Position numbers and translations under genes: made by a program | In this document: positions 1-64,000 of the stretch, piece by piece | How the letters are laid out: every line of letters begins with the position of its first letter | Numbering within the stretch: the first letter of the stretch is position 1 | Notes under the pieces: generated by a model | What the model was told of the DNA's origin: nothing | What the model saw: only the letters and a program-made list of their open reading frames with translations | Database searches by the model: none | Assembly: GCA_022824465.1 (NCBI GenBank) | Contig: JAJDZV010000008.1 | Coordinates: 434,001 to 498,000 of the forward strand | DNA: 64,000 bases | From: Anaerolineae bacterium | GTDB taxonomy: Bacteria; Chloroflexota; Anaerolineae; Aggregatilineales; Phototrophicaceae | Direction: 5' to 3'

Positions 1-830
1 TCTCGCTCCAGGATTTCACGCAGCAGCGCCTTGCGCGCGCCGCCGCCCAGCGTCTCCAATTTCCGCGTATTCAAGGGGTCGATCTCTTCGCGCAGCAGCC
101 GCAGATCTTCGTCGTCCGGCGGCAAGGTCTCATCTAGATCATCCGCCAGCAATAGCTCAAAACCCGTCTTGCGCCACACCCGCTCGACCGACACGCCCGG
201 ATGCAGGCTCGTCAGGCGCATTCTCCCGCCATGCCAATCGAATTGACCTAAATCCGTTATCAAATAGCGCGGTCCGCCGCCCGTCTTTCGTTGAGGCGCG
301 TGCCCCAACCCGCTGACAAAGTCTATCTTCGCAGCGAACGTCAATCGCGAGTGGCGCGGAACATACAGATAGCTGTGGTCATAGCGCGGCGTCACATCCG
401 GGATGCCGCCGCTGCCCGGCAAACGCATTCGCGGACGGCGATAATCCTTGCCAAAGGCGATATTGTTCGTATTGCCGCGCGGGTCGACCTGCGCCGGACG
501 GAAGAATTCCTTGGGCCGGAACTTCGGCAGTATCTCAGCGGCGCCAGCGGCAAAGCCCAAGTGAATAAGCCCCTTGCCCACCCACAGCGCTTCTACATTC
601 GTGATGCTCAGCGGTCCCCAATCCTGTACCAAGGCTTGACCAATCGCCGAAGTGAAGCGCGCGCTCGGCGCATAACGGATCTTGCCCAAGATCAAACCGG
701 CGGCCACCAGCGGCGTGTTGATGCCCTGCGCCCAAACATCGCCATCCCGCACCTGCCGCGAGATGCAAACGCTAATGAGCTCGTCTATCGAGTAATCTGG
801 CGCCGCGGCCAAGGCCTTACTCGCCCCCAT
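1..830 (-). CDS. CoA-transferase beta-type subunit (glutaconate CoA-transferase B / IpdB-like), 3'-truncated
   Basis: Translating the minus strand from the ATG at 830-828 gives an open frame of 276 residues running off the left edge, beginning MGASKALAAAPDYSIDEL. It carries hallmarks of the beta-type subunits of class I CoA-transferases: FFRPAQVDPRGNTNNIAFG, then RMRLPGSGGIPDV, then near the end TSLHPGVSVERVWRKTGFEL and LLREEIDPLNTRKLE. Family knowledge: these subunits pair with an alpha subunit to move CoA between carboxylic acids; in IpdAB the related heterodimer opens a steroid ring. No alpha subunit lies in the window; it may be further left. The start overlaps the tyrS end by 14 bp, so translation is probably coupled. 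A TTG at 812 is an alternative start. The length is near the family's full length, so little is missing. Substrate unknown. Confidence 0.8.
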   Translation of the reverse strand, partial: MGASKALAAAPDYSIDELISVCISRQVRDGDVWAQGINTPLVAAGLILGKIRYAPSARFTSAIGQALVQDWGPLSITNVEALWVGKGLIHLGFAAGAAEILPKFRPKEFFRPAQVDPRGNTNNIAFGKDYRRPRMRLPGSGGIPDVTPRYDHSYLYVPRHSRLTFAAKIDFVSGLGHAPQRKTGGGPRYLITDLGQFDWHGGRMRLTSLHPGVSVERVWRKTGFELLLADDLDETLPPDDEDLRLLREEIDPLNTRKLETLGGGARKALLREILER

Positions 831-2067
831 CCTCGGGCGGAACCAGCCGAATGAATTGCCGCTTTCCCACTTGCAATACCGCCGGCAGCATCTCAAGCGT
901 CACCGTCGCCTGCAAGCTCTCCACTCTCATCTCATTCAAGCGCACGCCGTTTTGCTGTATCAGACGCCTGGCTTCACCGCGGCTGCTCGCCATCTTCAAG
1001 CGCACGAGAATATCGCGCACCTCGGCCTCAGCCTCCAATTCCGCCTCTTGAATGTCTTCGGGAAGGCCGCCGCCGCTCCGGAAGACTTCGTTCCAGCGCG
1101 CTTGCGACGCCTCCGCGTGCGCCCGGCTATAAAAGATGCTCACGATCTCCCGCGCCAGCTTCATCTTCATCTCGTTCGGATGCAATTCTCCCGCTGCCAG
1201 CTTCGCCTCCAACTCATCGACCTGAGCTTGCGTCCAGCCCAGAATCAGCTTGTGATACACCCCCATCGCCTTGTCCGGCAAGCTCATCACCTTGCCAAAC
1301 ATATCCCAAGGCTCTGACAGCAGCGGAATATGATTCCCCAGGCTTTTCGACATCTTGATCTCGCCATCGGTGCCCGGCAAGCTCTCGCCCATGATGATGG
1401 CGATCTGCGGCTTCTGCCCCAAACCGGTCTGCAGCTTCCGCCCCGCCACCAATATGTTGAATAGCTGATCCTGCCCGCCCACCTGCACATCGGCTTCCTG
1501 CGCCACCGCGTCATAAGCCTGCATAAGCGCATAGAAGAACTCATGCAGATAGATCGCCTTTTCCTCTTCAATGCGCTTGGAAAAGTTCTCCCGTACCATA
1601 AACTGCTGCACAGTAAAATGACTGGCCAAACGGATGATATCGGCAAAGTCCAAAGGCGCCAGCCACTCATCATTGCGGCGAACCCTCGTCCGCTCTTCAT
1701 CGAGAATCTTGAAGGCTTGCTCGGCGTAGGTCCGCGCGTTTTCCTCGACATTGCGCATCGTCAGTTGATCGCGCGCGCTATCCTTGTCGGACGGATCGCC
1801 GATTAAGCTGGTGAAGGTGCCGACCAGAAAGGTCACATCGTGCCCAAAGTCTTGAAACTGTCGCAACTTGCGCATCGTTATGGTATGCCCCAGGTGCAAG
1901 TCCGATGTTCGCGGGTCATAGCCGCAGTACACCCGCAGCGGTCTGCCTTCTCGCTCGCATTCCAACAATCGCGCGCGCAATTCCTTCGCCATATTCTCGC
2001 GCGTTTCCGGGTCGCCATATGCCGCGCCCGACATCAAGACCTCGACTTGTTCGTCAATCGTCGCCAT
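817..2067 (-). CDS. tyrS: Tyrosyl-tRNA synthetase
   Basis: Charges tRNA-Tyr with tyrosine in the cytoplasm. The 416-residue protein has the class I signature HLGH at residues 58-61 and KMSKS at 238-242, with VGGQDQLFNILVAGR between them. The C-terminal 65 or so residues (SSRGEARRLIQQNGVRLN) form an S4-type RNA-binding domain. The segment VGTFTSLIGDPSDKDSAR resembles the TyrZ-like branch more than the Bacillus TyrS branch. Length is normal. The gene diverges from alaS across a 160-bp gap and its 3' end overlaps the CoA-transferase gene. High confidence in function. Confidence 0.97.
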   Translation of the reverse strand: MATIDEQVEVLMSGAAYGDPETRENMAKELRARLLECEREGRPLRVYCGYDPRTSDLHLGHTITMRKLRQFQDFGHDVTFLVGTFTSLIGDPSDKDSARDQLTMRNVEENARTYAEQAFKILDEERTRVRRNDEWLAPLDFADIIRLASHFTVQQFMVRENFSKRIEEEKAIYLHEFFYALMQAYDAVAQEADVQVGGQDQLFNILVAGRKLQTGLGQKPQIAIIMGESLPGTDGEIKMSKSLGNHIPLLSEPWDMFGKVMSLPDKAMGVYHKLILGWTQAQVDELEAKLAAGELHPNEMKMKLAREIVSIFYSRAHAEASQARWNEVFRSGGGLPEDIQEAELEAEAEVRDILVRLKMASSRGEARRLIQQNGVRLNEMRVESLQATVTLEMLPAVLQVGKRQFIRLVPPEDGGE

Positions 2068-2107
2068 TTCGCCTTCCTGTTTGGGCTTCTCCGCTCGTCT
2101 CGCCGCC

Positions 2108-2159
2108 AGTATACCATAGGGATACGCCCCTGTTCAGCCGTCCCTCCGCTCGCTATAAT
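2108..2159. promoter_or_regulatory. Overlapping divergent promoters of tyrS and alaS
   Basis: On the plus strand a perfect TATAAT lies at 2154-2159, with a weak TGTTCA 17 bp upstream at 2131-2136, pointing to alaS. On the minus strand TATACT lies at 2113-2108, and the same 2136-2131 hexamer read in reverse is TGAACA, again 17 bp away, pointing to tyrS. Sharing one -35 element would make the two synthetase promoters mutually exclusive. The -35 matches are modest, so only the -10 elements are firm. No T-box leader structure was recognised before either gene. Confidence 0.5.
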
Positions 2160-2227
2160 CCCCGCCGATTCGCCGCATGGCTCAAGCGCGCGCCATGGCT
2201 GAGGCCTCTATCAAACAGGACCGCCCA

Positions 2228-4921
2228 ATGGAACAAATGACCAGCGCCGAAGCTCGCCAGGCTTTTCTCGATTTCTTTGAAGAAATGGGACACAAACCGG
2301 TCGCATCCTCTTCGCTAGTGCCCGCCGACGACCCCACTTTGCTCTTCGTGAACGCCGGCATGGTCCAATTCAAAGACGTCTTCCTCGGCTTGGACAAACG
2401 CGCCTACTCCCGCGCCACCACCTCACAAAAGTGCATGCGAGTCAGCGGCAAACACAACGACTTGGAAAACGTCGGTCCTTCCCCGCGCCATCACACCTTT
2501 TTCGAAATGCTCGGCAATTTCAGCTTCGGCGATTACTTCAAGCGCGACGCCATCAAATACGCCTACCAAATGCTCACCGAAGTCTACAAGCTGCCTGCCG
2601 ACCGCCTGGTCTTCACAGTATACGAAAACGACGACGAAGCCTACGACGCCTGGGTAAAACGGCTAGGCATCAATCCCAAGCGCGTCGCCCGCATGGGTCC
2701 CTCCACCAACTTCTGGCAAATGGCTGACACCGGACCCTGCGGACCCACCGCGGAAATCCACTGGGACCGCCAGCCCGAGCTCGGCGCTGACGATATCATC
2801 CCCATGCTGCAACTCGAAGACGACCGCTTCCTGGAAATCTGGAACCTCGTCTTCATGCAATTCAACCGGCAGCAGGCTGATCCCGAACACAGCGGCCAAT
2901 GGGACGCGCCCTTGCCCGCCCCCGGCGTCGATACCGGCATGGGCTTGGAACGCATCGTCTCCGTGCTCCAAGGCGTCGACGCCACTTACGAAACCGACCT
3001 CTTCATGCCGATCATCAAGCGCGCGCAAGCGCTATCCGGCCATACCGATGCCGAGCGCGACGCCAACATCGTGCCCTACCGCGTCATCGCCGATCATATC
3101 CGCGCCGCCGTCTTCCTGATTAGTGATGGCGTTCTTCCCGGCGCCAAGGGTCGTGCCGCCATCCCGCGCATCGTCATCCGCCGCGCCGCCCGCTTCGGAA
3201 CCAAAATCGGCTTCGACCGCCCTTTCCTAGCTGACATCGCCGACGCCGCCATCGACAATATCGGCGAACATTACACCGACCTCATCGACCAGCGCGAGAG
3301 CATCAAGCGCGTCATCACGCTGGAAGAGGAACGCTTCCACCGCACCCTGGAGCGCGGCATCAACGAGCTCGACCTGATGCTCGAGACCCTTGATGCCAGC
3401 GGAGCGCTCGCCGGCGATCAAGCCTTCTATCTTAAAGCTACGCTAGGCTTGCCTTTCCAGGTCACCAAGGACATCGTCGAGGAACGCGGCTTCACCGTCG
3501 ATGAAGCCGGTTTCGCCAATGCCGAAGCCGAACACGCCCGCATCAGCGGTGGTGGACAAGCCCTGGGCGAATTCCAGAGCGCTGACTTCTATCAGAAGCT
3601 CCTCGCCGATCTGCAAGCAAAGGGGAGCATTCCCAAGGGCGTCGGCTACGATCCATACAGTGCCGAACCGGTCGAAACCACCGTGCTCGCTCTGGCGCAG
3701 GACGGCGTCCTGCTCGAAAGCGCCATCGTCGGCGACCAGGTCGAAGTCATACTTGCCGATACCAACTTCTACGTCGAAGCCGGCGGCCAGGTCAGCGACG
3801 CCGGCATCATCAGCGGTGACAACTGGGTCATTGAAGTGGTAGCGATGAAACAGCCCATCTCCGGCATCATCGCGCATATCGGCGAAGTGGTCGAAGGCGC
3901 CCCAGCTGCCGGCGACCGCGCTGTAGCCATGGTCGATCGCGCCCGACGCCTAGACATCACCCGCAATCACACCGCCACTCACCTGCTCCACGCCGCCCTG
4001 CGCAATCAGCTCGGCAACCACGTGCAGCAGAAAGGTTCCCTGGTCGCGCCCGACCGCCTACGCTTCGACTTCTCTCATCACGAGAAAGTCTCGCCGCGCC
4101 AACTTTCCGAGATCGCTGATCAGGTAAGTCATGCAGTCTTGTCGAACTTTCCTGTGCGTGCAGAATTAAAATCGCTCCAGCAGGCCCGGCGGGAAGGCGT
4201 TATGGCGCTCTTCGGCGAGAAATACGGCGAGACCGTCCGCACGGTAATCATCGGCGGCGATAACGACCGCTACAGCTATGAGCTCTGCGGCGGCGTTCAC
4301 GTGGATTCCACCTCCGAGATCGGCAGCTTCGTTTTCACCGGCGAAAGCAGCGTCAGTGCCGGCATCCGCCGCGTCGAAGCCTTGACCGGGCGCGCCGCCA
4401 ACCTGCATCTCAGCAGGCAAATGCGGGCGCTCGATGCCATCGCGCAGCAGCTCGGAACGACGCCGGAACGAGCCGACAACCGGATACAGGGCTTGCAGTC
4501 CGAGCTCGCCAACGCCCGCCGCGAAATCGAAACCCTGCGGCGCAATCAAGCCAAGCACAGCTTCGACGCGATGATCGACCAAAACCTGGAAAACCTCAAC
4601 GGCAAGCAAGCGCTACTCGCCGAGCTCGATAACACGCCGGTCGAAACCATGCGCGAAATGACCGACTGGTTCCGCAACCGCGTCGATTGCGACGTCATGG
4701 TCCTCGCCAGCGACATCAACGGGCGGCCCCAAATCATCGTGTCGGTCTCGGACGCGCTCGTTCGCTCCGGGCTTCGCGCCGGCGACTTGATCAAGCCCAT
4801 CGCCAAAGTCGTCGGCGGCGGCGGCGGCGGGCGCCCCCAGATGGCGCAAGCCGGCGGCAAGGACAGCAGCAAAATCCCCGAAGCCCTCCAAAAAGCGCGC
4901 GAGCTAATCGCAAAGGCATAG
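2228..4921 (+). CDS. alaS: Alanyl-tRNA synthetase
   Basis: Charges tRNA-Ala and edits mischarged Ser/Gly. The 897-residue protein has the class II catalytic core at its N-terminus (GMVQFKDVFLG, FFEMLGNFSFGDYFK), the editing-site zinc motifs NHTATHLLH near residue 580 and CGGVH near residue 686, then a coiled-coil stretch and a C-Ala domain with a six-glycine run followed by RPQMAQAGGKD. Length is typical for the family. I chose the ATG at 2228 because a CAGGA sits seven bases upstream and the conserved protein begins there; an in-frame ATG at 2177 would add 17 residues and another lies at 2237. It heads a same-strand series with the baseplate-J-like gene and ruvX. Confidence 0.97.
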   Translation: MEQMTSAEARQAFLDFFEEMGHKPVASSSLVPADDPTLLFVNAGMVQFKDVFLGLDKRAYSRATTSQKCMRVSGKHNDLENVGPSPRHHTFFEMLGNFSFGDYFKRDAIKYAYQMLTEVYKLPADRLVFTVYENDDEAYDAWVKRLGINPKRVARMGPSTNFWQMADTGPCGPTAEIHWDRQPELGADDIIPMLQLEDDRFLEIWNLVFMQFNRQQADPEHSGQWDAPLPAPGVDTGMGLERIVSVLQGVDATYETDLFMPIIKRAQALSGHTDAERDANIVPYRVIADHIRAAVFLISDGVLPGAKGRAAIPRIVIRRAARFGTKIGFDRPFLADIADAAIDNIGEHYTDLIDQRESIKRVITLEEERFHRTLERGINELDLMLETLDASGALAGDQAFYLKATLGLPFQVTKDIVEERGFTVDEAGFANAEAEHARISGGGQALGEFQSADFYQKLLADLQAKGSIPKGVGYDPYSAEPVETTVLALAQDGVLLESAIVGDQVEVILADTNFYVEAGGQVSDAGIISGDNWVIEVVAMKQPISGIIAHIGEVVEGAPAAGDRAVAMVDRARRLDITRNHTATHLLHAALRNQLGNHVQQKGSLVAPDRLRFDFSHHEKVSPRQLSEIADQVSHAVLSNFPVRAELKSLQQARREGVMALFGEKYGETVRTVIIGGDNDRYSYELCGGVHVDSTSEIGSFVFTGESSVSAGIRRVEALTGRAANLHLSRQMRALDAIAQQLGTTPERADNRIQGLQSELANARREIETLRRNQAKHSFDAMIDQNLENLNGKQALLAELDNTPVETMREMTDWFRNRVDCDVMVLASDINGRPQIIVSVSDALVRSGLRAGDLIKPIAKVVGGGGGGRPQMAQAGGKDSSKIPEALQKARELIAKA

Positions 4922-4958
4922 CGCCCGCGCACCGCCACCGCGCTTTCCAATCTCGTCG

Positions 4959-4964
4959 TATACT
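4959..4964 (+). promoter_or_regulatory. -10 element placed for a leaderless start of the baseplate-J-like gene
   Basis: TATACT at 4959-4964 ends seven bases before the ATG at 4972, so transcription would begin at or one base before the start codon. There is no Shine-Dalgarno sequence between them and no good -35 hexamer upstream. A leaderless mRNA is the simplest reading, but this rests on one hexamer. Confidence 0.4.
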
Positions 4965-4971
4965 TCTAGAC

Positions 4972-6513
4972 ATGTCCACCGACATTGAATACATGCGCCT
5001 GGCGCCGAACGATACCCTAAGCGCCCTTCGGGACCGCCTGTCAGGATTGCGCGGCATGCGCGTCCTGCTCGTCTGGCCCCCCGAAGGCAATATCCTGGCG
5101 CGCAAACTGGACCTCGTGCTGATCCAGCGCGAAGCCGATCGCCGCGCCATCCAACTCGCCATCGTATCGCCATCACCGCGGCTCCAATTCTTCGCCGCCG
5201 AACTCAATATCAGCTGCTTCCCAACGATTGAAGCCAGCAAGCGCGAACGCTGGAGGCGCGGACGACAAAAGCGCTTCCTCCCCCGCTATCACAAACCCAA
5301 CGCCGATACCCTCGCCGCTGACCTGGCATACATGCGAGCGCGGCGTACACGTCATTCGCCCTGGCGAACTTTCTTTGAGCGCATCATCGCGCTCGCCCTG
5401 CTAGTCGCCGCTATCGGCGCTGCGCTCTATACCGTCCTGCCCGGCGCCGTCATCACAGCCAGCCTTCAAATGGACCGCATCGACGCCGTTTTCGACATAA
5501 TCGCCGATAGAAAAGCAGCCTCCGTCGATATCGCCAGGAGCCTCATCCCGGCGCAAACCATCAAAGCCACCGTCGAAACCAGCGCGACCATCCCAACCAG
5601 CGGCAGCGCCCGCCTTGATAGCGCCTCCGCTGGCGCGGTCGTAACCTTCACCAATCTCGGCGAAACCAGCGTCGATATCCCGCGCGGAACCATACTTGGC
5701 ACCAGCGCGGGAGAGCCCATCCTCTTCGTAACCGCGGCGGATGTCGTCGTGCCCGCAGGCGCCGGACAACATGTGGACGCCGCCGTCCAAGCCATGGAGG
5801 GCTACCGCGGCAGCATCGGCAACGTCGGCCCCGGCATGATCAATACAGTGCTCGGCGCCCTTGCCGATAGCGTGACCGCGATCAACCTGACTTCCGCCGC
5901 CGGCGGCAGCAACCGCAGCGTGAAATCCGTCGCCGTCGCCGACCAAGACAAACTGCTCGAGATCCTGCGCATCCAACTCCAATCCCTGGCTTATGAACAG
6001 ATGCGCGCCGCCCTCTCCGATAGCCAGGTCATTGTCATCGAGTCGATTAGAATCGAAGAAGAACGCAAAGAATGGACGCAGTTTTCGGCCGACCCCGGCA
6101 CGATGACCAGTGAACTGTCTTTGACCATGCGCGCAGTGGTTTCGGCCCTGGCCATTGACGACCGCTTCGGCCGGCAGCTTCTGCTCGCCCGACTCAAAGC
6201 CGCCGCGCCCGCCGATAAAATGCTGCTCTTGGATTCTGTGTCGTATACCCGCGGACCATTCTCGCAGACCAGAGCCGACGGACAAGTCAGCTTCACCGTG
6301 GCCGGCAGCGGCGTCGTCATCGCGCAAATCGACAGAAACCAACTTCGTGAGCGACTCGCGGGCCTTTCGCTCGCCGAAGCGCATTCCCTACTCGCGGCTG
6401 ATCCCGCCGTCTCAAAGGTCGATCCGCCTGAATTCCAACTCTACCCGTCATCCCTATCCTCAATGCCCTTGCTGCCTATCCGCATAAATGTACAAGTCCG
6501 GGACGCGCAGTGA
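4972..6513 (+). CDS. Membrane-anchored baseplate J/gp47-like protein
   Basis: The 513-residue protein has a cytoplasmic N-terminal part of about 130 residues ending in a very basic stretch (RERWRRGRQKRF), one membrane helix at about 137-157, and a long extracytoplasmic part. That part contains ATIPTSGSARLDSASAGA and VTFTNLGETSVDIPRGTI, then VAGSGVVIAQIDRN, which match what I recall of chloroflexotal proteins annotated as baseplate J/gp47 family. Phage baseplate J proteins build tail wedges; here there are no other tail genes, so the domain probably serves a cell-envelope structural role (inference). Start: ATG at 4972, directly behind a -10 element. The last codon overlaps the ruvX GTG by four bases. 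Function unknown. Confidence 0.7.
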   Translation: MSTDIEYMRLAPNDTLSALRDRLSGLRGMRVLLVWPPEGNILARKLDLVLIQREADRRAIQLAIVSPSPRLQFFAAELNISCFPTIEASKRERWRRGRQKRFLPRYHKPNADTLAADLAYMRARRTRHSPWRTFFERIIALALLVAAIGAALYTVLPGAVITASLQMDRIDAVFDIIADRKAASVDIARSLIPAQTIKATVETSATIPTSGSARLDSASAGAVVTFTNLGETSVDIPRGTILGTSAGEPILFVTAADVVVPAGAGQHVDAAVQAMEGYRGSIGNVGPGMINTVLGALADSVTAINLTSAAGGSNRSVKSVAVADQDKLLEILRIQLQSLAYEQMRAALSDSQVIVIESIRIEEERKEWTQFSADPGTMTSELSLTMRAVVSALAIDDRFGRQLLLARLKAAAPADKMLLLDSVSYTRGPFSQTRADGQVSFTVAGSGVVIAQIDRNQLRERLAGLSLAEAHSLLAADPAVSKVDPPEFQLYPSSLSSMPLLPIRINVQVRDAQ

Positions 6514-6962
6514 ACGGCCGCTTGCTCGGCATTGACCACGGTCAGAAGCGAATCGGCATCGCCATCAGCGACGCTCTCGGCATCGCCGCGCGCGAACTCG
6601 AAATCCTTCAATCGCGCGGACCCACGGAGGACTTCGCTCGCATTCATGCCATCGCCAAACGCGAAGGCGCGCTCGGCATCGTCGTCGGCGTCCCCTTGAA
6701 TCCCAACGCGCCCGCTAACGTCCCCACACAAGCGCACGCCGTCCGCCAGTGGATCGCGCAGATGCGAATGGCGATTCCCCTGCCGGTCGCCGAGGTCAGC
6801 GAATACCTGACCAGCGACGAAGCGCGCAAGCTGGCGGCCGCGCGGAAACGCGCCCCCCGCGACCACATCGACGACCTCGCCGCTAGAATCATCCTGCAAT
6901 CCTTTCTTGACGCCCAAAGCAGCGGTTCCACTACGTTCCCCTCTTCCGACATTTGCGCATAA
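6510..6962 (+). CDS. ruvX: YqgF/RuvX family RNase H-fold nuclease
   Basis: A 150-residue RNase H-fold protein of the YqgF family, which is involved in pre-16S rRNA 5'-end processing in E. coli and proposed as a Holliday-junction resolvase in other lineages. Visible motifs: LGIDHGQKRIGIAISD at residues 6-21 with the first catalytic Asp, VVGVPLNPNAP in the middle, and HIDDLAARIILQ near the end with the last acidic residues. The usual DER motif reads SEYLTSDEA here, so one of the common acidic residues is shifted or changed. The start is the GTG at 6510, which overlaps the preceding stop codon, so translation is coupled to the baseplate-J-like gene. Confidence 0.88.
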   Translation: MNGRLLGIDHGQKRIGIAISDALGIAARELEILQSRGPTEDFARIHAIAKREGALGIVVGVPLNPNAPANVPTQAHAVRQWIAQMRMAIPLPVAEVSEYLTSDEARKLAAARKRAPRDHIDDLAARIILQSFLDAQSSGSTTFPSSDICA

Positions 6963-7045
6963 GCCAAGCGGACTATACTAGATGGTAGCGCGCCGCGACG
7001 ATCACCCGTTGGCGAGACAGCGCCCGCGCTTGACCGACATCCTGA

Positions 7046-8494
7046 ATGAACGAGACCGATGCCGTGCCCGACCTTCACGACACGCAACCGAGCCGAGCCC
7101 TTGCCTACAAGCACCGCGATCAAGGTTTGCCCGCGCCGCCCCCTTTCCTCTTCTGGGGCATTATCATATTCTTCATCCTGGTCGTAGCGGGCATCGCCGG
7201 CATCATCTTCGGCTTTCGCGAGGTCCTGCAACCAGCCCAGCAGCAGCGTATAATCGATCAACTTCCCTTTATGAGCCTGCTCCGGCGCCCGACGCCCGCT
7301 GGCGGCGTCTTCCCCACCATCATCGCGCCTGATGACGCCGACAGCGCGCTCGCCCTGCTTGAAATGCCGCTCGACTTCGCCCCCAGCGCCACCGTCGAAT
7401 CAGCCGCGTCTGCGCCGCTTGCCACCTCCCATCCAACTGGAGTCCCGCCGACCGCCACGCCAACGACAACGCCGACCGTCCGCGCTTCGCCGACCACCGC
7501 TCCCCTTCCCGCGCCTCCAGCCGCCACGCCGACGCCCCCAGATTTCGCGCCCCCCGCCGCCCGCATCGCCGGCATCCGCCACCAGCGCCAGACCTGGAAC
7601 AACTGCGGTCCCGCCACGATCACGATGGCGCTAAGCTATTACGGCTGGCAGGAAGACCAAGCCTACGCCGGCGCCCGCCTCAAGCCCAATCGCGAAGACA
7701 AAAACGTCGGTCCGCGCGAATTGGCGGCCTTCGTCGAAGACGAGACTTTTGTCAAGGCGATCGTGCGCATGGGCGGTACGCTGCAACTGCTCAAGCGCCT
7801 GGTCGCAAACGGCTTCCCGGTCATCATCGAAACCGGCGAAATGTTTGAAGCCTATGATTGGATCGGGCATTATCGCGTCCTTATCGCCTACGACGACAGC
7901 CTCCAGCTCTTCTATTTCTTCGATAGTTTCCTCGGCGTCGGCGACGCCGCCCAAGGCGTTGCCATAAGCTATGCGCAAGTCGATAGCGACTGGCAAGCCT
8001 TCAATCGCACCTTCATCGTAGTCTACGAACCGCAGCGCGAAGGCTTGCTGCGCACACTGCTCGACGACCACTGGGACGAACGCGGCGCCGCCCAGATCGC
8101 CTTTGATGTCGCCCAAGCGGAAGCCCGCCAGCAGCCTCAGAACGCCTTCGCCTGGCACAATATGGGCACATCCCTGGCCGCGCTGGACCGACACGCCGAA
8201 GCCGCAGTCGCCTTTGACCAGGCGACCCGCACTGGAAAACTGCCCTGGCGAACCTTCTGGTATCAATTCGGCATCTTTAAAGCCTACTACGAAGTCGGGC
8301 GTTACGATGACATATTGAGCCTTGCGCGGATCAACCTCAACAACGCGCCTGAACTTGAAGAGAGCTACTACTGGCAGGGCCGCGTCCGCGAAGCCCAGGG
8401 CAACCGGCAGCAGGCGGCCTCCCTCTACCGTCGCGCGCTCGCCTATAATCCCAACTTCGACGACGCCCGCCAGGCGCTTGACAGGCTGAGCTAA
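7046..8494 (+). CDS. Membrane-anchored C39-like cysteine peptidase with TPR repeats
   Basis: A 482-residue protein with one membrane helix at about 33-55, a Pro/Thr/Ala-rich stalk at about 112-172, a papain-like C39_2 domain from about 175 to 330, and tetratricopeptide-type helices from about 340 to the end (AWHNMGTSLAALDRHAEAAVA; SYYWQGRVREAQGN). In the C39 domain TWNNCGPATITMAL carries the expected Cys187, DWIGHYRVLIAYDD carries His275, and FFDSF at 292-296 could supply the third catalytic residue. Family knowledge: C39 domains cleave double-glycine leaders, but stand-alone C39_2 proteins are mostly uncharacterised. The domain order places the peptidase outside the cell. The substrate is unknown. 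TATACT at 6975-6980 may be its -10 element; the start has no strong Shine-Dalgarno. Confidence 0.78.
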   Translation: MNETDAVPDLHDTQPSRALAYKHRDQGLPAPPPFLFWGIIIFFILVVAGIAGIIFGFREVLQPAQQQRIIDQLPFMSLLRRPTPAGGVFPTIIAPDDADSALALLEMPLDFAPSATVESAASAPLATSHPTGVPPTATPTTTPTVRASPTTAPLPAPPAATPTPPDFAPPAARIAGIRHQRQTWNNCGPATITMALSYYGWQEDQAYAGARLKPNREDKNVGPRELAAFVEDETFVKAIVRMGGTLQLLKRLVANGFPVIIETGEMFEAYDWIGHYRVLIAYDDSLQLFYFFDSFLGVGDAAQGVAISYAQVDSDWQAFNRTFIVVYEPQREGLLRTLLDDHWDERGAAQIAFDVAQAEARQQPQNAFAWHNMGTSLAALDRHAEAAVAFDQATRTGKLPWRTFWYQFGIFKAYYEVGRYDDILSLARINLNNAPELEESYYWQGRVREAQGNRQQAASLYRRALAYNPNFDDARQALDRLS

Positions 8495-8503
8495 AGCGCC
8501 GGT

Positions 8504-10168
8504 ATGACAAGCAAAACGCGAAAACGCGCCCTACAAACACAGCGCGCGCGCCGCATCGCCCGCTCCACCCTGACGGTCATGCTTGCCTTCGGCGCGGCCA
8601 AGCTGATCAGCCTGCTGCAGACGCTAATCATCGCACAGGCATTCGGCGTCGGGCGCGACCTTGACGCATATGTCGCCGCCAATCGCATTCCCGAATTGAT
8701 CGTCATTCTTATATCCGGCGGCGCCTTGAGCCACGCCTTCATTCCGGTCTTCAGCGGCTTCCTGGCGACGGGCGACGACGAATCCGCCTGGCGCCTGTCC
8801 AGCAATCTCATCAACATGATTTTCGCCCTGGCGCTCGTCATCAGTTTGATCGTTTTCGTCTTGTCGCCCTGGCTGGTCGCCAATGCGGTCGCGCCCGGCT
8901 TCGACGAAAGCACGGCGCAAATCACCGTCGATATGATGCGCATCCTGCTCCTCAGCACGATCATCTTCGCCGTCAGCGGTATCTTCAGCGGCATTCTCAA
9001 CTCGTATCAGCATTTCCTCCTGCCCGCCCTGGCGCCGATTATGTTCGACATCGGCATCCTCTTCGGCGTGATCTTCCTTCTGCCGCGTTTCGGCGTCCAC
9101 GGCATCGCTTACGGCGCGGTCCTCGGCTCGGCGCTCCATTTGGGAATTCAGGTCCCTGGTTTGTTCCGCTACAAGATGCGCTGGCGCTTGGATTTTGGCT
9201 GGCGCAATCCCCATTTGTGGCGCGTCATCCGGCTGATGCTGCCGCGCATCGGCGGCTTAGGCGTCTTCAGCCTCAACTTTCTCGTCATGAACAATATCGC
9301 TTCGCGCCTGGGCGTCGGCTCGGTCAGCGCCCTTGATTGGGGCTGGAGGCTGATGCAAATCCCGCAGACCCTCATCGGCACGGCCATGGGCATCGTGATC
9401 TTCCCCACCTTGGCCGCTCTCAGCGAAGTCGAGGACCTGGAGGGCAAACGCGGCGCAATGTCAGGCGCCCTGCGCTTCATCCTCATCAGCAGCACTCCGG
9501 CTGCCATCGGCTTGATCGTCCTTGGCCGTCCGCTTATCAGCCTGCTCGAACGCGGCGCCTTCGACGCCTCGGCCTCGGCCCTGGTCTATAGCGCATTGAC
9601 CATGTTCACGCTCGGCCTCATCGTGCATTCCGCCCTGGAAGTAATCGCGCGCAGCTTCTACGCCGACAAAGACACCCTGACGCCGCTCTTTGCCGCGCTT
9701 GGCGGCGCACTCATCAATTTCGTCCTCGCCTGGCTGCTTAGCGATGTGGAGACCGTCGCCGCCAACAGCTTGCTAAACAACATCGCCCGCTCCTTGCCCA
9801 GCCTCGCGCTGGCGCCAGCGGTCGGACGGGTCAGCGGCTTGGCGCTGGCGAATTCGCTCGGCGTCATGTTCGAGGTGGTATCATTGCTGATAATCTTGCG
9901 CCGGCGGTGGCGTGGCATCGGCGAGAGCGCGCTCGCCAACTGCGTCATCAAGACGCTCGCGGCATCGCTCATCATGGCGGCTGTGATAGTCGCGGCAGAC
10001 GCGCTCTGGGCGAGCCTGGTTCCGCAACGCGGCCTGGCGTTTACAATCGCCCGCCTGGCGCTGGAAGCTTCGCTCGGCGTGGCCGTATTCTTGATCGCCG
10101 CCCTGCTGCTAAGGATGCAGGAATTATCTGAATTGTGGCGCATGGTTTTCCACCGCCCATCCGAATGA
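8504..10168 (+). CDS. murJ: MurJ-type lipid II flippase
   Basis: A 554-residue polytopic membrane protein of the MVF/MurJ branch of the MOP superfamily, which flips lipid II across the membrane for peptidoglycan synthesis. Visible family features are the N-terminal FGVGRDLDAYVAANRIPEL segment, FIPVFSGFLATGD, the SGIFSGILNSYQHFLLPALAP loop, and about 14 hydrophobic helices. It starts nine bases after the C39 peptidase gene and ends eight bases before the hydrolase at 10,177, so it sits in a tight same-strand cluster. Length is slightly longer than the E. coli protein. Lipid specificity cannot be told from sequence. Confidence 0.9.
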   Translation: MTSKTRKRALQTQRARRIARSTLTVMLAFGAAKLISLLQTLIIAQAFGVGRDLDAYVAANRIPELIVILISGGALSHAFIPVFSGFLATGDDESAWRLSSNLINMIFALALVISLIVFVLSPWLVANAVAPGFDESTAQITVDMMRILLLSTIIFAVSGIFSGILNSYQHFLLPALAPIMFDIGILFGVIFLLPRFGVHGIAYGAVLGSALHLGIQVPGLFRYKMRWRLDFGWRNPHLWRVIRLMLPRIGGLGVFSLNFLVMNNIASRLGVGSVSALDWGWRLMQIPQTLIGTAMGIVIFPTLAALSEVEDLEGKRGAMSGALRFILISSTPAAIGLIVLGRPLISLLERGAFDASASALVYSALTMFTLGLIVHSALEVIARSFYADKDTLTPLFAALGGALINFVLAWLLSDVETVAANSLLNNIARSLPSLALAPAVGRVSGLALANSLGVMFEVVSLLIILRRRWRGIGESALANCVIKTLAASLIMAAVIVAADALWASLVPQRGLAFTIARLALEASLGVAVFLIAALLLRMQELSELWRMVFHRPSE

Positions 10169-10176
10169 GGAATCTT

Positions 10177-10836
10177 ATGCCCGTCAAGATAAAGTCGCTG
10201 ACCCTCGGCGCCTTCGCCACCAACGCCTATTTGATCGCCGACCAACAGACCGGCAACGCCGTCTTGATCGATCCCGTAGACGACGCGCCGGCGATACTCG
10301 CGGCCGCCGCCGAAGAAAACTGGACGATCAAGCTGATGATCGCGACCCACGCTCATATCGACCACGTCCTGGCCAGCGCCGCAGTCAAAGACGCGCTGGG
10401 AATTCCCTTCTGCATTCACGCAGAATGCGCGCCCCTGCTGGACGAGATTCCGCTGCAAGCGATGTATTTTGGCTTGGGCGATGTTCCTGCGCCGGCACAG
10501 CCCGATCGCCTGTTGACCTCCGAACCGGAAGTCATCGCGCTGGACGCCATTCGCCTCGAAAGCCTCTACACGCCGGGGCACGCGCCCGGGCACCTCAGCT
10601 TCTACTTGCCGGATCAGAAGATCCTCTTCAGCGGCGACAGCCTCTTCGCCGGCAGCATCGGTCGCACCGACCTGCCCGGCGGCGACCACCATCAACTCAT
10701 GCGCTCCATCCTCTCTAAGCTTATGACCCTGGAAGACGACGTACAGGTCTTGCCCGGGCACATGGGCGCTACTACCATCGGCCGCGAACGGCGCGCCAAC
10801 CCCTTCCTCCTGTCGCACGCGGGCGACCAGCCCTGA
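10177..10836 (+). CDS. Metallo-beta-lactamase-fold hydrolase, glyoxalase II-like
   Basis: A 219-residue MBL-fold protein. THAHIDH at residues 57-63 is the first metal-binding motif, followed by YTPGHAPGHLSFY, FSGDSLFAGSIGRTDLPGGD and VLPGHMG, which supply the other His and Asp ligands. The GSIGRTDLPGGD segment is typical of small glyoxalase-II-like (YcbL-type) thioester hydrolases. Start: ATG 10177, six bases after GAGG; an upstream ATG at 10165 overlapping the murJ stop is less well placed. It lies between murJ and a phosphatase-superfamily gene. The substrate is not predictable. Confidence 0.85.
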   Translation: MPVKIKSLTLGAFATNAYLIADQQTGNAVLIDPVDDAPAILAAAAEENWTIKLMIATHAHIDHVLASAAVKDALGIPFCIHAECAPLLDEIPLQAMYFGLGDVPAPAQPDRLLTSEPEVIALDAIRLESLYTPGHAPGHLSFYLPDQKILFSGDSLFAGSIGRTDLPGGDHHQLMRSILSKLMTLEDDVQVLPGHMGATTIGRERRANPFLLSHAGDQP

Positions 10837-10851
10837 GATCGGCGCGCGCCA

Positions 10852-11769
10852 ATGCGCATTCTCACGCTCTTCCTGGATGGCATCGGCTTGGGCGACGCCA
10901 ATCCCGAAATCAATCCCTTCGCCGCCGCCGACACGCCAACCATGCGCAGCTTGAGCAACGGCAAGCGCTGGCTTGCGGAGACGGGTTTCCAAGAGAGCGA
11001 ACGCGCCAGGTTCATTCCCACCGATGCCCGGCTTAATGTGCCCGGGCGCCCGCAAAGCGGCACTGGACAAGCCAGCCTCTTGACCGGCTTGAATGTGCCC
11101 CGCCAGATCGGCCGCCACTACGGTCCAAAGCCCGATGCCAAGACGCGCGCCATCATCGCCGAGCACAGCTATTTTCGCCGCCTGACGCGGGGCGGCAAGT
11201 CCGCCCGTCTGCTGACCGCGTACCCGCCCCGTCTGCTGGCTGACTTCGCGCGCGGCAAGACCTTGCGTTCCAGCATTCAGCAAGCCGCCTTCGCGTCGGG
11301 CGCGCCCCACTACAATCTCGACGATGTCATCAAACGGCGCGCCTTGACAGCCGAATGGACCACCGATAGCTGGCGCGACAATCTGAAGATCAACAACTTG
11401 CCGGCCTACTCCGCAAGCGAGGCCGGGCGCTTGCTGGCGCGGCTCGCAGCGCGGAACGACTTCTCCTTCCACTCCCACTGGCTGACGGACCGCATCGGGC
11501 ATCGCGGCACGCTTCAGCGGGGCATTACAACGCTCGAGCGCTTCGACGCCGTGCTCCGCGGCGCCCTCGACGAATGGGACGCCTCCGAAGGTCTCATCGT
11601 CATCACCAGCGACCATGGCAATATGGAAGACTTGAGCACGCGCCGCCACACGCTCAACCAGATTCCCACAGTCGTTTTCGGCGAACGAGCGGCCGATTTC
11701 GCCGCGGACTACACCAGCCTCACCGACTTCGTACCCGCGTGTGATAGAATGCTCTTTCATCAGTCCTGA
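10852..11769 (+). CDS. Alkaline-phosphatase-superfamily metalloenzyme (phosphopentomutase/phosphoglyceromutase-like)
   Basis: A 305-residue protein with metal-site motifs of the metalloenzyme clan in order: LFLDGIGLGD at the N-terminus (first Asp), PQSGTGQASLLTG with the likely Ser/Thr nucleophile, FHSHWLTDRIGH with Asp and His ligands, ITSDHGNMED, and RRHTLNQIPTVVFG with the last His. Family knowledge: members are phosphatases, phosphomutases or sulfatases. It is much shorter than the 2,3-BPG-independent phosphoglycerate mutase (about 510 residues) and lacks an obvious cap insertion. The precise reaction is unknown. It follows the MBL-fold gene by 15 bp and probably shares a transcript with it. 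Confidence 0.72.
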   Translation: MRILTLFLDGIGLGDANPEINPFAAADTPTMRSLSNGKRWLAETGFQESERARFIPTDARLNVPGRPQSGTGQASLLTGLNVPRQIGRHYGPKPDAKTRAIIAEHSYFRRLTRGGKSARLLTAYPPRLLADFARGKTLRSSIQQAAFASGAPHYNLDDVIKRRALTAEWTTDSWRDNLKINNLPAYSASEAGRLLARLAARNDFSFHSHWLTDRIGHRGTLQRGITTLERFDAVLRGALDEWDASEGLIVITSDHGNMEDLSTRRHTLNQIPTVVFGERAADFAADYTSLTDFVPACDRMLFHQS

Positions 11770-11795
11770 CCCCAGCTTTGGGAAGCAACGCGATC

Positions 11796-12986
11796 TTGAA
11801 CGCAAGAGTAGCCCGATCCGTCTTCGCCATTTTCTTCGCGCGCTTGGCCATCAACGTGACCAAGCGCTACGCTTATCCTTTTGTATCGCCCATCGCGGCG
11901 TCTCTCAGCGTATCGGCCGAGAGTATCCAGAACGTTGTCGCCCTCAGCAATAGCGCCGGCTTGCTCAGCCCGGTCCTGGGCGTCATCTCGGAGCATTACG
12001 GGCGCAAAGCGGTCATGGTCGGCGTCATGCTGCTGATAACCGGCATGTGCCTGCTGGCGGCGTTGTTCTCCAGCTTTGGCGTCTTCGTGGTCGTTATGTT
12101 TGTCATCGGCATCGGCAAAATCATCTACGACCCCACGGTGCAAGCCTACTTCGGCGACACCATTCATTTCAGCCGTCGCGCCCGCGTTATGGGCATCGTC
12201 GAGTTGAGTTGGGCGCTGTCGCTGTTCGTGGCGGCGCCGGTGACCGGCTACTTGCTCGAAGCCAGCACATTGCAAGCCGTCTTCCTCTTCATCGCCGTCA
12301 TGTCGGCCCTGGGCGGGTTGGCGATTTGGCGCCTGGTGGAAGCGGACCGCAAGCCGGACGCCGCGCCGAAGCGCATACGCATGATCAACCCGCTAACTGC
12401 CATGCGCGCCGTCAGCGCCCATCCGCCGGCCGTGTTCGCCCTGCTCTTCTCGCTCTGTCTGACCGTCTCGCACGAGATCTTCTTCATCAACTATGGCTTG
12501 TGGATGGGCAGCGCCTTTGACCTGGTGCTGACTGCGCTGGGCGCCGTCACGATCGTCATCGCTATCGGCGAGGTTATCGGCGAATTCATCGTCATCACGC
12601 TTGCCGACCGCTTCGGGGTCAAGCGCACGGCGATGGTCGGCATGTTGATCGCCGCCGTCTGCTTCTTTATCATCCCCACCCTGTCCTTCAGCTTGCCGCT
12701 GGCTATGTTCGCCATGGTCATCATGTTCATCTGTATCGAGGCGTCCATCGTGGCGTCTTTTCCCCTGTTCACCGAGATCCTGCCCGACGCGCGCGCCGTC
12801 ATGATGAGCGCGAACATGGGCGCGCATTCGCTGGGTCGCGTGGCCGGCGCCGCGTTTGGCGGGCTCATATACAAGCACAGCGGCGGCAGCTTCCTCGTCA
12901 TCGGGATCATCGCGGGCCTTATCGGTCTTCTCGCCTTCGTCATCATGTTGCGCTATGTGCCATCCGGCGGCCACAGCCCAAGGTGA
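11796..12986 (+). CDS. MFS transporter
   Basis: A major facilitator superfamily protein of 396 residues with twelve hydrophobic segments. The loop between helices 2 and 3 reads GVISEHYGRKAVMVG, the usual MFS motif A position, and the second half repeats it as LADRFGVKRTAMVG. Start uncertain: TTG at 11796 has GGAAG ten bases upstream, while TTG at 11778 would add six residues but lacks a ribosome site. A TAGAAT at 11745-11750 inside the previous gene's end could be a -10 element. The substrate cannot be predicted; drug- or sugar-efflux-type members look like this. The region downstream has no clear gene for about 600 bp. Confidence 0.82.
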   Translation: MNARVARSVFAIFFARLAINVTKRYAYPFVSPIAASLSVSAESIQNVVALSNSAGLLSPVLGVISEHYGRKAVMVGVMLLITGMCLLAALFSSFGVFVVVMFVIGIGKIIYDPTVQAYFGDTIHFSRRARVMGIVELSWALSLFVAAPVTGYLLEASTLQAVFLFIAVMSALGGLAIWRLVEADRKPDAAPKRIRMINPLTAMRAVSAHPPAVFALLFSLCLTVSHEIFFINYGLWMGSAFDLVLTALGAVTIVIAIGEVIGEFIVITLADRFGVKRTAMVGMLIAAVCFFIIPTLSFSLPLAMFAMVIMFICIEASIVASFPLFTEILPDARAVMMSANMGAHSLGRVAGAAFGGLIYKHSGGSFLVIGIIAGLIGLLAFVIMLRYVPSGGHSPR

Positions 12987-13545
12987 TCTCCGCTTGCGAG
13001 TTTCGTCGCCTGGTTTTCCGCCCCTCTCCTTGGAACCTGGTCTTCCAGCAATTTCCTTGTAAGAGATGAAATTAATCAAAGTAAAGTATGGAAAAGGACA
13101 ACAAATGGCTATCTAATGGCTACGCTGAGTATGAAAGAGTTAAGGTCAGTCACAGACGAGCGCGGGCATACGCGCCCATTTTATCCATACAGGTTTGATA
13201 CAGCAGGCTCCGGCGGCGGCTTTGGCGGAATGCGACCTGGCCGTGTTGGAGCGGCGCTTGGCTGGCAACGCTTTCCGGTTTGCGCTGGGGCGGAACGATT
13301 GGCGTTCATCTTGAACAGCAAAGCATAAGACGGGCGGGCAAAGGCGACTATTTGGTCGTGTATGAGGCGAACTGACGCAATTGGTTGCCGGCGAGGCAAT
13401 TGGAGCTTCTACGTGGTTATTGGCCTGTCACTGTGAAATGCGGGCGACTCACTGGGGCGTGTTGGTCGCGCAGACACTGACCGCCGCCACTGACCGCCGT
13501 TACAGCCCGTCAGTTGGCCTCGGTGGCTCGCTCAAAAGCCTCGTC
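12987..13545. other. Gene-free spacer, possibly with decayed coding sequence
   Basis: I see no convincing gene in this stretch. It begins with ordinary GC-rich sequence, has an AT-richer patch at about 13,050-13,140, and then returns to GC-rich sequence. At about 13,180-13,380 two plus-strand frames give short protein-like pieces, ALAECDLAVLERRLAGNAF in one and RAGKGDYLVVYEAN before a TGA at 13,372-13,374 in another, which could be fragments of one decayed gene. The longest ATG frame (13,116-13,328, 70 residues) matches nothing I know. I looked for an SRP RNA near ffh and did not see its conserved apical loop. Confidence 0.4.
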
Positions 13546-13574
13546 TTGACTAGCGGGGACCTTTGCCCTAGAAT
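13546..13574 (+). promoter_or_regulatory. Sigma-70-type promoter of ffh
   Basis: TTGACT at 13546-13551 and TAGAAT at 13569-13574 are separated by exactly 17 bp, each differing from consensus at one position. The expected start point near 13,581 leaves a leader of about 24 bases before the ATG at 13,605, with GGAAGG about seven bases upstream of it. This is among the best-formed promoters in the window and marks the start of the ffh unit. Confidence 0.8.
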
Positions 13575-13604
13575 TGCGCGGCGTTCTTTCCGGAAGGATA
13601 CTGA

Positions 13605-14942
13605 ATGTTCGAAACGCTTTCACAACGGCTTGATACCGCCTTCGAAGGTTTGCGCAAAGGCGGCCGCGTTAAAGAAGCCGATGTCAAGGCAGTCATGCGC
13701 GAAGTGCGTATGGCGCTGCTTGAAGCCGATGTCGCCTTGCCGATCGTTAAAGACTTCATCAAGGATGTGCGCGCGCGCGCCATCGGCGAGGAAGTCCACA
13801 ATGCGCTGCGGCCTAGCGAGCAGGTCGTCAAGATTATCCATGAAGAAATGGTGGAGATGCTTGGCGAGCCCGGGCGCTTAAGCTATAGCGGCAGCAGCCG
13901 GCCGCATGTCATCATGATGGTTGGTTTGCAGGGCACGGGGAAGACAACCAACACCGCCAAGCTTGCGCTTCATTTGCGCGGCGAAGGCAAGAAACCGCTG
14001 ATGATCGCCGCCGACACCTATCGCCCGGCCGCCGTCGACCAACTCGTGACGCTGGCGAAGCAGGTCAACATTCCCTGTTACGAAGAAGGCGTATCGGATT
14101 CGCCGCCGGCAATCGTGAAGCGGGGCTTGAAGCGCGCCAAAGAACTCGAGATTGATATAGTTCTGATCGATACTGCTGGTCGCCTGCAAATCGACGACAC
14201 GCGAATGAGCGAATTGGAGGAGATCAAACGCATCTCCTCGCCGGCTGAGATTCTGTTGGTCGCCGATGCCATGACCGGTCAGGAAGCGGTCAACATCGCC
14301 CGCGGCTTCAACGACAGCCTGGGCATCACGGGATTGGTGTTGACGCGCGTGGATGGCGATGCGCGCGGCGGCGCGGCGCTGTCGATGCGCGCCGTGACCG
14401 GCGTCCCGATCAAGTTCATGGGCACTGGCGAAAAAGTCAGCGCCGATACGCTGGAGCTTTTCCATCCCGATCGTATCGCCCAGCGCATCCTCGGCATGGG
14501 CGATATCATGTCGCTGATCGAAAAGACCGAGTCGCTTTACGAGGAAGAAGAAGCGCTGCGCCTGCAAAGCAAGATCATGAAGAATGAATTCAGCTTGCAG
14601 GATTTCCTCGACCAATTGCAAAAGATCCGCCGCATGGGTCCGCTGGGCAAGGTGATGGGCATGATCCCGGGCATGTCGAAGTTACAGCTGCAAAGCGATT
14701 TCGACGATGAAGACATTGAGAAGCGCATCAGGAAGGTCGAGGCGATCATCAACTCGATGACGCCGCATGAACGGCGCCATCCGCGTATACTTAAAGCTAG
14801 CCGCAAGCGCCGTATCGCGCAGGGCAGCGGCGTCGAAGTTCGCGATGTCAACGACCTGCTCAAGCAATTCAAGCAGATGAGCCGGCTTATGAATCAACTC
14901 AGCCGTGGGAAGATGCCCAATATCCCGGGCTTGACCGCCTAG
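13605..14942 (+). CDS. ffh: Signal recognition particle protein Ffh
   Basis: The SRP GTPase that binds signal peptides on ribosomes and hands them to FtsY at the membrane. The 445-residue protein has the N helical bundle (1-95), the G domain with P-loop GLQGTGKTTNTAKLA at about 107-121, DTAGRLQIDD (G3) and TRVDGDARGG (G4 region), then a Met-rich M domain with RRMGPLGKVMGMIPGM and the RNA-binding SRKRRIAQGSG. Length is typical. G4 has Arg where TKxD is usual, a common variant. It leads the ffh-rpsP-KH-rimM series. High confidence. Confidence 0.97.
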   Translation: MFETLSQRLDTAFEGLRKGGRVKEADVKAVMREVRMALLEADVALPIVKDFIKDVRARAIGEEVHNALRPSEQVVKIIHEEMVEMLGEPGRLSYSGSSRPHVIMMVGLQGTGKTTNTAKLALHLRGEGKKPLMIAADTYRPAAVDQLVTLAKQVNIPCYEEGVSDSPPAIVKRGLKRAKELEIDIVLIDTAGRLQIDDTRMSELEEIKRISSPAEILLVADAMTGQEAVNIARGFNDSLGITGLVLTRVDGDARGGAALSMRAVTGVPIKFMGTGEKVSADTLELFHPDRIAQRILGMGDIMSLIEKTESLYEEEEALRLQSKIMKNEFSLQDFLDQLQKIRRMGPLGKVMGMIPGMSKLQLQSDFDDEDIEKRIRKVEAIINSMTPHERRHPRILKASRKRRIAQGSGVEVRDVNDLLKQFKQMSRLMNQLSRGKMPNIPGLTA

Positions 14943-15056
14943 GCGCGCGAATTCGCCGGGCGGAAGCGGCGCGAAGCGTAATCATCGCGCATTGTATAGG
15001 GAAAAGAATGATTCCTTGATGAAGCAAGGGGTTTGAGGACAAACAGGAGAGTATCA

Positions 15057-15479
15057 ATGGTTCGTATTCGATTGCGCCGTCAAGGCTTGAAGCGTCAGCC
15101 GAGCTATCGCGTGGTGGTCACCGATCAGCGCAAGGCGCGCAATGGCAGTTATTTGGAAAACATCGGTCACTACAATCCGCGCACGCGCCCGGCGACCGAG
15201 ATCATCCAGGAGGAGCGCGCGCTCTATTGGCTAAGCGTCGGCGCCCAACCCAGCGACGCCGTCCGGCGGCTTCTGGAGCACACCGGCACCTGGGACCGCT
15301 TCCAGCGATTGCGCGCTGGCGAGAGCCTTGACGCCCTGGTCGAGGAAGCTGAAGCCAATCGCAGCGAACTGCCCAGCCCCAAGACCAATTACCCCTCGCC
15401 CGGCCCCGGCGAAAGCAAGATCAAGGCGCGGGAAGCAGCCAGGTTGGCGGCTGAAAAGTCCGCTGAAGCCGAAAGCTAG
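15057..15479 (+). CDS. rpsP: Ribosomal protein bS16 with a C-terminal extension
   Basis: A small-subunit ribosomal protein. Residues 1-85 match bS16: MVRIRLRRQGLKRQPSYR, then VVTDQRKARNGSYLENIGHY and YWLSVGAQPSDAVRRLLEHTG. Bacterial bS16 is usually 80-90 residues, whereas this one has 140. The extra tail is Pro-, Glu- and Ala-rich and ends in charged helix-like sequence. Start: ATG 15057, eight bases after AGGAG; an upstream in-frame start at 15033 is unlikely. The leader contains a small hairpin, CCTTG at 15014-15018 and CAAGG at 15025-15029. The KH protein gene follows after nine bases. Confidence 0.95.
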   Translation: MVRIRLRRQGLKRQPSYRVVVTDQRKARNGSYLENIGHYNPRTRPATEIIQEERALYWLSVGAQPSDAVRRLLEHTGTWDRFQRLRAGESLDALVEEAEANRSELPSPKTNYPSPGPGESKIKAREAARLAAEKSAEAES

Positions 15480-15488
15480 GCAATAATC

Positions 15489-15740
15489 ATGGCAGAAGAA
15501 GAACTCCTGCAATTCATCGCCGAGAACCTGGTCAACGCGCCGGACGAGGTCCGCATCACGCGCCGAGACAGCGGCAGAAACGTCGTGCTTGAGTTGTCGG
15601 TCGCATCCGACGATATGGGTCGCGTCATCGGGCGCAACGGGCGTGTGGCGAATTCCATCCGCGCTTTGCTGCGGGCCTCGGGTCCTTCTGAAGAGCGCGG
15701 CAACGAACGCCGCCGCCGCGTAATCCTTGAGATCGAATAG
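15489..15740 (+). CDS. khpA: KH-domain RNA-binding protein
   Basis: An 83-residue single-KH-domain protein of the KhpA family. The RNA-contact loop GRNG lies in DDMGRVIGRNGRVANSIRAL, preceded by a beta strand (RNVVLELSVASDD). Family knowledge: KhpA with KhpB binds many RNAs and affects cell-division gene expression in Gram-positive bacteria; the gene commonly sits between rpsP and rimM, exactly as here. It starts nine bases after rpsP and ends seven bases before the probable rimM start. No partner KhpB is in the window. Confidence 0.9.
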   Translation: MAEEELLQFIAENLVNAPDEVRITRRDSGRNVVLELSVASDDMGRVIGRNGRVANSIRALLRASGPSEERGNERRRRVILEIE

Positions 15741-15747
15741 TCTTTCA

Positions 15748-16284
15748 GTGTCGCCCGATCACGGCAAGCCCGACTTCCTGGTCATTGGAGAGGTTCTGCG
15801 TCCGCACGGCGTCCGCGGCGAGATCCGCATGCGCGTGCTGACGGACGACCGCGACCATTTGTCCGTGCTGGAATATGTCTACCTGGCAGATTCGCCAGCA
15901 GACCGACGCAAACGCAAGCTGCAATTGAAGGGTCTGCGCTTCAACAAGGCTTACGCGCTCCTTTCGTTTGTCGGTATCGCGAATCGGGACGAAGCCGAGG
16001 AGCTGCGGGACAAGCTGGTCATGATCGACATTGAGCAGGCGGCGCCGCTTGAAGACGGGCAGTACTATCTGTTTCAGTTGATCGGTTTGCGCGTGGTCGC
16101 TGACGGCGAGGCTCTTGGCGTAATCAAGGAAGTCTTGCAGACGGGCGCCAACGATGTATATATCGTCGAAAGCGATGACCATGGCGAGCTCCTTGTGCCC
16201 GCGCACGATGAGACGGTGACGCGCATTGACTTTGACGCGGGCGTGGTCCGCATGACCTTGCCCGAAGGTTTGATCCCGGGCTGA
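15748..16284 (+). CDS. rimM: Ribosome maturation factor RimM
   Basis: Helps assemble the 30S head by binding ribosomal protein S19. The 178-residue protein shows the RimM N-domain (VIGEVLRPHGVRGEIRMRVLTDD) and the C-terminal PRC-barrel domain (GQYYLFQLIGLRVVADG, then DVYIV and ELLVPA). I take the GTG at 15748 as the start because the conserved region begins shortly after it; an in-frame start about seven codons upstream, overlapping the KH gene's end, is also possible. It continues the ffh-rpsP-KH series. A trmD gene, often next in other bacteria, is absent here. Confidence 0.93.
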   Translation: MSPDHGKPDFLVIGEVLRPHGVRGEIRMRVLTDDRDHLSVLEYVYLADSPADRRKRKLQLKGLRFNKAYALLSFVGIANRDEAEELRDKLVMIDIEQAAPLEDGQYYLFQLIGLRVVADGEALGVIKEVLQTGANDVYIVESDDHGELLVPAHDETVTRIDFDAGVVRMTLPEGLIPG

Positions 16285-16300
16285 GAGTTTGGCGGCAGAC

Positions 16301-16330
16301 TTGACAAGAAAATCGGCTTGCTGATAAGCT
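16301..16330 (+). promoter_or_regulatory. Promoter of dprA
   Basis: A perfect TTGACA at 16301-16306 is followed after 18 bp by TAAGCT at 16325-16330. The predicted start near 16,337 leaves a leader of about 25 bases to the ATG at 16,362. It separates dprA and what follows from the rimM transcript. Confidence 0.65.
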
Positions 16331-16361
16331 GATCGTGATCTTTTTGCATTGACGAGCCTTT

Positions 16362-17471
16362 ATGCAGCCAGGCAAGAATCAACGGTATTGGTTAGGATTG
16401 CACCTCATCCCGCAGTTTGGCGTCGTCAAGCTCAGTCGTTTGCTCGCTCATTTCGATTCCGCCGAAGCGCTCTGGCTGGAGCCCGACGCCAGCCTGATGC
16501 GCTTGGATTTGCCATCGAGTTTGCTGCGTCAGTTTTGCGCCGGGCGCAAGACTATCGATTTGAATCGCGAAGAAGAGCGGGTGGCGCAAACCGGAGCGAC
16601 GCTGATTACACTGGAGGACGACGCCTACCCGCAAATGCTGCGCTCCCTGCCCGATCGTCCGCTGCTGCTTTATGTCCGCGGCAAGCTGGCAGAGGCCGAT
16701 GACAAATGCCTGGCGATAGTGGGCACACGCAAAGCGAGCCGTTATGGCTGGGATGTCGCCAATCGACTGGCGCAGGACTTGGCGCGGCATGGCGTCACGA
16801 TCGTTTCCGGGCTGGCGCAAGGCATCGACGCAGCCGCTCATCGAGGCGCCTTGAACGGCGGGGGCCGCACCATTGCGGTCGTCGGCACAGGCATCGACAG
16901 TGTATATCCGCGCCAGAACGAGGACCTTGCGCGCGAGATCGCCGATAATGGCGCTATCATCAGCGAGCTGCCGTTGGGAACGGCTCCGCTGGGAACGAAC
17001 TTCCCGCAGCGGAACCGGCTGATCAGCGGGCTTTCGCTGGGGCTGCTGGTGGCGGAGGCGCCGATCAAGAGCGGCGCGTTGAATACAGTGTCGCATGCGA
17101 TTGAACAGGGACGGGATGTCTTCGCCGCGCCGCACAATATCTTCAGCCCGACCGGCAGAGGCTGCAACCTGCTCATCCAGGAAGGCGCCACGCTGGTTAA
17201 AGATGTTGACGACATCTTGGACGAATTGAATGTGACGCATCGTAACGTTCAGACGAGCGTCCAGGCGCAGGAGATCCAACCGGCAAACGAGCTGGAGGGC
17301 ATTGTCTATCAGCAGTTGAGCGCCGATCCGGTACATGTCGATCTGATCGTGCGACAGACGAATTTGCCGACCGCCACTGTCACCAGCACTTTGACGATGC
17401 TGGAATTAAAAGGACTTGCCGAGAGCGCGGGGCCTATGCAATACTGCCGAGCGCAATTTTCTGCGGAGTGA
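16362..17471 (+). CDS. dprA: DNA-processing protein DprA
   Basis: A 369-residue Smf/DprA protein that loads RecA on incoming single-stranded DNA during natural transformation. It has an N-terminal SAM-like helical region (YWLGLHLIPQFGVVKLSRLL), then the Rossmann-like core with IVGTRKASRYG, IVSGLAQGIDAAAHRGAL, FPQRNRLISGLS and AEAPIKSGALNT, and a C-terminal winged-helix segment (VDLIVRQTNLPTATVTSTLTMLELKGL). Length is typical. It has its own promoter and its stop codon lies just before the guanylyltransferase gene. Its presence suggests competence or at least a role in DNA uptake or repair, but no com genes are nearby. Confidence 0.95.
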   Translation: MQPGKNQRYWLGLHLIPQFGVVKLSRLLAHFDSAEALWLEPDASLMRLDLPSSLLRQFCAGRKTIDLNREEERVAQTGATLITLEDDAYPQMLRSLPDRPLLLYVRGKLAEADDKCLAIVGTRKASRYGWDVANRLAQDLARHGVTIVSGLAQGIDAAAHRGALNGGGRTIAVVGTGIDSVYPRQNEDLAREIADNGAIISELPLGTAPLGTNFPQRNRLISGLSLGLLVAEAPIKSGALNTVSHAIEQGRDVFAAPHNIFSPTGRGCNLLIQEGATLVKDVDDILDELNVTHRNVQTSVQAQEIQPANELEGIVYQQLSADPVHVDLIVRQTNLPTATVTSTLTMLELKGLAESAGPMQYCRAQFSAE

Positions 17472-17482
17472 AGACCTCGATT

Positions 17483-18568
17483 ATGGACAAGTATTGCGCG
17501 CTCATTGCCGCCGGCGGACATGGCACACGACTCTGGCCCATGAGCCGCGCCAAGCTGCCCAAGCAGATGCTGCCGCTGATCGACGACGACTCCATGTTCA
17601 CGACCAGCGTCAAGCGCATCGAATCGCTATTTCCGCCGGAGGACATATTTGTCGTCACCGGGCGCGAAATGGCTCATGATCTGCGCGCCGAGGCGCCGCA
17701 GATTCCGGCCGAGAACTTCATCATCGAGCCGTACGCCAAGAACACGGCGCCGGCCTTGGCGCTGGCGCTGGCTACGATCCAGAAGCGCGATCCGGAGGCG
17801 ACGGTCGCCATTCTCACCGCCGATCATCATATTGCGCGGCAAGAGTCCTTCTGCGAAGTTCTGCAAGCAGCCTGGCAAGTGGCGCAGGAGGACCGGATCG
17901 TCACGCTGGGCATATCGCCGTCGCATCCCGCCACCGGCTACGGCTATATTCAGCAGGGTTCATTTTTAGGAGACTACAACAGTTTCAAGGTCTACCAGTC
18001 GAAGCGATTCACAGAGAAACCGGATATCGTCCGCGCGACGCAGTTCCTCGCTTCGGGGCAATACAGTTGGAATTCGGGCATGTTCATCTGGCGGGTGGAC
18101 CGCGCCATGCGGGATCTTGAGCGCTTCCAGCCGGCGATTTACGCCATGTGCAGTTACCTGCAAACGGCGAACGACTCGCCCGATTATGACGCGAAGCTGA
18201 ATGATATCTGGGATACGATGCCCAGTCTGTCGATTGACTTCGGCATTATGGAGAAAGCCGATAACATCGCGGTGATTCCGATTGATATCGGTTGGAGTGA
18301 TGTCGGCAGCTGGGCGTCGCTCTACGACATTCTGCCGCAAGACAGCTTTGGCAATTGCATCAAGGGCGCCGCGACCGATATCCGCGTGATACTGGATACG
18401 CGCGACACGCTGGTATTCAGCGACCGGCTCACGGTGGCGATCGGGGTGGAAGACATGGTGGTCGTTGATACGGACGATGTATTGCTCGTCTGCCATAAAG
18501 ATCGCACCCAGGATGTCAAGCAGGTCGTGGATTACCTGCGCGAAAATGGAAATGAAGAGTATCTCTAA
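17483..18568 (+). CDS. manC: Mannose-1-phosphate guanylyltransferase
   Basis: Makes GDP-mannose from GTP and mannose-1-phosphate, feeding glycan and glycoconjugate synthesis. The 361-residue protein has the nucleotidyltransferase signature ALIAAGGHGTRLWPMSR followed by KLPKQMLPL, then EPYAKNTAPALALAL, TADHHI, FTEKPD, and the ManC-type SWNSGMFIWR and IGWSDVGSW. It lacks the C-terminal isomerase domain found in bifunctional ManC proteins. Start: ATG 17483 after GGAG; a GTG at 17468 overlapping the dprA stop would add five residues. The three glycosyltransferases at 58.5-62 kb are possible downstream users (inference). Confidence 0.92.
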   Translation: MDKYCALIAAGGHGTRLWPMSRAKLPKQMLPLIDDDSMFTTSVKRIESLFPPEDIFVVTGREMAHDLRAEAPQIPAENFIIEPYAKNTAPALALALATIQKRDPEATVAILTADHHIARQESFCEVLQAAWQVAQEDRIVTLGISPSHPATGYGYIQQGSFLGDYNSFKVYQSKRFTEKPDIVRATQFLASGQYSWNSGMFIWRVDRAMRDLERFQPAIYAMCSYLQTANDSPDYDAKLNDIWDTMPSLSIDFGIMEKADNIAVIPIDIGWSDVGSWASLYDILPQDSFGNCIKGAATDIRVILDTRDTLVFSDRLTVAIGVEDMVVVDTDDVLLVCHKDRTQDVKQVVDYLRENGNEEYL

Positions 18569-18596
18569 CGAAGCCGCGCATTGAAAAGGAAGAGAT

Positions 18597-21110
18597 ATGG
18601 CTGAACCCGAGGCGACCGCGCTCCAGGCATATTGCGTGAAGTGCCGCGAAAAACGCGATGTGATGAGCGCTCAAGCGGTCTACACCAAGACGGGCGCGCC
18701 CGGCACTCGCGGACAGTGCCAGGAATGCGGGACCAAGCTCTTCCGCATGGGCGCCACGCCGGCGCACGAAGGCGTTCCGAAGCCGGAGAAGATTGTGCGC
18801 CCACCGCGCAAGAAGCAAAAAGCAAAAACGAAGAAGAAAAAAACGCGCCGCAAGTCCTCGGCCCGGTCCAACGGCCGCGGATCGGGGAAGCGCAAGAACA
18901 TCGGTCGGTTGGTCATCGTCGAGTCGCCGGCAAAAGCGCGCAGCATCGGCGGATTCCTCGGCAGCGGTTATACGGTGATGTCCTCCGTGGGGCATGTGCG
19001 CGACCTGCTCAAGAGCCGACTGTCAGTCAAGGTGGAGGAAGGCTTTGAGCCGGAGTATCGCGTGCCGAATGACAAGCGCGCGGTGGTCAAGGAGCTCAAA
19101 GCGGCGGCGGAAGGCGCGGAAGAGATCTTCCTCGCAACCGACCCCGATAGAGAAGGCGAAGCCATTGCCTGGCATTTGGTCGCGGCGGCGGAGATGCCGT
19201 CCGACAATGTGCGGCGCGTCGTGTTTCACGAGATCACGGACCATGCGGTGGCTGAAGCCTTCGCCCATCCGCGGCCGATCGATCTTGATTTGGTGAACGC
19301 CCAGCAGGCGCGCCGCATACTCGACCGCCTGGTGGGATACCAAGTCTCGCAACTGTTGTGGACGAAGGTGCGCGGCGGGCTATCCGCCGGTCGCGTGCAG
19401 AGCATCGCCCTGCGCCTGGTTGTGGAGCGGGAAAAGGCGATCGAAGCGTTCAAGCCGGTGGAGTACTGGACGGTTGACGCCAGTCTGGCGAAACCAGGCA
19501 AGACGCAGCCTCCGCCATTCATAGCGCGCCTTTCACGCATTATGGGCGAGAATGTCATTTACAATGCCAAGGGTGAGAAACCGCCGGTTTTGGACAGCGA
19601 AGCGACGGCGCGGCCGCATGTCGAGGCGCTGAACCAAAGCGCCTTCGTAGTTGACAAGGTCAAGCGCGGCACGAGCATCTCCAAGCCGAGAGCGCCCTTT
19701 ACTACCAGCACCATGCAACAGGCGGCGTCCAGCAGCGCCAGCCGCACGATGCGCATTGCCCAGCAGTTGTACGAAGGCATTGACCTCGGCAATGGGCGGC
19801 GAGTCGGTCTCATCACCTACATGCGCACCGATAGCGTTCAAGTGTCCAGGGACGCGCAGTCGGAAGCGCGAAAGTATATCCGGGAGAGGCATGGCGAAGC
19901 CTACCTTCCCAAGACGCCGCCAAAGTACAAGACCAAATCCAAGTCGGCGCAGGAAGCGCACGAAGCCATTCGTCCGACCAGCGTCATGCGTACGCCCGAT
20001 TCGCTGCGAGGTCAACTGGACAGGAGCCAGCTGCAGCTCTACACCTTGATCTGGAATCGTTTCGTCGCCAGCCAGATGAAGCCGGCAGTATTTGACACGC
20101 TAAACATCGAGGTGAAGGCGGGATTGCCCGGTTCGGATATGCCGTATCTCTTCCGCGCTTCCGGTCGCAAGTTGAAGTTTCCCGGTCATCTGGCGCTTGA
20201 CCCCAAGGCGGCGGCCGGCGGCAAAGACACGCAACAAGAATTCCCTGAGCTTGCGCCGGGTGAAGCGCTGGACCGCAAACAGATCATTCCCGAGCAGCAC
20301 TACACCCAGCCGCCGCCGCGTTTTAACGAAGCCAGTCTCATCCGCAGACTGGAGGAACTTGGCATCGGACGCCCAAGCACGTATGCGCCCACGGTCACAA
20401 TCATTCAGACGCGCGAATATGTGACGAAGGCGGAGGGTCGGCTCAAGCCAACCGAAATCGGAAGAGTCGTCTGCGAACTGCTCACTGACTTTTTTACCGA
20501 CGAAATGGATTATGAATTCACCGCCAATATGGAGGAGAAGCTCGACGCGGTCTCCGAGGGCAAGCTGGCATGGCGGCCGATGCTGGACGAGTTCTACCAG
20601 CCGTTTGAAGCGCGCCTGAAACACGCGCAAGTGGAAATGCCGCAGCGGGACGTCGTGGAGCCGGTCGGGCGAATCTGCCCGGAATGCGGCAGCAACGAGC
20701 TGGTCATCCGTTATAGCCGTTGGGGCAAGAAGTATATCGGTTGCGCCGGCTACCCTGACTGCGAGCACACCGAATCGTTCACCAGGCGCAGGCCCACGGG
20801 TCGCAACTGTCCCGAGTGCAGCGACGGCGAATTGGTCATCCAGGAAGGGCGGCGGGGCCGATTCATATCCTGCGCCAACTACCCAAAATGCCGCCATACG
20901 GAGCCGTACAAAACCGGTCATCGTTGCCCGCGGTGCGGCAACGAGCAGCGGGGCGAAGTCGTCGAGCGGCGCACGCGCAAGGGACGCCCGTTTTATGGCT
21001 GCAGCCGTTATCCGGATTGCGACTTCACCGTCTGGAAATTGCCGCAGAATCTTGAACCAGTCGAGGCGCAAGCGGCAGGCAAATCGGCGAAGGAACTATC
21101 GGCCACCTGA
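18597..21110 (+). CDS. topA: DNA topoisomerase I with N-terminal DUF5679-like domain and C-terminal zinc ribbons
   Basis: Type IA topoisomerase that relaxes negative supercoils. From about residue 103 the core runs LVIVESPAKARSIGGFLG (catalytic Glu), then ATDPDREGEAIAWH (metal-binding acidic motif) and VGLITYMRTDSVQ with the active-site Tyr. Near the C-terminus four cysteine-pair motifs, such as ICPECGSNELVIR, CAGYPDCEHTESF and CSRYPDCDFTVW, form topoisomerase zinc ribbons. The unusual part is residues 1-102: AYCVKCREKRDVMSAQAVY and GQCQECGTKLFRMG look like a DUF5679 zinc-ribbon domain, followed by a lysine/arginine-rich linker at about 65-100. Total length 837. GGAAGAG precedes the ATG. Confidence 0.95.
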   Translation: MAEPEATALQAYCVKCREKRDVMSAQAVYTKTGAPGTRGQCQECGTKLFRMGATPAHEGVPKPEKIVRPPRKKQKAKTKKKKTRRKSSARSNGRGSGKRKNIGRLVIVESPAKARSIGGFLGSGYTVMSSVGHVRDLLKSRLSVKVEEGFEPEYRVPNDKRAVVKELKAAAEGAEEIFLATDPDREGEAIAWHLVAAAEMPSDNVRRVVFHEITDHAVAEAFAHPRPIDLDLVNAQQARRILDRLVGYQVSQLLWTKVRGGLSAGRVQSIALRLVVEREKAIEAFKPVEYWTVDASLAKPGKTQPPPFIARLSRIMGENVIYNAKGEKPPVLDSEATARPHVEALNQSAFVVDKVKRGTSISKPRAPFTTSTMQQAASSSASRTMRIAQQLYEGIDLGNGRRVGLITYMRTDSVQVSRDAQSEARKYIRERHGEAYLPKTPPKYKTKSKSAQEAHEAIRPTSVMRTPDSLRGQLDRSQLQLYTLIWNRFVASQMKPAVFDTLNIEVKAGLPGSDMPYLFRASGRKLKFPGHLALDPKAAAGGKDTQQEFPELAPGEALDRKQIIPEQHYTQPPPRFNEASLIRRLEELGIGRPSTYAPTVTIIQTREYVTKAEGRLKPTEIGRVVCELLTDFFTDEMDYEFTANMEEKLDAVSEGKLAWRPMLDEFYQPFEARLKHAQVEMPQRDVVEPVGRICPECGSNELVIRYSRWGKKYIGCAGYPDCEHTESFTRRRPTGRNCPECSDGELVIQEGRRGRFISCANYPKCRHTEPYKTGHRCPRCGNEQRGEVVERRTRKGRPFYGCSRYPDCDFTVWKLPQNLEPVEAQAAGKSAKELSAT

Positions 21111-21179
21111 GCTCAGCGCGCAAGAATCACTACGCGGCGCAACCGCGAAAACTACCCGTAAAGTTGGCGCTCATTGCGT

Positions 21180-21208
21180 TTGTGGCGCTGCATTACCTAG
21201 CGTATACT
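21180..21208 (+). promoter_or_regulatory. Promoter of the hypothetical membrane protein gene
   Basis: TTGTGG at 21180-21185 and TATACT at 21203-21208 are 17 bp apart. The transcript would start near 21,215, about 37 bases before the ATG at 21,252. Confidence 0.55.
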
Positions 21209-21251
21209 TCACAAAAGGTGTGCAGTTTGCAGACGCGAAAGGGCGCTGCTT

Positions 21252-22688
21252 ATGAGTCTCCAAAGCCAGAATATGGAATATGCGCAGTCGGCCGAACCCG
21301 CCGATGAGCGACGCGACGCGTCAGGCGCATTTGCCGCGTTTTCCGGCGGTTCGTCAAATCCGCGGATTCAGCGAATCATGTCATCGGCGCCAGAACGCGC
21401 AACCGTCATGCTCATTCTGCTCGGAATGGTGATAGGTCTAATCACGGCGTATGTGGTGATTCCGACAGAATTCACCGGGGCGTCGCCGCGGCACATGAGC
21501 CGGCACGCGATCGAGCAATGGGTGCGCATGATCGCCGTGGGCCATTCCGAAGACATTCACTACGATGGCGCAAATGCCCTGATTGTGCTGAACCAGATTC
21601 CCAATCCGCAGGCGGTGGTGCAAAGCCTGGCGAACAGCGTGAACATACCCGCGGCGGAGCGAGCGGCGCTTGCCGACTTGACCGATATTGCCGGTTTTGC
21701 CGACCTTGTCGGGGCGCTGGCGCCGCAAGACCCAGGCATCGCGCTTAGCAGCCTGCAGGTGTTGCTGGCGCTTGCAGCGGTTGCGGCTGGCGTTCCGCTC
21801 TTGGTCATTGCTGGTCGAGCAGTCGTCCCCAATCGCGGTACGGAGAAAGCGGCCAAATCGCGAGCGGCGCGCGCACCGGAGAAGAACAAGGCGCAGGCCT
21901 CGCCCGTCGTGAACCATAATCAGCAAGAGTACCAAGCGTATGCCGAGGCGCCGGCCGTCGCGGCGTGGAGCGACGATGACACCGACCTGGGCGGCACGGT
22001 CCATCCCCAATACGGAGCGCCGGTGCTGCATGCCTTGTCGACCTACGTCAAGGGCGCGAATTACGATGATTCTTTCGCCATCGAGTTGGGAGCGGATGCG
22101 GGCGGGCAGTTCCTCGGCGAGTGCGGGGTATCGGCGGCGACGCATGTTGGCAACGAGTTGCAGTCGGTCGAGTTCTGGGGCTTTGATATGGGGTCGCAGG
22201 AAACGCTGACCAAGGTCTTCGCCGCGCCGGCCGCGCTGGGCGATCCGGCGCTGCTCGCGACCATCGTCAACCGGGTTGCGGACCCGGCGGCGGATATGAT
22301 TGCGGCGGAACCTGGCGCCAGCCAAACGCTGGACAGCGGCGCCATTCATATTCAGGCAAGAATCAGGTCGGTCGTCTGCAATTATGGCGGGGGCACGCCC
22401 AACAGCGGGATCGAGATTTTGCAGATTGAATTGCTGGCCTGGCACAAGCAGGGCGTGCATGCTGGGGCGCCGGCCAGTGGATACCCCGTGCCAGCGGCAT
22501 CGCCTTTCAACGAGTATGCCGACTTGCACTTTGGCGCGCCGTCCGAGACGACGTCGCCAGCGCCGCCACCGGTTACCGGGGGACTGAACGCGCCGCAATC
22601 GAGAAAGGCGCCGCAAACGCCAAGGCGCCCGGAAGATGAAGAAGACGATCCCTTCGGCGGGACCGGCAACTTCATGCCCTACTCGTAG
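21252..22688 (+). CDS. Hypothetical two-helix membrane protein
   Basis: I do not recognise a family. The 478-residue protein has a Ser/Ala-rich N-terminus, a membrane helix at about 50-71 (ATVMLILLGMVIGLITAYVV), an extracytoplasmic stretch of about 90 residues (HMSRHAIEQWVRMIAVGHSED), a second helix at about 163-186, then a cytoplasmic part. The cytoplasmic part has a basic linker, a globular region (about 240-400: YDDSFAIELGADAGGQFLGE; ALLATIVNRVADPAADMI) and a Pro-rich, acidic tail. Similar topology proteins of unknown function occur in Chloroflexota, as far as I recall. It has its own promoter and faces greA. Confidence 0.6.
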   Translation: MSLQSQNMEYAQSAEPADERRDASGAFAAFSGGSSNPRIQRIMSSAPERATVMLILLGMVIGLITAYVVIPTEFTGASPRHMSRHAIEQWVRMIAVGHSEDIHYDGANALIVLNQIPNPQAVVQSLANSVNIPAAERAALADLTDIAGFADLVGALAPQDPGIALSSLQVLLALAAVAAGVPLLVIAGRAVVPNRGTEKAAKSRAARAPEKNKAQASPVVNHNQQEYQAYAEAPAVAAWSDDDTDLGGTVHPQYGAPVLHALSTYVKGANYDDSFAIELGADAGGQFLGECGVSAATHVGNELQSVEFWGFDMGSQETLTKVFAAPAALGDPALLATIVNRVADPAADMIAAEPGASQTLDSGAIHIQARIRSVVCNYGGGTPNSGIEILQIELLAWHKQGVHAGAPASGYPVPAASPFNEYADLHFGAPSETTSPAPPPVTGGLNAPQSRKAPQTPRRPEDEEDDPFGGTGNFMPYS

Positions 22689-22759
22689 ATCTGCCAGCCC
22701 CTTTGCCGGCGCCACCGCTGCTGGCGGAATGTCATGCAGAAACGCCGTTCGGCGGGCGA

Positions 22760-23236
22760 CTAGCGAATACCGATAATCTTGAACTTGACTTTGCCGTCGG
22801 GCGTCGAAACTTGGACTTTGGCGCCGACTTTGCCGCCCAGGAGCGCCGCCCCGATCGGACTCTTCTGTGATATCTTGCGTTCGCGGGGGTTGGCTTCGGC
22901 GCTGCCGACGATCTTGAATTCTTCTTCTTCGCCGCTGCCGACTTCTTCGATGATGACGGTCGATCCGATTCGGACTTCGTCGCCGGGTCCGGCATCGTCG
23001 ACGATGACCGCATTAAGCAGGATGTTTTCAATATGCTGGACGCGCCCTTCGATGAAACCAAGTTGTTCTTTGGCGTCGTGATAGTCGGCGTTCTCTTTGA
23101 GGTCGCCTTGGGCGGCGGCATCCTTCAGCTTTTGCGCGAGCGCCGGACGCCGCGTCTCTTTCAGCTGTTTGAGTTCGCGTCTCAAGGCGCCTTCGCCCTC
23201 GCGGGTCAGATAAGTTTCTTCTGCTGCCATTCCCAT
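22760..23236 (-). CDS. greA: Transcription elongation factor GreA
   Basis: Rescues backtracked RNA polymerase by stimulating transcript cleavage. The 158-residue protein has the N-terminal coiled coil with the conserved acidic tip region (LKDAAAQGDLKENADYHDAK) and the C-terminal FKBP-like domain (ISQKSPIGAALLGGKVGA, ending KFKIIGIR). Length is typical. Its start overlaps the end of the upstream metallo-beta-lactamase-fold gene by 31 bases. The ATG at 23,230 is equally possible and better spaced from AAGGAA. Convergent with the hypothetical gene. Confidence 0.95.
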   Translation of the reverse strand: MGMAAEETYLTREGEGALRRELKQLKETRRPALAQKLKDAAAQGDLKENADYHDAKEQLGFIEGRVQHIENILLNAVIVDDAGPGDEVRIGSTVIIEEVGSGEEEEFKIVGSAEANPRERKISQKSPIGAALLGGKVGAKVQVSTPDGKVKFKIIGIR

Positions 23237-24102
23237 ATTTCCTTAGTCTCCTCAAGCGCGCCGTCTTCGTCTTCGCGCGGCGCGGTCTCGAATTCTTTGA
23301 TAAGCGCGTGAATGTTAAGCTTGTGCAGCTGATTCACGATTCCGGTGAGCAAGTCCTGGCTCTTGCCGCATTCTTCCAGCGAAATCAAGTCGTCGACTTC
23401 ATGACCGCCGGCCGCATCCGCTTGCGCTACGGCTGAGCGTAATCGCCGAAGGTATTCAAGATCGCCGTTGATCTTCTCCTGCGCCTCGCCGCGCAAGATG
23501 ATCTCGCCGTGCCCTTGTACAATGTTCTCGTACTCATGGTCGAGCAAGATTTCCAGCGACCGTTTCAAGTCCTCGAAGCTGCCGTCAACGAAGAATGGGA
23601 TCGGCATCACCGTATCAGCGGCAAACAGTATGTCTTCGTTCTCAACCAGACAAACGATCGAGTCCGGGCTATGACCCGGGCTTTCACGCAGGCGGAAGCT
23701 GGTCTCGCCTAGCTGCAGAGTCATCTCGTCTTCAAAGACGATATTAGGCAGGACGAGCTTGACGGCGGCAAATTCTGGCGCTTTCGCCTGCATCGCGCGC
23801 AGGCTGTCGCTGCCGCGCGTCGACAGGATCTCGGCGCAAAGTTTGTGCGCGATCACCTGCGCTTCCGGGAAGAAGCAAGCGCCGGTCGTATGATCGGCAT
23901 GAAAGTGCGTCAGGATGAGGTAACGCACGCTCGATCGCAAGCCGGCTTCGACAAAGCGGCGGATTCGCAGTGTTTCTTCCGGATAAAGCAGGGTATCGAT
24001 CAGCACTGCGCCATCGTCCGTCAGCACCAAGCCAGCCGTGACTTGCGCATACTGGCTGCTGCGAAAGACAAAAACCTTATCCGTGATGCGCTCGCGCTGC
24101 AT
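23206..24102 (-). CDS. Metallo-beta-lactamase-fold hydrolase
   Basis: A 298-residue MBL-fold protein. LILTHFHADHTTGACFF carries the HxHxDH motif, ESPGHSPDS the next His, ILFAADTVMP the bridging Asp, and IVQGHGEIIL the last His. After about residue 215 comes a helical C-terminal extension with acidic stretches. Start: I prefer the ATG at 24,102 because the promoter at 24,150-24,178 would begin transcription near 24,143, downstream of the longer in-frame start at 24,168. It overlaps greA, so the two are co-translated. The substrate is unknown; quinoprotein-relay and flavodiiron-like MBL proteins have similar motifs. Confidence 0.8.
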   Translation of the reverse strand: MQRERITDKVFVFRSSQYAQVTAGLVLTDDGAVLIDTLLYPEETLRIRRFVEAGLRSSVRYLILTHFHADHTTGACFFPEAQVIAHKLCAEILSTRGSDSLRAMQAKAPEFAAVKLVLPNIVFEDEMTLQLGETSFRLRESPGHSPDSIVCLVENEDILFAADTVMPIPFFVDGSFEDLKRSLEILLDHEYENIVQGHGEIILRGEAQEKINGDLEYLRRLRSAVAQADAAGGHEVDDLISLEECGKSQDLLTGIVNQLHKLNIHALIKEFETAPREDEDGALEETKEIWEWQQKKLI

Positions 24103-24149
24103 GGGGACGATTGATCGCTTCGACTGGGAAATAGGCAAACTGTCGCGCG

Positions 24150-24227
24150 AGTATAGACAGCGAAACAACCAAAATCAAGAGGGCGAGCCCGGGCGAATGT
24201 TGATCGCTGGCGGCGAATATGTATACT
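24150..24227. promoter_or_regulatory. Divergent promoters for the MBL/greA unit and the binding-protein gene
   Basis: Minus strand: TTGATT at 24178-24173 and TATACT at 24155-24150 with a 17-bp spacer point at the MBL-fold gene. Plus strand: TTGATC at 24200-24205 and TATACT at 24222-24227 with a 16-bp spacer point at the binding-protein gene at 24,256. The two promoters lie back to back without overlap. I saw no obvious inverted repeat that would act as an operator. Confidence 0.65.
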
Positions 24228-24255
24228 GTAGGCGCCAGTACAAGGCGCGAATCGC

Positions 24256-26397
24256 ATGATGAGTAGGTCATTAGATTGCCAGAGAATCGTCCGAGCGCTA
24301 GTAGTCGCGGCGCTGGCGGCGCTGTGCTATAACGCCCGGCTCAGCGCGCAAGTGACTTTGCGTATCGGCGTGATTGACCAGCCGGACGGCGCAATGCTCG
24401 CGGGCGCCCGGCTGGCGGCGGCACAGGTCAACCAGTCGGGCGGGATCGTCGGCGCTGACGGCATCGCCTATCAATTGGAAGTGGTGGATACGCCGCCCGA
24501 CTTCATGGATATCGCCATTGCCAATATGCGGCAGGCGAGTGTGATCGCCGTCCTTGGACCGGCCGCCGATTACGCGATTGCGCGCAATATGGCGCTGCTG
24601 GAGGGACTGGACGCACCCGTGTTTACGCCGGCGGCCGGCGACGCAGCCTTGCTGTCAAGGATCGGCGGTCTGGTTTTTCGCAGCCGCGCCAAGGATAGCG
24701 TGAGATACGCCGCGCTTGCCGACTACTTGGTACATACGAGCGGCGTCAGCAATGTGGTCACGGTGCAGCTTGATGTCGCCAGCACCGCAAGTCTGATCGC
24801 CTTGGCAAACGAGCTCGGCAGCCATTTGCCGCGCCCCGCGAACCTGCGCTATGACCAGGCGCGTCCGGATTTGGAGCAGATGGCCGCATCGCTTGCGCAG
24901 TCAGCCCCCGACGCCGTCGCGATTTTTGGGCCGCCACAGCGAGCGGCAGAAGCCTACAACGCGCTAAGGGCGGCTAGCTTCAGCGGCGACGTGATCTATG
25001 ACCAGGCGCTTGATCCGCGATTTGGCGAGCTGGTTCCAGCGGCGACGAAGCCGGGCATTGTCAGCGCGATGACTTGGTCCTACACCCTGGATGACGCCGC
25101 CAGCAGCGAGTTCACCTTGTCGTATGCGCGCGCGTACGGCCGGCTGCCCGATGCCTTGAGCGCCGCCGGTTACGATTCTGTCCGGATGCTTGTCAGAGCT
25201 GCCGCGAGCGGAGGCGGGATGGCCGAGGCGCTTGCAGCCATCGAAGAGCATAATGGCGTGCAGGGTCCGTTGTCAGCTACTGCCGCGCGCCTGGGCGAAA
25301 TCAGCCGGAATGTCGTGGTCGCGCGTCTGAACGCGTATGGCGCGCCTATGGTCGCCGCCCGTTTTTCGGAAGGCGAGCGCGTCGTCGGGCGAGTCGCGGC
25401 GATCGCCAGCGCGGCAGAGACGTCGGCGCCGACGGCGACGCCCTTCCCGACGGCGACGCCGACCGGCTATCACCTAATCATCAAGAGCGCCTATCAGAAC
25501 ATTCGCAGCGGACCCGGGCTGGAATACGAAGTCATCGGGCAGGCGCTGCGAGGCTCGCAATTTCGCGTTCTCGGCGCCACAGCCGATTACAGTTGGCTGG
25601 TGATTGATTATCGTGGACAGTGGGGCTGGCTGGCGGGTTACCTGGTCGACGCATTCGGCAATCGCAATCTGGTTCCGATTATTCAGCCGCCCGCAACGAC
25701 GACGCCGGCGCCAACGGCGACCATGCCGCCGCCGCGAGAGCCTGACCTGGTCGTCGAGCGCGTCGAGCCGGTGCGGATCACGCTTGGGCAGCCGGCAGTA
25801 GTAAACGTTACGGTGCGCAATCAAGGCTTGAGCGGCGCCGGAAACTTTGCCATCGCCGGCACATTTCAACCGGGCGGACGTTATGCCGGCGTCAATCAGC
25901 CAGGGCTGGCGGGTGGGCAGCAAGCGACCGTGCAGCTGTGGCCGATGGTCGATGGTCCTTCTGGTCCGCAGTCGGTCGTCATCGTGGTTGACCTGAATCA
26001 AGAGGTCAATGAAGGCGCGGCGGGCGAAGCAAACAATCAGAATTACACCTACCGCTATATCGCTGATCGCGCCGAGCTTACAAGCGGCAAGCGCGCCTTT
26101 CCGCCGGGGCCGATTGATCTGGATGGCGACGGCCGACCGGAGTTCTCGTGGACGGGAAACGATCTCGCTCCCGTAGACGGCGCGTCGATGTGGCTGATGA
26201 ATCATTTCGGCGCGCTTGATGAGGCGCACTATGATGCGATCAGCCTTTCGCAGGCGATTGCCAACGCGCTGAATGTCGACCAATTGCGGAACGCGACGCT
26301 TGGCATCTACACGGCTGACGGCCATCGAGGCGTCATGCGCATTGAGCAGGCGACCCGCAACGGCGCGCTGACGCTCGCTTTCCGAATATACCGCTAG
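24256..26397 (+). CDS. Secreted binding protein: type 1 periplasmic-binding domain + SH3 + CARDB
   Basis: A 713-residue exported protein. Residues 1-31 form a signal peptide (ALVVAALAALCYNARLSAQ). Residues about 35-380 match leucine/isoleucine/valine-type (type 1) binding proteins: LRIGVIDQPDGAMLAGARLA, AVLGPAADYAI and DALSAAGYDSVRMLV. A Thr/Pro linker leads to a bacterial SH3 domain at about 415-475 (NIRSGPGLEYEVIGQA; GQWGWLAGYLVDAF), a second Pro/Thr linker, a CARDB-like adhesion domain at about 495-615 (DLVVERVEPVRITLGQ), and a C-terminal region of unknown fold. No ABC permease or ATPase is adjacent. The modular build suggests wall or polysaccharide attachment rather than classical transport (inference). 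Confidence 0.72.
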   Translation: MMSRSLDCQRIVRALVVAALAALCYNARLSAQVTLRIGVIDQPDGAMLAGARLAAAQVNQSGGIVGADGIAYQLEVVDTPPDFMDIAIANMRQASVIAVLGPAADYAIARNMALLEGLDAPVFTPAAGDAALLSRIGGLVFRSRAKDSVRYAALADYLVHTSGVSNVVTVQLDVASTASLIALANELGSHLPRPANLRYDQARPDLEQMAASLAQSAPDAVAIFGPPQRAAEAYNALRAASFSGDVIYDQALDPRFGELVPAATKPGIVSAMTWSYTLDDAASSEFTLSYARAYGRLPDALSAAGYDSVRMLVRAAASGGGMAEALAAIEEHNGVQGPLSATAARLGEISRNVVVARLNAYGAPMVAARFSEGERVVGRVAAIASAAETSAPTATPFPTATPTGYHLIIKSAYQNIRSGPGLEYEVIGQALRGSQFRVLGATADYSWLVIDYRGQWGWLAGYLVDAFGNRNLVPIIQPPATTTPAPTATMPPPREPDLVVERVEPVRITLGQPAVVNVTVRNQGLSGAGNFAIAGTFQPGGRYAGVNQPGLAGGQQATVQLWPMVDGPSGPQSVVIVVDLNQEVNEGAAGEANNQNYTYRYIADRAELTSGKRAFPPGPIDLDGDGRPEFSWTGNDLAPVDGASMWLMNHFGALDEAHYDAISLSQAIANALNVDQLRNATLGIYTADGHRGVMRIEQATRNGALTLAFRIYR

Positions 26398-26414
26398 CGC
26401 CGCTCGTTGGAACC

Positions 26415-27356
26415 TTAGTCCGACAAGTCTATTCGAACGAAGGTCGTCCGGTAGGCTTCGACGGCGACCTGCTCTTGGTAGGCGATTGCGCCGGCTTCGT
26501 CCAATACGACGATTTCGTAGGTTCCGGCGGGCAGATCGCCAACAGTGAAGTTCTCGTCCCAAATCGGATCAGGATTGACGCTTTCATCGCCATAGGTGTA
26601 GACATCGCGCGCCATGTCTTCCGAACGCACGGAAATCCGCTTGCCATAGACGCGGTTGCCGGCGGCGTCGCGCAAGGCGCCGATGATCATACCGCAGTCG
26701 ATATAGTGCTGCAGCCAGAGCTCGGGGTTGCGTGTTAGCCGGTAGTCATAGGGGTCATCCACCCTCACTTCGAAGTGCAGGTGCGGTCCAATCGCCACGC
26801 CGCTTGCGCCGACGCGTCCGAGCGGGTCGAGATCCTCGACCTGCTGCCCCGTTGCGACCGTAATCGTCTCCAGATGTCCGTACAAGGTGAAGACCCGGTT
26901 GCCAGCAAGCGAGCGTATTTGATGCGCCAGCACGACTACATTGCCGTAATAGTCAAGCTTGGGACCGAACAGAAGCGCGTCGTCGCTGCCGGCATAGACG
27001 ACGACGCCGGCCTTGGCTGCGTAAATCGGCGTGCCGCGCGGATTGACGAATTCTACGCCGAGATGCACCGGGCGCCTCCCCCATTGAGTGCTGCCGTAGG
27101 CATAACTGCGATCAACCCAGTGAACATTGTCATCCGAAAGATCGATCGGGCGATGCAGGATATTATGCTCAGTTCTTTTGCCGGCGGTAACAGCCGTTTC
27201 CAACGCATGCATTGCCTCGCTAGCGCTCGCCGGGTTCGGTGTCAAGCCAACATTTACGGGCGCCTGTGGCGGAGCCTGGCTCGAGACGTTAAAGGCGCCT
27301 GCCAGCAGCGCCGCCGTGAGAAATAGAACGTTCCGCGCGTCACGCCAAACCAACAC
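26415..27356 (-). CDS. M23-family peptidase (LytM-like), secreted
   Basis: A 313-residue exported protein with an N-terminal hydrophobic signal segment (NVLFLTAALLAGAFNVSSQ). The M23 core spans about 95-205: RPVHLGVEFVNPRGTPIYA, GNVVVLAHQ, FTLYGHLE and IGPHLHFEVRVD. The HxH motif is intact, but the first metal motif reads HLGVE where HxGxD is usual, so Glu replaces Asp. M23 peptidases cut peptidoglycan cross-links. The C-terminal 90 residues form an extra domain that looks beta-rich (FTVGDLPAGTYEIVVLDEAG). The start is a GTG with GGGAGG five bases upstream, only 12 bp after the lipoprotein gene, so the two form an operon. Confidence 0.78.
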   Translation of the reverse strand: MLVWRDARNVLFLTAALLAGAFNVSSQAPPQAPVNVGLTPNPASASEAMHALETAVTAGKRTEHNILHRPIDLSDDNVHWVDRSYAYGSTQWGRRPVHLGVEFVNPRGTPIYAAKAGVVVYAGSDDALLFGPKLDYYGNVVVLAHQIRSLAGNRVFTLYGHLETITVATGQQVEDLDPLGRVGASGVAIGPHLHFEVRVDDPYDYRLTRNPELWLQHYIDCGMIIGALRDAAGNRVYGKRISVRSEDMARDVYTYGDESVNPDPIWDENFTVGDLPAGTYEIVVLDEAGAIAYQEQVAVEAYRTTFVRIDLSD

Positions 27357-27368
27357 AAAGGCCTCCCG

Positions 27369-28091
27369 TCAGCTTGCAAGGATGTCGAATTCGGCGCTGC
27401 CGATTTCCAAGCCATCGACGAACATTGTCGCCCGGTAGTTGCCTTGCGCAAAGGCAAAGTCTTCCGGCGTGGCGTAAAACCAGATGCATTCGACTGGCTT
27501 CGAGTAATCGGCTTGCCAACTGATGCTGACCAGTAAGACGCTGTCCCGCAGCCAATCGACCCGAAATGTCGTGCCGGCGCTCAAGGCGTTGACGCGCGCG
27601 GTCACGTAAATCCGTTCCGACGCCGGGCTGAAGGCCGCTTGCGCTCCGCTGGAACAGCCGCTGTTCCGGTTGACGCCGGCCGCCGTCGAGAGCTCGGTCA
27701 CGCGCAAGACGTCAACCGACGAGCCGCTAGCGTCGGCGTCATCCATCATATCCGCGCCAAGCGAGCGGCCCATGTCGGCAGCGCTGACCACGACCGCGCT
27801 CAACGCTGGCGTATGCGTATGGTTCGCGCGCAAGGTGGCGCCCAAAGCCGCATTGACTACCGAGAGCTCGGCTACGCGAGTGCTGGCGGCCGCGACCGTT
27901 TCAATCGCCATGTTTCGTTCGGCGGTGGCCGCTGCCCGGATCGCGTCAATCTCTAGCGCCATCTTTGTAAGGTCCGCGCCAATCGTCGCGACGGAGTCTC
28001 CGCCGCCAAGCGCCTGGCAACCGCCCAGAAGGAGCGTCCCCGCCAGACTAAACAGGCAGGTCAACGCGCGGATGCGCCATTGCAAGTGCAC
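27369..28091 (-). CDS. Putative lipoprotein of unknown function
   Basis: A 240-residue protein with a clear lipoprotein signal: a basic start, a hydrophobic stretch and the lipobox LLLGGC at about residues 20-25, so Cys25 would be lipidated. A helical region (about 40-90, IRAAATAERNMAIETVAAAS) precedes a C-terminal domain of about 90 residues (RIYVTARVNALSAGTTFRVD; FAQGNYRATMFVDGLEIGS) that is beta-rich and resembles small secreted carbohydrate-binding-like folds, but I do not recognise it. Start is GTG at 28,091. The M23 peptidase gene follows on the same transcript, suggesting a shared envelope role. Confidence 0.65.
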   Translation of the reverse strand: MHLQWRIRALTCLFSLAGTLLLGGCQALGGGDSVATIGADLTKMALEIDAIRAAATAERNMAIETVAAASTRVAELSVVNAALGATLRANHTHTPALSAVVVSAADMGRSLGADMMDDADASGSSVDVLRVTELSTAAGVNRNSGCSSGAQAAFSPASERIYVTARVNALSAGTTFRVDWLRDSVLLVSISWQADYSKPVECIWFYATPEDFAFAQGNYRATMFVDGLEIGSAEFDILAS

Positions 28092-28133
28092 GAATTCAGA
28101 TCCTGAGCTGCTTGGCCAGAGCGATGAGACTAC

Positions 28134-28161
28134 ATTATAGCAATTGCGGCGGCGTTGTCAC
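28134..28161 (-). promoter_or_regulatory. Promoter of the lipoprotein/M23 unit
   Basis: On the minus strand GTGACA (28161-28156) and a perfect TATAAT (28139-28134) are separated by 16 bp. Transcription would begin near 28,127, about 36 bases before the GTG start. Confidence 0.65.
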
Positions 28162-28212
28162 GAATGCGGGAGCCGGCGCCCGCGGAGTAGCGCGCGCAAT
28201 ATGCAGGAACGC

Positions 28213-28241
28213 TTGTCGCGGGGCTGATGGTCTGCTAAGAT
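28213..28241 (+). promoter_or_regulatory. Promoter of tRNA-Arg
   Basis: TTGTCG at 28213-28218 and TAAGAT at 28236-28241, 17 bp apart, would start transcription at about 28,248, five bases before the mature tRNA. Confidence 0.6.
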
Positions 28242-28252
28242 TACGGCGATAC

Positions 28253-28324
28253 GCCCCCGTAGCTCAGGGGATAGAGCGCTGGTTTCCGGAACCAGGCGCA
28301 CAGGTTCGAATCCTGTCGGGGGTG
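28253..28324 (+). tRNA. tRNA-Arg (anticodon CCG)
   Basis: A full cloverleaf can be folded by eye: acceptor GCCCCCG with CGGGGGT, D arm GCTC/GAGC with loop AGGGGATA, anticodon stem CTGGT/ACCAG with loop TTCCGGA (anticodon CCG at 28286-28288, reads CGG), a four-base variable region, and T arm ACAGG/CCTGT with loop TTCGAAT. The discriminator is G28324 and CCA is not encoded. The first acceptor pair is a G-U wobble, which is a little unusual. It stands alone with its own promoter. Confidence 0.95.
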
Positions 28325-28455
28325 CTCAACAAAATGCGCCGGGCCAGCGCCAGTCGTGGCACGCAGGGCTTGCCAGGGCGCCACTGCAATACGCAATGCA
28401 CAAATGTGAAAATCTATGGTCGTCTCGTGAAAGCGACCTGCATATAGCGCGCGAT

Positions 28456-29730
28456 TCACAGAATTGCCCCTACATTGTCCAGGCGCGCTCTGAAATCGTC
28501 CATGTTTATCACGGTTTTGTTTAGACGCGACTCTTCCGCGGCGAAAGCCAACAGATGACTCTCGAATGATTCGCGCGCGGTAGTCACGCTGTCATCCGGA
28601 TTGCCCTTCACGGTATTGACGAAACTGCGCATGATGCCGAAGTCGCCGCCGCCGTGTCCGCTGCTGTCACGGGCGATGACCGGCGCCTCTTCTACTTCGC
28701 CAGACAAATGATGATGCACGCGAATCTCGTCGCCGCGCGCCGAGAATTTGCCGTAAAGAGTGGCTTTGGTTCCGTCCCAGCGCATGGTGCGGCATTCTTC
28801 GTCGCCCTGCCCGTTCATGACCAGCGTTATGGTTGCGCCATCGTCCAACTCCATGTTCACGGTCTGATGATCGACGACATCGTTGTCGGTCTGATAGACG
28901 CAGCGACCGTACCAGCCGGTCCGCAGCGCCTCGAGCCGCGCCTCATCCGAGGCAATCGACGCGATGGGCCAACCGAAATTCGTGCGGGCGTAGATCTTGG
29001 TCGCGTCATACTTGCAGGCGTCTGCGGCCGGGCAGCCATCGGTACAGCGCTCAGTGGCGCCTTCGGGCGCGTTTTCGGGCCGGAAGTGAACCAGCGAGCC
29101 GAAGGAACTGAGATGCGTCACCTTGCGGCGGCGCAGGATCCACAGCAGCACGTCAAAGTCGTGGCAGCACTTGCAAAGGATCATCGGTCCCGATGTCGCT
29201 TCGCTACGCCAGTTTCCGCGAACAAAGCTATGCGCCATGTGGTAATAGGCGAGGTTCTCTCGGTGTGTAACGCTGATGATTTTGCCAAGCTTGCCCGACT
29301 GCACAACCTCGCGCAGCGCTTGCCAAAAGGGCGTATAACGCAGGACATGACACACCTGCAAAATCCTGCCGCTCGCTTCCGCCTGATGCACCAGACGAGC
29401 GTTCTCTTCAAGCACTGGCGTCATTGGCTTTTCCAGGAGCACATCATAGCCAAGCTCGAGCATTCTTGTGGTGGATTCAAAGTGAAGACGGTCCATGGTG
29501 CAGTTGATAATCGTATCGGCGCGCTTTTCATTGGTCGCCAGGAGCGATTCCCAACTGGGATACACCATATTGGGCGCGATGTTGTGGCGGCGGACGAAAT
29601 GTTCGCGCCGCGCTGGATCGGGCTCGGCAACGCCGATTACATGCAACTCCTGAGGATGTTCCAGGGCGAAATTGCCGTATGAATTCCCGCGGCCCCCGGC
29701 GCCGACGACGATAGTCTCAATGGCTGTCAT
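28456..29730 (-). CDS. Gfo/Idh/MocA-family oxidoreductase
   Basis: A 424-residue NAD(P)-dependent sugar or cyclitol dehydrogenase of the Gfo/Idh/MocA family. The Rossmann start is IVVGAGGRGNSYGNF, followed by VIGVAEPD and the catalytic LLEKPMTP. A cysteine-rich stretch, ERCTDGCPAADACKYDATK at about residues 231-249, is an extra feature. GHGGGDFGIMRSFVNTVKGN near the C-terminus is typical of the longer family members. GGAGA lies about eight bases before the ATG. It diverges from the ROK repressor gene and its promoter overlaps the inverted repeat, so it is probably controlled by that repressor. The substrate is probably a sugar derivative. Confidence 0.88.
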   Translation of the reverse strand: MTAIETIVVGAGGRGNSYGNFALEHPQELHVIGVAEPDPARREHFVRRHNIAPNMVYPSWESLLATNEKRADTIINCTMDRLHFESTTRMLELGYDVLLEKPMTPVLEENARLVHQAEASGRILQVCHVLRYTPFWQALREVVQSGKLGKIISVTHRENLAYYHMAHSFVRGNWRSEATSGPMILCKCCHDFDVLLWILRRRKVTHLSSFGSLVHFRPENAPEGATERCTDGCPAADACKYDATKIYARTNFGWPIASIASDEARLEALRTGWYGRCVYQTDNDVVDHQTVNMELDDGATITLVMNGQGDEECRTMRWDGTKATLYGKFSARGDEIRVHHHLSGEVEEAPVIARDSSGHGGGDFGIMRSFVNTVKGNPDDSVTTARESFESHLLAFAAEESRLNKTVINMDDFRARLDNVGAIL

Positions 29731-29764
29731 TTGCTCGTCTCCAAGAAGAAGTCATTCCCGAAAT

Positions 29765-29837
29765 TTGACAAGGCTCCGATATCATTATACACTTACTGCA
29801 ACAATTTAACAAAGTTTTCAATCTTGCCTTGTTGCAG
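29765..29837. promoter_or_regulatory. Overlapping divergent promoters with a 9-bp inverted-repeat operator
   Basis: Plus strand: perfect TTGACA at 29765-29770 with TATACA at 29786-29791 (15 bp) or TACACT at 29788-29793 (17 bp), reading to the ROK gene. Minus strand: TTGTTA at 29812-29807, 17 bp, perfect TATAAT at 29789-29784, reading to the Gfo/Idh gene. CTGCAACAA at 29796-29804 and TTGTTGCAG at 29829-29837 are a perfect 9-bp inverted repeat with centres 33 bp apart, about three helical turns. The repeat covers the minus -35 and lies just after the plus -10, an arrangement expected for an operator repressing both genes. Confidence 0.7.
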
Positions 29838-29859
29838 GTAATCCGAGAGCCGTAAAGCT

Positions 29860-31062
29860 ATGTCGCGCCGGCGAGCCGCCGTCAACCACGAAGTGATGCA
29901 CGAGATCAATCGCGCACTCGTATTGAGCAGCCTGCGGGAAAAACCGTCGCAGACACGCTCGAAGCTCTCGTCGCGCACCGGGCTGACGCGCAGCGCCATT
30001 TCCTACCTCACTAACGAGCTCATCCAAAACGAAATGATCCACGAAGTTGGCTACGAAGAATCAACCGGGGGACGCCGCGGCATATTGCTCGAGCTTAATC
30101 CGCAGGGCGCAGGCGTCATCGCCATCAAATTCAACGCCTCGTCGGTACAGTGCGCGCTCGCCAATCTCGCTGGCGACATCGACTGGTACAAGCTGGCGGC
30201 CATCAACCGGACGGAAGAAGCGCACGTGCTCGGCATTTGCCAGCGGTTGATCTGTTCGGCGCTTGAGATTAACGGCAGCGCGCGTCCGCTTCTCGGCATC
30301 GGCGTGGCTTCGCCGGGCTTGATCGGCGCTGATGGAGAGGTGATCTATTCGAAATTTATGGATTGGCGCCATGTCAACTTTCGCGCTGCGTGGGAAGAAG
30401 AATACGGCGTTCCCGTAAGCGTCGACAATTTAGTCAGCCTGGCCGCTCTGGGCGAGAATCATTATGGTCTTGCCGCGGACGACAGCCATTTCATGTACAT
30501 GGAAATCGGCTATGGCGCCGGCGCCGGCATCGTCATCAACAATGAGCTCTACCAAGGCAAGTACGGCTATGCGGGCGAAGTCGGTTATATGAGCTTCGCT
30601 GATGATAACGGAGCCGGTCAGACCGAGGGGCGGAACTGGCAGTCCATGGTGAACATTCCCCGCTTCATGGAAGTCGCGGCGCAAAAGGTCGGCGCCTGCG
30701 AGCGGACGGCGCTGGACGCGCAAGATTTGACCTTCAGCCGTTTGCTAGACGCCCTGCATGACGGTGACGAGGCGCCGCGCGCCACAATGCTTGCCTTAAG
30801 CCGCAGTTTGGGCATTGGGCTGGCAAGTTTGTACAACGCCTTTGACATTCCCGTTTTTGTGTTGGGCGGCGAACTCGGCGGGCAATTTGGACCTTTCTTT
30901 GACGAGGTGCGCGCCACCATGGAGCGTCATCTGGTGGTGATGCCGCCCGCTGGCATTGACTTGCGCATATCGCGCCTGAAGCCGGACGCCGCCCTGTTGG
31001 GCGCAGTGGCTAAAGTGTTCGACCGCGTTCTTGTCGAACCGTCGTTACGCTTGGGATTGTGA
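29860..31062 (+). CDS. ROK-family transcriptional repressor
   Basis: A 400-residue NagC/Mlc/XylR-type regulator. Residues about 14-75 form a winged helix-turn-helix (MHEINRALVLSSLREK; TRSAISYLTNELIQNEMI). The rest is a ROK domain: VASPGLIGADGEVIY and VSVDNLVSLAALGENHYG. The Zn motif of ROK kinases, CxCGxxGC, is absent, and the usual GHAGEIGH reads GYAGEVGY, so its metal-binding His is replaced by Tyr. The catalytic Asp region reads VDNLV instead of DND. It therefore should bind a sugar ligand without phosphorylating it. Its gene lies directly downstream of the inverted repeat, so autoregulation is likely. Confidence 0.88.
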   Translation: MSRRRAAVNHEVMHEINRALVLSSLREKPSQTRSKLSSRTGLTRSAISYLTNELIQNEMIHEVGYEESTGGRRGILLELNPQGAGVIAIKFNASSVQCALANLAGDIDWYKLAAINRTEEAHVLGICQRLICSALEINGSARPLLGIGVASPGLIGADGEVIYSKFMDWRHVNFRAAWEEEYGVPVSVDNLVSLAALGENHYGLAADDSHFMYMEIGYGAGAGIVINNELYQGKYGYAGEVGYMSFADDNGAGQTEGRNWQSMVNIPRFMEVAAQKVGACERTALDAQDLTFSRLLDALHDGDEAPRATMLALSRSLGIGLASLYNAFDIPVFVLGGELGGQFGPFFDEVRATMERHLVVMPPAGIDLRISRLKPDAALLGAVAKVFDRVLVEPSLRLGL

Positions 31063-31182
31063 GGTGTTCGATCAGTTGCCGGTAAGGCAAGAGAGTAATC
31101 CAATGAGAGGAGAAACCTATTGAAAGAACCAGAGACGCAGTACGATTCCGCTCACGCAGACCAAACTCAGGGAGATCTACCA

Positions 31183-32907
31183 ATGTTTAGACGCACGCTC
31201 TACCTACTTATGGCGCTTGTGCTTTGTCTGATGGCATTCGCGCCGCTGCAAGCGCAAGACGAGACGCTCAATGTCGCTTGGCCCTATCAAGTGCCGCCGA
31301 CGGGCCACTTCAACACCTTTGCTTCCAACGGCATCACCTTGGGGCAGTATCAGGATATTCATGAACCGCCGCTCGCGGTATTGATGTGGGCGACGGGCGA
31401 CTATGCAGGCATGGTCGCGGAAGAATTCGGTTGGGATGACGACGGCAACTATGTCATCAAGATGGTCGAAGGCTACAGCTGGAGCGACGGCAGCAGCATG
31501 ACCGCGGATGACTTGATGGCGACCTTCAACGTCTTCCGTCTGCGCGGCGACGCAGTCTGGGCCAACATGACCGGCATCGAGAAAGTGGACGATTCCACCG
31601 TGAAATTCCACATGGATTCGCCCTCGAGCCTGGCCGAGCGCATCATTCTCACGACCAACCTGCGCCCCGCCAGCGTATTCGGCGATATCGCCGACCGCGC
31701 CGCCATGATGAGCCCGGGCGATGACGGCTGGGACGCGCTGCTGCAAGAGTTGACCGAGTTCCGCCCCGAAGCGCCGGTCTCCGGCGGTCCCTACACCATC
31801 TTGCCCGATACCATCTCTGAAGCCAACCTGATGTTGGAACTGAACGCTGGCGGATTCGCTGGCGACGTTCAGAATTACGATATGGTGCGCATGTGGAATG
31901 GCGAGACGGAAGTGGTTACGCCCTTGGTCGCCAATGCCGAACTTCACTACATCACGCACGGCATTCCGCCGACAACGGAAGAGGACTTCGCCAATCGCGG
32001 CATTGATATCGTCCGTTCCGGCATGAATAACGGTCCCGGTCTCTATGTCAACCACGCGGTCTATCCGCTGAACCTGGTTGAGGTGCGGCAGGCGATCGCC
32101 CATGCCATCGACCGGATTCAGAATGGCGTCGTCAGCTTGGGCGATTCCGGCGTCGCGGTTGAGTACATGACCGGCATGAGCGACGGCTTGTCAGAAGCCT
32201 GGCTCAGCGACGAGACGCTCGATTCGCTCAATTACTATGACTACGACCTCATGAAGGCGGAAGAACTCCTGACCAGCGTCGGCTTCAGCCGCAACGATGA
32301 CGGGATCTGGGTGGACGACAATGGCGATACGCTGTCATTCGAGTTGACCTTCCCGCAGGAATTTGCCGATTGGTCGGCCGCTGCCGAGAACGCCACGGCC
32401 CAACTCAATGAGTTCGGCTTCGACATTTCTGCGCGTGGCGTGCAATTCCAGCAGCATCCGCAGGATATCTACGCCAGCAACTTCGAGATGGCGATCCGCA
32501 ACTGGGGCTTGGGCGATCCGATTCCCGGTCGCAGCTACCTGCAAGCCTACAACCGCTATAACGGCCAGGGCGAAGCAGCGGGCGAAGGCGGCGGCGCCGG
32601 CATGAACTTCGACAACAACGTCGATTTCAGCGGCGGCATGGTCAATGTCTTCGACCTCTCGAACCAGAGTTCGCAGGGCGTCGACAAGGACGCTCAAGCC
32701 GAACTGGTGACGCAACTGGCGATTTCCTACAACGAGGTTCTGCCTGCGATTCCGCTGTGGGAGCGTTACACCAACAACGCGCTGAACCGCAATTTCATCA
32801 GCGTGCCCGACTCGAGCGATTCGATTTTCGCCAACTTCGGCGGCGGCGCCGACAACTGGATGACCACGCTCATCCTTTCGGGCGTCACCGCGCCAGCCGA
32901 AATGTAG
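31183..32907 (+). CDS. Dipeptide/oligopeptide-type ABC transporter substrate-binding protein
   Basis: The 574-residue extracytoplasmic receptor of the importer encoded by the next four genes. Residues 1-24 are a signal peptide (LYLLMALVLCLMAFAPLQAQ). The body matches the SBP_bac_5 fold: DLMATFNVFRLRGD, FHMDSPSSLAERI, PLNLVEVRQAIAHAIDR and the C-terminal YNEVLPAIPLWERY. The aspartate- and glycine-rich mature start suggests it folds in the periplasm or wall space. Start: ATG 31183, eight bases after GGGAGA; an in-frame TTG at 31120 is unlikely. Family members carry peptides, but many bind sugars or oligosaccharides, which would suit the nearby ROK and Gfo/Idh genes. A stable hairpin follows the stop. 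Confidence 0.9.
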   Translation: MFRRTLYLLMALVLCLMAFAPLQAQDETLNVAWPYQVPPTGHFNTFASNGITLGQYQDIHEPPLAVLMWATGDYAGMVAEEFGWDDDGNYVIKMVEGYSWSDGSSMTADDLMATFNVFRLRGDAVWANMTGIEKVDDSTVKFHMDSPSSLAERIILTTNLRPASVFGDIADRAAMMSPGDDGWDALLQELTEFRPEAPVSGGPYTILPDTISEANLMLELNAGGFAGDVQNYDMVRMWNGETEVVTPLVANAELHYITHGIPPTTEEDFANRGIDIVRSGMNNGPGLYVNHAVYPLNLVEVRQAIAHAIDRIQNGVVSLGDSGVAVEYMTGMSDGLSEAWLSDETLDSLNYYDYDLMKAEELLTSVGFSRNDDGIWVDDNGDTLSFELTFPQEFADWSAAAENATAQLNEFGFDISARGVQFQQHPQDIYASNFEMAIRNWGLGDPIPGRSYLQAYNRYNGQGEAAGEGGGAGMNFDNNVDFSGGMVNVFDLSNQSSQGVDKDAQAELVTQLAISYNEVLPAIPLWERYTNNALNRNFISVPDSSDSIFANFGGGADNWMTTLILSGVTAPAEM

Positions 32908-32946
32908 TCCGGACCGGCGCAAGCAGCGCGAGAGACTAAGATCCAA

Positions 32947-32972
32947 CGGGGTGGGCTGCCGAGCCCGCCCCG
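32947..32972 (+). promoter_or_regulatory. Intergenic RNA hairpin between binding-protein and permease genes
   Basis: CGGGGTGGGCT (32947-32957) pairs with AGCCCGCCCCG (32962-32972) across a GCCG loop, giving an 11-bp stem with one G-U pair. No U run follows, so it is not a complete intrinsic terminator. In ABC operons such structures often protect the upstream binding-protein mRNA or attenuate transcription, giving more receptor than permease. That role is inferred. Confidence 0.7.
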
Positions 32973-33014
32973 CCATGTACGCATTCAGGCGCGGAACTGA
33001 TCCGGAGACGCAGA

Positions 33015-34118
33015 ATGACAAGCCGCAACGCGGACGCCCAACTGGATTCCAGCGACGTCAGTGGCGTTGCCGGCGCGCTTTCCACGCTATTAGTCAAATA
33101 TCCCCTTCATAAGAATTACTACTTACGCGTATTCGCGCAGGCGATATTAACCATTTGGGCGGTGCTGACGGTCACGTTTTTCCTCGTCCGCCAAATGCCG
33201 GGCAATCCAATTGATGTCTTGATCGAGCAGATTCTCACACAGGAGGGCATATCCTATCAGGAAGCCTACGATCGCGTCGCCTCCAGCTTTAATTTTGATC
33301 CCGACGCCTCCTTGTTCGACCAATACCTTGATTATATCGGGGACCTGCTTCGCCTCGATATGGGCACGTCAATCACTTCCCCCGGCACGCGAATCATTGA
33401 TGAAATCGCGCGATTTTTGCCCTGGACGCTCTTCGCCGTCGGCTCCGGATTTTTGATCAGCTTCGTGCTTGGCATCATACTCGGCATGAGCATGGCCTAC
33501 TATCGCGATTCGGCGCTGGATCACGCCATGTCGCTGATCTCGTCCTTTTTCACAGGTGTGCCGAACTATATTTGGGGCTTGCTGATTATCATCGGACCGG
33601 GCATTTCCTGGAATTGGTTTGATGTCGGCGCGGCGCGCGGCACTTACGACCCGGGATTAACGCCCGGCCTGAACGCCGCTTTTATCGGCAGCGCGATTGA
33701 ACATGCCCTGCTGCCGATAATTACGTATGTGCTCGCCACCTTGGGCAGTTGGATGCTAAGCATGAAGAGCAGCACGACCGGCGTGCTCAACGACGACTAC
33801 GTAAATGTCGCCGAAGCGCGCGGCTTGAAGGACAGGCGCATCATCACCGCCTATGTCGGGCGCAACGCCATGCTGCCGCTGTTCGCCCAGCTGAGCATCA
33901 GCATTGGTTTCGTGCTTGGCAGCGGCGTCGTGATTGAAGAGATATTCGTATATTGGGGTTTTGGTCATTATCTATTCCAGGCAATCACGGTGCGCGACTA
34001 TACCAGCGTACAAGGCGCGGTCTTGATCCTTTCGTCCACCTTTGTCTTCAGCAACCTCTTCGCCGATCTCACTTACGGCCTGCTGGACCCGCGCGTGCGC
34101 ATTACAGGAGAGAAATGA
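33015..34118 (+). CDS. ABC transporter permease, DppB-like
   Basis: A 367-residue inner-membrane permease of the dipeptide/nickel type. It begins with a cytoplasmic N-terminus of about 40 residues, then LTIWAVLTVTFFLVRQMPGNPID, the family's usual first membrane helix, and then several more helices. The cytoplasmic EAA loop reads YVNVAEARGLKDRRIITAYVGR and contacts the ATPases. The last four bases overlap the next gene's ATG, so the two permeases are translated together. Length is slightly above the usual 310-340 because of the extended N-terminus. Confidence 0.9.
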   Translation: MTSRNADAQLDSSDVSGVAGALSTLLVKYPLHKNYYLRVFAQAILTIWAVLTVTFFLVRQMPGNPIDVLIEQILTQEGISYQEAYDRVASSFNFDPDASLFDQYLDYIGDLLRLDMGTSITSPGTRIIDEIARFLPWTLFAVGSGFLISFVLGIILGMSMAYYRDSALDHAMSLISSFFTGVPNYIWGLLIIIGPGISWNWFDVGAARGTYDPGLTPGLNAAFIGSAIEHALLPIITYVLATLGSWMLSMKSSTTGVLNDDYVNVAEARGLKDRRIITAYVGRNAMLPLFAQLSISIGFVLGSGVVIEEIFVYWGFGHYLFQAITVRDYTSVQGAVLILSSTFVFSNLFADLTYGLLDPRVRITGEK

Positions 34119-35365
34119 GCAGCAAGACGTTATCCGCGCCCCATCCGTTAAAGACACTGCTGCGGCTGCCGTTTACCGCGCTGGTCGCTGTTCTCGGCTT
34201 CGTCAACCGCTTGCGCGCCAATCGAGCCGGCTTTATCGGCTTCTTGGGCCTGCTGGCCTACTTCATCATGACCTTCATCATGCCGCACTTCATCCCCTTC
34301 GATAGCGAAGTCAATTTGGACGAAATCGCCGGACCGGTCGGGTCGCGGATTCAGTTGGCGGTTCACCGCGACAATGCCGCGCTGCGAAGCTTCGAGGACC
34401 TTGCTGGCAAGACAGTCGGCGTTGTCGATCAGACCGGCGGACCCAGCCTAATAGCGCCCTACGCCGATAGCATCACCATCGAGAAGTACCGCTGGACCAG
34501 CCGCCGCGCCGGACCGGGGATTCGCGCCGCCCTGGTCGATCTCGCGAACCAAGAGATCGACGCCATGCTGATATTCTCGAAAACCGTCGAGGAAGTCCGC
34601 GCTGATTCGAGCGACCCGGAGCTGCAAGCCCTGTTCGCGGAGCATGTTGTTATCTCCAATTCCGAGCTTGGACCGCCGCATCTTCTGGGCACCGACACGC
34701 AGGGCCGCGGAATCGCCACGCATATCGTTCACGGCGGCCGCATTCTGATATTGACCGCTGTCATCGGCGGCGTGATTTCCACCTTGATCGCCCTGGTCGT
34801 CGGCTCGCTTTCGGCGATGATCGGCGGCGCATTCGACGCGGCGATGACCGCGCTGTCGAATCTGATTTTGGCGGTGCCGCGCCTCATCCTGCTGGTAGTT
34901 CTGGCCGGCTTGATTCGCTTTGAAAATACGCTCTTCCTCGGCTTAATGATCGGGCTGCTGGGATGGCCTCCGTTGATGCGCGCCATCCGCGCCCAGGTTC
35001 TCAGCTTGCGCGAGCGAGATTTCGTCGAAGCGGCGCGATCGCTGGGTCTCAGCACCTATCACATCATGTTCCGCGAAATGCTGCCAAACATGATCAGCTA
35101 TGTTATGATCAATTTCATCTTCGCTATCACCTTCGCCATGTATGAGCAAATTGCGCTGCTTGTGCTTGGGCTGGCGCCGATTGACGACTACACTTGGGGC
35201 GTCATGCTCTATTTCGGGCGCTCGCGCGGCACGCTCTATAACGTCGACGGCGCGAGCATGGCGCTGTCGCCGGTGCTCGCCATCGCTTTCTTCCAGGTCT
35301 GTCTGGTACTTTTCGCGCGCGCGCTTGAAGAGATCTTTGATCCCCGCTTGCGAGCGGCGGTATAG
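34115..35365 (+). CDS. ABC transporter permease, DppC-like, with an inserted binding-protein-like domain
   Basis: A 416-residue permease. Helix 1 lies at about 40-58 (FIGFLGLLAYFIMTFIM), and the usual DppC signature LLGTDTQGRGIATHIVHGGR is at 190-209, followed by the transmembrane core with the EAA-type loop DFVEAARSLGLSTYHIMFREM. DppC homologues are about 300 residues and have only a short periplasmic segment between helix 1 and that signature. Here about 105 extra residues (77-182) lie there: LAVHRDNAALRSFEDLAGKT, VGVVDQTGG and NQEIDAMLIFSKTVEE resemble the second lobe of type 2 periplasmic binding proteins. The segment would sit outside the membrane. Start ATG 34115, overlapping the dppB-like stop; AGGAG precedes it. 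Confidence 0.88.
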   Translation: MSSKTLSAPHPLKTLLRLPFTALVAVLGFVNRLRANRAGFIGFLGLLAYFIMTFIMPHFIPFDSEVNLDEIAGPVGSRIQLAVHRDNAALRSFEDLAGKTVGVVDQTGGPSLIAPYADSITIEKYRWTSRRAGPGIRAALVDLANQEIDAMLIFSKTVEEVRADSSDPELQALFAEHVVISNSELGPPHLLGTDTQGRGIATHIVHGGRILILTAVIGGVISTLIALVVGSLSAMIGGAFDAAMTALSNLILAVPRLILLVVLAGLIRFENTLFLGLMIGLLGWPPLMRAIRAQVLSLRERDFVEAARSLGLSTYHIMFREMLPNMISYVMINFIFAITFAMYEQIALLVLGLAPIDDYTWGVMLYFGRSRGTLYNVDGASMALSPVLAIAFFQVCLVLFARALEEIFDPRLRAAV

Positions 35366-35376
35366 GGGACCGGCGT

Positions 35377-36393
35377 ATGTTTGACCAACAGCGCGAAGCA
35401 GTTCTGCGGGTTGAGGATCTCTCCATTATCTATCGCACCAAGCGCGGCGATGTCAAGGCGACCAGCCGAGTGTCATTTGACTTGCGCCCCGGCGAAGCAT
35501 TGGCGCTGATCGGCGAAAGCGGCAGCGGTAAAACGACCATCAGCCTGGCGCTAATCCGCAAGCTGCCCAAAAACGCCGTGGTCACGAGCGGCAACATCAC
35601 TTATCGCCGCGACGACAGCGTCCAGGATTTGCTCAAGTTGAGCAATCGGCAATTGCGCGCGTTCCGCTGGAAAGACTGCGCCATGGTATTCCAGGGCGCG
35701 CAAAACGCTTTCAATCCGGTGCTTAAGATTCGGCGTCAGTTTGAAGATACCGCCCAATCGCACGGCTGGACCGACAAGACCGCCATCCGCGAGCGCGCGC
35801 TCAATCTGCTTGAACTCGTCCGCCTCGATCCTGAACGCGTCTACGACTCTTATCCGCACGAGCTCAGCGGCGGCATGAAGCAGCGCACCCTTTTGGCCTT
35901 AGGCGTCTTGCTCAATCCTCAGATCGTCATCCTGGACGAGCCAACGACCGCCCTCGACATCCTCACCCAGCGCGCCATCATTGATGTGCTGAACGACATG
36001 CAGCGGCAGTTGCATTTCAGCATCATATTCATCAGCCATGATCTTTCGCTCGCCGCCGAGATGGCCGATACCGTCGCCACCGTCTACGCCGGCGAAATTG
36101 TGGAAATCGGACCGGTCAACGATATCTTCTATCGTTCCTTGCATCCCTACACCTATGGATTGCTGACTTCGGTTCCGACCTTGGAGCACATGCAAGACCA
36201 CTTGCAAAGCATTCCTGGTTCGCCACCCAACCTGATTGATCCGCCCGCTGGCTGCAAATTCCATCCGCGCTGCGCCTTCGCCACTGACGCCTGCCACAAG
36301 GACAGCCCGCCGCTAGCGCTCGATATCGGAACGCATCCCGCCGCCTGTTGGCACAAGGACCGTCTGCTCGAAAGCCGCAAGGAGCCGGTCTAA
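35377..36393 (+). CDS. ABC transporter ATP-binding protein, DppD-like
   Basis: A 338-residue ATPase subunit of the dipeptide-type importer. Walker A is GESGSGKTT, the Q-loop MVFQGAQNAFNPV, the signature LSGGMKQR, Walker B IVILDEPTTALD and the switch His lies in IFISHDLS. A C-terminal oligopeptide/dipeptide extension (SIPGSPPNLIDPPAGCKFHP) carries the family's cysteines (GCKFHPRC, DACH, AACWH). It is followed without a gap by the second ATPase, which starts at the next base after its stop. Confidence 0.95.
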   Translation: MFDQQREAVLRVEDLSIIYRTKRGDVKATSRVSFDLRPGEALALIGESGSGKTTISLALIRKLPKNAVVTSGNITYRRDDSVQDLLKLSNRQLRAFRWKDCAMVFQGAQNAFNPVLKIRRQFEDTAQSHGWTDKTAIRERALNLLELVRLDPERVYDSYPHELSGGMKQRTLLALGVLLNPQIVILDEPTTALDILTQRAIIDVLNDMQRQLHFSIIFISHDLSLAAEMADTVATVYAGEIVEIGPVNDIFYRSLHPYTYGLLTSVPTLEHMQDHLQSIPGSPPNLIDPPAGCKFHPRCAFATDACHKDSPPLALDIGTHPAACWHKDRLLESRKEPV

Positions 36394-37407
36394 ATGCCTC
36401 AGCCTATCCTTGAACTCAAGCAGGTCTATCGCAGCTTCAAGCGCGGACGCGAAGTCATACCCGTCTTGCAAGACATCAACTTCAGCGTGAACAAGCTGGA
36501 GTTTCTCTGTCTTGTTGGCGAGAGCGGCTGCGGCAAGACAACTACCGGCAAGATCATTTGCGACCTGCTACCGCCGAGTTCCGGCGCGATTGAGTTTGAA
36601 GGCGTGGATATCGCTGCGCTGCGCGGCGCCGATTACAAGCGCTTTCGCCGTTCGGTACAGATCATTCACCAGGACCCTTACGCTTCGCTGAATCCAACGC
36701 ACACCGTTTACGATATGCTGAGCTACCCGCTGTTGACGCATGGCTTAGGCAACGGACGCCGCGGCGTGCGACAGCGCGTCCAGGAATTGATGGATCTTGT
36801 TGACCTGACGCCGGTCGAGGACTTCATCGACAAGTATCCGCATCAGCTAAGCGGGGGACAGCGGCAGCGCGTAAGCATCGCCCGCGCGCTCACTACCGAG
36901 CCGTCGCTCATCGTCGCGGACGAGTCGGTCAGCATGGTCGATGTGTCCATTCGCATTGGCTTGCTACAGATGATGATGGACCTACGCGACCGGCTTGGCG
37001 TGACAATCGTCTTCATCACGCACGACCTGGCGCTCGCGAAGTACTTCGCCTGGGAAGGGCGCATCGGCGTCATGTATCTCGGGCGCCTGGTCGAACTCGG
37101 CAGAACACAGGAGATCATCCGTAATCCACAGCACCCGTATACCAAGGTTCTGCTGTCCGCGATCCCCGAACCCGATCCGGAAAAGACGCGCAGCAAAGAG
37201 CATATTCAGCTCCGCAGCGAAGACATCCCGCGCCTGACTGAATTGCCGCCGGGGTGCTCCTTTCATCCGCGCTGCCCCTGGTATGTCGAAGGCGTCTGCG
37301 ATGATGTCGTGCCGCAGTTGGTTTCGCTGGCAGGGGCAGATTCTGAATCTGAGGTCGCCTGCATTCCCTTGGAACGGGGACAGGAACTGGTGCTGCATGA
37401 CGCCTAA
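36394..37407 (+). CDS. ABC transporter ATP-binding protein, DppF-like
   Basis: The second ATPase (337 residues) of the importer, paired with the DppD-like one. Motifs: GESGCGKTTTGK (Walker A), IIHQDPYASLNP (Q-loop), [10 protein letters not shown] (signature), LIVADESVSMVD (Walker B) and FITHDLALAKY (switch His). In Walker B the usual DEPTSALD reads DESVSMVD, keeping the Asp and Glu. The C-terminal FHPRCPWYVEGVC region matches the oligopeptide extension. Its end overlaps the ATG of a 60-residue membrane protein by 11 bases. Confidence 0.95.
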   Translation: MPQPILELKQVYRSFKRGREVIPVLQDINFSVNKLEFLCLVGESGCGKTTTGKIICDLLPPSSGAIEFEGVDIAALRGADYKRFRRSVQIIHQDPYASLNPTHTVYDMLSYPLLTHGLGNGRRGVRQRVQELMDLVDLTPVEDFIDKYPHQLSGGQRQRVSIARALTTEPSLIVADESVSMVDVSIRIGLLQMMMDLRDRLGVTIVFITHDLALAKYFAWEGRIGVMYLGRLVELGRTQEIIRNPQHPYTKVLLSAIPEPDPEKTRSKEHIQLRSEDIPRLTELPPGCSFHPRCPWYVEGVCDDVVPQLVSLAGADSESEVACIPLERGQELVLHDA

Positions 37408-37579
37408 TATGCTCAAGGTCTTTTATACAGTCGCGGTCTTCATCATCGGCGCTTCTCTGTTTCTGCTCTTGATAGTCCCGCCCGATTCGCCGGAATACTT
37501 CGTTACCTTGCTTTCGATCGGCGTCGGCGCGATATTGCTGATTCTCGTAGCCTTGACCACCTGGATCATCAACCGCTGA
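37397..37579 (+). CDS. Small two-helix membrane protein of unknown function
   Basis: A 60-residue protein with two hydrophobic helices (about 8-25, VFYTVAVFIIGASLFLLLI, and about 38-57, IGVGAILLILVALTTWII) separated by the short loop PPDSPEYFVT. It starts at the ATG 37397 overlapping the DppF-like gene; an ATG at 37409 is an alternative. The reading frame ends 31 bp before the ROK kinase gene. Its position inside a tightly packed ABC operon suggests a transporter accessory subunit, but there is no homology I can name. Confidence 0.6.
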   Translation: MTPNMLKVFYTVAVFIIGASLFLLLIVPPDSPEYFVTLLSIGVGAILLILVALTTWIINR

Positions 37580-37610
37580 TCGTGAACGCTATCAGCCACA
37601 GGATCGAACA

Positions 37611-38567
37611 GTGCGCACTGAACTGACCGTTGGCGTCGATATCGGCGGCACCAAAACCGCCCTTGTCGTTGCGGACCGCCGGGGCCGGATCCTCGATTCC
37701 AAGACATTGCCCACGCAAACGCAGGCGCCTTATAGCGATACAGTCAGCCGGGTTTGCGCGCTGGTGAACCAGTATATTGAGCGCTACGACGGGATCAGCG
37801 GCATCGGCATTGGCGTGCCGGGACCCGTCGATGTCGCGCGAGGCATCGCCATTCACGCCGCGAATCTGGGCTGGCGCGACGTGCCGATCCTCGAAGCCAT
37901 CACCAAGGGACTGGCTCGCGCCCTTCCCGTCTACATCGACAATGACGTCAACGTCGGCGCTATCGGCGAGCGACTCTTCGGCGCGGCCAAAGACCAGGAC
38001 AACTTCGTCTACCTGATCATCGGCACAGGCGTCGGCGGCGCAGTGGTGTTTGACAAGGTCTTGCTGCGCGGCGCCTCAAACTCGGAAATGGAAATCGGCC
38101 ATGTATCTCTCGACCCGGTTTGCGGGCGGGTTTGCACTTGCGGCCAGCGCGGCTGTCTTGAAATGTCCATATCGGGCAAAGGCATCATCGCCCATGCCAG
38201 GCAGCACCTGGCCGACTATCCTCAATCACGCCTGTCGGCCGGGTCGCTCACGACGCGCAATATCATCAACGCGGCCGAAGCGAACGACGCGTTGGCGACG
38301 CATGTCATGCAGGAAGCGGCGCGCGCCTTGGGCGTTGCCTGCGCCTGGTGCATCAACATGTTCAATCCGGCGCAGATTATCTTGGGAGGCGGCTTGATCC
38401 ACGCGACCTGGCATCTGCTGGAAGAGCCGACCCTCGCGACGGCGCGCGCTCGCTGCCTGCCGCTTAATTATGCCGCCGCGACTGTTTCACTGTCCCAGCT
38501 GCGGGATGGCGCGCTTGGGGCATCCGCTCTCGTCTGGCATCACCAAAATGAGGACAAGCGCCCATGA
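37611..38567 (+). CDS. ROK-family sugar kinase
   Basis: A 318-residue ROK kinase that phosphorylates a hexose or derivative using ATP. The phosphate-binding motif VGVDIGGTKTALVV is at residues 8-21, the catalytic Asp is in YIDNDVNVGAIGE, and the Zn-binding signature is MEIGHVSLDPVCG with CTCGQRGCLE, including the conserved GH. These motifs are intact, unlike in the ROK repressor at 29,860. The start is a GTG with AGGA upstream. The stop overlaps the ATG of the M81 gene. Glucokinase-like activity is likely, but N-acetylmannosamine or allose are alternatives. Confidence 0.87.
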   Translation: MRTELTVGVDIGGTKTALVVADRRGRILDSKTLPTQTQAPYSDTVSRVCALVNQYIERYDGISGIGIGVPGPVDVARGIAIHAANLGWRDVPILEAITKGLARALPVYIDNDVNVGAIGERLFGAAKDQDNFVYLIIGTGVGGAVVFDKVLLRGASNSEMEIGHVSLDPVCGRVCTCGQRGCLEMSISGKGIIAHARQHLADYPQSRLSAGSLTTRNIINAAEANDALATHVMQEAARALGVACAWCINMFNPAQIILGGGLIHATWHLLEEPTLATARARCLPLNYAAATVSLSQLRDGALGASALVWHHQNEDKRP

Positions 38568-39985
38568 AGATCGCTATCGGCGGCATCGCCAACGAAAGCT
38601 GCACCTTTTCACCCCTGCCTTCGACACTGGACGACTTCCGTCTGACTCGGCAGGGGGATCCGCATTTTGACGAACTCTATCCTTTTCTGTCGGCATTTCC
38701 GGAAGCGGAATTTACCGGCACGGTCACAGCCAAGGCGCTTCCGGGCGGTCCCGTTGAGCCGAGCGCATACGCCGCCATAAAGACGGAACTTCTCGAGCGG
38801 CTTGAGGCGCTGCTGCCGCTCGACGGCGTCTACCTGGACATGCACGGCGCGCTCTACGTCAGCGGTATGGAAGATGCCGAAGGCGATTGGATGAGCGCCA
38901 TCCGCGAACTTGTCGGTCCGGATTGCCTCATCGCCGCCAGCTACGATCTGCACGGAAACGTCTCCGAGCATATCATGGCAGCGCTTGATATCATCAGCGG
39001 TTATCGCACCGCACCCCACATCGACACGCTTGAGACGCGCGAACGGGTAGTTTCGCTGCTGATGCGCTGCCTGCGCGAGGGCATCCGCCCGCACAAAGCC
39101 TTCGTCAAGATTCCGGTAGGCTTGCCCGGCGAGAAGACCAGTACGGAGTGGGAACCGGGCAAGTCGATATACCAGGTGATCCCAGCCGAGATTGATGGCG
39201 ACGCCGTGATGGACGCAACGGTTCAAGTCGGCTACGTCTGGGCGGACGAGCCGCGTATGACAGCCTGCGCCATCGCCGTGGGCACAGACCCTTCGGCAGC
39301 TGCGGCCGCCGCCAGCCGCCTCGCCGCGCGCTACTGGAGTCGCCGCGCCGATTTCCGCTTTGGGGTCGAGGCGCTCTCGATCGACGACTGCATCCGACAA
39401 GCTGTGGCTGCAACCGACGCGCCCGTCATCATCAGCGACTCGGGCGACAACGTCACGGCCGGCGGCGTCGGCGATGTCACGGCATTTCTCGAACGCGCGT
39501 TTGAGCATCAACCCGACGACCTGGTCTATGCCAGCATTGTTGATGAAGCCGCGGTCATGCGCTGCCTCGACGCCGGCGCCGGCGCGACGCTCGACCTTGA
39601 AATCGGCGGCAAGCTGGACACGCGCCACGCGAAGCCTTTGCCTGTAAGCGGATCCGTCGAATTCATCAAGCCGGATGAGCGCAATCCGCAGGTAGTCCTC
39701 AAATCGCAGGGCATCCGCATCATCTTGACCGCCCGTCGCGCCTCTTTCCAGCGGCGTCAGCAATTCATTGATCTGAATATCACACCCGAAGACCACAAAA
39801 TCATCGTCGTCAAAATCGGTTACCTTACGCCAGAACTTAAAGCGATGGCTCGGCAAAACACACTTGCGCTATCGCCCGGCGCTGTCAACCAGGACTTGCT
39901 GTCGCTGACGTTCAAGCGCATTAGCCGTCCTTGCTATCCCTTCGACGCCGACATGGCCTGGGAAGCCGAACCGCTGATGTTCTGA
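38564..39985 (+). CDS. M81/MlrC-family metallopeptidase-like protein
   Basis: A 473-residue member of the M81 (microcystinase C, MlrC) family. Visible family features: KIAIGGIANESCTFSPLPS at the N-terminus, LDMHGALYVSGMEDAEGD and ASYDLHGNVSEHIM, whose His and Asp residues probably hold zinc, SGYRTAPHID, and SDSGDNVTAGGVGD at the start of the C-terminal domain. MlrC degrades linearised microcystin, but most homologues are of unknown substrate and are often beside dipeptide-type ABC importers, as here. The ATG overlaps the ROK kinase stop. It ends the operon, facing the aldose epimerase gene. Confidence 0.88.
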   Translation: MKIAIGGIANESCTFSPLPSTLDDFRLTRQGDPHFDELYPFLSAFPEAEFTGTVTAKALPGGPVEPSAYAAIKTELLERLEALLPLDGVYLDMHGALYVSGMEDAEGDWMSAIRELVGPDCLIAASYDLHGNVSEHIMAALDIISGYRTAPHIDTLETRERVVSLLMRCLREGIRPHKAFVKIPVGLPGEKTSTEWEPGKSIYQVIPAEIDGDAVMDATVQVGYVWADEPRMTACAIAVGTDPSAAAAAASRLAARYWSRRADFRFGVEALSIDDCIRQAVAATDAPVIISDSGDNVTAGGVGDVTAFLERAFEHQPDDLVYASIVDEAAVMRCLDAGAGATLDLEIGGKLDTRHAKPLPVSGSVEFIKPDERNPQVVLKSQGIRIILTARRASFQRRQQFIDLNITPEDHKIIVVKIGYLTPELKAMARQNTLALSPGAVNQDLLSLTFKRISRPCYPFDADMAWEAEPLMF

Positions 39986-40105
39986 GGCGTCGCAAAGGCC
40001 GACTATGCTGATGAATTTAGCCTTGTCGCTAACTGGAAGCTGGCCTTATGACGCTCTTTACAAAAACGACCGCTTGCGCGACGCCTTTGATCCAACCGCC
40101 TCCGA

Positions 40106-41158
40106 TTAGGCGCCGGCGTCCGTCGAGAAACGATACACCGTCGTCGATTCAAATCGCTCGCCGGGGCGCAGCACAGTCGACGGGAAATGCGGCTGATTGG
40201 GCGAATCGGGAAAGTGCTGCGTCTCCAACGCAAAGCCGTCGCTTTGCCGATACAAACGCCCGGACGTTCCAACCAAGGTCGTATCAAGCACGTTGCCAGC
40301 ATAGAACTGGACGCCCGGCTCGGTCGTCCAGACTTCCATGACGCGCCCCGATCGCGGCTCGTATACACGCGCCGCCATACCCAGCTCCTCGTCGTCCAAG
40401 CCGTCACGATTCAGAACGAAATTGTGATCGTAGCCCTTCGCCATCACAATCTGCGGATGGGCTGCGCGCTGCCCGGGTCCGATCGCTTTGGGAGCGCGGA
40501 AATCAAATGGGGCGCCCGCCACGGGCGCGACCTCGCCGGTCGGTATCTGCCGCGAGTCGGTCGGCGTGTAGCTGTCGGCATTTAGCGTCAAGATATGTTC
40601 GTAGATCGTGCCTTCGCCCTCGCCCATCAGGTTGAAGTAGCTGTGATTCGTCAGGTTGAGCACCGTCGGCGCGTCTGTCACGGCGGCGTAGTCAATCCGC
40701 AGCGCATTGTCAGCGTCCAGGAGGTAGCGCACGCTCACGGCAAGCGCGCCAGGATAGCCTTCTTCGCCGTCCGGACTCAGATAAGAAAACTCGACGCCGT
40801 CATCGATCGTCCGCGCGTTCCAAATGCGCTTGTCAAATCCGACCGCGCCGCCATGCAGCGACGACAGACCGTCTTGCTTGTACAGTTCGTATTCGACGCC
40901 GTCGAGGGTGAATCGTCCGCCAGCGATGCGATTGGCATAGCGCCCGGTGATCGCGCCGAAATAGGGATGGCCGGCTTCGTACTGCGCCAGATTGTCGAAG
41001 CCCAGGGCGACATTGGCGAAACGACCCTGCCGATCCGGCACGCGAATCGATGTCAATATCCCGCCGTAGCTGATCAGCGTGACTTCCATGCCATTTGCGT
41101 TGGACAGCCCAAACTGCTCGACCGCCCGGCCATCTCTCGTCGTTCCGTATCGCTTCAC
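40106..41158 (-). CDS. galM: Aldose 1-epimerase (galactose mutarotase)
   Basis: Interconverts alpha and beta anomers of hexoses. The 350-residue protein shows FGAITGRYANRIAGGRF, the catalytic His in VLNLTNHSYFNLMG, GYDHNFVLNRDG, and the catalytic Glu in GFALETQHFPDSPNQ. Length is normal. I take the GTG at 41,158 as start because GGGGA lies seven bases upstream; a TTG at 41,182 would add eight residues. It diverges from the aldo/keto reductase and is convergent with the M81 gene. Sugar supply to the ROK kinase is a natural context. Confidence 0.92.
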   Translation of the reverse strand: MKRYGTTRDGRAVEQFGLSNANGMEVTLISYGGILTSIRVPDRQGRFANVALGFDNLAQYEAGHPYFGAITGRYANRIAGGRFTLDGVEYELYKQDGLSSLHGGAVGFDKRIWNARTIDDGVEFSYLSPDGEEGYPGALAVSVRYLLDADNALRIDYAAVTDAPTVLNLTNHSYFNLMGEGEGTIYEHILTLNADSYTPTDSRQIPTGEVAPVAGAPFDFRAPKAIGPGQRAAHPQIVMAKGYDHNFVLNRDGLDDEELGMAARVYEPRSGRVMEVWTTEPGVQFYAGNVLDTTLVGTSGRLYRQSDGFALETQHFPDSPNQPHFPSTVLRPGERFESTTVYRFSTDAGA

Positions 41159-41298
41159 TTGGCCATCCCCCTGCTCTCGCAAATGTATCCGCCAATTTTA
41201 ACGTATTCTGCGCGGTTCAAGTAACACCGAGCGCCCGACGGTCCGGCGTCTTTCCATTATTGCTTCGTAGCGCGGGCGCCGCCGCGCGCATCTGTCGG

Positions 41299-41327
41299 TT
41301 AACGCAGCGCCTATTCCAAGTTACAAT
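41299..41327 (+). promoter_or_regulatory. Promoter of the aldo/keto reductase gene
   Basis: TTAACG at 41299-41304 and TACAAT at 41322-41327 are 17 bp apart. Transcription would start near 41,334, with AGGAG and the ATG at 41,362 following at ordinary spacing. Confidence 0.55.
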
Positions 41328-41361
41328 GCCTGGGCGACCTTCCAGTGTACAGGAGAACACC

Positions 41362-42399
41362 ATGAAATACCGCTCACTCGGACGCACCGGCGTCATGGTC
41401 AGCGAGCTTTGCCTCGGCTGCATGAACTTCGGCGGCCCCACTTCAGAAACTGACAGCTTTGATATGATCGACCGCGCCCTCGACGCTGGCGTCAACTTCT
41501 TTGATACCGCCAATGTTTACAGTCGCGGCGGCAGTGAAACGGTCGTCGGCAAGGCATTGCAGCGCAACGGCAAGCGCGACCGCATCGTGCTCGCCACCAA
41601 AGTGCATGGCCGCATGGACGACGACGACATCCTTGCCGCGGGCAACAACCGCCGCCATATCATCCAGCAATGCGACGCCAGCCTGAAGCGCTTGCAAACA
41701 GACTATATTGATCTTTACCAATTGCATCGCCCCAACCCTGACATCCCCATTGATGAGACTCTGCGCGCCCTCGATGACCTGATCCGCGCGGGCAAGGTCC
41801 GTTACATTGGGACCAGTTCCTTCCCGTCTTGGCGCGTCTTGGAGTCGCTCTGGGTCGCCAAGGAACTGGGCTTGAACCGCTTCGTCAGCGAACAGCCGCC
41901 TTATCATCTGCTCGACCGCACAATTGAACGCGAGATGGTCCCGATGGCGCAGTCGTATGGCATTGCGATCATCCCCTGGTCGCCATTGGCGCGCGGCTTT
42001 CTAACTGGCAGGTACAGACGCGGCGAGCCAATCCCGGGCGACAGCCGCTTCGGGCGCGACGCCGGCGGCGGCTCGGCAACTTTGCGCCGGCGCGACCAGC
42101 ACTTCACCGATCTCGGCTTCAACCTGCTTGACCTGGTGCAGGCGATCGCTGACGAGAAGGGCTGCAGCGCCAGCCAGGTCGCGCTCGCTTGGGTAAATAG
42201 CAAGCCCGGCATCACCAGCCCCATCATCGGCCCGCGCACCATGGCGCACCTGGTAGACAACCTCGGCGCAATTGAAGTCGAAATCACCGCTGAAGACCAC
42301 GCGCGGCTTGATGCCTTGGCTGAACCGGAACGCGCCACCGTACCCTACTATCACGGCGGCATGATCAACTTCAATCCCAACGAGTACGCCTGGCTCTAG
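41362..42399 (+). CDS. Aldo/keto reductase
   Basis: A 345-residue NADPH-dependent TIM-barrel reductase. The catalytic tetrad is visible: Asp and Tyr in FFDTANVYSRGGSE, Lys in IVLATKVHG and His in LYQLHRPNP. The nucleotide-binding end includes the family's SQVALAWVNSKPGIT region. AGGAG lies six bases before the ATG. The family resembles YghZ/Kv-beta-like bacterial AKRs that reduce methylglyoxal or aldehydes; the substrate here is not predictable. It stands alone on its transcript between galM and the OYE-like gene. Confidence 0.9.
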   Translation: MKYRSLGRTGVMVSELCLGCMNFGGPTSETDSFDMIDRALDAGVNFFDTANVYSRGGSETVVGKALQRNGKRDRIVLATKVHGRMDDDDILAAGNNRRHIIQQCDASLKRLQTDYIDLYQLHRPNPDIPIDETLRALDDLIRAGKVRYIGTSSFPSWRVLESLWVAKELGLNRFVSEQPPYHLLDRTIEREMVPMAQSYGIAIIPWSPLARGFLTGRYRRGEPIPGDSRFGRDAGGGSATLRRRDQHFTDLGFNLLDLVQAIADEKGCSASQVALAWVNSKPGITSPIIGPRTMAHLVDNLGAIEVEITAEDHARLDALAEPERATVPYYHGGMINFNPNEYAWL

Positions 42400-42512
42400 G
42401 CGGCGCTACTCGGTCGCTGTCTGGTTGGTGTTAACGACTGGGAATAGCTTTCTTTACCGCCCGTACTCAAGTGCCTCGGGGAAGAGGCCGCGGGATTGGG
42501 TAGATCTTAAAG

Positions 42513-43949
42513 TCAGCGCGGCGCAGTCTCTTTCTTGATCGCCGCCAGTCGCTTGTACTCTGCGCGCGACTTGTAGAATTCATCCAGGGGAAAACAGCCG
42601 GATACCATGCCGTTGCGCGGCGCCGTCGTGCAATCGCTGAAGGTCCGGCAGACGCGCTTCCGCTGCAGCGCCCGCCCAGCCAGCAAGTCGGCTGGCAACT
42701 CCGGATAACTCAGCGCCATTCGTCCCAAACCGACGAAATCAGTCATCCCACGGCGAACGGACGCCTGCGCGACATTGGGCAACCAGTCCTGCAAATAAGA
42801 ATAGCCCGAGCCCACGAATGTCAGATCGGGAAAAGCCAACTTCAAATCAGCCGTGAGCTTGATCTGCCGCGCCACGCCGACCAGCGGATCCTCCGGCAGC
42901 AGGTAACCATCCGATGGCGGGAAGATGGCCGGACGCTGAATATGAAAATTGTAGTAGGGGCTGCCCGCCGTGATGCAAACTAACTCGATGTCCAGCGCCC
43001 GCAGCAAAGCCAGGAATCGCATCGGCTCGGTCAAGTCTATGCCGGCGCCGAAGCCATCGCCCCCAAAAGCATAGGGATAGCGCTCGCCCGCAAAGGGGGC
43101 CGGCTCCCCGACTCGATCGGCGCCAGGCTGAAAGGGAATCCAGTCAAGCGCGCTGAGCCGCACGCCGATATCCAAGCCCGGCGCCTTTTCGCGAATTAGC
43201 GCAACCGTCTCTCGCAGAAAGCGCGTCCGATTCTCGAAGGGTCCGCCAAATTTGCCCGGGCGGTCTACCGCGCTCAGAAACTCATGACCCAGATAGCCGT
43301 GGCAATGCTTGATATCGACGAAGTCGTAGCCCGTGTCCTGCGCCAAAACGGCCGCCCGCCCGAAGTCTCGGATGAGCCGCTCGACATCGGCGTCGGACAT
43401 CACGCAGCCATCGTCTTCAAGATGGTATTTCGCATCGAGGATAGGATGCCGATAGAGCGCCAGCGGCTCCAGCGCGGGGCCGTTCGGCCGACAGAAGCGC
43501 CCCGAATGCGTCAACTGCAGACCGACATAGACATCGTCAGCGCCGCCGAACTGGTCCGCGTGCGCCTGCAGCAAACTGCGCCGCAATTCCGCCACGCTTT
43601 CAGCGTTAGCCGGGTTGATGACCAACTGTCGCGCATTGGCGCGCCCGTCATGGCGGACCGCAACCGCCTCCCCGCCCCAGATCAATTTGGCGCCGCTATG
43701 CCCAAATCGCCGCCAGCGCCGCCGCGTGAGTTCAGTCGGTTTGCCGTCAGCCGTCCCATCCCAGCCTTCCATCGGCAATATCGCAAAGCGGTTTGCCAAC
43801 TCGCGGTCCCGGTACTGATATGGCTGCGCCAAGGGCGTTTCAGCGCCAAAGAGCACGGCAACATCGGCCGGCAGCTCCGCGCCGACCTCCGCGCAATAGG
43901 CCACAAACTGCTCATAGGTCCGCAGTTGCGCGACACGTTTGTACGCCAT
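42513..43949 (-). CDS. OYE-like FMN oxidoreductase
   Basis: A 478-residue NADH:flavin oxidoreductase of the Old Yellow Enzyme/2,4-dienoyl-CoA reductase fold. Motifs include [32 protein letters not shown] with the family's catalytic [20 protein letters not shown], and [19 protein letters not shown] for phosphate binding. The C-terminal [19 protein letters not shown] replaces the iron-sulfur cysteine cluster of larger relatives. The last gene of a three-gene minus-strand unit: it starts 3 bp after the DHDPS-like gene. The substrate is unknown, probably an enone or enoate. Confidence 0.82.
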
Positions 43950-43952
43950 GGC

Positions 43953-44924
43953 TCAGTCGCCCGCAAGCGCGCCAAGCTGCTGGGCAATGTCGCGCAGAAT
44001 CGCTATATCACTCTCCGGGCGCCGCGGCGAGTCCTTATGCGTCTGATCGGAGCTGATCCAGCCACGCAGTTTCAAGAATTGCGCCGCCGAATGTTTGTAG
44101 GCCGGCACCGGCGGCCGAAATGCCAGGAAGCCGAGATACTGCAGCAGGTCATTCAATTCATAAAAGCCGGGATCGCCCGTCAGCCACATCCGATCGCGCC
44201 TGGCGAACAAGTCCGGCGCAAAGGTGCTTAGCCCCAGAAGATAGTCACTGCCGTAAATCACCATATCGACAGCCAGATCATTGCCAGTATAGACTTTGAA
44301 ATCAGGTCTGACCGCGTCCCGCAACCGCAGCCGTTCCCATTCCAACTGTCGGCTCAATGACGAATGCTTCGCGCCCGCGCAAGCCGATATGCCCATCAGA
44401 CCGCGATAGGTTTCGAGGTCATATATCGCGCCGAATGGAGCGAACATTTGGCCCAATTCAAATGCGATGAAGCGGTCGCTCTTCTCGGAAACCGTCTCAT
44501 ATGAGCGGATGATGTCCGCGCCCGAACCCCCGGTCAAACCGTAGGACTGGAAAATGATTGGCGTGCCGCCGAAACTCTGAATGCTCTCGACCTGGCTGAA
44601 ATAGGCGTCGGCGTCGAAAGCTGAGCCAGGCTCATCGGCGACAAAGGCGCCGGCCACAAACTCCCCGCCGGCCAGGGCATCGCGCGCCAGCGCCAGCACG
44701 CGCCGCCGTTGCGCTTCCGTGATGAAGTTGGCGTAACCCGTGTCCATATTGACCGCCGGCGTCAATCCGGCTTCGGCGGTGCGCAATACATGATCAGCCA
44801 GTCCCTTCCAGTCGATTTCAAAGCTGTCATGGAAGGGCAGCAAAATCGCCGAGATGCCGCTGATCTCGCGCCGCGGACGGATCATCGCCTGCGGGTTGAT
44901 CGCTGTTTCTACGTAATCCATCAT
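43953..44924 (-). CDS. DHDPS-like (class I aldolase family) protein
   Basis: A 323-residue protein of the dihydrodipicolinate synthase/N-acetylneuraminate lyase superfamily. [20 protein letters not shown] marks the first strand and helix, and [22 protein letters not shown] the usual second motif region. [10 protein letters not shown] near residue 200 offers a Lys where the Schiff-base Lys usually lies, though alignment is uncertain. Such enzymes often cleave or form pyruvate adducts of sugar acids, but members with changed substrate loops exist. I choose the ATG at 44,924; the next codon is also ATG. It lies between the PhyH-like and OYE-like genes. Confidence 0.7.
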
Positions 44925-44974
44925 CCTGCTTGTCCTATTCTCTTTAAATCCAACCAGTTCACGCGAAAGGTTTT

Positions 44975-45745
44975 TCATTCGTTGGCGGGTGATATCTCCG
45001 CCACTGGCGCAATCACGTAGCGCGGATTCTCCTTCAGCAGACCCAGATCCTCGCCGGCTCGCGTCGCCCGCGCATCATCGCGATGAAACTGCACGGCATA
45101 AGCCAAACGCGGCTGGTCGGTGCGGTTCGCGCCAGATCCGTGTAATGTCAAGCGCGTAAAAGCCACGGCGTCGCCCGGCATCATGCGCAGCGGCAAGAAT
45201 CGGTCCGGCTCGACCGCTACGGTCCGATGGCCGTCTCTATCATCGCTTTCAATCGAGTCCAGCGTTCCGTTCAGATGCGTCCCTGGCGCTATTTGCAAAC
45301 AGCCATTCTCCGGACTCATCTCTCCCAAGGCGAACCAGATGTTGATGCCGGGACCAGAAAAGCGCGTATATTGATTGTCCTGATGAAAGTGGAAGCGGCC
45401 GCCGCCTCCGCCGCTCTTGACCGCTGTAAAGGGCAGATACAGCGTTGAGGGTCCGCCCATGAGCCGCGCCGCAATCGCCAGCAGCGCCTCGCTGTGGATC
45501 AGCCTTGCCAGCTCCCAATGCGCCAGATACTGCCGGCTTTGACGCAACTTGTCCTTCGACGTGGTCGCCCGGCGCAAGTCCGCTCGACCGATGCCGAGGC
45601 CTTCCACAACTTGCAAAACTTCGTCAGCCAGCGTCGCCGCATTCGGCCGACTTATCAGGCCGGGCAGCACAAGGTAGCCAGATTCGTTGTAGAATCGCGC
45701 TTCGTTGTCGGTCAGTTCCCGGTAACGCAGTATTTCCCGCGCCAT
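44975..45745 (-). CDS. Phytanoyl-CoA dioxygenase (PhyH)-like protein
   Basis: A 256-residue Fe(II)/2-oxoglutarate-dependent dioxygenase homologue. The metal site is FHFHQDNQY (His and Asp) and a later His in [20 protein letters not shown], which also supplies the Arg that holds 2-oxoglutarate. Residue 16 onward shows [10 protein letters not shown], the usual start of the fold. PhyH relatives hydroxylate diverse substrates. Start: ATG 45,745, since the promoter predicted on the minus strand begins near 45,800. It leads a three-gene unit with the DHDPS-like and OYE-like genes. Confidence 0.82.
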
Positions 45746-45793
45746 CAGCGCCCAATCCCTCGGTCCATTGGCCTTTACATTCGCCGCCAGCGA

Positions 45794-45844
45794 CTTGGAT
45801 TTAGCCACTATAGCGTATATTATCACCGAATCGCCTGGTGACAA
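45794..45844. promoter_or_regulatory. Divergent promoter region of the PhyH-like and creatininase-like units
   Basis: Minus strand: TTGTCA (45844-45839) with TAATAT about 16 bp away, and a second possible -10, TATAGT (45812-45807). Plus strand: TTGGAT (45794-45799) and TATATT (45816-45821) with a 16-bp spacer. TCACC at 45823-45827 and GGTGA at 45837-45841 form a short inverted repeat between them. The two units may be controlled together; the regulator is not known. Confidence 0.45.
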
Positions 45845-45873
45845 CGTGAGCCAAAGCAATAGCAGGATGAATT

Positions 45874-46575
45874 ATGCTAATTTCGGAAATGAACTGGATG
45901 CAAGTCGAGCAGTTCCTTGCGAAGGATGATCGCTGTATCCTGCCCGCCGGCAGCACTGAGCAGCATGCCTATCTCAGCCTCTGCGTCGACGCGATCCTCG
46001 CCGCCCGCCTCGCCCGTGAAGTCGGCGCGCGGGCGAACGTGCCCGTGTTTCCGGTCATACCCTATGGCCTTGCGCAGCAATGGACCGCCTTCCCCGGCAC
46101 AGTGACGCTGCGAGTAGAGACATATCTCGCGCTGATCCGCGATGCGCTAGATAGCATTCGCCGCGCTGGATTTCGCCGCATCCTGCTCATCAACGGCCAT
46201 GGCGGCAATGCGCCGGCACAAGGCATGCTGCGCGAATGGATGATGGACAACCCCGATTCTACGGTCAAGTGGCATAACTGGTACAATGCCCCCCGCACTT
46301 GGCAAAAAGTGCTTGAGACTGATCCCGTCGGCTCACATGCTTCTTGGATGGAGAACTACCCCTGGACGCGGCTCGCTGGCGTTTCCTTGCCCAAAGGCGC
46401 GAAAGCGCAAACCGATTTGAATCATCTCGCGCTCATGACGCCGCAGAAAACCCGCGAGCAACTCGACGATGGCAATATGGGCGGCCGTTACCAGCGACCG
46501 GATGCAGAAATGCTGGCGATCTGGCAAGTGGCGCTTGACGAAACGCTCGCCCTGCTCGAAGGAGGCTGGAGCTAA
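45874..46575 (+). CDS. Creatininase-family hydrolase
   Basis: A 233-residue creatinine amidohydrolase-family metalloenzyme. LPAGSTEQHAYLSLCVDAIL carries the Glu, His and Asp metal ligands, and LLINGHGGN the second motif; GSHASWMEN adds a Glu-containing motif. Family members open cyclic amides or remove formamide groups (creatininase, ArfB/MftE-like), so the reaction is uncertain. The stop TAA and the next gene's ATG share one base. It heads a three-gene unit with a ketopantoate-reductase-like gene and an SDR. Confidence 0.85.
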   Translation: MLISEMNWMQVEQFLAKDDRCILPAGSTEQHAYLSLCVDAILAARLAREVGARANVPVFPVIPYGLAQQWTAFPGTVTLRVETYLALIRDALDSIRRAGFRRILLINGHGGNAPAQGMLREWMMDNPDSTVKWHNWYNAPRTWQKVLETDPVGSHASWMENYPWTRLAGVSLPKGAKAQTDLNHLALMTPQKTREQLDDGNMGGRYQRPDAEMLAIWQVALDETLALLEGGWS

Positions 46576-47582
46576 TGACTACCCTGATATGGGGCGCCGG
46601 CGCCATCGGCGGCACGATCGGCGCGTATCTTACACAAGCGGGACACGAGGTACTCTTTGTCGACATCGTGCCTGAGCACGTCAAGGCGATCAACCAATCC
46701 GGCTTGCGCATCACCGGTCCGCTCGACGAATTCAGCGCGCGCGCGCCCGCCAGGACGCCTGAGAGTCTGACCGGGCGTTTCAAGACGATCCTCCTCTGCA
46801 CCAAATCCCAGCACACGCGAGGCGCCTGTGAATCGCTCGCGCCCTTCCTAGCGGACGACGGCGTGGTCGTTTCAGCGCAGAACGGATTGAACGAGCTAAT
46901 CATCCGCGATATTGTCGGCGCGGAACAGACGCTGGGCTGCTTCGTCAACTTCAGTGCCGATTACCACGCGCCAGGCGAGATTCTATTCGGCGGTCGCGGC
47001 GCAGTCGTTCTCGGGGAGCTTGACGGCAGCATGACGCCGCGGCTGCAAAAACTGGGCGCCCTCCTCCGCTGTTTCGACGAAGACGCCACGACCACTGACA
47101 ATATCTGGGGCTATCTCTGGGGCAAGGAGGCTTATGGCGCCATGCTCTTCGTCTCCGCCCTGACGCACCAAAGCATCAGCGAAGCGCTTGGCGACCAGCG
47201 CTACCGCCACGTTTACATTCGCGCCGCCCGCGAAATCCTGGAGCTGGCTGACGCGCTCAAAATCGCGGTCTATGGCTTTAACGGCTTCGAGCCCGCCGCA
47301 TTCTTGGCGAATGACGCCGCGGCAATCGGTCAGTCGCTCGACGCCTTAATCGCCTTTAACAAGCTTTCGGCCAAGACGCACAGCGGCATCTGGCGCGATC
47401 TCGCCGTCCGTAAACGGGCGACCGAAGTTCTCATGTACCAACCCCTGCTGGCGCAAGCAGAAATAGCGGGTTTGCCCCTGTCACTGACGCGCCGCTGGAT
47501 CGAGATGGTCGGAGAAATCGAAAAGGGCGAGCGCGAACAAGGCACAGAAAACCTCGACGAACTGAAGGCGGAGTTTCCATGA
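46575..47582 (+). CDS. Ketopantoate reductase-family dehydrogenase (ApbA/PanE-like)
   Basis: A 335-residue NADPH-dependent 2-dehydropantoate 2-reductase homologue. The nucleotide-binding start is LIWGAGAIGGTIGAYLT; SAQNGLNEL and WGYLWGKEAYGAML give the usual second motif and catalytic Lys, followed by the helical ApbA C-terminal domain. In most bacteria this enzyme makes pantoate for CoA. Here it is locked between a creatininase-like and an SDR gene, overlapping both, so a catabolic reduction is as likely as a biosynthetic one. Confidence 0.83.
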   Translation: MTTLIWGAGAIGGTIGAYLTQAGHEVLFVDIVPEHVKAINQSGLRITGPLDEFSARAPARTPESLTGRFKTILLCTKSQHTRGACESLAPFLADDGVVVSAQNGLNELIIRDIVGAEQTLGCFVNFSADYHAPGEILFGGRGAVVLGELDGSMTPRLQKLGALLRCFDEDATTTDNIWGYLWGKEAYGAMLFVSALTHQSISEALGDQRYRHVYIRAAREILELADALKIAVYGFNGFEPAAFLANDAAAIGQSLDALIAFNKLSAKTHSGIWRDLAVRKRATEVLMYQPLLAQAEIAGLPLSLTRRWIEMVGEIEKGEREQGTENLDELKAEFP

Positions 47583-48352
47583 ATATCGCTTTTGACGACA
47601 AGACAGTCATCGTCACGGGTGCGGCTCATGGCTTCGGTCGCGCGATCGCCCGTGAATTCGCGGCGCTCGGCGCATCCGTCTGGGCTTGCGACATCATCGC
47701 TGAAGAACTGGCGGAGACGGACAGAATCTGCCAAGACCTGCCCGGCGCGTGTCAGGTCAAAGTCGTCGATGTTCGCGACCGCGCGGCCGTCTTCGCCTTT
47801 GTCAACGAGATCCTGGCGGAAGACGAGAGCGTCCATGTTCTCGTCAACAATGCCGGCGGCGTGCTCGGCCAGGTCGGCCGTCCGTTGGAGGCGATCAGCG
47901 AAGACGACTGGGACAGCATCTTCGAAGTAAACACGCGCGGCGCATTTTACTTTGCGCAGGCGGTCGCCCCCAGCATGAAGGCGCAGCGCTACGGCCGAAT
48001 CGTCAATATCTCAAGCGGCGCCGGTTTGGGCGTGAGCCTGACTGGCATCCAAGCCTATGCATCGGCGAAGGCGGCTCAGATCGGCTTGACGCGGCAACTG
48101 GCTCACGAGCTCGGCGCCTGGAATATCACGGTCAACAACATCGCGCCCGGCTTCGTCCTCTCCAATCCCAACTCCATCCGCCAATTCGAGTCCTACGGCG
48201 AAAACGGTCAGCGCGCGTTGATCGATCGTTTCGCATTGAAGCGGCTCGGCGCCGCGGAGGATATCGCCCATGGCGTGCTTTTCTTCGCCTCCGACTATGC
48301 CAATTGGATCACGGGTCAGGTGCTGTCTGTCGACGGTGGACGCCTGGGCTAA
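47579..48352 (+). CDS. Short-chain dehydrogenase/reductase
   Basis: A 257-residue classical SDR that oxidises or reduces hydroxy or keto groups with NAD(P). VTGAAHGFGRAIA is the cofactor motif, NNAGG the central motif, INISSGAGLG gives the catalytic Ser region and YASAK the catalytic Tyr and Lys; PGFVLSN follows. Its ATG overlaps the reductase stop (ATGA), so the three-gene unit is probably translated in coupled fashion. The substrate is unknown. About 180 bp of gene-free spacer follows. Confidence 0.92.
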   Translation: MNIAFDDKTVIVTGAAHGFGRAIAREFAALGASVWACDIIAEELAETDRICQDLPGACQVKVVDVRDRAAVFAFVNEILAEDESVHVLVNNAGGVLGQVGRPLEAISEDDWDSIFEVNTRGAFYFAQAVAPSMKAQRYGRIVNISSGAGLGVSLTGIQAYASAKAAQIGLTRQLAHELGAWNITVNNIAPGFVLSNPNSIRQFESYGENGQRALIDRFALKRLGAAEDIAHGVLFFASDYANWITGQVLSVDGGRLG

Positions 48353-48529
48353 GCGGGCGTCCGCGGATCTTCATGACGTCGCCGGCGCGCGCTGACGATG
48401 TTCGCGCCTTGAACGTTAGGAGAAGAAAGGCGACCATTTAGGCCGCCTTGGGATCGCGTATACGGTCGCGCATTTGGATGTCGGGCGACTCCCAACGCCG
48501 CCCCTTCCGAGAATTCTGGCGCAGGAGGC

Positions 48530-50797
48530 TTACCGCCCTTGCAAGGCCTCCAGCACCCTTGGCGCGGTCATTGGTGTCTGTGACATGCGTACGCCAGTGG
48601 CGTGGGCGACCGCATTGGCAATCGCCGCCACAGTCGGTATAACGGGTGGTTCGCCGACGCCGCGCGCGCCGTACGGTCCGCTGACTGATGGCACTTCGAC
48701 GATCTGCGTGTCTATCGGCGCCGCTTGAACCGCGTCGGGCATGGCGTAATCCATCCATGAGCCGGTGAGCAGTTGTCCGTCGTCATCGTAGCGCATCTCT
48801 TCCAGCAGCGCCCAGCCGACTCCCTGCACTGCGCCGCCTTGCATTTGCCCTTCGACAGCCAGCGGATTGATCGCCCGGCCGACCTCCTGCACGACCGCCA
48901 GGTTATGCAAGTTGATATCGCCGGTCTCCTCGTCCACCTCTACCTCGGCAATCTGCGCGCAGAAAGACGGCGCGCGGTCCGTGATCGCCTGCCGCCCGTT
49001 GCCGTGAATCGGCTCATAACGACCGCCGAAAGTCATCGACTTGCCGGCGATTTCGCCCAGGCTGATCGACCGGTCCGGGAAGCCACGCACTTGCACACGG
49101 CCGTCAATGATTTCCAGGTCCTCAGCCGACACTTCAAATTCCTCCGCGGCGATCGCGAGCGTCTGACGGCGGGCGTCCTCCGCCGCCCGGACGACCGCGG
49201 CGCCCAGCGTATACAGGGTCTTGCTGCCGCCTACTCCGCCGCCATAGGGCGCGCTGTCAGTGTCGCTGTAAACGAAGCGAACGCGCTCCGGCTCAATGCC
49301 GAAGGTTTCGGCCGCGAGCATGGCAAATGACGTCGGCGTTCCCGATAGGTCTGCCGTGCCAATCTGCACCTGCAAGACGCCGTCGCGATTCAACTTGCAG
49401 ACCGACGCGCCCGGCTCCAGACCGCCCATCCAGCCGCCGATGGCGATGCCGACGCCGCGTCCTTTATCTCGAGACGCCTCGCGATTCTTCCATAGCGGAT
49501 GTTCACGCGCCGCCTCCAACGTCTCGACCATGCCAATAACGGGGAAATCGCCCCCGTCCGGCGCCGGATCTCCCGAGCGCGCCGCGTTCTTGAGGCGCAG
49601 CTCAACGGCGTCGATGCCCAACTGCGCGGCCGCTTCGTCGATTAGCGTCTCCACAGCCATAAAAGCGGTGGGCGATGTCGGCGCGCGGTAAGCGCCAACC
49701 GACTGCTTGTTCGTGATGACATTGGTCGATTCGAGCAAGAGATTCTCGCAGCGGTAGAAGCTAGCGAATTGCATGGCGGCGAATCCGCCCAGGCCAGCCG
49801 GATAGACGCCGGTATCAGCCAGCACATTCGACTGCATCGCCACCAGCGAGCCATCGGACTTGAATCCCAGCTTGGCGTGGATCCGCAAAGCCGGCGCCGG
49901 ATTTGTAGAAAGCAACTCTTCGCTGCGCGTCAGTATCAAGCTGAGCGGCCGGCCCACGGTAGCCGAGACCAGAGCGATCAAGGCTTCGTACAAGCCAAAT
50001 TTAGCGCCAAATGCGCCGCCGACCGGCATGCCGTAGACAGTCACGTCGGATTCCGGCACGCCAAGAATATCGGCGACATCCAGGCGCGCGCCAAAAGGCG
50101 ACTGCACGCTGCCCCACATGGTGGCGCCGCCAGTGACCGGATTGGGTTGCACGACCCAGCCCTGCGTCTCGATTGAACTTTGATGCACCATCGGCGTCTC
50201 AAAGCTGCGCTCGACGACTACATCGGCTGAGGAAAAGGCCGCCGCCACATCGCCAGCTGCGTGATGCGTTTTGCCGGCGATATTGGAGGGTTCGCCTTCG
50301 TCCTCTTCCGACTCGCCGCCGGTGTCCGCTCCGTGCGCCGCTTCATCTTCGGCGCCAGTCGGGATGCCATTCGGCCAGATCACCGGCGCGTCTTCCGCGA
50401 GCGCGGCGTCGATTGTGGTAACCGCCACCAGCGGCTCGTAGTCGACCTCGACCAGCTCGGCGCCATCAGCGGCGGCCGCCGGCGTGTCTGCCAGCACCAG
50501 CGCAATCGGCTGCCCCACGAAGATCACGCGATCGCGAGCCAGCATCAGCTTGGCGCGCGACGAAGGCGCCACCGCAGGCAAGTCCTCCGCCGTCACTACC
50601 GAATGGACGCCGGGGACAGCCAGGGCGGCGCTCGCATCAATGCCGCTGATATTGGCGTGCGCGTAACTGCTGAGAACGAAGCGCGCGTGCAGCATACCGG
50701 CCACCTTGAGATCGCCCGTATATTTCAAGTTGCCCGTGACCTTGGCCGGTCCGTCTATCATCGGCGTCGGCACGCCTACAAAGGAAAGGTCTGACAT
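48530..50797 (-). CDS. Molybdopterin-binding subunit of a xanthine dehydrogenase-type hydroxylase
   Basis: A 755-residue xanthine-dehydrogenase-family large subunit, which holds the molybdenum cofactor and hydroxylates a heterocycle or aldehyde. The N-terminal a/b hammerhead (DGPAKVTGNLKYTGDL, VGQPIALVLADT) is followed by the Mo-binding domains: GGAFGAKFG, AYRAPTSPTAFMAVE, GTADLSGTPTSF and near the end GARGVGEPPVIPTVAAIANA with the catalytic Glu. An acidic, repeat-like insertion (about residues 150-182, GESEEDEGEPSN) is unusual. The small FeS and FAD subunits normally encoded next to it are absent from the window. It lies 42 bp after the aminotransferase homologue, probably in one transcript. 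Confidence 0.87.
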   Translation of the reverse strand: MSDLSFVGVPTPMIDGPAKVTGNLKYTGDLKVAGMLHARFVLSSYAHANISGIDASAALAVPGVHSVVTAEDLPAVAPSSRAKLMLARDRVIFVGQPIALVLADTPAAAADGAELVEVDYEPLVAVTTIDAALAEDAPVIWPNGIPTGAEDEAAHGADTGGESEEDEGEPSNIAGKTHHAAGDVAAAFSSADVVVERSFETPMVHQSSIETQGWVVQPNPVTGGATMWGSVQSPFGARLDVADILGVPESDVTVYGMPVGGAFGAKFGLYEALIALVSATVGRPLSLILTRSEELLSTNPAPALRIHAKLGFKSDGSLVAMQSNVLADTGVYPAGLGGFAAMQFASFYRCENLLLESTNVITNKQSVGAYRAPTSPTAFMAVETLIDEAAAQLGIDAVELRLKNAARSGDPAPDGGDFPVIGMVETLEAAREHPLWKNREASRDKGRGVGIAIGGWMGGLEPGASVCKLNRDGVLQVQIGTADLSGTPTSFAMLAAETFGIEPERVRFVYSDTDSAPYGGGVGGSKTLYTLGAAVVRAAEDARRQTLAIAAEEFEVSAEDLEIIDGRVQVRGFPDRSISLGEIAGKSMTFGGRYEPIHGNGRQAITDRAPSFCAQIAEVEVDEETGDINLHNLAVVQEVGRAINPLAVEGQMQGGAVQGVGWALLEEMRYDDDGQLLTGSWMDYAMPDAVQAAPIDTQIVEVPSVSGPYGARGVGEPPVIPTVAAIANAVAHATGVRMSQTPMTAPRVLEALQGR

Positions 50798-50839
50798 AGA
50801 TGATCGCTCCTCACTATGTGGCAAATGACTTAATGAATC

Positions 50840-51757
50840 TTAACCGATGGACGCGAACTTCACCACCTCAACCCCTTCCTTGCGCGTGCGCTCGCGGAAG
50901 AGCGCGCTCAGCCGCGCCGTCATTTCGCCCGGGGCTCCCGCGCCAATCCGCCGGCCATCCAGCTCCACCACCGGCGCCAGCTCGCCCATCGTGCCGCTGC
51001 AGAACATTTCATCGGCGCGATAGACCTCGGTTAGGGACAAGTTCTTCACCCGATTCGGAATGCCCTCGCGCTGGCAGATCTCCAGCACGGTCGACCGCGT
51101 AATGCCTTTCGGACAGGCGCCAGTGTCCGAAGTCATCACGACGCCGTCTCTGACGATGAAGACATGCGTGGCATTGGTCTCGGCGACATAGCCCTGGTAA
51201 TCCAGCATCAGGGCATCATCGACGCCGGCGGCGTTGGCTTGGATCTTGGCGAGAATGGAATTGATTAGATTGCAGGAATGGATATTCTGATCGACGCAAT
51301 CGGGCGGGATGCGCCGGACGCTCGATGTGATCAAGCGGATGCCGCGCTTGTCATAGACCGGCGGCTTGTGCTCAGCCAGTACAATCAAGGTCGGGCCCTG
51401 GGTGTTCAAGCGCGTATCCATGCCGCTGGTGTACTTGAGGCCGCGGCTCAAGGTCAAACGAATGTGTACGCCATCGGTCATATTGTTCGCCGCGAGCGTC
51501 TTCCTGATTTCGGCAATTATTTCTTCGTGCGGCGGGATCACGGAGAAAGCCATGGCTTTGGCGGAATCGCGCAGCCGGTCGAGATGCGGAACAAGCTTGA
51601 ATATCCGCCCCTGGTACAAGCGCAATCCCTCCCAAACCGCGTCGCCGCCTTGCACCGCCGAGTCGAAGGGGCTGATGCCGGCGACATCGCGATGATACAG
51701 CTCGCCATTGATATTGATCAGGAGGTCCGCGTTCTTGGGGTTGAACTCTTGCTTCAT
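50840..51757 (-). CDS. Fold-IV aminotransferase homologue lacking the PLP lysine
   Basis: A 305-residue protein of the branched-chain/D-amino-acid aminotransferase fold (PLP fold type IV): FDSAVQGGDAVWEGLRLYQG, HIRLTLSRGL, AGVDDALMLDYQGYVAETNA, CPKGITRSTVLEIC and TGTMGELAPVVELDGRRIG-like C-terminal motif. In family members the segment before NLL carries the catalytic Lys, as in the Bacillus D-amino-acid transaminase CDIKSLNLL. Here the aligned stretch reads QNIHSCNLINSILAK, so His takes the Lys position; the Lys after SILA aligns with a non-catalytic one. Start: ATG 51,757, which overlaps the sulfotransferase-like stop. The activity is unclear. Confidence 0.82.
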   Translation of the reverse strand: MKQEFNPKNADLLININGELYHRDVAGISPFDSAVQGGDAVWEGLRLYQGRIFKLVPHLDRLRDSAKAMAFSVIPPHEEIIAEIRKTLAANNMTDGVHIRLTLSRGLKYTSGMDTRLNTQGPTLIVLAEHKPPVYDKRGIRLITSSVRRIPPDCVDQNIHSCNLINSILAKIQANAAGVDDALMLDYQGYVAETNATHVFIVRDGVVMTSDTGACPKGITRSTVLEICQREGIPNRVKNLSLTEVYRADEMFCSGTMGELAPVVELDGRRIGAGAPGEMTARLSALFRERTRKEGVEVVKFASIG

Positions 51758-52491
51758 TAGTCCGCCTCGCAAATGCAGTAACGCGCCATCTGCTTGTAAA
51801 GCATTTGGCACTCGTCCAGCAAGTCATTCAGATGCGCCGGCAGTATCGCGTGGTCTTCTCGATAGGGCGCGAATCCGGTCGAACGCATCACGCTGCCATA
51901 CCAGTGCTCAGCCCAAACGCCATCGCTGGGGTGTGGACCGGGCGGCCAACTCAACATCGCCGGATCAAACGCCAGGTCCAGCGCGCCGCAAAGACGCCGC
52001 AAGGCAGCCTCCGGATCGAGCAGCACATCGCGGGCGCGAATCACCGGCGGGACCTCGCCCGTGGCGTCACAAACGTAGTTGAAAAGCTCCACCTGCTGCG
52101 GCAGGCCGGTCTGCTCGAGGCGCGGCTTCGCAATCACCTTTGCGAAGGACGCGAGCATCCGGCGCGGATCGCGAATGAGAAAACAGTTCGAGACCTTCAG
52201 CAGCCAATGGCGACTAATGTGTTCGAGCATGTGCTGAGTCATGTGCTTTTGATAGAAGACCGCTTCGCTGGCGCTGTTCGCAAGCAAGCTGTCCACGACA
52301 CGCCGCCAATCAGTCTCGCCCTGCCGAATGATCGTAGCGGCGCCCGGATGGTCGTAACCGGTCTGCTGCAAGTAGTGGGCATAGAAGGGTTCGTCGATGA
52401 CGCGTGTATCCATACGGCTCGCCCACGAACGCATCAGCGCCGTCGAGATATTGCGCGGTCCCGACCACATCGCTATGATTCGCTGCGCCAC
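51757..52491 (-). CDS. Sulfotransferase-like P-loop protein paired with the aminotransferase homologue
   Basis: A 244-residue protein with a sulfotransferase-type fold. The 5'-phosphosulfate-binding start reads MWSGPRNISTALMRSWASR, and the second conserved motif is CFLIRDPRRMLASFAKV; YQKHMTQHML and DGVWAEHWYGSVMRSTGF are typical of this subgroup. The start is a GTG with GGGAGG 11 bases upstream. Its stop and the aminotransferase ATG share one base (TAATG). I recall plant proteins annotated as branched-chain-aminotransferase-like that fuse this kind of domain to an aminotransferase domain, in the same order. Function unknown. Confidence 0.75.
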   Translation of the reverse strand: MAQRIIAMWSGPRNISTALMRSWASRMDTRVIDEPFYAHYLQQTGYDHPGAATIIRQGETDWRRVVDSLLANSASEAVFYQKHMTQHMLEHISRHWLLKVSNCFLIRDPRRMLASFAKVIAKPRLEQTGLPQQVELFNYVCDATGEVPPVIRARDVLLDPEAALRRLCGALDLAFDPAMLSWPPGPHPSDGVWAEHWYGSVMRSTGFAPYREDHAILPAHLNDLLDECQMLYKQMARYCICEAD

Positions 52492-52611
52492 GATTGCCAG
52501 TCCTCCCTTAACTTACGGCTGACCCTGCTCGACGGCGACCCTTGCCACTATATTGGTGGCGTCGCGTTGCTGCGGCAATTGTAACTGATAGCCAGGGCCC
52601 TGTCATATCAG

Positions 52612-53799
52612 ATGTCGGACGACTTAGGCGCTTCGCCGCCAGAGAGAAGCAAGCGAAAACGGACGCGCAAAAGTCTGGCGCTTATTGCCAGCCTGTTCTT
52701 GTTCGCTGCCCTGCTCTCGCGTCTGCGTCCGCCTCCGCCAAATCTACTGCCGGACAAGCGGCATACGGTTGAGACTGTGAAAAGGCGCGTGTGTGTTCAT
52801 ACCCTGCTGGAGAATGAAGTCGAAGAGGCGACTATTCTGCGTTCGCTCGAGCTGGCGCGTGAACTGGGCGCGGCAACCATCGTCCAGTTCTTCCCCTGGG
52901 CTTATGCCGAGACGCGCGCGGGTGAATTCAGTTGGCGCCTCTTCGACCGCATCGTTCAGCACGCTGACCGTCAAGGGCTGCGCATTATCGCGCGCCTGGG
53001 TCTCGTGCCGGCTTGGCTGAATGACGATAAGACAAAGACGCTGAATTATCTGCCGGAACGAGGCTTTCCCATGTTTGCGCGTTACGCCGCCGCATTCGCG
53101 GAACGATACGCCGGCGCGATCGATGAGCTCATCATTTGGAACGAGCCTAATCTCAGCTTCGAGTGGGGATTCCAGCCGGTAGACGCCGCGCGCTATGTAC
53201 GGCTGCTCCAAGCGGCCTACCCCGCGATCAAGGCGGCGAATCCTGCGGCAGTCGTGCTGGCTGGCGCTTTGGCGCCCACATTGGAACCGCGCGGCAGCAG
53301 CGCCGGCTTGAATGACCTTGACTTTCTGCGGGATATGTACGCGACCGGCGCAGGCGACTACTTCGACTCCCTGGCAGTCCACACCTACGGCCTGCTGGAG
53401 GCGCCGGAGGCTGAGCCCGCAGGCGACGGGCTCAATTTCCGGCGCGTGGAACTGCTGCGGGAAATCATGCTGGAGAACGGCGACGGCCACAAATCGATCA
53501 GCATCACGGAAGCCGGCTGGAATGACCATCCGCGTTGGCTGTATGCCGTGCGGCCCTCACAGCGCAGCGCCTACACGATCCGCGCGTACGACTACATCGA
53601 AGCGCATTGGGACTGGGCTCGGCATCTTTGCATTTGGGCACTGCGCTATCCCGCCGACTTGAAAAGCTATCCGGATGGCTACACCCTAATCAATGCTGAC
53701 TTCCTTCTGAAGCCGATATACTTCGCGCTGCAAGACTACGCCCGTGGATGGGAACGGAGCATAAGGCCGTGGCTGCCGCCGCCAGAAGCGGATTCATGA
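52612..53799 (+). CDS. Membrane-anchored glycosidase-like protein (GH39/GH5-type TIM barrel)
   Basis: A 395-residue protein with a basic N-terminus and one membrane helix at about 22-37 (LALIASLFLFAALLSRL). The rest resembles a beta/alpha-barrel glycoside hydrolase: IIARLGLVPAWLN, ELIIWNEPNLSFEW with the likely acid/base Glu, and SISITEAGWNDHP with the likely nucleophile Glu. The two-Glu pattern after strands 4 and 7 is that of clan GH-A. The catalytic domain would lie outside the cell. Its stop overlaps the next gene's ATG. The substrate is unknown. Confidence 0.72.
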   Translation: MSDDLGASPPERSKRKRTRKSLALIASLFLFAALLSRLRPPPPNLLPDKRHTVETVKRRVCVHTLLENEVEEATILRSLELARELGAATIVQFFPWAYAETRAGEFSWRLFDRIVQHADRQGLRIIARLGLVPAWLNDDKTKTLNYLPERGFPMFARYAAAFAERYAGAIDELIIWNEPNLSFEWGFQPVDAARYVRLLQAAYPAIKAANPAAVVLAGALAPTLEPRGSSAGLNDLDFLRDMYATGAGDYFDSLAVHTYGLLEAPEAEPAGDGLNFRRVELLREIMLENGDGHKSISITEAGWNDHPRWLYAVRPSQRSAYTIRAYDYIEAHWDWARHLCIWALRYPADLKSYPDGYTLINADFLLKPIYFALQDYARGWERSIRPWLPPPEADS

Positions 53800-54572
53800 A
53801 AGGCAAAGCCGAGATGCCTTCGCGGATTGTCATGACGGCGATTGTCGTGCTGTTGTTGTTCGCCATGTGGAGACACTACGAGCCGCCGAACCGCGATATC
53901 GCCTTTCCCGCTGGCGAAATCGTGATCGGGGTGGACGGCAGCTTCCCGCCTTTTGCTCTGGACGACGGCGGAAGATTGCGCGGCCTGGATCTCGACCTGG
54001 GGAATGCAATCGCGGCGGAAATCGGCTTGCCCGCTCGATTCGTCAACATCAGCTATTACGGGCTGTACGATGCGCTGATCAGCGGCGAGGTCGACCTGCT
54101 GATATCGGCGCTGCGCATTGATCCGGCGCGGATGGATGCCCTGCGCTATACCCAACCCTACTTCGACAACGGCCTGATGACGGTGACCGCGCCATTTCTC
54201 GGTCCCCTTAATCCTGCCGCCCTGGACGGCGGGGCGCTCGCCTACGAGTATGCCAGCAGCGCCGACAGTCAGATTCGCGCCTGGGAGGCGGAAGGTCATT
54301 CGTATGCGCGGATGCCCTTTGAGCTGCCGCGACATGCGCTGGATGCCGTGCGACTGAGCCAAGCCGACGCAGCGCTGATCGACGCCTCGACCTTGTACCT
54401 GTACGCCCGAGAACATGCGAATTGGGACCACCGGCGCGAGTTTGCCACGCGCGAACCTTTCGCCATCGCCCTGCGGCTTGACCGTGACGATGCCTGGAAA
54501 CTGGTTGACCAATCGCTCTCCGCTTTGAAAGAAAGTGGAGAACTCGCTAGAATCGTTGGCTATTGGTTATAG
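53796..54572 (+). CDS. Membrane-anchored SBP_bac_3-type binding protein
   Basis: A 258-residue type 2 periplasmic-binding-fold protein of the amino-acid receptor family. One membrane helix (IVMTAIVVLLLFAMW, about 11-25) precedes IVIGVDGSFPPFALDDGGR, LDLDLGNAIAAEIGL, SGEVDLLISALRI and YTQPYFDNGLMTV, all typical of SBP_bac_3. No permease or ATPase gene is next to it, so it may act as a sensor or scavenger, or share a transporter elsewhere. The start ATG 53796 overlaps the glycosidase-like stop; an ATG at 53,814 is an alternative. Confidence 0.78.
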   Translation: MKGKAEMPSRIVMTAIVVLLLFAMWRHYEPPNRDIAFPAGEIVIGVDGSFPPFALDDGGRLRGLDLDLGNAIAAEIGLPARFVNISYYGLYDALISGEVDLLISALRIDPARMDALRYTQPYFDNGLMTVTAPFLGPLNPAALDGGALAYEYASSADSQIRAWEAEGHSYARMPFELPRHALDAVRLSQADAALIDASTLYLYAREHANWDHRREFATREPFAIALRLDRDDAWKLVDQSLSALKESGELARIVGYWL

Positions 54573-54596
54573 CTCAATGTGAGCAGGGAGCGCGCC

Positions 54597-55565
54597 ATGA
54601 GCGACAAGGTCCGTTGGGGCATATTGAGTACCGCGAATATTGGACGGCGCGTCATCCCGGCCATCCACGCCTCGCATAACGGTGAAGTAGCGGCTGTCGG
54701 AAGTCGTTCGCTTGAACGGTCGCGCGCTTTCGCTGAAGAAATGAAGATCCCGCGCGCATACGGCAGCTATGAAGATCTGCTTGCTGACGGCGGCATTGAC
54801 GCAGTATACCTGCCCCTGCCCAACAGCATGCACGCCGAATGGAGCATCAAATGCGCGGAGGCCGGCATTCCGACCTTGTGCGAGAAGCCATTCGCCAGCG
54901 ACGCCTTTGAAGCGCAGAGCATCGTCGACGCCTTCGAGCGACGCGGCGTCTTGCTGGCGGAGGCATTTATGTACCGCTTCCATCCCCAGCACGCCAAAGT
55001 GAGGGAGATCGTCGAAGCCGACGGCATCGGCGAATTGCAATTCATCAACAGCAGTTTCACCTTCCCGATAAGCGACGCAGCCAACATTCGCCTAAGCAAA
55101 CGGCTTGCGGGCGGCTCGCTGATGGACGTTGGCTGCTATTGTGTCAATTTGATGCGCTTCATGACCGGCGAAGAACCGGCGCAAGTCAAAGCAAGCGCGC
55201 GCATCGGCAAGACCACCGGCGTAGACGAGGCGCTGGCCGGCGCCTTGGAGTTTCCCTCCGGCGTCATCGGGCATTTTGACTGTGGCTTGCGCGCCTTCCG
55301 GCAGCACGCCTATACCTTGAAAGGCGCTTCCGGCATGATCACCGTGCCAACCAGCTTCGTGCCGGACAACGCAGCGGACACGTTGGTCCAACATTGGCAG
55401 GGGGATGAATTCACCGAACACCGCATCCCGGCGGTCGATCATTATCAACTGATGGTTGAAGACTTTGCCGACGCCCTGATCAACAAGCGCGCGCCGCGTT
55501 TCGCCCCTATCGACGGCGTCAACAACATGATGGCCGTCGACGCGCTTTTGGCGCAGGCGCGCTAG
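54597..55565 (+). CDS. Gfo/Idh/MocA-family oxidoreductase
   Basis: A 322-residue NAD(P)-dependent dehydrogenase related to D-xylose/glucose-fructose and dihydrodiol dehydrogenases. [18 protein letters not shown] is the Rossmann start, followed by [12 protein letters not shown], the catalytic [22 protein letters not shown] and a family C-terminal domain. AGGGAG lies six bases before the ATG. Shorter than the Gfo/Idh protein at 28,456 and only distantly similar. Its end overlaps the end of the convergent ABC exporter by four bases. Confidence 0.9.
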
Positions 55566-57361
55566 GGCATCATTCCAGCCAGCGCGCGCTCGCCCGTTTG
55601 CACACGCCAAAGCGACGCATAGAGCCCGTCCAAGCGCAAGAGTTCTTCGTGGCGGCCCGATTCGCGCAGCTGCCCGTCTTGAAGCACGTAGATCATATCG
55701 GCGTTGCGCACCGTGGAGAGACGATGGGCGATGACTATGGTGGTCCGCCCTATGACTATCCGCTCTAGCGAACGCTGTATGGCGGCTTCGGTCTCGTTGT
55801 CCACCGATGAAGTCGCCTCATCGAGAATCAATATCGGCGGATCCGTCAGCACGGCGCGCGCGATCGACAAACGCTGCCGCTGGCCGCCAGAAAGCTTCTG
55901 CCCGCGCTCGCCGACCACTGTGTCGTAGCCGTCTGGCAGCGCCATGACGAATTCGTGCGCCTCCGCGACCTTCGCCGCCTCGACAATCAGATGATCCGGC
56001 GCCTGAGGATCGCCATAGGCGATGTTCTCGCGAACGGTGCCGTGGAAGAGAAACACATCCTGGCTGACCAATCCGATGGCTCTGCGGATGTCCTCCTGTC
56101 TCAGCTCCCGCAGATCATAGCCGTCGAGCATGACCCGCCCCGCCGTCACATCATAAAAACGCAGCAAGAGCTTGATGACCGTGCTTTTGCCCGCGCCGGT
56201 CGCCCCGACGATCGCGATGGTGTCGCCGGCCGGCATATCGAGTGAGAGCCCACTGATCACCTCGCGGCCATCGCTGTAGGCGAATTCCACCTCGTCCAGC
56301 CACATGTGCCCGCGAACCTCCTCCGTCGGCAGATGAAATGCGCCATCGACAATGGACGACTTAATGGCCAGCAATTCAAGAATGCGATGGGTCGACGCCA
56401 TCGCGCGCTGATACAAGTCGAAGGTCTCGCCCAATCTGGTCAAGGGCCAGAGCAAGCGCTGCGTCATGAAAATGAGCACGCTGTAGGCGCCAATCTCGAG
56501 GACGCCATCAAGCGCCAAATAGCCGCCAGCGACCGTGATAGCGATGAAGCCGGTGACGATGACCATACGTATGACCGGCGTAAATGCCGAACCCAGACGA
56601 ATGGCGCGGCGGTTGCGCTCCAGGTATTCGTTGCTTTCGATGCGCAGGCGCTCGGCTTCAAAGTCCTCTGCCGTGAAGCTCTTGATGGTCGCGATGCCGC
56701 TCAAGCTGTTGGACAAATGATGATTGATAACGCCAACCTGTTCGCGCACATTGGCATAGAGCGGCGCCAAGAGCTTTTGAAACTTCAAGGATCCCCAGAT
56801 GATGAGCGGGATCGGGATGGCAGCCATCCAGGCGACGCTTGGCGCAATGAAGACGAAAATGCCGCCTATCGTCAAAACGGTGGTGAGAATCTGCACGACA
56901 TCGTTCGCGCCGATATCAAGGAAGCGCTCCAACTGATTGATGTCGTCATTCAGCACCGACATCAAACCGCCAGTGCTTTGATCTTCGAAATAAGCCATCT
57001 CTAAATGCTGCACATGGTCGTAGGCCTCCACCCGCAAGTCGTGCTGCATTGACTGCGCCAGATTGCGCCAGTAGATTCGTTGCAAGTAGCCAAACACTGA
57101 TTCAAACAGCCATACCACCAAGGTGATGAAGCCAAGGATGATGAGCTGGTGCGACAAATCCGCGACGCCCAAGCGACCCAGAAGCGAGTTCTGTCGCTCG
57201 ACAACGATGTCAACCGCCATGCCTATAAGCACCGGCGGCATGATGTCGAATAGCTTGCCCAAGACCGAATAGAGCGCAGCCAGCGCCACGCGCCGCTTAT
57301 AGGTCGTGGCATAGTTGAGAAGCCGTTTGAATGGGTGCTGTCTGTTAATCGTGGCGGTCAT
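55562..57361 (-). CDS. ABC exporter, transmembrane and ATPase fused (MsbA-like)
   Basis: A 599-residue half-transporter with six membrane helices (about 30-320) followed by an ATPase. Visible ATPase motifs: [12 protein letters not shown] (Walker A), [17 protein letters not shown] (Q-loop), [13 protein letters not shown] (signature), [12 protein letters not shown] (Walker B) and IAHRLSTV (switch). It works as a homodimer exporting lipid, peptide or drug; a precise substrate cannot be predicted. Start: I prefer the ATG at 57,361; a TTG- or ATG-initiated extension upstream (to 57,421) adds 20 residues with no helix or SD support. Convergent with the Gfo/Idh gene. Confidence 0.93.
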
Positions 57362-57469
57362 GTATCGTGCGGATAGGCGAAAGGCGCATAAGCAAGCGAT
57401 TATAGAGCAATCAAGTTGCATCCGCCATACAGCGCCATTCCCAATTCTCGCGAGCGCGACCTGACGAGC

Positions 57470-58441
57470 CTAGCGAATCAATCCGCCGCCAGCGCCGCCA
57501 GCGACCAGCGCCGCTGCAGCTTCCGGGTCGACCAAAGGCAAGTCGCCCGGAATGGTGTACTTCAGCGCCGATACAGCCGCGCCCCACTTCAGCGCCACAG
57601 CCGCATCGCCCTCTTGCAGCCAAGCGTAGATGAAGCCCGCCGCGAAGGCGTCGCCGCCGCCGATTCGTCCGACTTCGCCCGCCAGTATCGCCGGCTGCCG
57701 AATGCGATTGCCCCCTGATGTGATGGCTTGCGCGCCCTCCTTGCCCAGCGTCATGACAATCAGCGTACCCGGAAATCGCGCCGCCAGGTCTTCCAGAGCC
57801 TCTTCCGGCGCAGCGTCTCCGTACATGACCTGGTAGTCGCCGTACGGGCAGAGGATCAGGTCGGCGAGCGACATGGCATGGTCACAGGCCTCTGCGGCTT
57901 CGGCGCCAGTCCACAGTTTGCTGCGATAATTGGTATCAAAGCTCACACGCCAGCCGGCCGCCTTTGCCAAGCGCATCGCCTCACGCGCTGTGTCGCGCGC
58001 CGCGTCGCTGATCGCCAGGGTGATGCCGGTGATATGGAAAAGCCTGGAGCGATCGCTCCGAAATAAGTCCCGCGGCAGATCAGCCGATTGCATGCGGCTC
58101 ATGGCTGAGTCGCGGCGATCGTAGATGATCTCGCTGTCCCTTGGGGGCTGCGCCTTTTCATGAAAGTAAATGCCCAGGCGCTCGTCTTGCGCCCAAACGA
58201 CATGGCTGGTATCCACGCCATACTGGGCGACGCGATTGCTGATATAGCGGCCCAAAGGCGAAGCCGGCAAACGGGAAAACCAGGCGACATCCAAACCCAG
58301 CCGAGACAGTCCCACGGCCGTATTCGACTCCGTGCCGCCAACCCAAATATCAAATGTCCGCGTCTGCTCAATGCGCAGGTCGCCCGGCGGCGTAAGTCGC
58401 ATCATCGACTCGCCCAGCGCAACTACATCGTAGCGGGTCAT
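57470..58441 (-). CDS. PfkB-family sugar kinase (2-keto-3-deoxygluconate kinase-like)
   Basis: A 323-residue ribokinase-type kinase. The N-terminal ALGESMMRLTPPGDLR and WVGGTESNTAVGLSRLG, then SFDTNYRSKLW, and the ATP/anion-hole motif GRIGGGDAFAAGFIYA with the catalytic Asp, are all typical of KdgK-like proteins. It would phosphorylate 2-keto-3-deoxygluconate or a related sugar acid. Start: ATG 58,441, six bases after GGAGAG; a longer frame reaches 58,486. It diverges from the first glycosyltransferase gene; the ATGs are 75 bp apart. Confidence 0.85.
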   Translation of the reverse strand: MTRYDVVALGESMMRLTPPGDLRIEQTRTFDIWVGGTESNTAVGLSRLGLDVAWFSRLPASPLGRYISNRVAQYGVDTSHVVWAQDERLGIYFHEKAQPPRDSEIIYDRRDSAMSRMQSADLPRDLFRSDRSRLFHITGITLAISDAARDTAREAMRLAKAAGWRVSFDTNYRSKLWTGAEAAEACDHAMSLADLILCPYGDYQVMYGDAAPEEALEDLAARFPGTLIVMTLGKEGAQAITSGGNRIRQPAILAGEVGRIGGGDAFAAGFIYAWLQEGDAAVALKWGAAVSALKYTIPGDLPLVDPEAAAALVAGGAGGGLIR

Positions 58442-58503
58442 TCGGCTCTCCGTTCGCGCGTCCGGCGGCGCGGTTTCGGCTGGCATGGCAAAAATGATAC
58501 CGC

Positions 58504-58509
58504 TATACT
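58504..58509 (+). promoter_or_regulatory. -10 element for a leaderless glycosyltransferase gene
   Basis: TATACT at 58504-58509 ends six bases before the ATG at 58,516, so transcription would begin at the start codon itself. No Shine-Dalgarno sequence is present upstream and no good -35 hexamer is seen. Confidence 0.4.
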
Positions 58510-58515
58510 CGCGCT

Positions 58516-59619
58516 ATGGCACATATCGGCATGGACGCCCGGCTCACTCATTATCGCGTAGGCGGCATCAGCCGATATATTACAGCACTTGTAAGCGCCT
58601 TTGAACAACTTCAGCCCTCTCACGACTTGACCCTGCTGCAAAGCCGCAAATCGCGCGAACGACTCTCGAAACGCTTCAAGTCCGCCTCTGTCTGGACCCC
58701 GCCGCACCACCCGTTCGAAAGAGTGGCGTTGTCGCTGGAGCTTTGGCGACATCGATTCGACCTGATTCATAGCCCGGACTTCATCGCGCCCCTTCGCGGA
58801 GCGCGGCGCCATGTCATCACGGTGCATGATCTCAGTTTCATTCATTTTCCAGAATACATGACCGCCGCCAGTCGCCGCTACTACAACGGACAAATAGCGG
58901 CATCCGCGCGGCGCGCCGACCACATTCTGACAGACAGCCATGCGACAAAGCGCGATCTGATTGACATTCTTGACCTGCCTAGCGAGAAGATCTCGGTTCA
59001 ATGGCTCGGCGTCGATCCCCAGTTTAGACCCCTCGACAAAAGCCGCAGCGGCGAGACGCTCAAGTCTTTGGATTTGCCTGAATCCTACTTCCTGGCGGTC
59101 GGCACCTTGGAGCCGCGCAAGAATCTGGTCGGGCTGGCGCGCGCCTACCGCGACCTCAAGCTGGACCTTCCGGACGCGCCAAAGCTGGTCCTTGCCGGGC
59201 AAAAGGGCTGGCACTTTGAACAGCTCATGACAGACTTAAATGATGTGGCGCTCGGCGACCAATTGATGATCAGACACGATGTGACCGACGGTCAGTTGCC
59301 GGCGCTGTACAATCATGCAATCGCTCTGGTTACTCCGTCCTTCTACGAGGGATTCGGTTTGCCGGCGCTGGAAGCCATGGCTTGCGGCACTCCGCCAATT
59401 GTCAGCCGCGTGTCGTCCCTGCCGGAGATCGTTGGCGTTGTTGGCCTCCAGGTCGATCCTCACGATACCGCCACGATTTCGGCCGCAATGATGCGAGCGC
59501 TGACTGATACTGAATGGCGCCAGCGGCAGTCCAAAGCCGCGCTCAAACGTGCAGCCAGGTTTCGCTGGCTGGATACGGCGCGCGCGGTGCTTGAATGCTA
59601 CGACGCCCTGCTGAACTAA
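58516..59619 (+). CDS. GT4-family glycosyltransferase
   Basis: A 367-residue GT-B glycosyltransferase that transfers a sugar from a nucleotide donor. The N-terminal domain opens with HIGMDARLTHYRVGGISRY; the donor-binding half contains LAVGTLEPRKNLVGLARA, VTPSFYEGFGLPALEAMACG with the conserved Glu-7-Glu, and SRVSSLPEI. Resembles mannosyl- or rhamnosyltransferases of the WbaZ/PimB type. It leads a run of three glycosyltransferases. It may start without a leader. Confidence 0.9.
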   Translation: MAHIGMDARLTHYRVGGISRYITALVSAFEQLQPSHDLTLLQSRKSRERLSKRFKSASVWTPPHHPFERVALSLELWRHRFDLIHSPDFIAPLRGARRHVITVHDLSFIHFPEYMTAASRRYYNGQIAASARRADHILTDSHATKRDLIDILDLPSEKISVQWLGVDPQFRPLDKSRSGETLKSLDLPESYFLAVGTLEPRKNLVGLARAYRDLKLDLPDAPKLVLAGQKGWHFEQLMTDLNDVALGDQLMIRHDVTDGQLPALYNHAIALVTPSFYEGFGLPALEAMACGTPPIVSRVSSLPEIVGVVGLQVDPHDTATISAAMMRALTDTEWRQRQSKAALKRAARFRWLDTARAVLECYDALLN

Positions 59620-59626
59620 TTCCAAA

Positions 59627-60835
59627 ATGAATATCCTGCTGCTCACACCCGATCTCCCCTTCCCCAGCGAATCGGGCGCCGCCATACGCAATTGGGGCAT
59701 TATCAGCGGCTTGAGAGAATCCGGGCATTCGCTAACGCTGTTGACTTTCACCGACCGCGCGCCCGGCGAAGATAATCCTCTCCGCCAACGCTGCCAAGCC
59801 ATTCACGCCCTGCCGCTGCCGAGACGCAGCAAGACAGCGCGCCTGTTCAAGCTACTCGCCACCGCTTCAGCCGACATGGAATCGCGCCTCAACAGCCAGG
59901 CATACGCGAGTGCGCTAAGGCGGCTTCTGCGCGAGTCGCGCTTTGATATCGTGCAGTTTTCGGGGCTGGAGCTCGGCAGCTATCTGGATGTGATTAGCGC
60001 GGAGAAAGGCGGCGCCAAAGTAATCTACGACGCCTTGAATGCGGAAGCCGACCTGCAGCGTGTCGTTGCCGAGGTGGAGAGGGCAAGTCTCGTCCGAGCG
60101 CCAGCCGCCTGGTATTCCAGAATTCAGGCGCGTCGGCTGGCAGAATTCGAGCGGCGCGTCTGTAATGCCGTCGACACTGTGATCGCAGTCAGCGACGAAG
60201 ACCGCGTCCTGCTGTCCAAGCATGGCGGCGCGCCCGTCACAGTCATGCGCAACGGCATCCACGTCGCCGATTATCATGCGCCGCCGGTGAACATGCGCCG
60301 AGCGAGAACATTGGTCTTCACCGGCAAAATGGACTATCGGCCGAATGTCGACGCGGTTGAATGGTTCTGCGCAGACGTCTTGCCGCGCGCGCGGAAAAGC
60401 CTGCCCGACCTGCAATTCAAGGTAGTGGGCAAGAATCCTCACCCGCGGCTGCAAGCCTTGGCGCAGCGCGGCGACTTCGAGCTCACCGGTTGGGTTGAGT
60501 CGGTCTTGCCGCATCTGCATGAAGCGGCGCTCTACGTCGTGCCATTGCGGATGGGAAGCGGCACTCGGCTGAAGATCCTGCAAGCCATGGCGGCCAGCTG
60601 CGCGGTCGTCTCGACGGCTATTGGCGCGGCCGGCTTGAACGACGATGCGCGCGGGGCGATCGCGATTGCTGATGACGCCGAGTCATTCGCTGTTTCGATC
60701 GTTGCGCTGCTTGATGACGACAAGAAACGATTGGACATGGGCGAGCTGGCGCGAAAGCAAGTCCTGGCTCACTACGACTGGAAGGTGTTGATGCCGAGGC
60801 TCTTCGAGGCTTATGCGAGGCTGGGCTTTGGATAG
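59627..60835 (+). CDS. GT4-type glycosyltransferase
   Basis: A 402-residue GT-B glycosyltransferase. Motifs: LLLTPDLPFPSESGAAIRN, VIAVSDEDRVLLSKHGG, VFTGKMDYRPNVDAVEWF and VVPLRMGSGTRLKILQAMA at the donor site, which replaces the usual Glu-7-Glu with a Gly-rich variant. Such proteins often act in cell-wall or exopolysaccharide synthesis. Starts seven bp after the preceding transferase, and its last 23 bases overlap the next gene. Confidence 0.87.
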   Translation: MNILLLTPDLPFPSESGAAIRNWGIISGLRESGHSLTLLTFTDRAPGEDNPLRQRCQAIHALPLPRRSKTARLFKLLATASADMESRLNSQAYASALRRLLRESRFDIVQFSGLELGSYLDVISAEKGGAKVIYDALNAEADLQRVVAEVERASLVRAPAAWYSRIQARRLAEFERRVCNAVDTVIAVSDEDRVLLSKHGGAPVTVMRNGIHVADYHAPPVNMRRARTLVFTGKMDYRPNVDAVEWFCADVLPRARKSLPDLQFKVVGKNPHPRLQALAQRGDFELTGWVESVLPHLHEAALYVVPLRMGSGTRLKILQAMAASCAVVSTAIGAAGLNDDARGAIAIADDAESFAVSIVALLDDDKKRLDMGELARKQVLAHYDWKVLMPRLFEAYARLGFG

Positions 60836-62024
60836 AGAAGCGCTCGTCCGCCGCAATCAGCGCATGACGGAAACCATGCGGAAACCCAGAGCCAGGCATC
60901 GCTTTCGTGACGCCGTGCTGGCGGCAATCGCGAAGCTGCCGATCCCGCCGTCGTCAGCCGGGGATAAGCGGCTGCTGATCATCCGCCCGGATCATCTGGG
61001 CGATGTCCTTCTTTCCACGCCCGCGATCCAGGCGATCAAGCGGCGTCATCCGCTTCTGCGCATAGACGCGCTCTGCGGCGAGTGGTCGGCTGAGGTCGTG
61101 GCGAGCTACCCAGAGATCGACCGCGTGCTGACTGTCGCCCTCCCCGGTTTTAAGCGCGAGGCGTCGCCGCCGCATAGTCCCTGGCGGCTCGCTTGGGATA
61201 CGGGACGAATGCTGCGCCGGATAGGTTATAGCAGCGCCATCGTCATGCGCCCGGATCATTGGTGGGGCGCGCTGGTCGCTTTTCTAGCCGGCATTGAGCA
61301 GCGCGTCGGCTACGACGTCGGCAACGTCGCGCCCTTCCTGACTCATGCCTACGCCTTGGAACGGCGGCACGCCCTGGAACAGAACCTGCGTCTGGCGGAA
61401 GCCTGGACCGGTAAACTCGACGCCGGTGATGTTGCGCTCCGCTATCCCGTGCCCGCGGCTGATGCGGATGTCATCGAGCGCCGGCTCAAGGACTGGAAGC
61501 GGTCCGAAGGCGCGGCGCTGATCTGCATTCACCCCGGCGCGGGCAGGCGGAGCAAATTATGGCAGCCGGAAAAATGGGGGGCGGTGGCCAGCGAACTCGC
61601 TGCGAGCTACGACGCGGCGATTGTCTTCACCGGCACAACGGCGGAATCCGTGATGATTGATGATATCGTCGGGCGAGTGAAATCTAAGGCGATTGCGGCC
61701 GCGGGTCCCACGACGATAGGTCAACTGGCGGCGCTATATGCAAGGTCAAATGCAGTATTGGGACCGGACAGCGGCGCGCTGCACTTGGCGGCGGCGGTCG
61801 AAGCGCCAACGGTCGCGCTCTTCGGTCCGGCTGATCCGGCCGAATTCGCGCCTTGGGGCGATCCGCGTCGTCACGCTGTCGTTATTTCGGATATCGGCTG
61901 CCGCCCCTGCCGCATCCTGGACTGGCGCGATGACGATCAGAGCTACCATCCCTGCGTGCGCGAAATCAGCGTCGATAGCGTCTTGGCGGCGGTCGACCGC
62001 TTGCTGAGTGGACCAAACACATAA
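60813..62024 (+). CDS. GT9-family heptosyltransferase-like protein
   Basis: A 403-residue protein of the ADP-heptose:LPS heptosyltransferase family. LLIIRPDHLGDVLLSTPAI opens the first domain, and CIHPGAGRRSKLWQPEKWG and VLGPDSGALHLAAAVEAPTV lie in the donor-binding half. It may add a heptose or another sugar to a lipid or surface glycan; a didermic outer membrane need not follow. The start is uncertain: ATG 60813, TTG 60828 and ATG 60864 are all possible, and the conserved domain starts near residue 52. Convergent with the NFACT gene, 12 bp apart. Confidence 0.86.
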   Translation: MRGWALDREALVRRNQRMTETMRKPRARHRFRDAVLAAIAKLPIPPSSAGDKRLLIIRPDHLGDVLLSTPAIQAIKRRHPLLRIDALCGEWSAEVVASYPEIDRVLTVALPGFKREASPPHSPWRLAWDTGRMLRRIGYSSAIVMRPDHWWGALVAFLAGIEQRVGYDVGNVAPFLTHAYALERRHALEQNLRLAEAWTGKLDAGDVALRYPVPAADADVIERRLKDWKRSEGAALICIHPGAGRRSKLWQPEKWGAVASELAASYDAAIVFTGTTAESVMIDDIVGRVKSKAIAAAGPTTIGQLAALYARSNAVLGPDSGALHLAAAVEAPTVALFGPADPAEFAPWGDPRRHAVVISDIGCRPCRILDWRDDDQSYHPCVREISVDSVLAAVDRLLSGPNT

Positions 62025-62036
62025 TGGAGCGAGCGC

Positions 62037-63749
62037 CTACTTCAAAACCGATTCGTCTTGCGGGCGCACGGTAACGGAGCGTTCATTGCGATAGGTGACC
62101 ATGCCGGGTCCGGCGCCCTTGATCGCCTTAACGTATTTCACGCGCGTATAGTCGACTTGCGCGCGCGAATCGTCACGGAGCTTGCTGTAGTGCGCGGCGA
62201 CGGCGGCCGCCTCGGCGATTAGCTCAGCCTTGATGCGCCGGCCGTCGTTGCGAATGACGACATGCGCGCCGGGCACGTCCCGCGCGTGCAGCCAGACATC
62301 TTGCGGTTTGGCGCCTTTGAATGTGACGGCGTCGTTCTGCCGGCTGTTGCGCCCGACAAAAATGACATAGCCATCGCGGCTGACGACCCGCAGCGGACCT
62401 TCGCGACCGCCGCCGCCCAAGCGCTGGAGCGGCTTGCCTCGCCAATGCCCGCGGCTTTGCAGGCTCTGTATGACATCGTCAATCTCAGGCCAGTTGGACG
62501 CGTTGCGCAGGTCGATCTCCAGTTGCTCTATGTAGTCCAACTCGCGGCTCGTCTCGGCGATCAACGCGGGCACAGCATCCAAAGCGCTTTTTGCTTTTTC
62601 GTAGCGGCGGAAGTAGTCGCGGGCGTTGTCAAGCGGGCTGCGCTCGGGATCGAGCTTGATGTGCAGCGCCGGCGCGTCGACGTCGTATTGGGCGCGCAAC
62701 TCCCGTTGGCCGTCGGCGATCGTGTACTGGTACGCCAGTAGCAGCTCGCCCGATTGCCGCAAGCGCTCGAGCTCGGCCGCATCACGTTTGCTGCGGCGCA
62801 GGGCAGCCAGCTTGGCGCCAAGCTTCGCCTTGACTTCATCCAGAGCGACTCTCACGGACCGCTTGGCCGGCTCGTAGGCATCGGCGCTGCCGAATGACGC
62901 CATCAGCGTCTCAATCGCGGCGCTGGTTGAATCGCAAGGCTGCCAATCAAGATGACGCAGCGGGAAGACACTGACTTCAACGGGAACCTCATTTTCGCGC
63001 CCGATGCCCGGCTGCCATTCACTCCGCAGCAGCGGCGCGACGACTTCGCAAAAGGCAGCGTAGAGCGCCGCGCCATCAGTATCCCGCGCGGACGTCCGCG
63101 GATCACCCGTGGCGCGAAAGACGATCTCCTTCGCCAGCAGCGGACTCATGCCAAGAATCCGGCCCGGCAAGAGCCGACGCGTCAGTTGCGAGTCCTTGTC
63201 CGCGCTCGCAAGCAACTGCGCGATGTCCGCCTCAGTTAACCGAGACGGCTCAAGCTGACCCGCAAGCGGCGGCGGCGGCACGTAGTCATGATTGGGCAGG
63301 CTGAGGCGATAACGGTTGCGGTCAGGACCGACGCGATTGAGACAATCCAGAATGACGCCGGACTGAACCAGGAGCAAATTGGCGCGACGCGGCATGAGCT
63401 CGGCAATGAGGCTGACAGCGCCCTCGCGTCCGTCAATGGTGACGGCAATCGCCCGTTCCCACGCCGGCTGCCTTACGCGGATTAAGCGACCGCCGCGAAC
63501 ATAGCGGCGCATAAGCAAGCCGAGCTGAGTGGGCTTGGGCAAGCCGCGGCGCAGCTTGGCGCTGAAGAGATGGGCGCGCGGCGAGGCGGCATCGGCGCTG
63601 AGAATGAGATAACGGCGCATTCCGCGGGCATAGATCTCCAGACCGACGCTCAACTCGTCAACATCAATGATGTCTTGAACACGGCCATCGACAATCGTAG
63701 CGGCTAGCTCGTTAACGAGAGCGGATATAGCAAAGACATCGAGATTCAC
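62037..63749 (-). CDS. rqcH: NFACT-family protein (RqcH/Rqc2 homologue)
   Basis: A 570-residue NFACT protein that binds stalled 50S subunits and, in Bacillus, adds C-terminal alanine tails to nascent chains. The N-terminal NFACT-N domain includes LIAELMPRRANLLLVQSGVI and LNRVGPDRNRY; a coiled-coil stretch lies at about 315-440; the C-terminal NFACT-R domain contains DVWLHARDVPGAHVVIRNDG. Domain order and length match RqcH. Some Gram-positive relatives were first called fibronectin-binding proteins. Starts ATG 63,749. The cytochrome c gene lies 43 bp upstream on the same strand. Confidence 0.9.
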   Translation of the reverse strand: MNLDVFAISALVNELAATIVDGRVQDIIDVDELSVGLEIYARGMRRYLILSADAASPRAHLFSAKLRRGLPKPTQLGLLMRRYVRGGRLIRVRQPAWERAIAVTIDGREGAVSLIAELMPRRANLLLVQSGVILDCLNRVGPDRNRYRLSLPNHDYVPPPPLAGQLEPSRLTEADIAQLLASADKDSQLTRRLLPGRILGMSPLLAKEIVFRATGDPRTSARDTDGAALYAAFCEVVAPLLRSEWQPGIGRENEVPVEVSVFPLRHLDWQPCDSTSAAIETLMASFGSADAYEPAKRSVRVALDEVKAKLGAKLAALRRSKRDAAELERLRQSGELLLAYQYTIADGQRELRAQYDVDAPALHIKLDPERSPLDNARDYFRRYEKAKSALDAVPALIAETSRELDYIEQLEIDLRNASNWPEIDDVIQSLQSRGHWRGKPLQRLGGGGREGPLRVVSRDGYVIFVGRNSRQNDAVTFKGAKPQDVWLHARDVPGAHVVIRNDGRRIKAELIAEAAAVAAHYSKLRDDSRAQVDYTRVKYVKAIKGAGPGMVTYRNERSVTVRPQDESVLK

Positions 63750-63792
63750 AGCAGGCTCGCAAACTGTTGGATCTTGCGGACAAAGAAAGCGA

Positions 63793-64000
63793 TCATGCGC
63801 CGTCGGTGAAGCTCAGGAGATAGGCGATGATGTGGCCTACCTCCTGTTCTGAAAGGCGGTCGATATAATTGTTGGGCATGGCATTGGTATAGCCTTCGAC
63901 AAGATGCGCGTCAGGATAAAGCGTCGCTTCGTAAAGGTATTGCTCCGCGGAGAGCGGCGGACGGCGCTGGGATGCGATGTCGGCGAGACCGTAGAAGAGC
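63793..64000 (-). CDS. C-terminal end of a c-type cytochrome, 5'-truncated
   Basis: The minus strand gives an open frame of 68 residues from the right edge to a TGA at 63,795-63,793. It reads SAEQYLYEATLYPDAHLVEG followed by YTNAMPNNYIDRLSEQEVGH and ends IIAYLLSFTDGA. This is the C-terminal half of a class I cytochrome c: the axial Met in NAMPNNY and the closing helix (SEQEVGHIIAYLLSF). The CXXCH heme-attachment site must lie to the right of the window. It may be a subunit of an electron-transfer complex. The NFACT gene follows after 43 bp. Confidence 0.8.
   Translation of the reverse strand, partial: LFYGLADIASQRRPPLSAEQYLYEATLYPDAHLVEGYTNAMPNNYIDRLSEQEVGHIIAYLLSFTDGA

Follow-up and report, generated by a model that had tools for sequence, protein, structure and literature searches.

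What reaction could be served by an aminotransferase-fold protein that has histidine in place of its catalytic lysine, and what joins it to a neighbouring sulfotransferase? The question is raised by a gene pair in a 64,000-nucleotide stretch of contig JAJDZV010000008.1 (hereafter the window) from an Anaerolineae bacterium. An earlier note, made from the sequence alone, had described a sulfotransferase-like gene (ST) overlapping an aminotransferase-fold gene (AT) by one base and had proposed an old, conserved association of the two in which the active site has changed. It had also likened the pair to the Arabidopsis proteins At3g05190 and At5g27410, said there to have the two domains in the same order and a His at the same site. 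The overlap is real: both genes lie on the minus strand, and base 51757 is common to both (Table 1). The stretch QNIHSCNLINSILAK, to which the note had drawn attention, is found in the AT protein, and His160 falls in the catalytic-lysine column. Comparably short ST/AT overlaps (-1 or -4 nt) occur in 13 of the 61 linked named loci tabulated.

Table 1. Coordinates of the gene pair, its key residues and its downstream neighbour in the window.
Feature	Position	Strand	Description
ST gene	52491..51757	minus	PF19798 Sulfotransfer_5 protein, 244 aa, GTG start
AT gene	51757..50840	minus	PF01063 PLP fold type IV protein without catalytic Lys, 305 aa, ATG start
One-base overlap, ST stop (TAA) / AT start (ATG)	51757..51757	minus	Reads TAATG
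Codon of His160, catalytic Lys position	51278..51280	minus	Sequence and alignments
Codon of Lys108, specific to lysine-less clades	51434..51436	minus	Alignment of H/N/K rows
Codon of Glu193	51179..51181	minus	Alignment of H/N/K rows
Presumed 5'-PSB-like motif WSGPRNIST of ST	52441..52467	minus	ST alignments A1, A4
Presumed 3'-PSB-like motif LIRDPRRMLAS of ST	52147..52179	minus	ST alignments A1, A4
Lone molybdenum-hydroxylase large subunit	48530-50824	minus	MoCoBD_1/2, Ald_Xan_dh_C; open frame starts 15 nt past AT stop

The sulfotransferase partner

The ST protein scores 169.5 bits against the Pfam profile Sulfotransfer_5 (cut-off 23.2). Across two alignments (A1, 9 rows; A4, 22 rows), S10, G11, P12, R13, S16 and T17 of the motif WSGPRNIST, which we take to be 5'-PSB-like, are invariant, as are R107, P109 and S115 of LIRDPRRMLAS, which we take to be 3'-PSB-like. 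The AlphaFold2 model (pLDDT 88.5) has sulfotransferases as its nearest solved folds, the top structural matches being the CurM and Ols domains, tied with tyrosylprotein sulfotransferase. The window ST therefore has both the motifs and the fold of a PAPS sulfotransferase. When the ST profile was searched against PDB sequences with E values up to 1, it matched only the CurM ST (5.7e-7) and the Ols ST (7.9e-6).

Three members of the ST family (P0126, P0150 and P0217) are named 'HAD family hydrolase' in public records, probably a misannotation. At another locus, L182 (G320:C43), a divergent PF19798-like ST lies beside a gene that by eye resembles a non-ribosomal peptide synthetase; the same genome also carries an ST-AT pair elsewhere.

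Histidine in place of the catalytic lysine

The AT protein scores 156.1 bits against the Pfam profile Aminotran_4 (cut-off 28.5) and belongs to PLP fold type IV by this profile and by its fold. Its His160 aligns with the catalytic Lys of PDB 5mqz, 5cm0 and 5e25 (...NIKSLNYLN...). All 237 aligned rows have His, namely 235 other proteins, the window protein and the window's own database entry. In two joined ST-AT query searches the rows listed, those scoring best among 6895 and 8000 matches, cover 236 distinct proteins including that of the window; they therefore represent the closer relatives. The Schiff-base lysine of PLP-dependent aminotransferases is absent from the window AT and from 235/235 other listed proteins. 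Histidine is also present in 80/80 named-species loci (the best 80 of 575 confirmed matches), a scan in which one of the two search patterns included the His motif and so biased the set toward His loci. By record title these loci span about ten phyla (Chloroflexi, Planctomycetota, Armatimonadetes, Abditibacteriaceae, Gemmatimonadetes, Acidobacteria, Actinomycetota, Gammaproteobacteria, Bacteroidetes and Spartobacteria), almost all being from metagenome-assembled genomes, and some taxon labels may be wrong. As His recurs in every aligned row and every named locus, His160 is not a sequencing slip. The remaining four Aminotran_4 proteins found in the source genome all have Lys at the site.

A protein with this substitution should not be a normal transaminase. 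The opposite reading would make the AT a standard branched-chain or D-amino-acid transaminase that tolerates the change, with an unrelated ST beside it. It draws on the 30-43% identity of the window AT to 29 lysine rows and on public names, since many listed relatives are called branched-chain aminotransferases even though the residue on which that chemistry depends is missing from them. We find it most improbable, since the window AT falls below the curated cut-offs of all 19 NCBIfam models listed (PRK08320, the best, 263.7 bits vs a cut-off of 363; ilvE_I, 206.2 vs 245.55), the lysine is lost across the whole clade, and co-occurrence with the ST is near-perfect (see below).

An asparagine sister clade

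In the Chloroflexota sample described below, six genomes have an AT relative (42-44% identical) with Asn at the catalytic site. The Variovorax protein of PDB 7z79 is also Asn-type, and its N174K mutant is PDB 9j32; structures of an Asn-type protein are thus already in the PDB. In a tree of 61 rows, three groups are each set apart by a branch, namely His (100/99), Asn (100/100) and the two combined (100/96), and the joint lysine-less group is kept (98/90) in a tree of 40 rows built without the active-site columns. Because His and Asn rows form one clade, the loss of lysine may have been a single event.

The Asn type occurs in 25 sampled genomes, 19 of which have PF19798. The two genes are linked in the order AT-ST in 12 of these and in the order ST-AT in one, with the ST elsewhere in the other six; the Asn clade therefore mostly reverses the gene order of the His clade (12/13 linked genomes). 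Ten Asn-type neighbourhoods with a linked ST, inspected by eye, had no obvious third gene in common. PF19798 was not found in six sampled genomes of the 7z79 subclade (L010-L013, L126 and L132), a set that does not include Variovorax itself, and APS kinase was not found in the four Chloroflexota of that subclade. Reciprocal inheritance of the ST with AT type found no support: the ST tree, whose outgroup is a single very long branch, is not split by AT type.

Residues of the predicted cofactor pocket

Active-site columns were compared among 99 rows with His, 26 with Asn and 29 with Lys at the catalytic position (H, N and K rows), an alignment in which the window protein appears twice and the rows are not independent. 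The roles of positions are taken from fold IV enzymes, and we assume that R61, G218, T220, G255 and T256 form the phosphate cup, that the Glu193 column corresponds to the Glu binding pyridine N1, and that the Tyr164 column corresponds to the Tyr to O3'. Arg61, Gly218, Thr220, Gly255, Thr256 and Glu193 are kept in 99/99 H rows, the window included, and the cup (R61, G218-I/V-T220, G255-T256) is present in the window AT. The Glu193 column is likewise E in 29/29 K rows; all 26 N rows carry T or S there. Column 164 is Tyr in 97% of K rows, Leu in 90% of H rows and Lys or Arg in N rows. As judged from these columns, the His clade has lost the Lys and the Tyr but keeps the predicted cofactor pocket, with its phosphate cup and the Glu expected to bind pyridine N1.

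Loss of the Schiff-base Lys and the Tyr, and in the Asn clade of Glu193 too, while the phosphate cup stays, would also suit a non-catalytic or non-PLP role: the AT-like protein might bind or regulate the ST, or might have turned the cup to another phosphorylated ligand, for example PAPS/PAP or the ST substrate. Such a role appears unlikely to us, as Glu193 is expected mainly with a bound pyridine cofactor and stands in every H row, and the catalytic column of the His clade is strictly His, with no drift.

Residues common to both lysine-less groups and found in <30% of K rows include Asn9, Trp42, His98, Lys108, Glu129 and Asn195. Three Lys columns are conserved in H rows: 171, also Lys in 18/29 K rows; 131, also Lys in 15/26 N rows; and 108, which is Lys in 99/99 H rows, 25/26 N rows and 0/29 K rows. 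A lysine present precisely where the other was lost invites the reading that the Schiff base has moved to Lys108, whose loop may extend into the active site of the adjacent subunit, and that the AT is still a lysine-dependent PLP enzyme. The equivalent loop does reach the active site in related enzymes, including D-amino-acid transaminase. The sole N row without Lys108 (L162), however, has Arg there, a better fit to an anion-binding role, and the structure model, being a monomer with pLDDT <50 in loops 30-37, 108-120 and 157-162, cannot place the Lys108 loop and leaves undecided whether another Lys fills the site. We regard a relocated Schiff base as quite improbable.

Co-occurrence, linkage and fusion of the two genes

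We surveyed 699 genomes, comprising 149 Planctomycetota (the phylum of G318, Singulisphaera), 249 Pseudomonadota (the label taken for the phylum of G319, whose record is titled Gammaproteobacteria) and 301 Chloroflexota (a phylum name deduced from relatives that carry names). A recognised lysine-less AT was present in 48/699 (21, 19 and 8, respectively), with the site residue read in all except G441, whose gene runs off the end of its contig. PF19798 matches of near-full length, all at E 2e-42 or better, were present in 42/699 (21, 17 and 4), and all 42 of these genomes are among the 48 with a lysine-less AT. The six with a lysine-less AT and no ST (G694, G719, G197, G173, G245 and G273) are all Asn-type. 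For Planctomycetota and Pseudomonadota together, with the two centre genomes left out and kinship ignored, the co-occurrence has a Fisher p of 4e-49; PF19798 was found in 0/14 control genomes. These counts set aside weak partial PF19798 matches in two more Chloroflexota (E 2.6e-7 and 7e-4) and weaker extra matches in G351, G443, G539 and G698, all of which carry the pair.

The AT search scored 4 to 9 candidates per genome, and the site residue was mostly unread in weaker AT matches. Forty Planctomycetota genomes have only AT matches at 1e-52 to 1e-76 (three read, all Lys) and five Pseudomonadota genomes have matches at 1e-55 to 1e-69 (one read, Lys); in Chloroflexota the residue was read in the best 30 AT loci. 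As some weaker matches may be without lysine, the count of AT without ST may rise; the presence of a lysine-less AT in every ST genome is unaffected.

Among the 80 named loci, an ST relative lies directly upstream of the AT on the same strand with a gap of <=300 nt in 60, and 357-1935 nt upstream in three more. The examined flank holds no ST in the other 17, three of which have <800 nt of upstream sequence; the genomes of these 17 carry an ST elsewhere in 11 cases, and none was found in six. Four of the six are Gemmatimonadota (L085, L091, L102 and L108, in G307, G309, G314 and G316), one of them represented by a complete chromosome, whereas two other loci titled Gemmatimonadetes, L075 and L100, come from genomes with an ST. 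These ST-less Gemmatimonadota with a His-type AT offer a natural test of the AT acting alone. In one of them, G309, APS kinase was also not found.

At least 14 bacterial proteins with both domains, ST first, are among the matches listed. At least four of them (P0243, P0244, P0245 and P0248) seem to be truncated or frame-shifted, perhaps through faulty assembly. Planctomycetota tandem genes in G390, G409 and G419, which match positions 3-552 of the joined profile, were left out of the fusion count because of a stop inside the match.

The ST and the lysine-less AT are a linked, co-inherited partnership and sometimes one protein. The co-occurrence and the two-domain proteins rule out chance adjacency of unrelated neighbours. 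The partnership proposed in the earlier note is thus upheld by co-occurrence in 42/42 ST genomes, by adjacency in 60/80 loci of a set that spans about ten phyla by record title, and by the two-domain proteins; its changed active site needs to be widened, as His is one of two lysine-less states.

PAPS supply

APS kinase is needed for PAPS, and it was found in 41/42 ST-positive genomes, the exception (G504) having had 57/62 candidates scored, and in 7/12 AT-positive, ST-negative genomes. In Planctomycetota, strong matches (E 1e-30 or better, counted by hand, with <=23 candidates scored per genome) occur in 21/21 ST-positive vs 73/128 ST-negative genomes (p 2.5e-5; 3.9e-5 without the centre genome). 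The ST is associated with PAPS supply, and a PAPS-dependent activity is predicted.

Neighbouring genes

A molybdenum hydroxylase like that following the AT (Table 1) is found downstream in 17 named loci, each of them from the Anaerolineae/Chloroflexi set (L036-L054), and is a possible local operon partner. ORF clustering of the 80 loci gave no third family widely common outside that set; this clustering is insensitive (under its longest-ORF rule, which often picked the antisense frame instead, the AT was recovered in 55/80 and the ST in 37/80 loci) and could have overlooked a third partner. Elsewhere in the window, at 43953-48352, several genes in a row look catabolic. Two were judged by eye to be dihydrodipicolinate-synthase-like and phytanoyl-CoA-dioxygenase-like; Pfam marks others as creatininase-like, PanE-like and short-chain dehydrogenase genes.

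A candidate two-step function

The pair recurs in distantly related bacteria, and therefore it is probably one unrecognised two-step enzyme. Our main reading, to which we give about even odds (roughly 0.5), is a single functional unit that combines sulfonation with imine chemistry other than transamination.

One mechanism of this kind can be sketched. Using PAPS, the ST would sulfonate a hydroxyl on a small substrate, either an amino- or keto-acid or a compound resembling an amino sugar, and so create a leaving group. The AT-like protein would bind PMP (or PLP) non-covalently and form an imine with the sulfonated substrate, and His160 would serve as acid-base at C4' and expel sulfate, as the ColD/E1 histidine expels C3-OH. 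Hydrolysis would then release a deoxygenated or unsaturated product, with the cofactor recharged by half-transamination; Lys108 could bind the sulfate or a carboxylate. The idea of sulfate elimination comes from the ST profile, whose only PDB matches are CurM and Ols, and from the Lys-to-His precedent of ColD/E1. The exact elimination step is a doubtful part of the scheme. The Ser or Thr that the Asn clade has at pyridine N1 is reminiscent of elimination-type PLP enzymes; this fits elimination and proves nothing. The ST-less genomes, the ST tree unsplit by AT type and the absence of Glu193 from the Asn clade stand against the elimination scheme.

More broadly, and only tentatively, the pair might be a widespread two-protein 'sulfate-activated lyase', in which the ST installs a sulfate and a lysine-less fold IV protein with free PMP/PLP expels it; within fold IV this would be an independently evolved equivalent of ColD/E1, and one that plants also have if their ST-AT fusion is real. 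That His does the expelling in such a lyase, with another solution in the Asn clade, is a speculative proposal.

The steps could also run in the opposite order, with the AT-like protein making or presenting an amine or amino acid that the ST then sulfonates, and the sulfate ester or sulfamate as the product. Most characterised sulfotransferases make end products, and the predominant AT-ST order in the Asn clade would agree with this; a product-forming transaminase, however, should retain its lysine, and the only PDB sequence-profile matches of the ST are activating STs. We think a sulfated end product rather unlikely, and keep sulfonation coupled to non-transaminase imine chemistry as the preferred reading.

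Comparison with known systems

Exact-word searches of the open-access literature found no paper on the ST-AT pair or on a lysine-less fold IV enzyme, a weak absence, and none on the Variovorax 7z79 protein; the locus names At3g05190 and At5g27410 were likewise not found. We take these two Arabidopsis BCAT-like proteins to have an N-terminal P-loop domain and an aminotransferase IV domain.

The closest solved relatives differ from the window AT at the active site. Branched-chain aminotransferases (PDB 5mqz and 5e25, 40-42% identical in Foldseek alignments; PRK08320) have the same fold, phosphate cup and Glu at N1, but carry the Schiff-base Lys and the Tyr where the window AT carries His and Leu. 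The aminotransferase-like protein of Variovorax paradoxus (PDB 7z79) has Asn for the His and Ser for Glu193.

For the ST, the only PDB sequences matching its profile, the CurM and Ols domains (PDB 4gbm and 4gox), are polyketide synthase domains that work with a thioesterase, and their sulfate is a leaving group; the partner of the window ST is instead a PLP-fold protein.

The nearest parallel to the histidine itself lies in the ColD/E1/SpnQ 3-dehydratases. Like the window AT, they are aminotransferase relatives with the catalytic Lys changed to His, and according to PMC8987622 this change is the mark of these PMP dehydratases of fold type I, in which the histidine acts as acid-base, taking a proton from PMP as the C3-OH is expelled. 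As the window AT is of fold type IV, the likeness would be convergent. We know of no sulfotransferase partner for ColD/E1/SpnQ. The near-perfect co-occurrence described here ties PAPS to imine chemistry in a concrete way that is open to testing, in bacteria of about ten phyla by record title and, should the plant fusion prove right, in plants; the His clade would add a second, independent Lys-to-His case in an aminotransferase fold beside that of ColD/E1.
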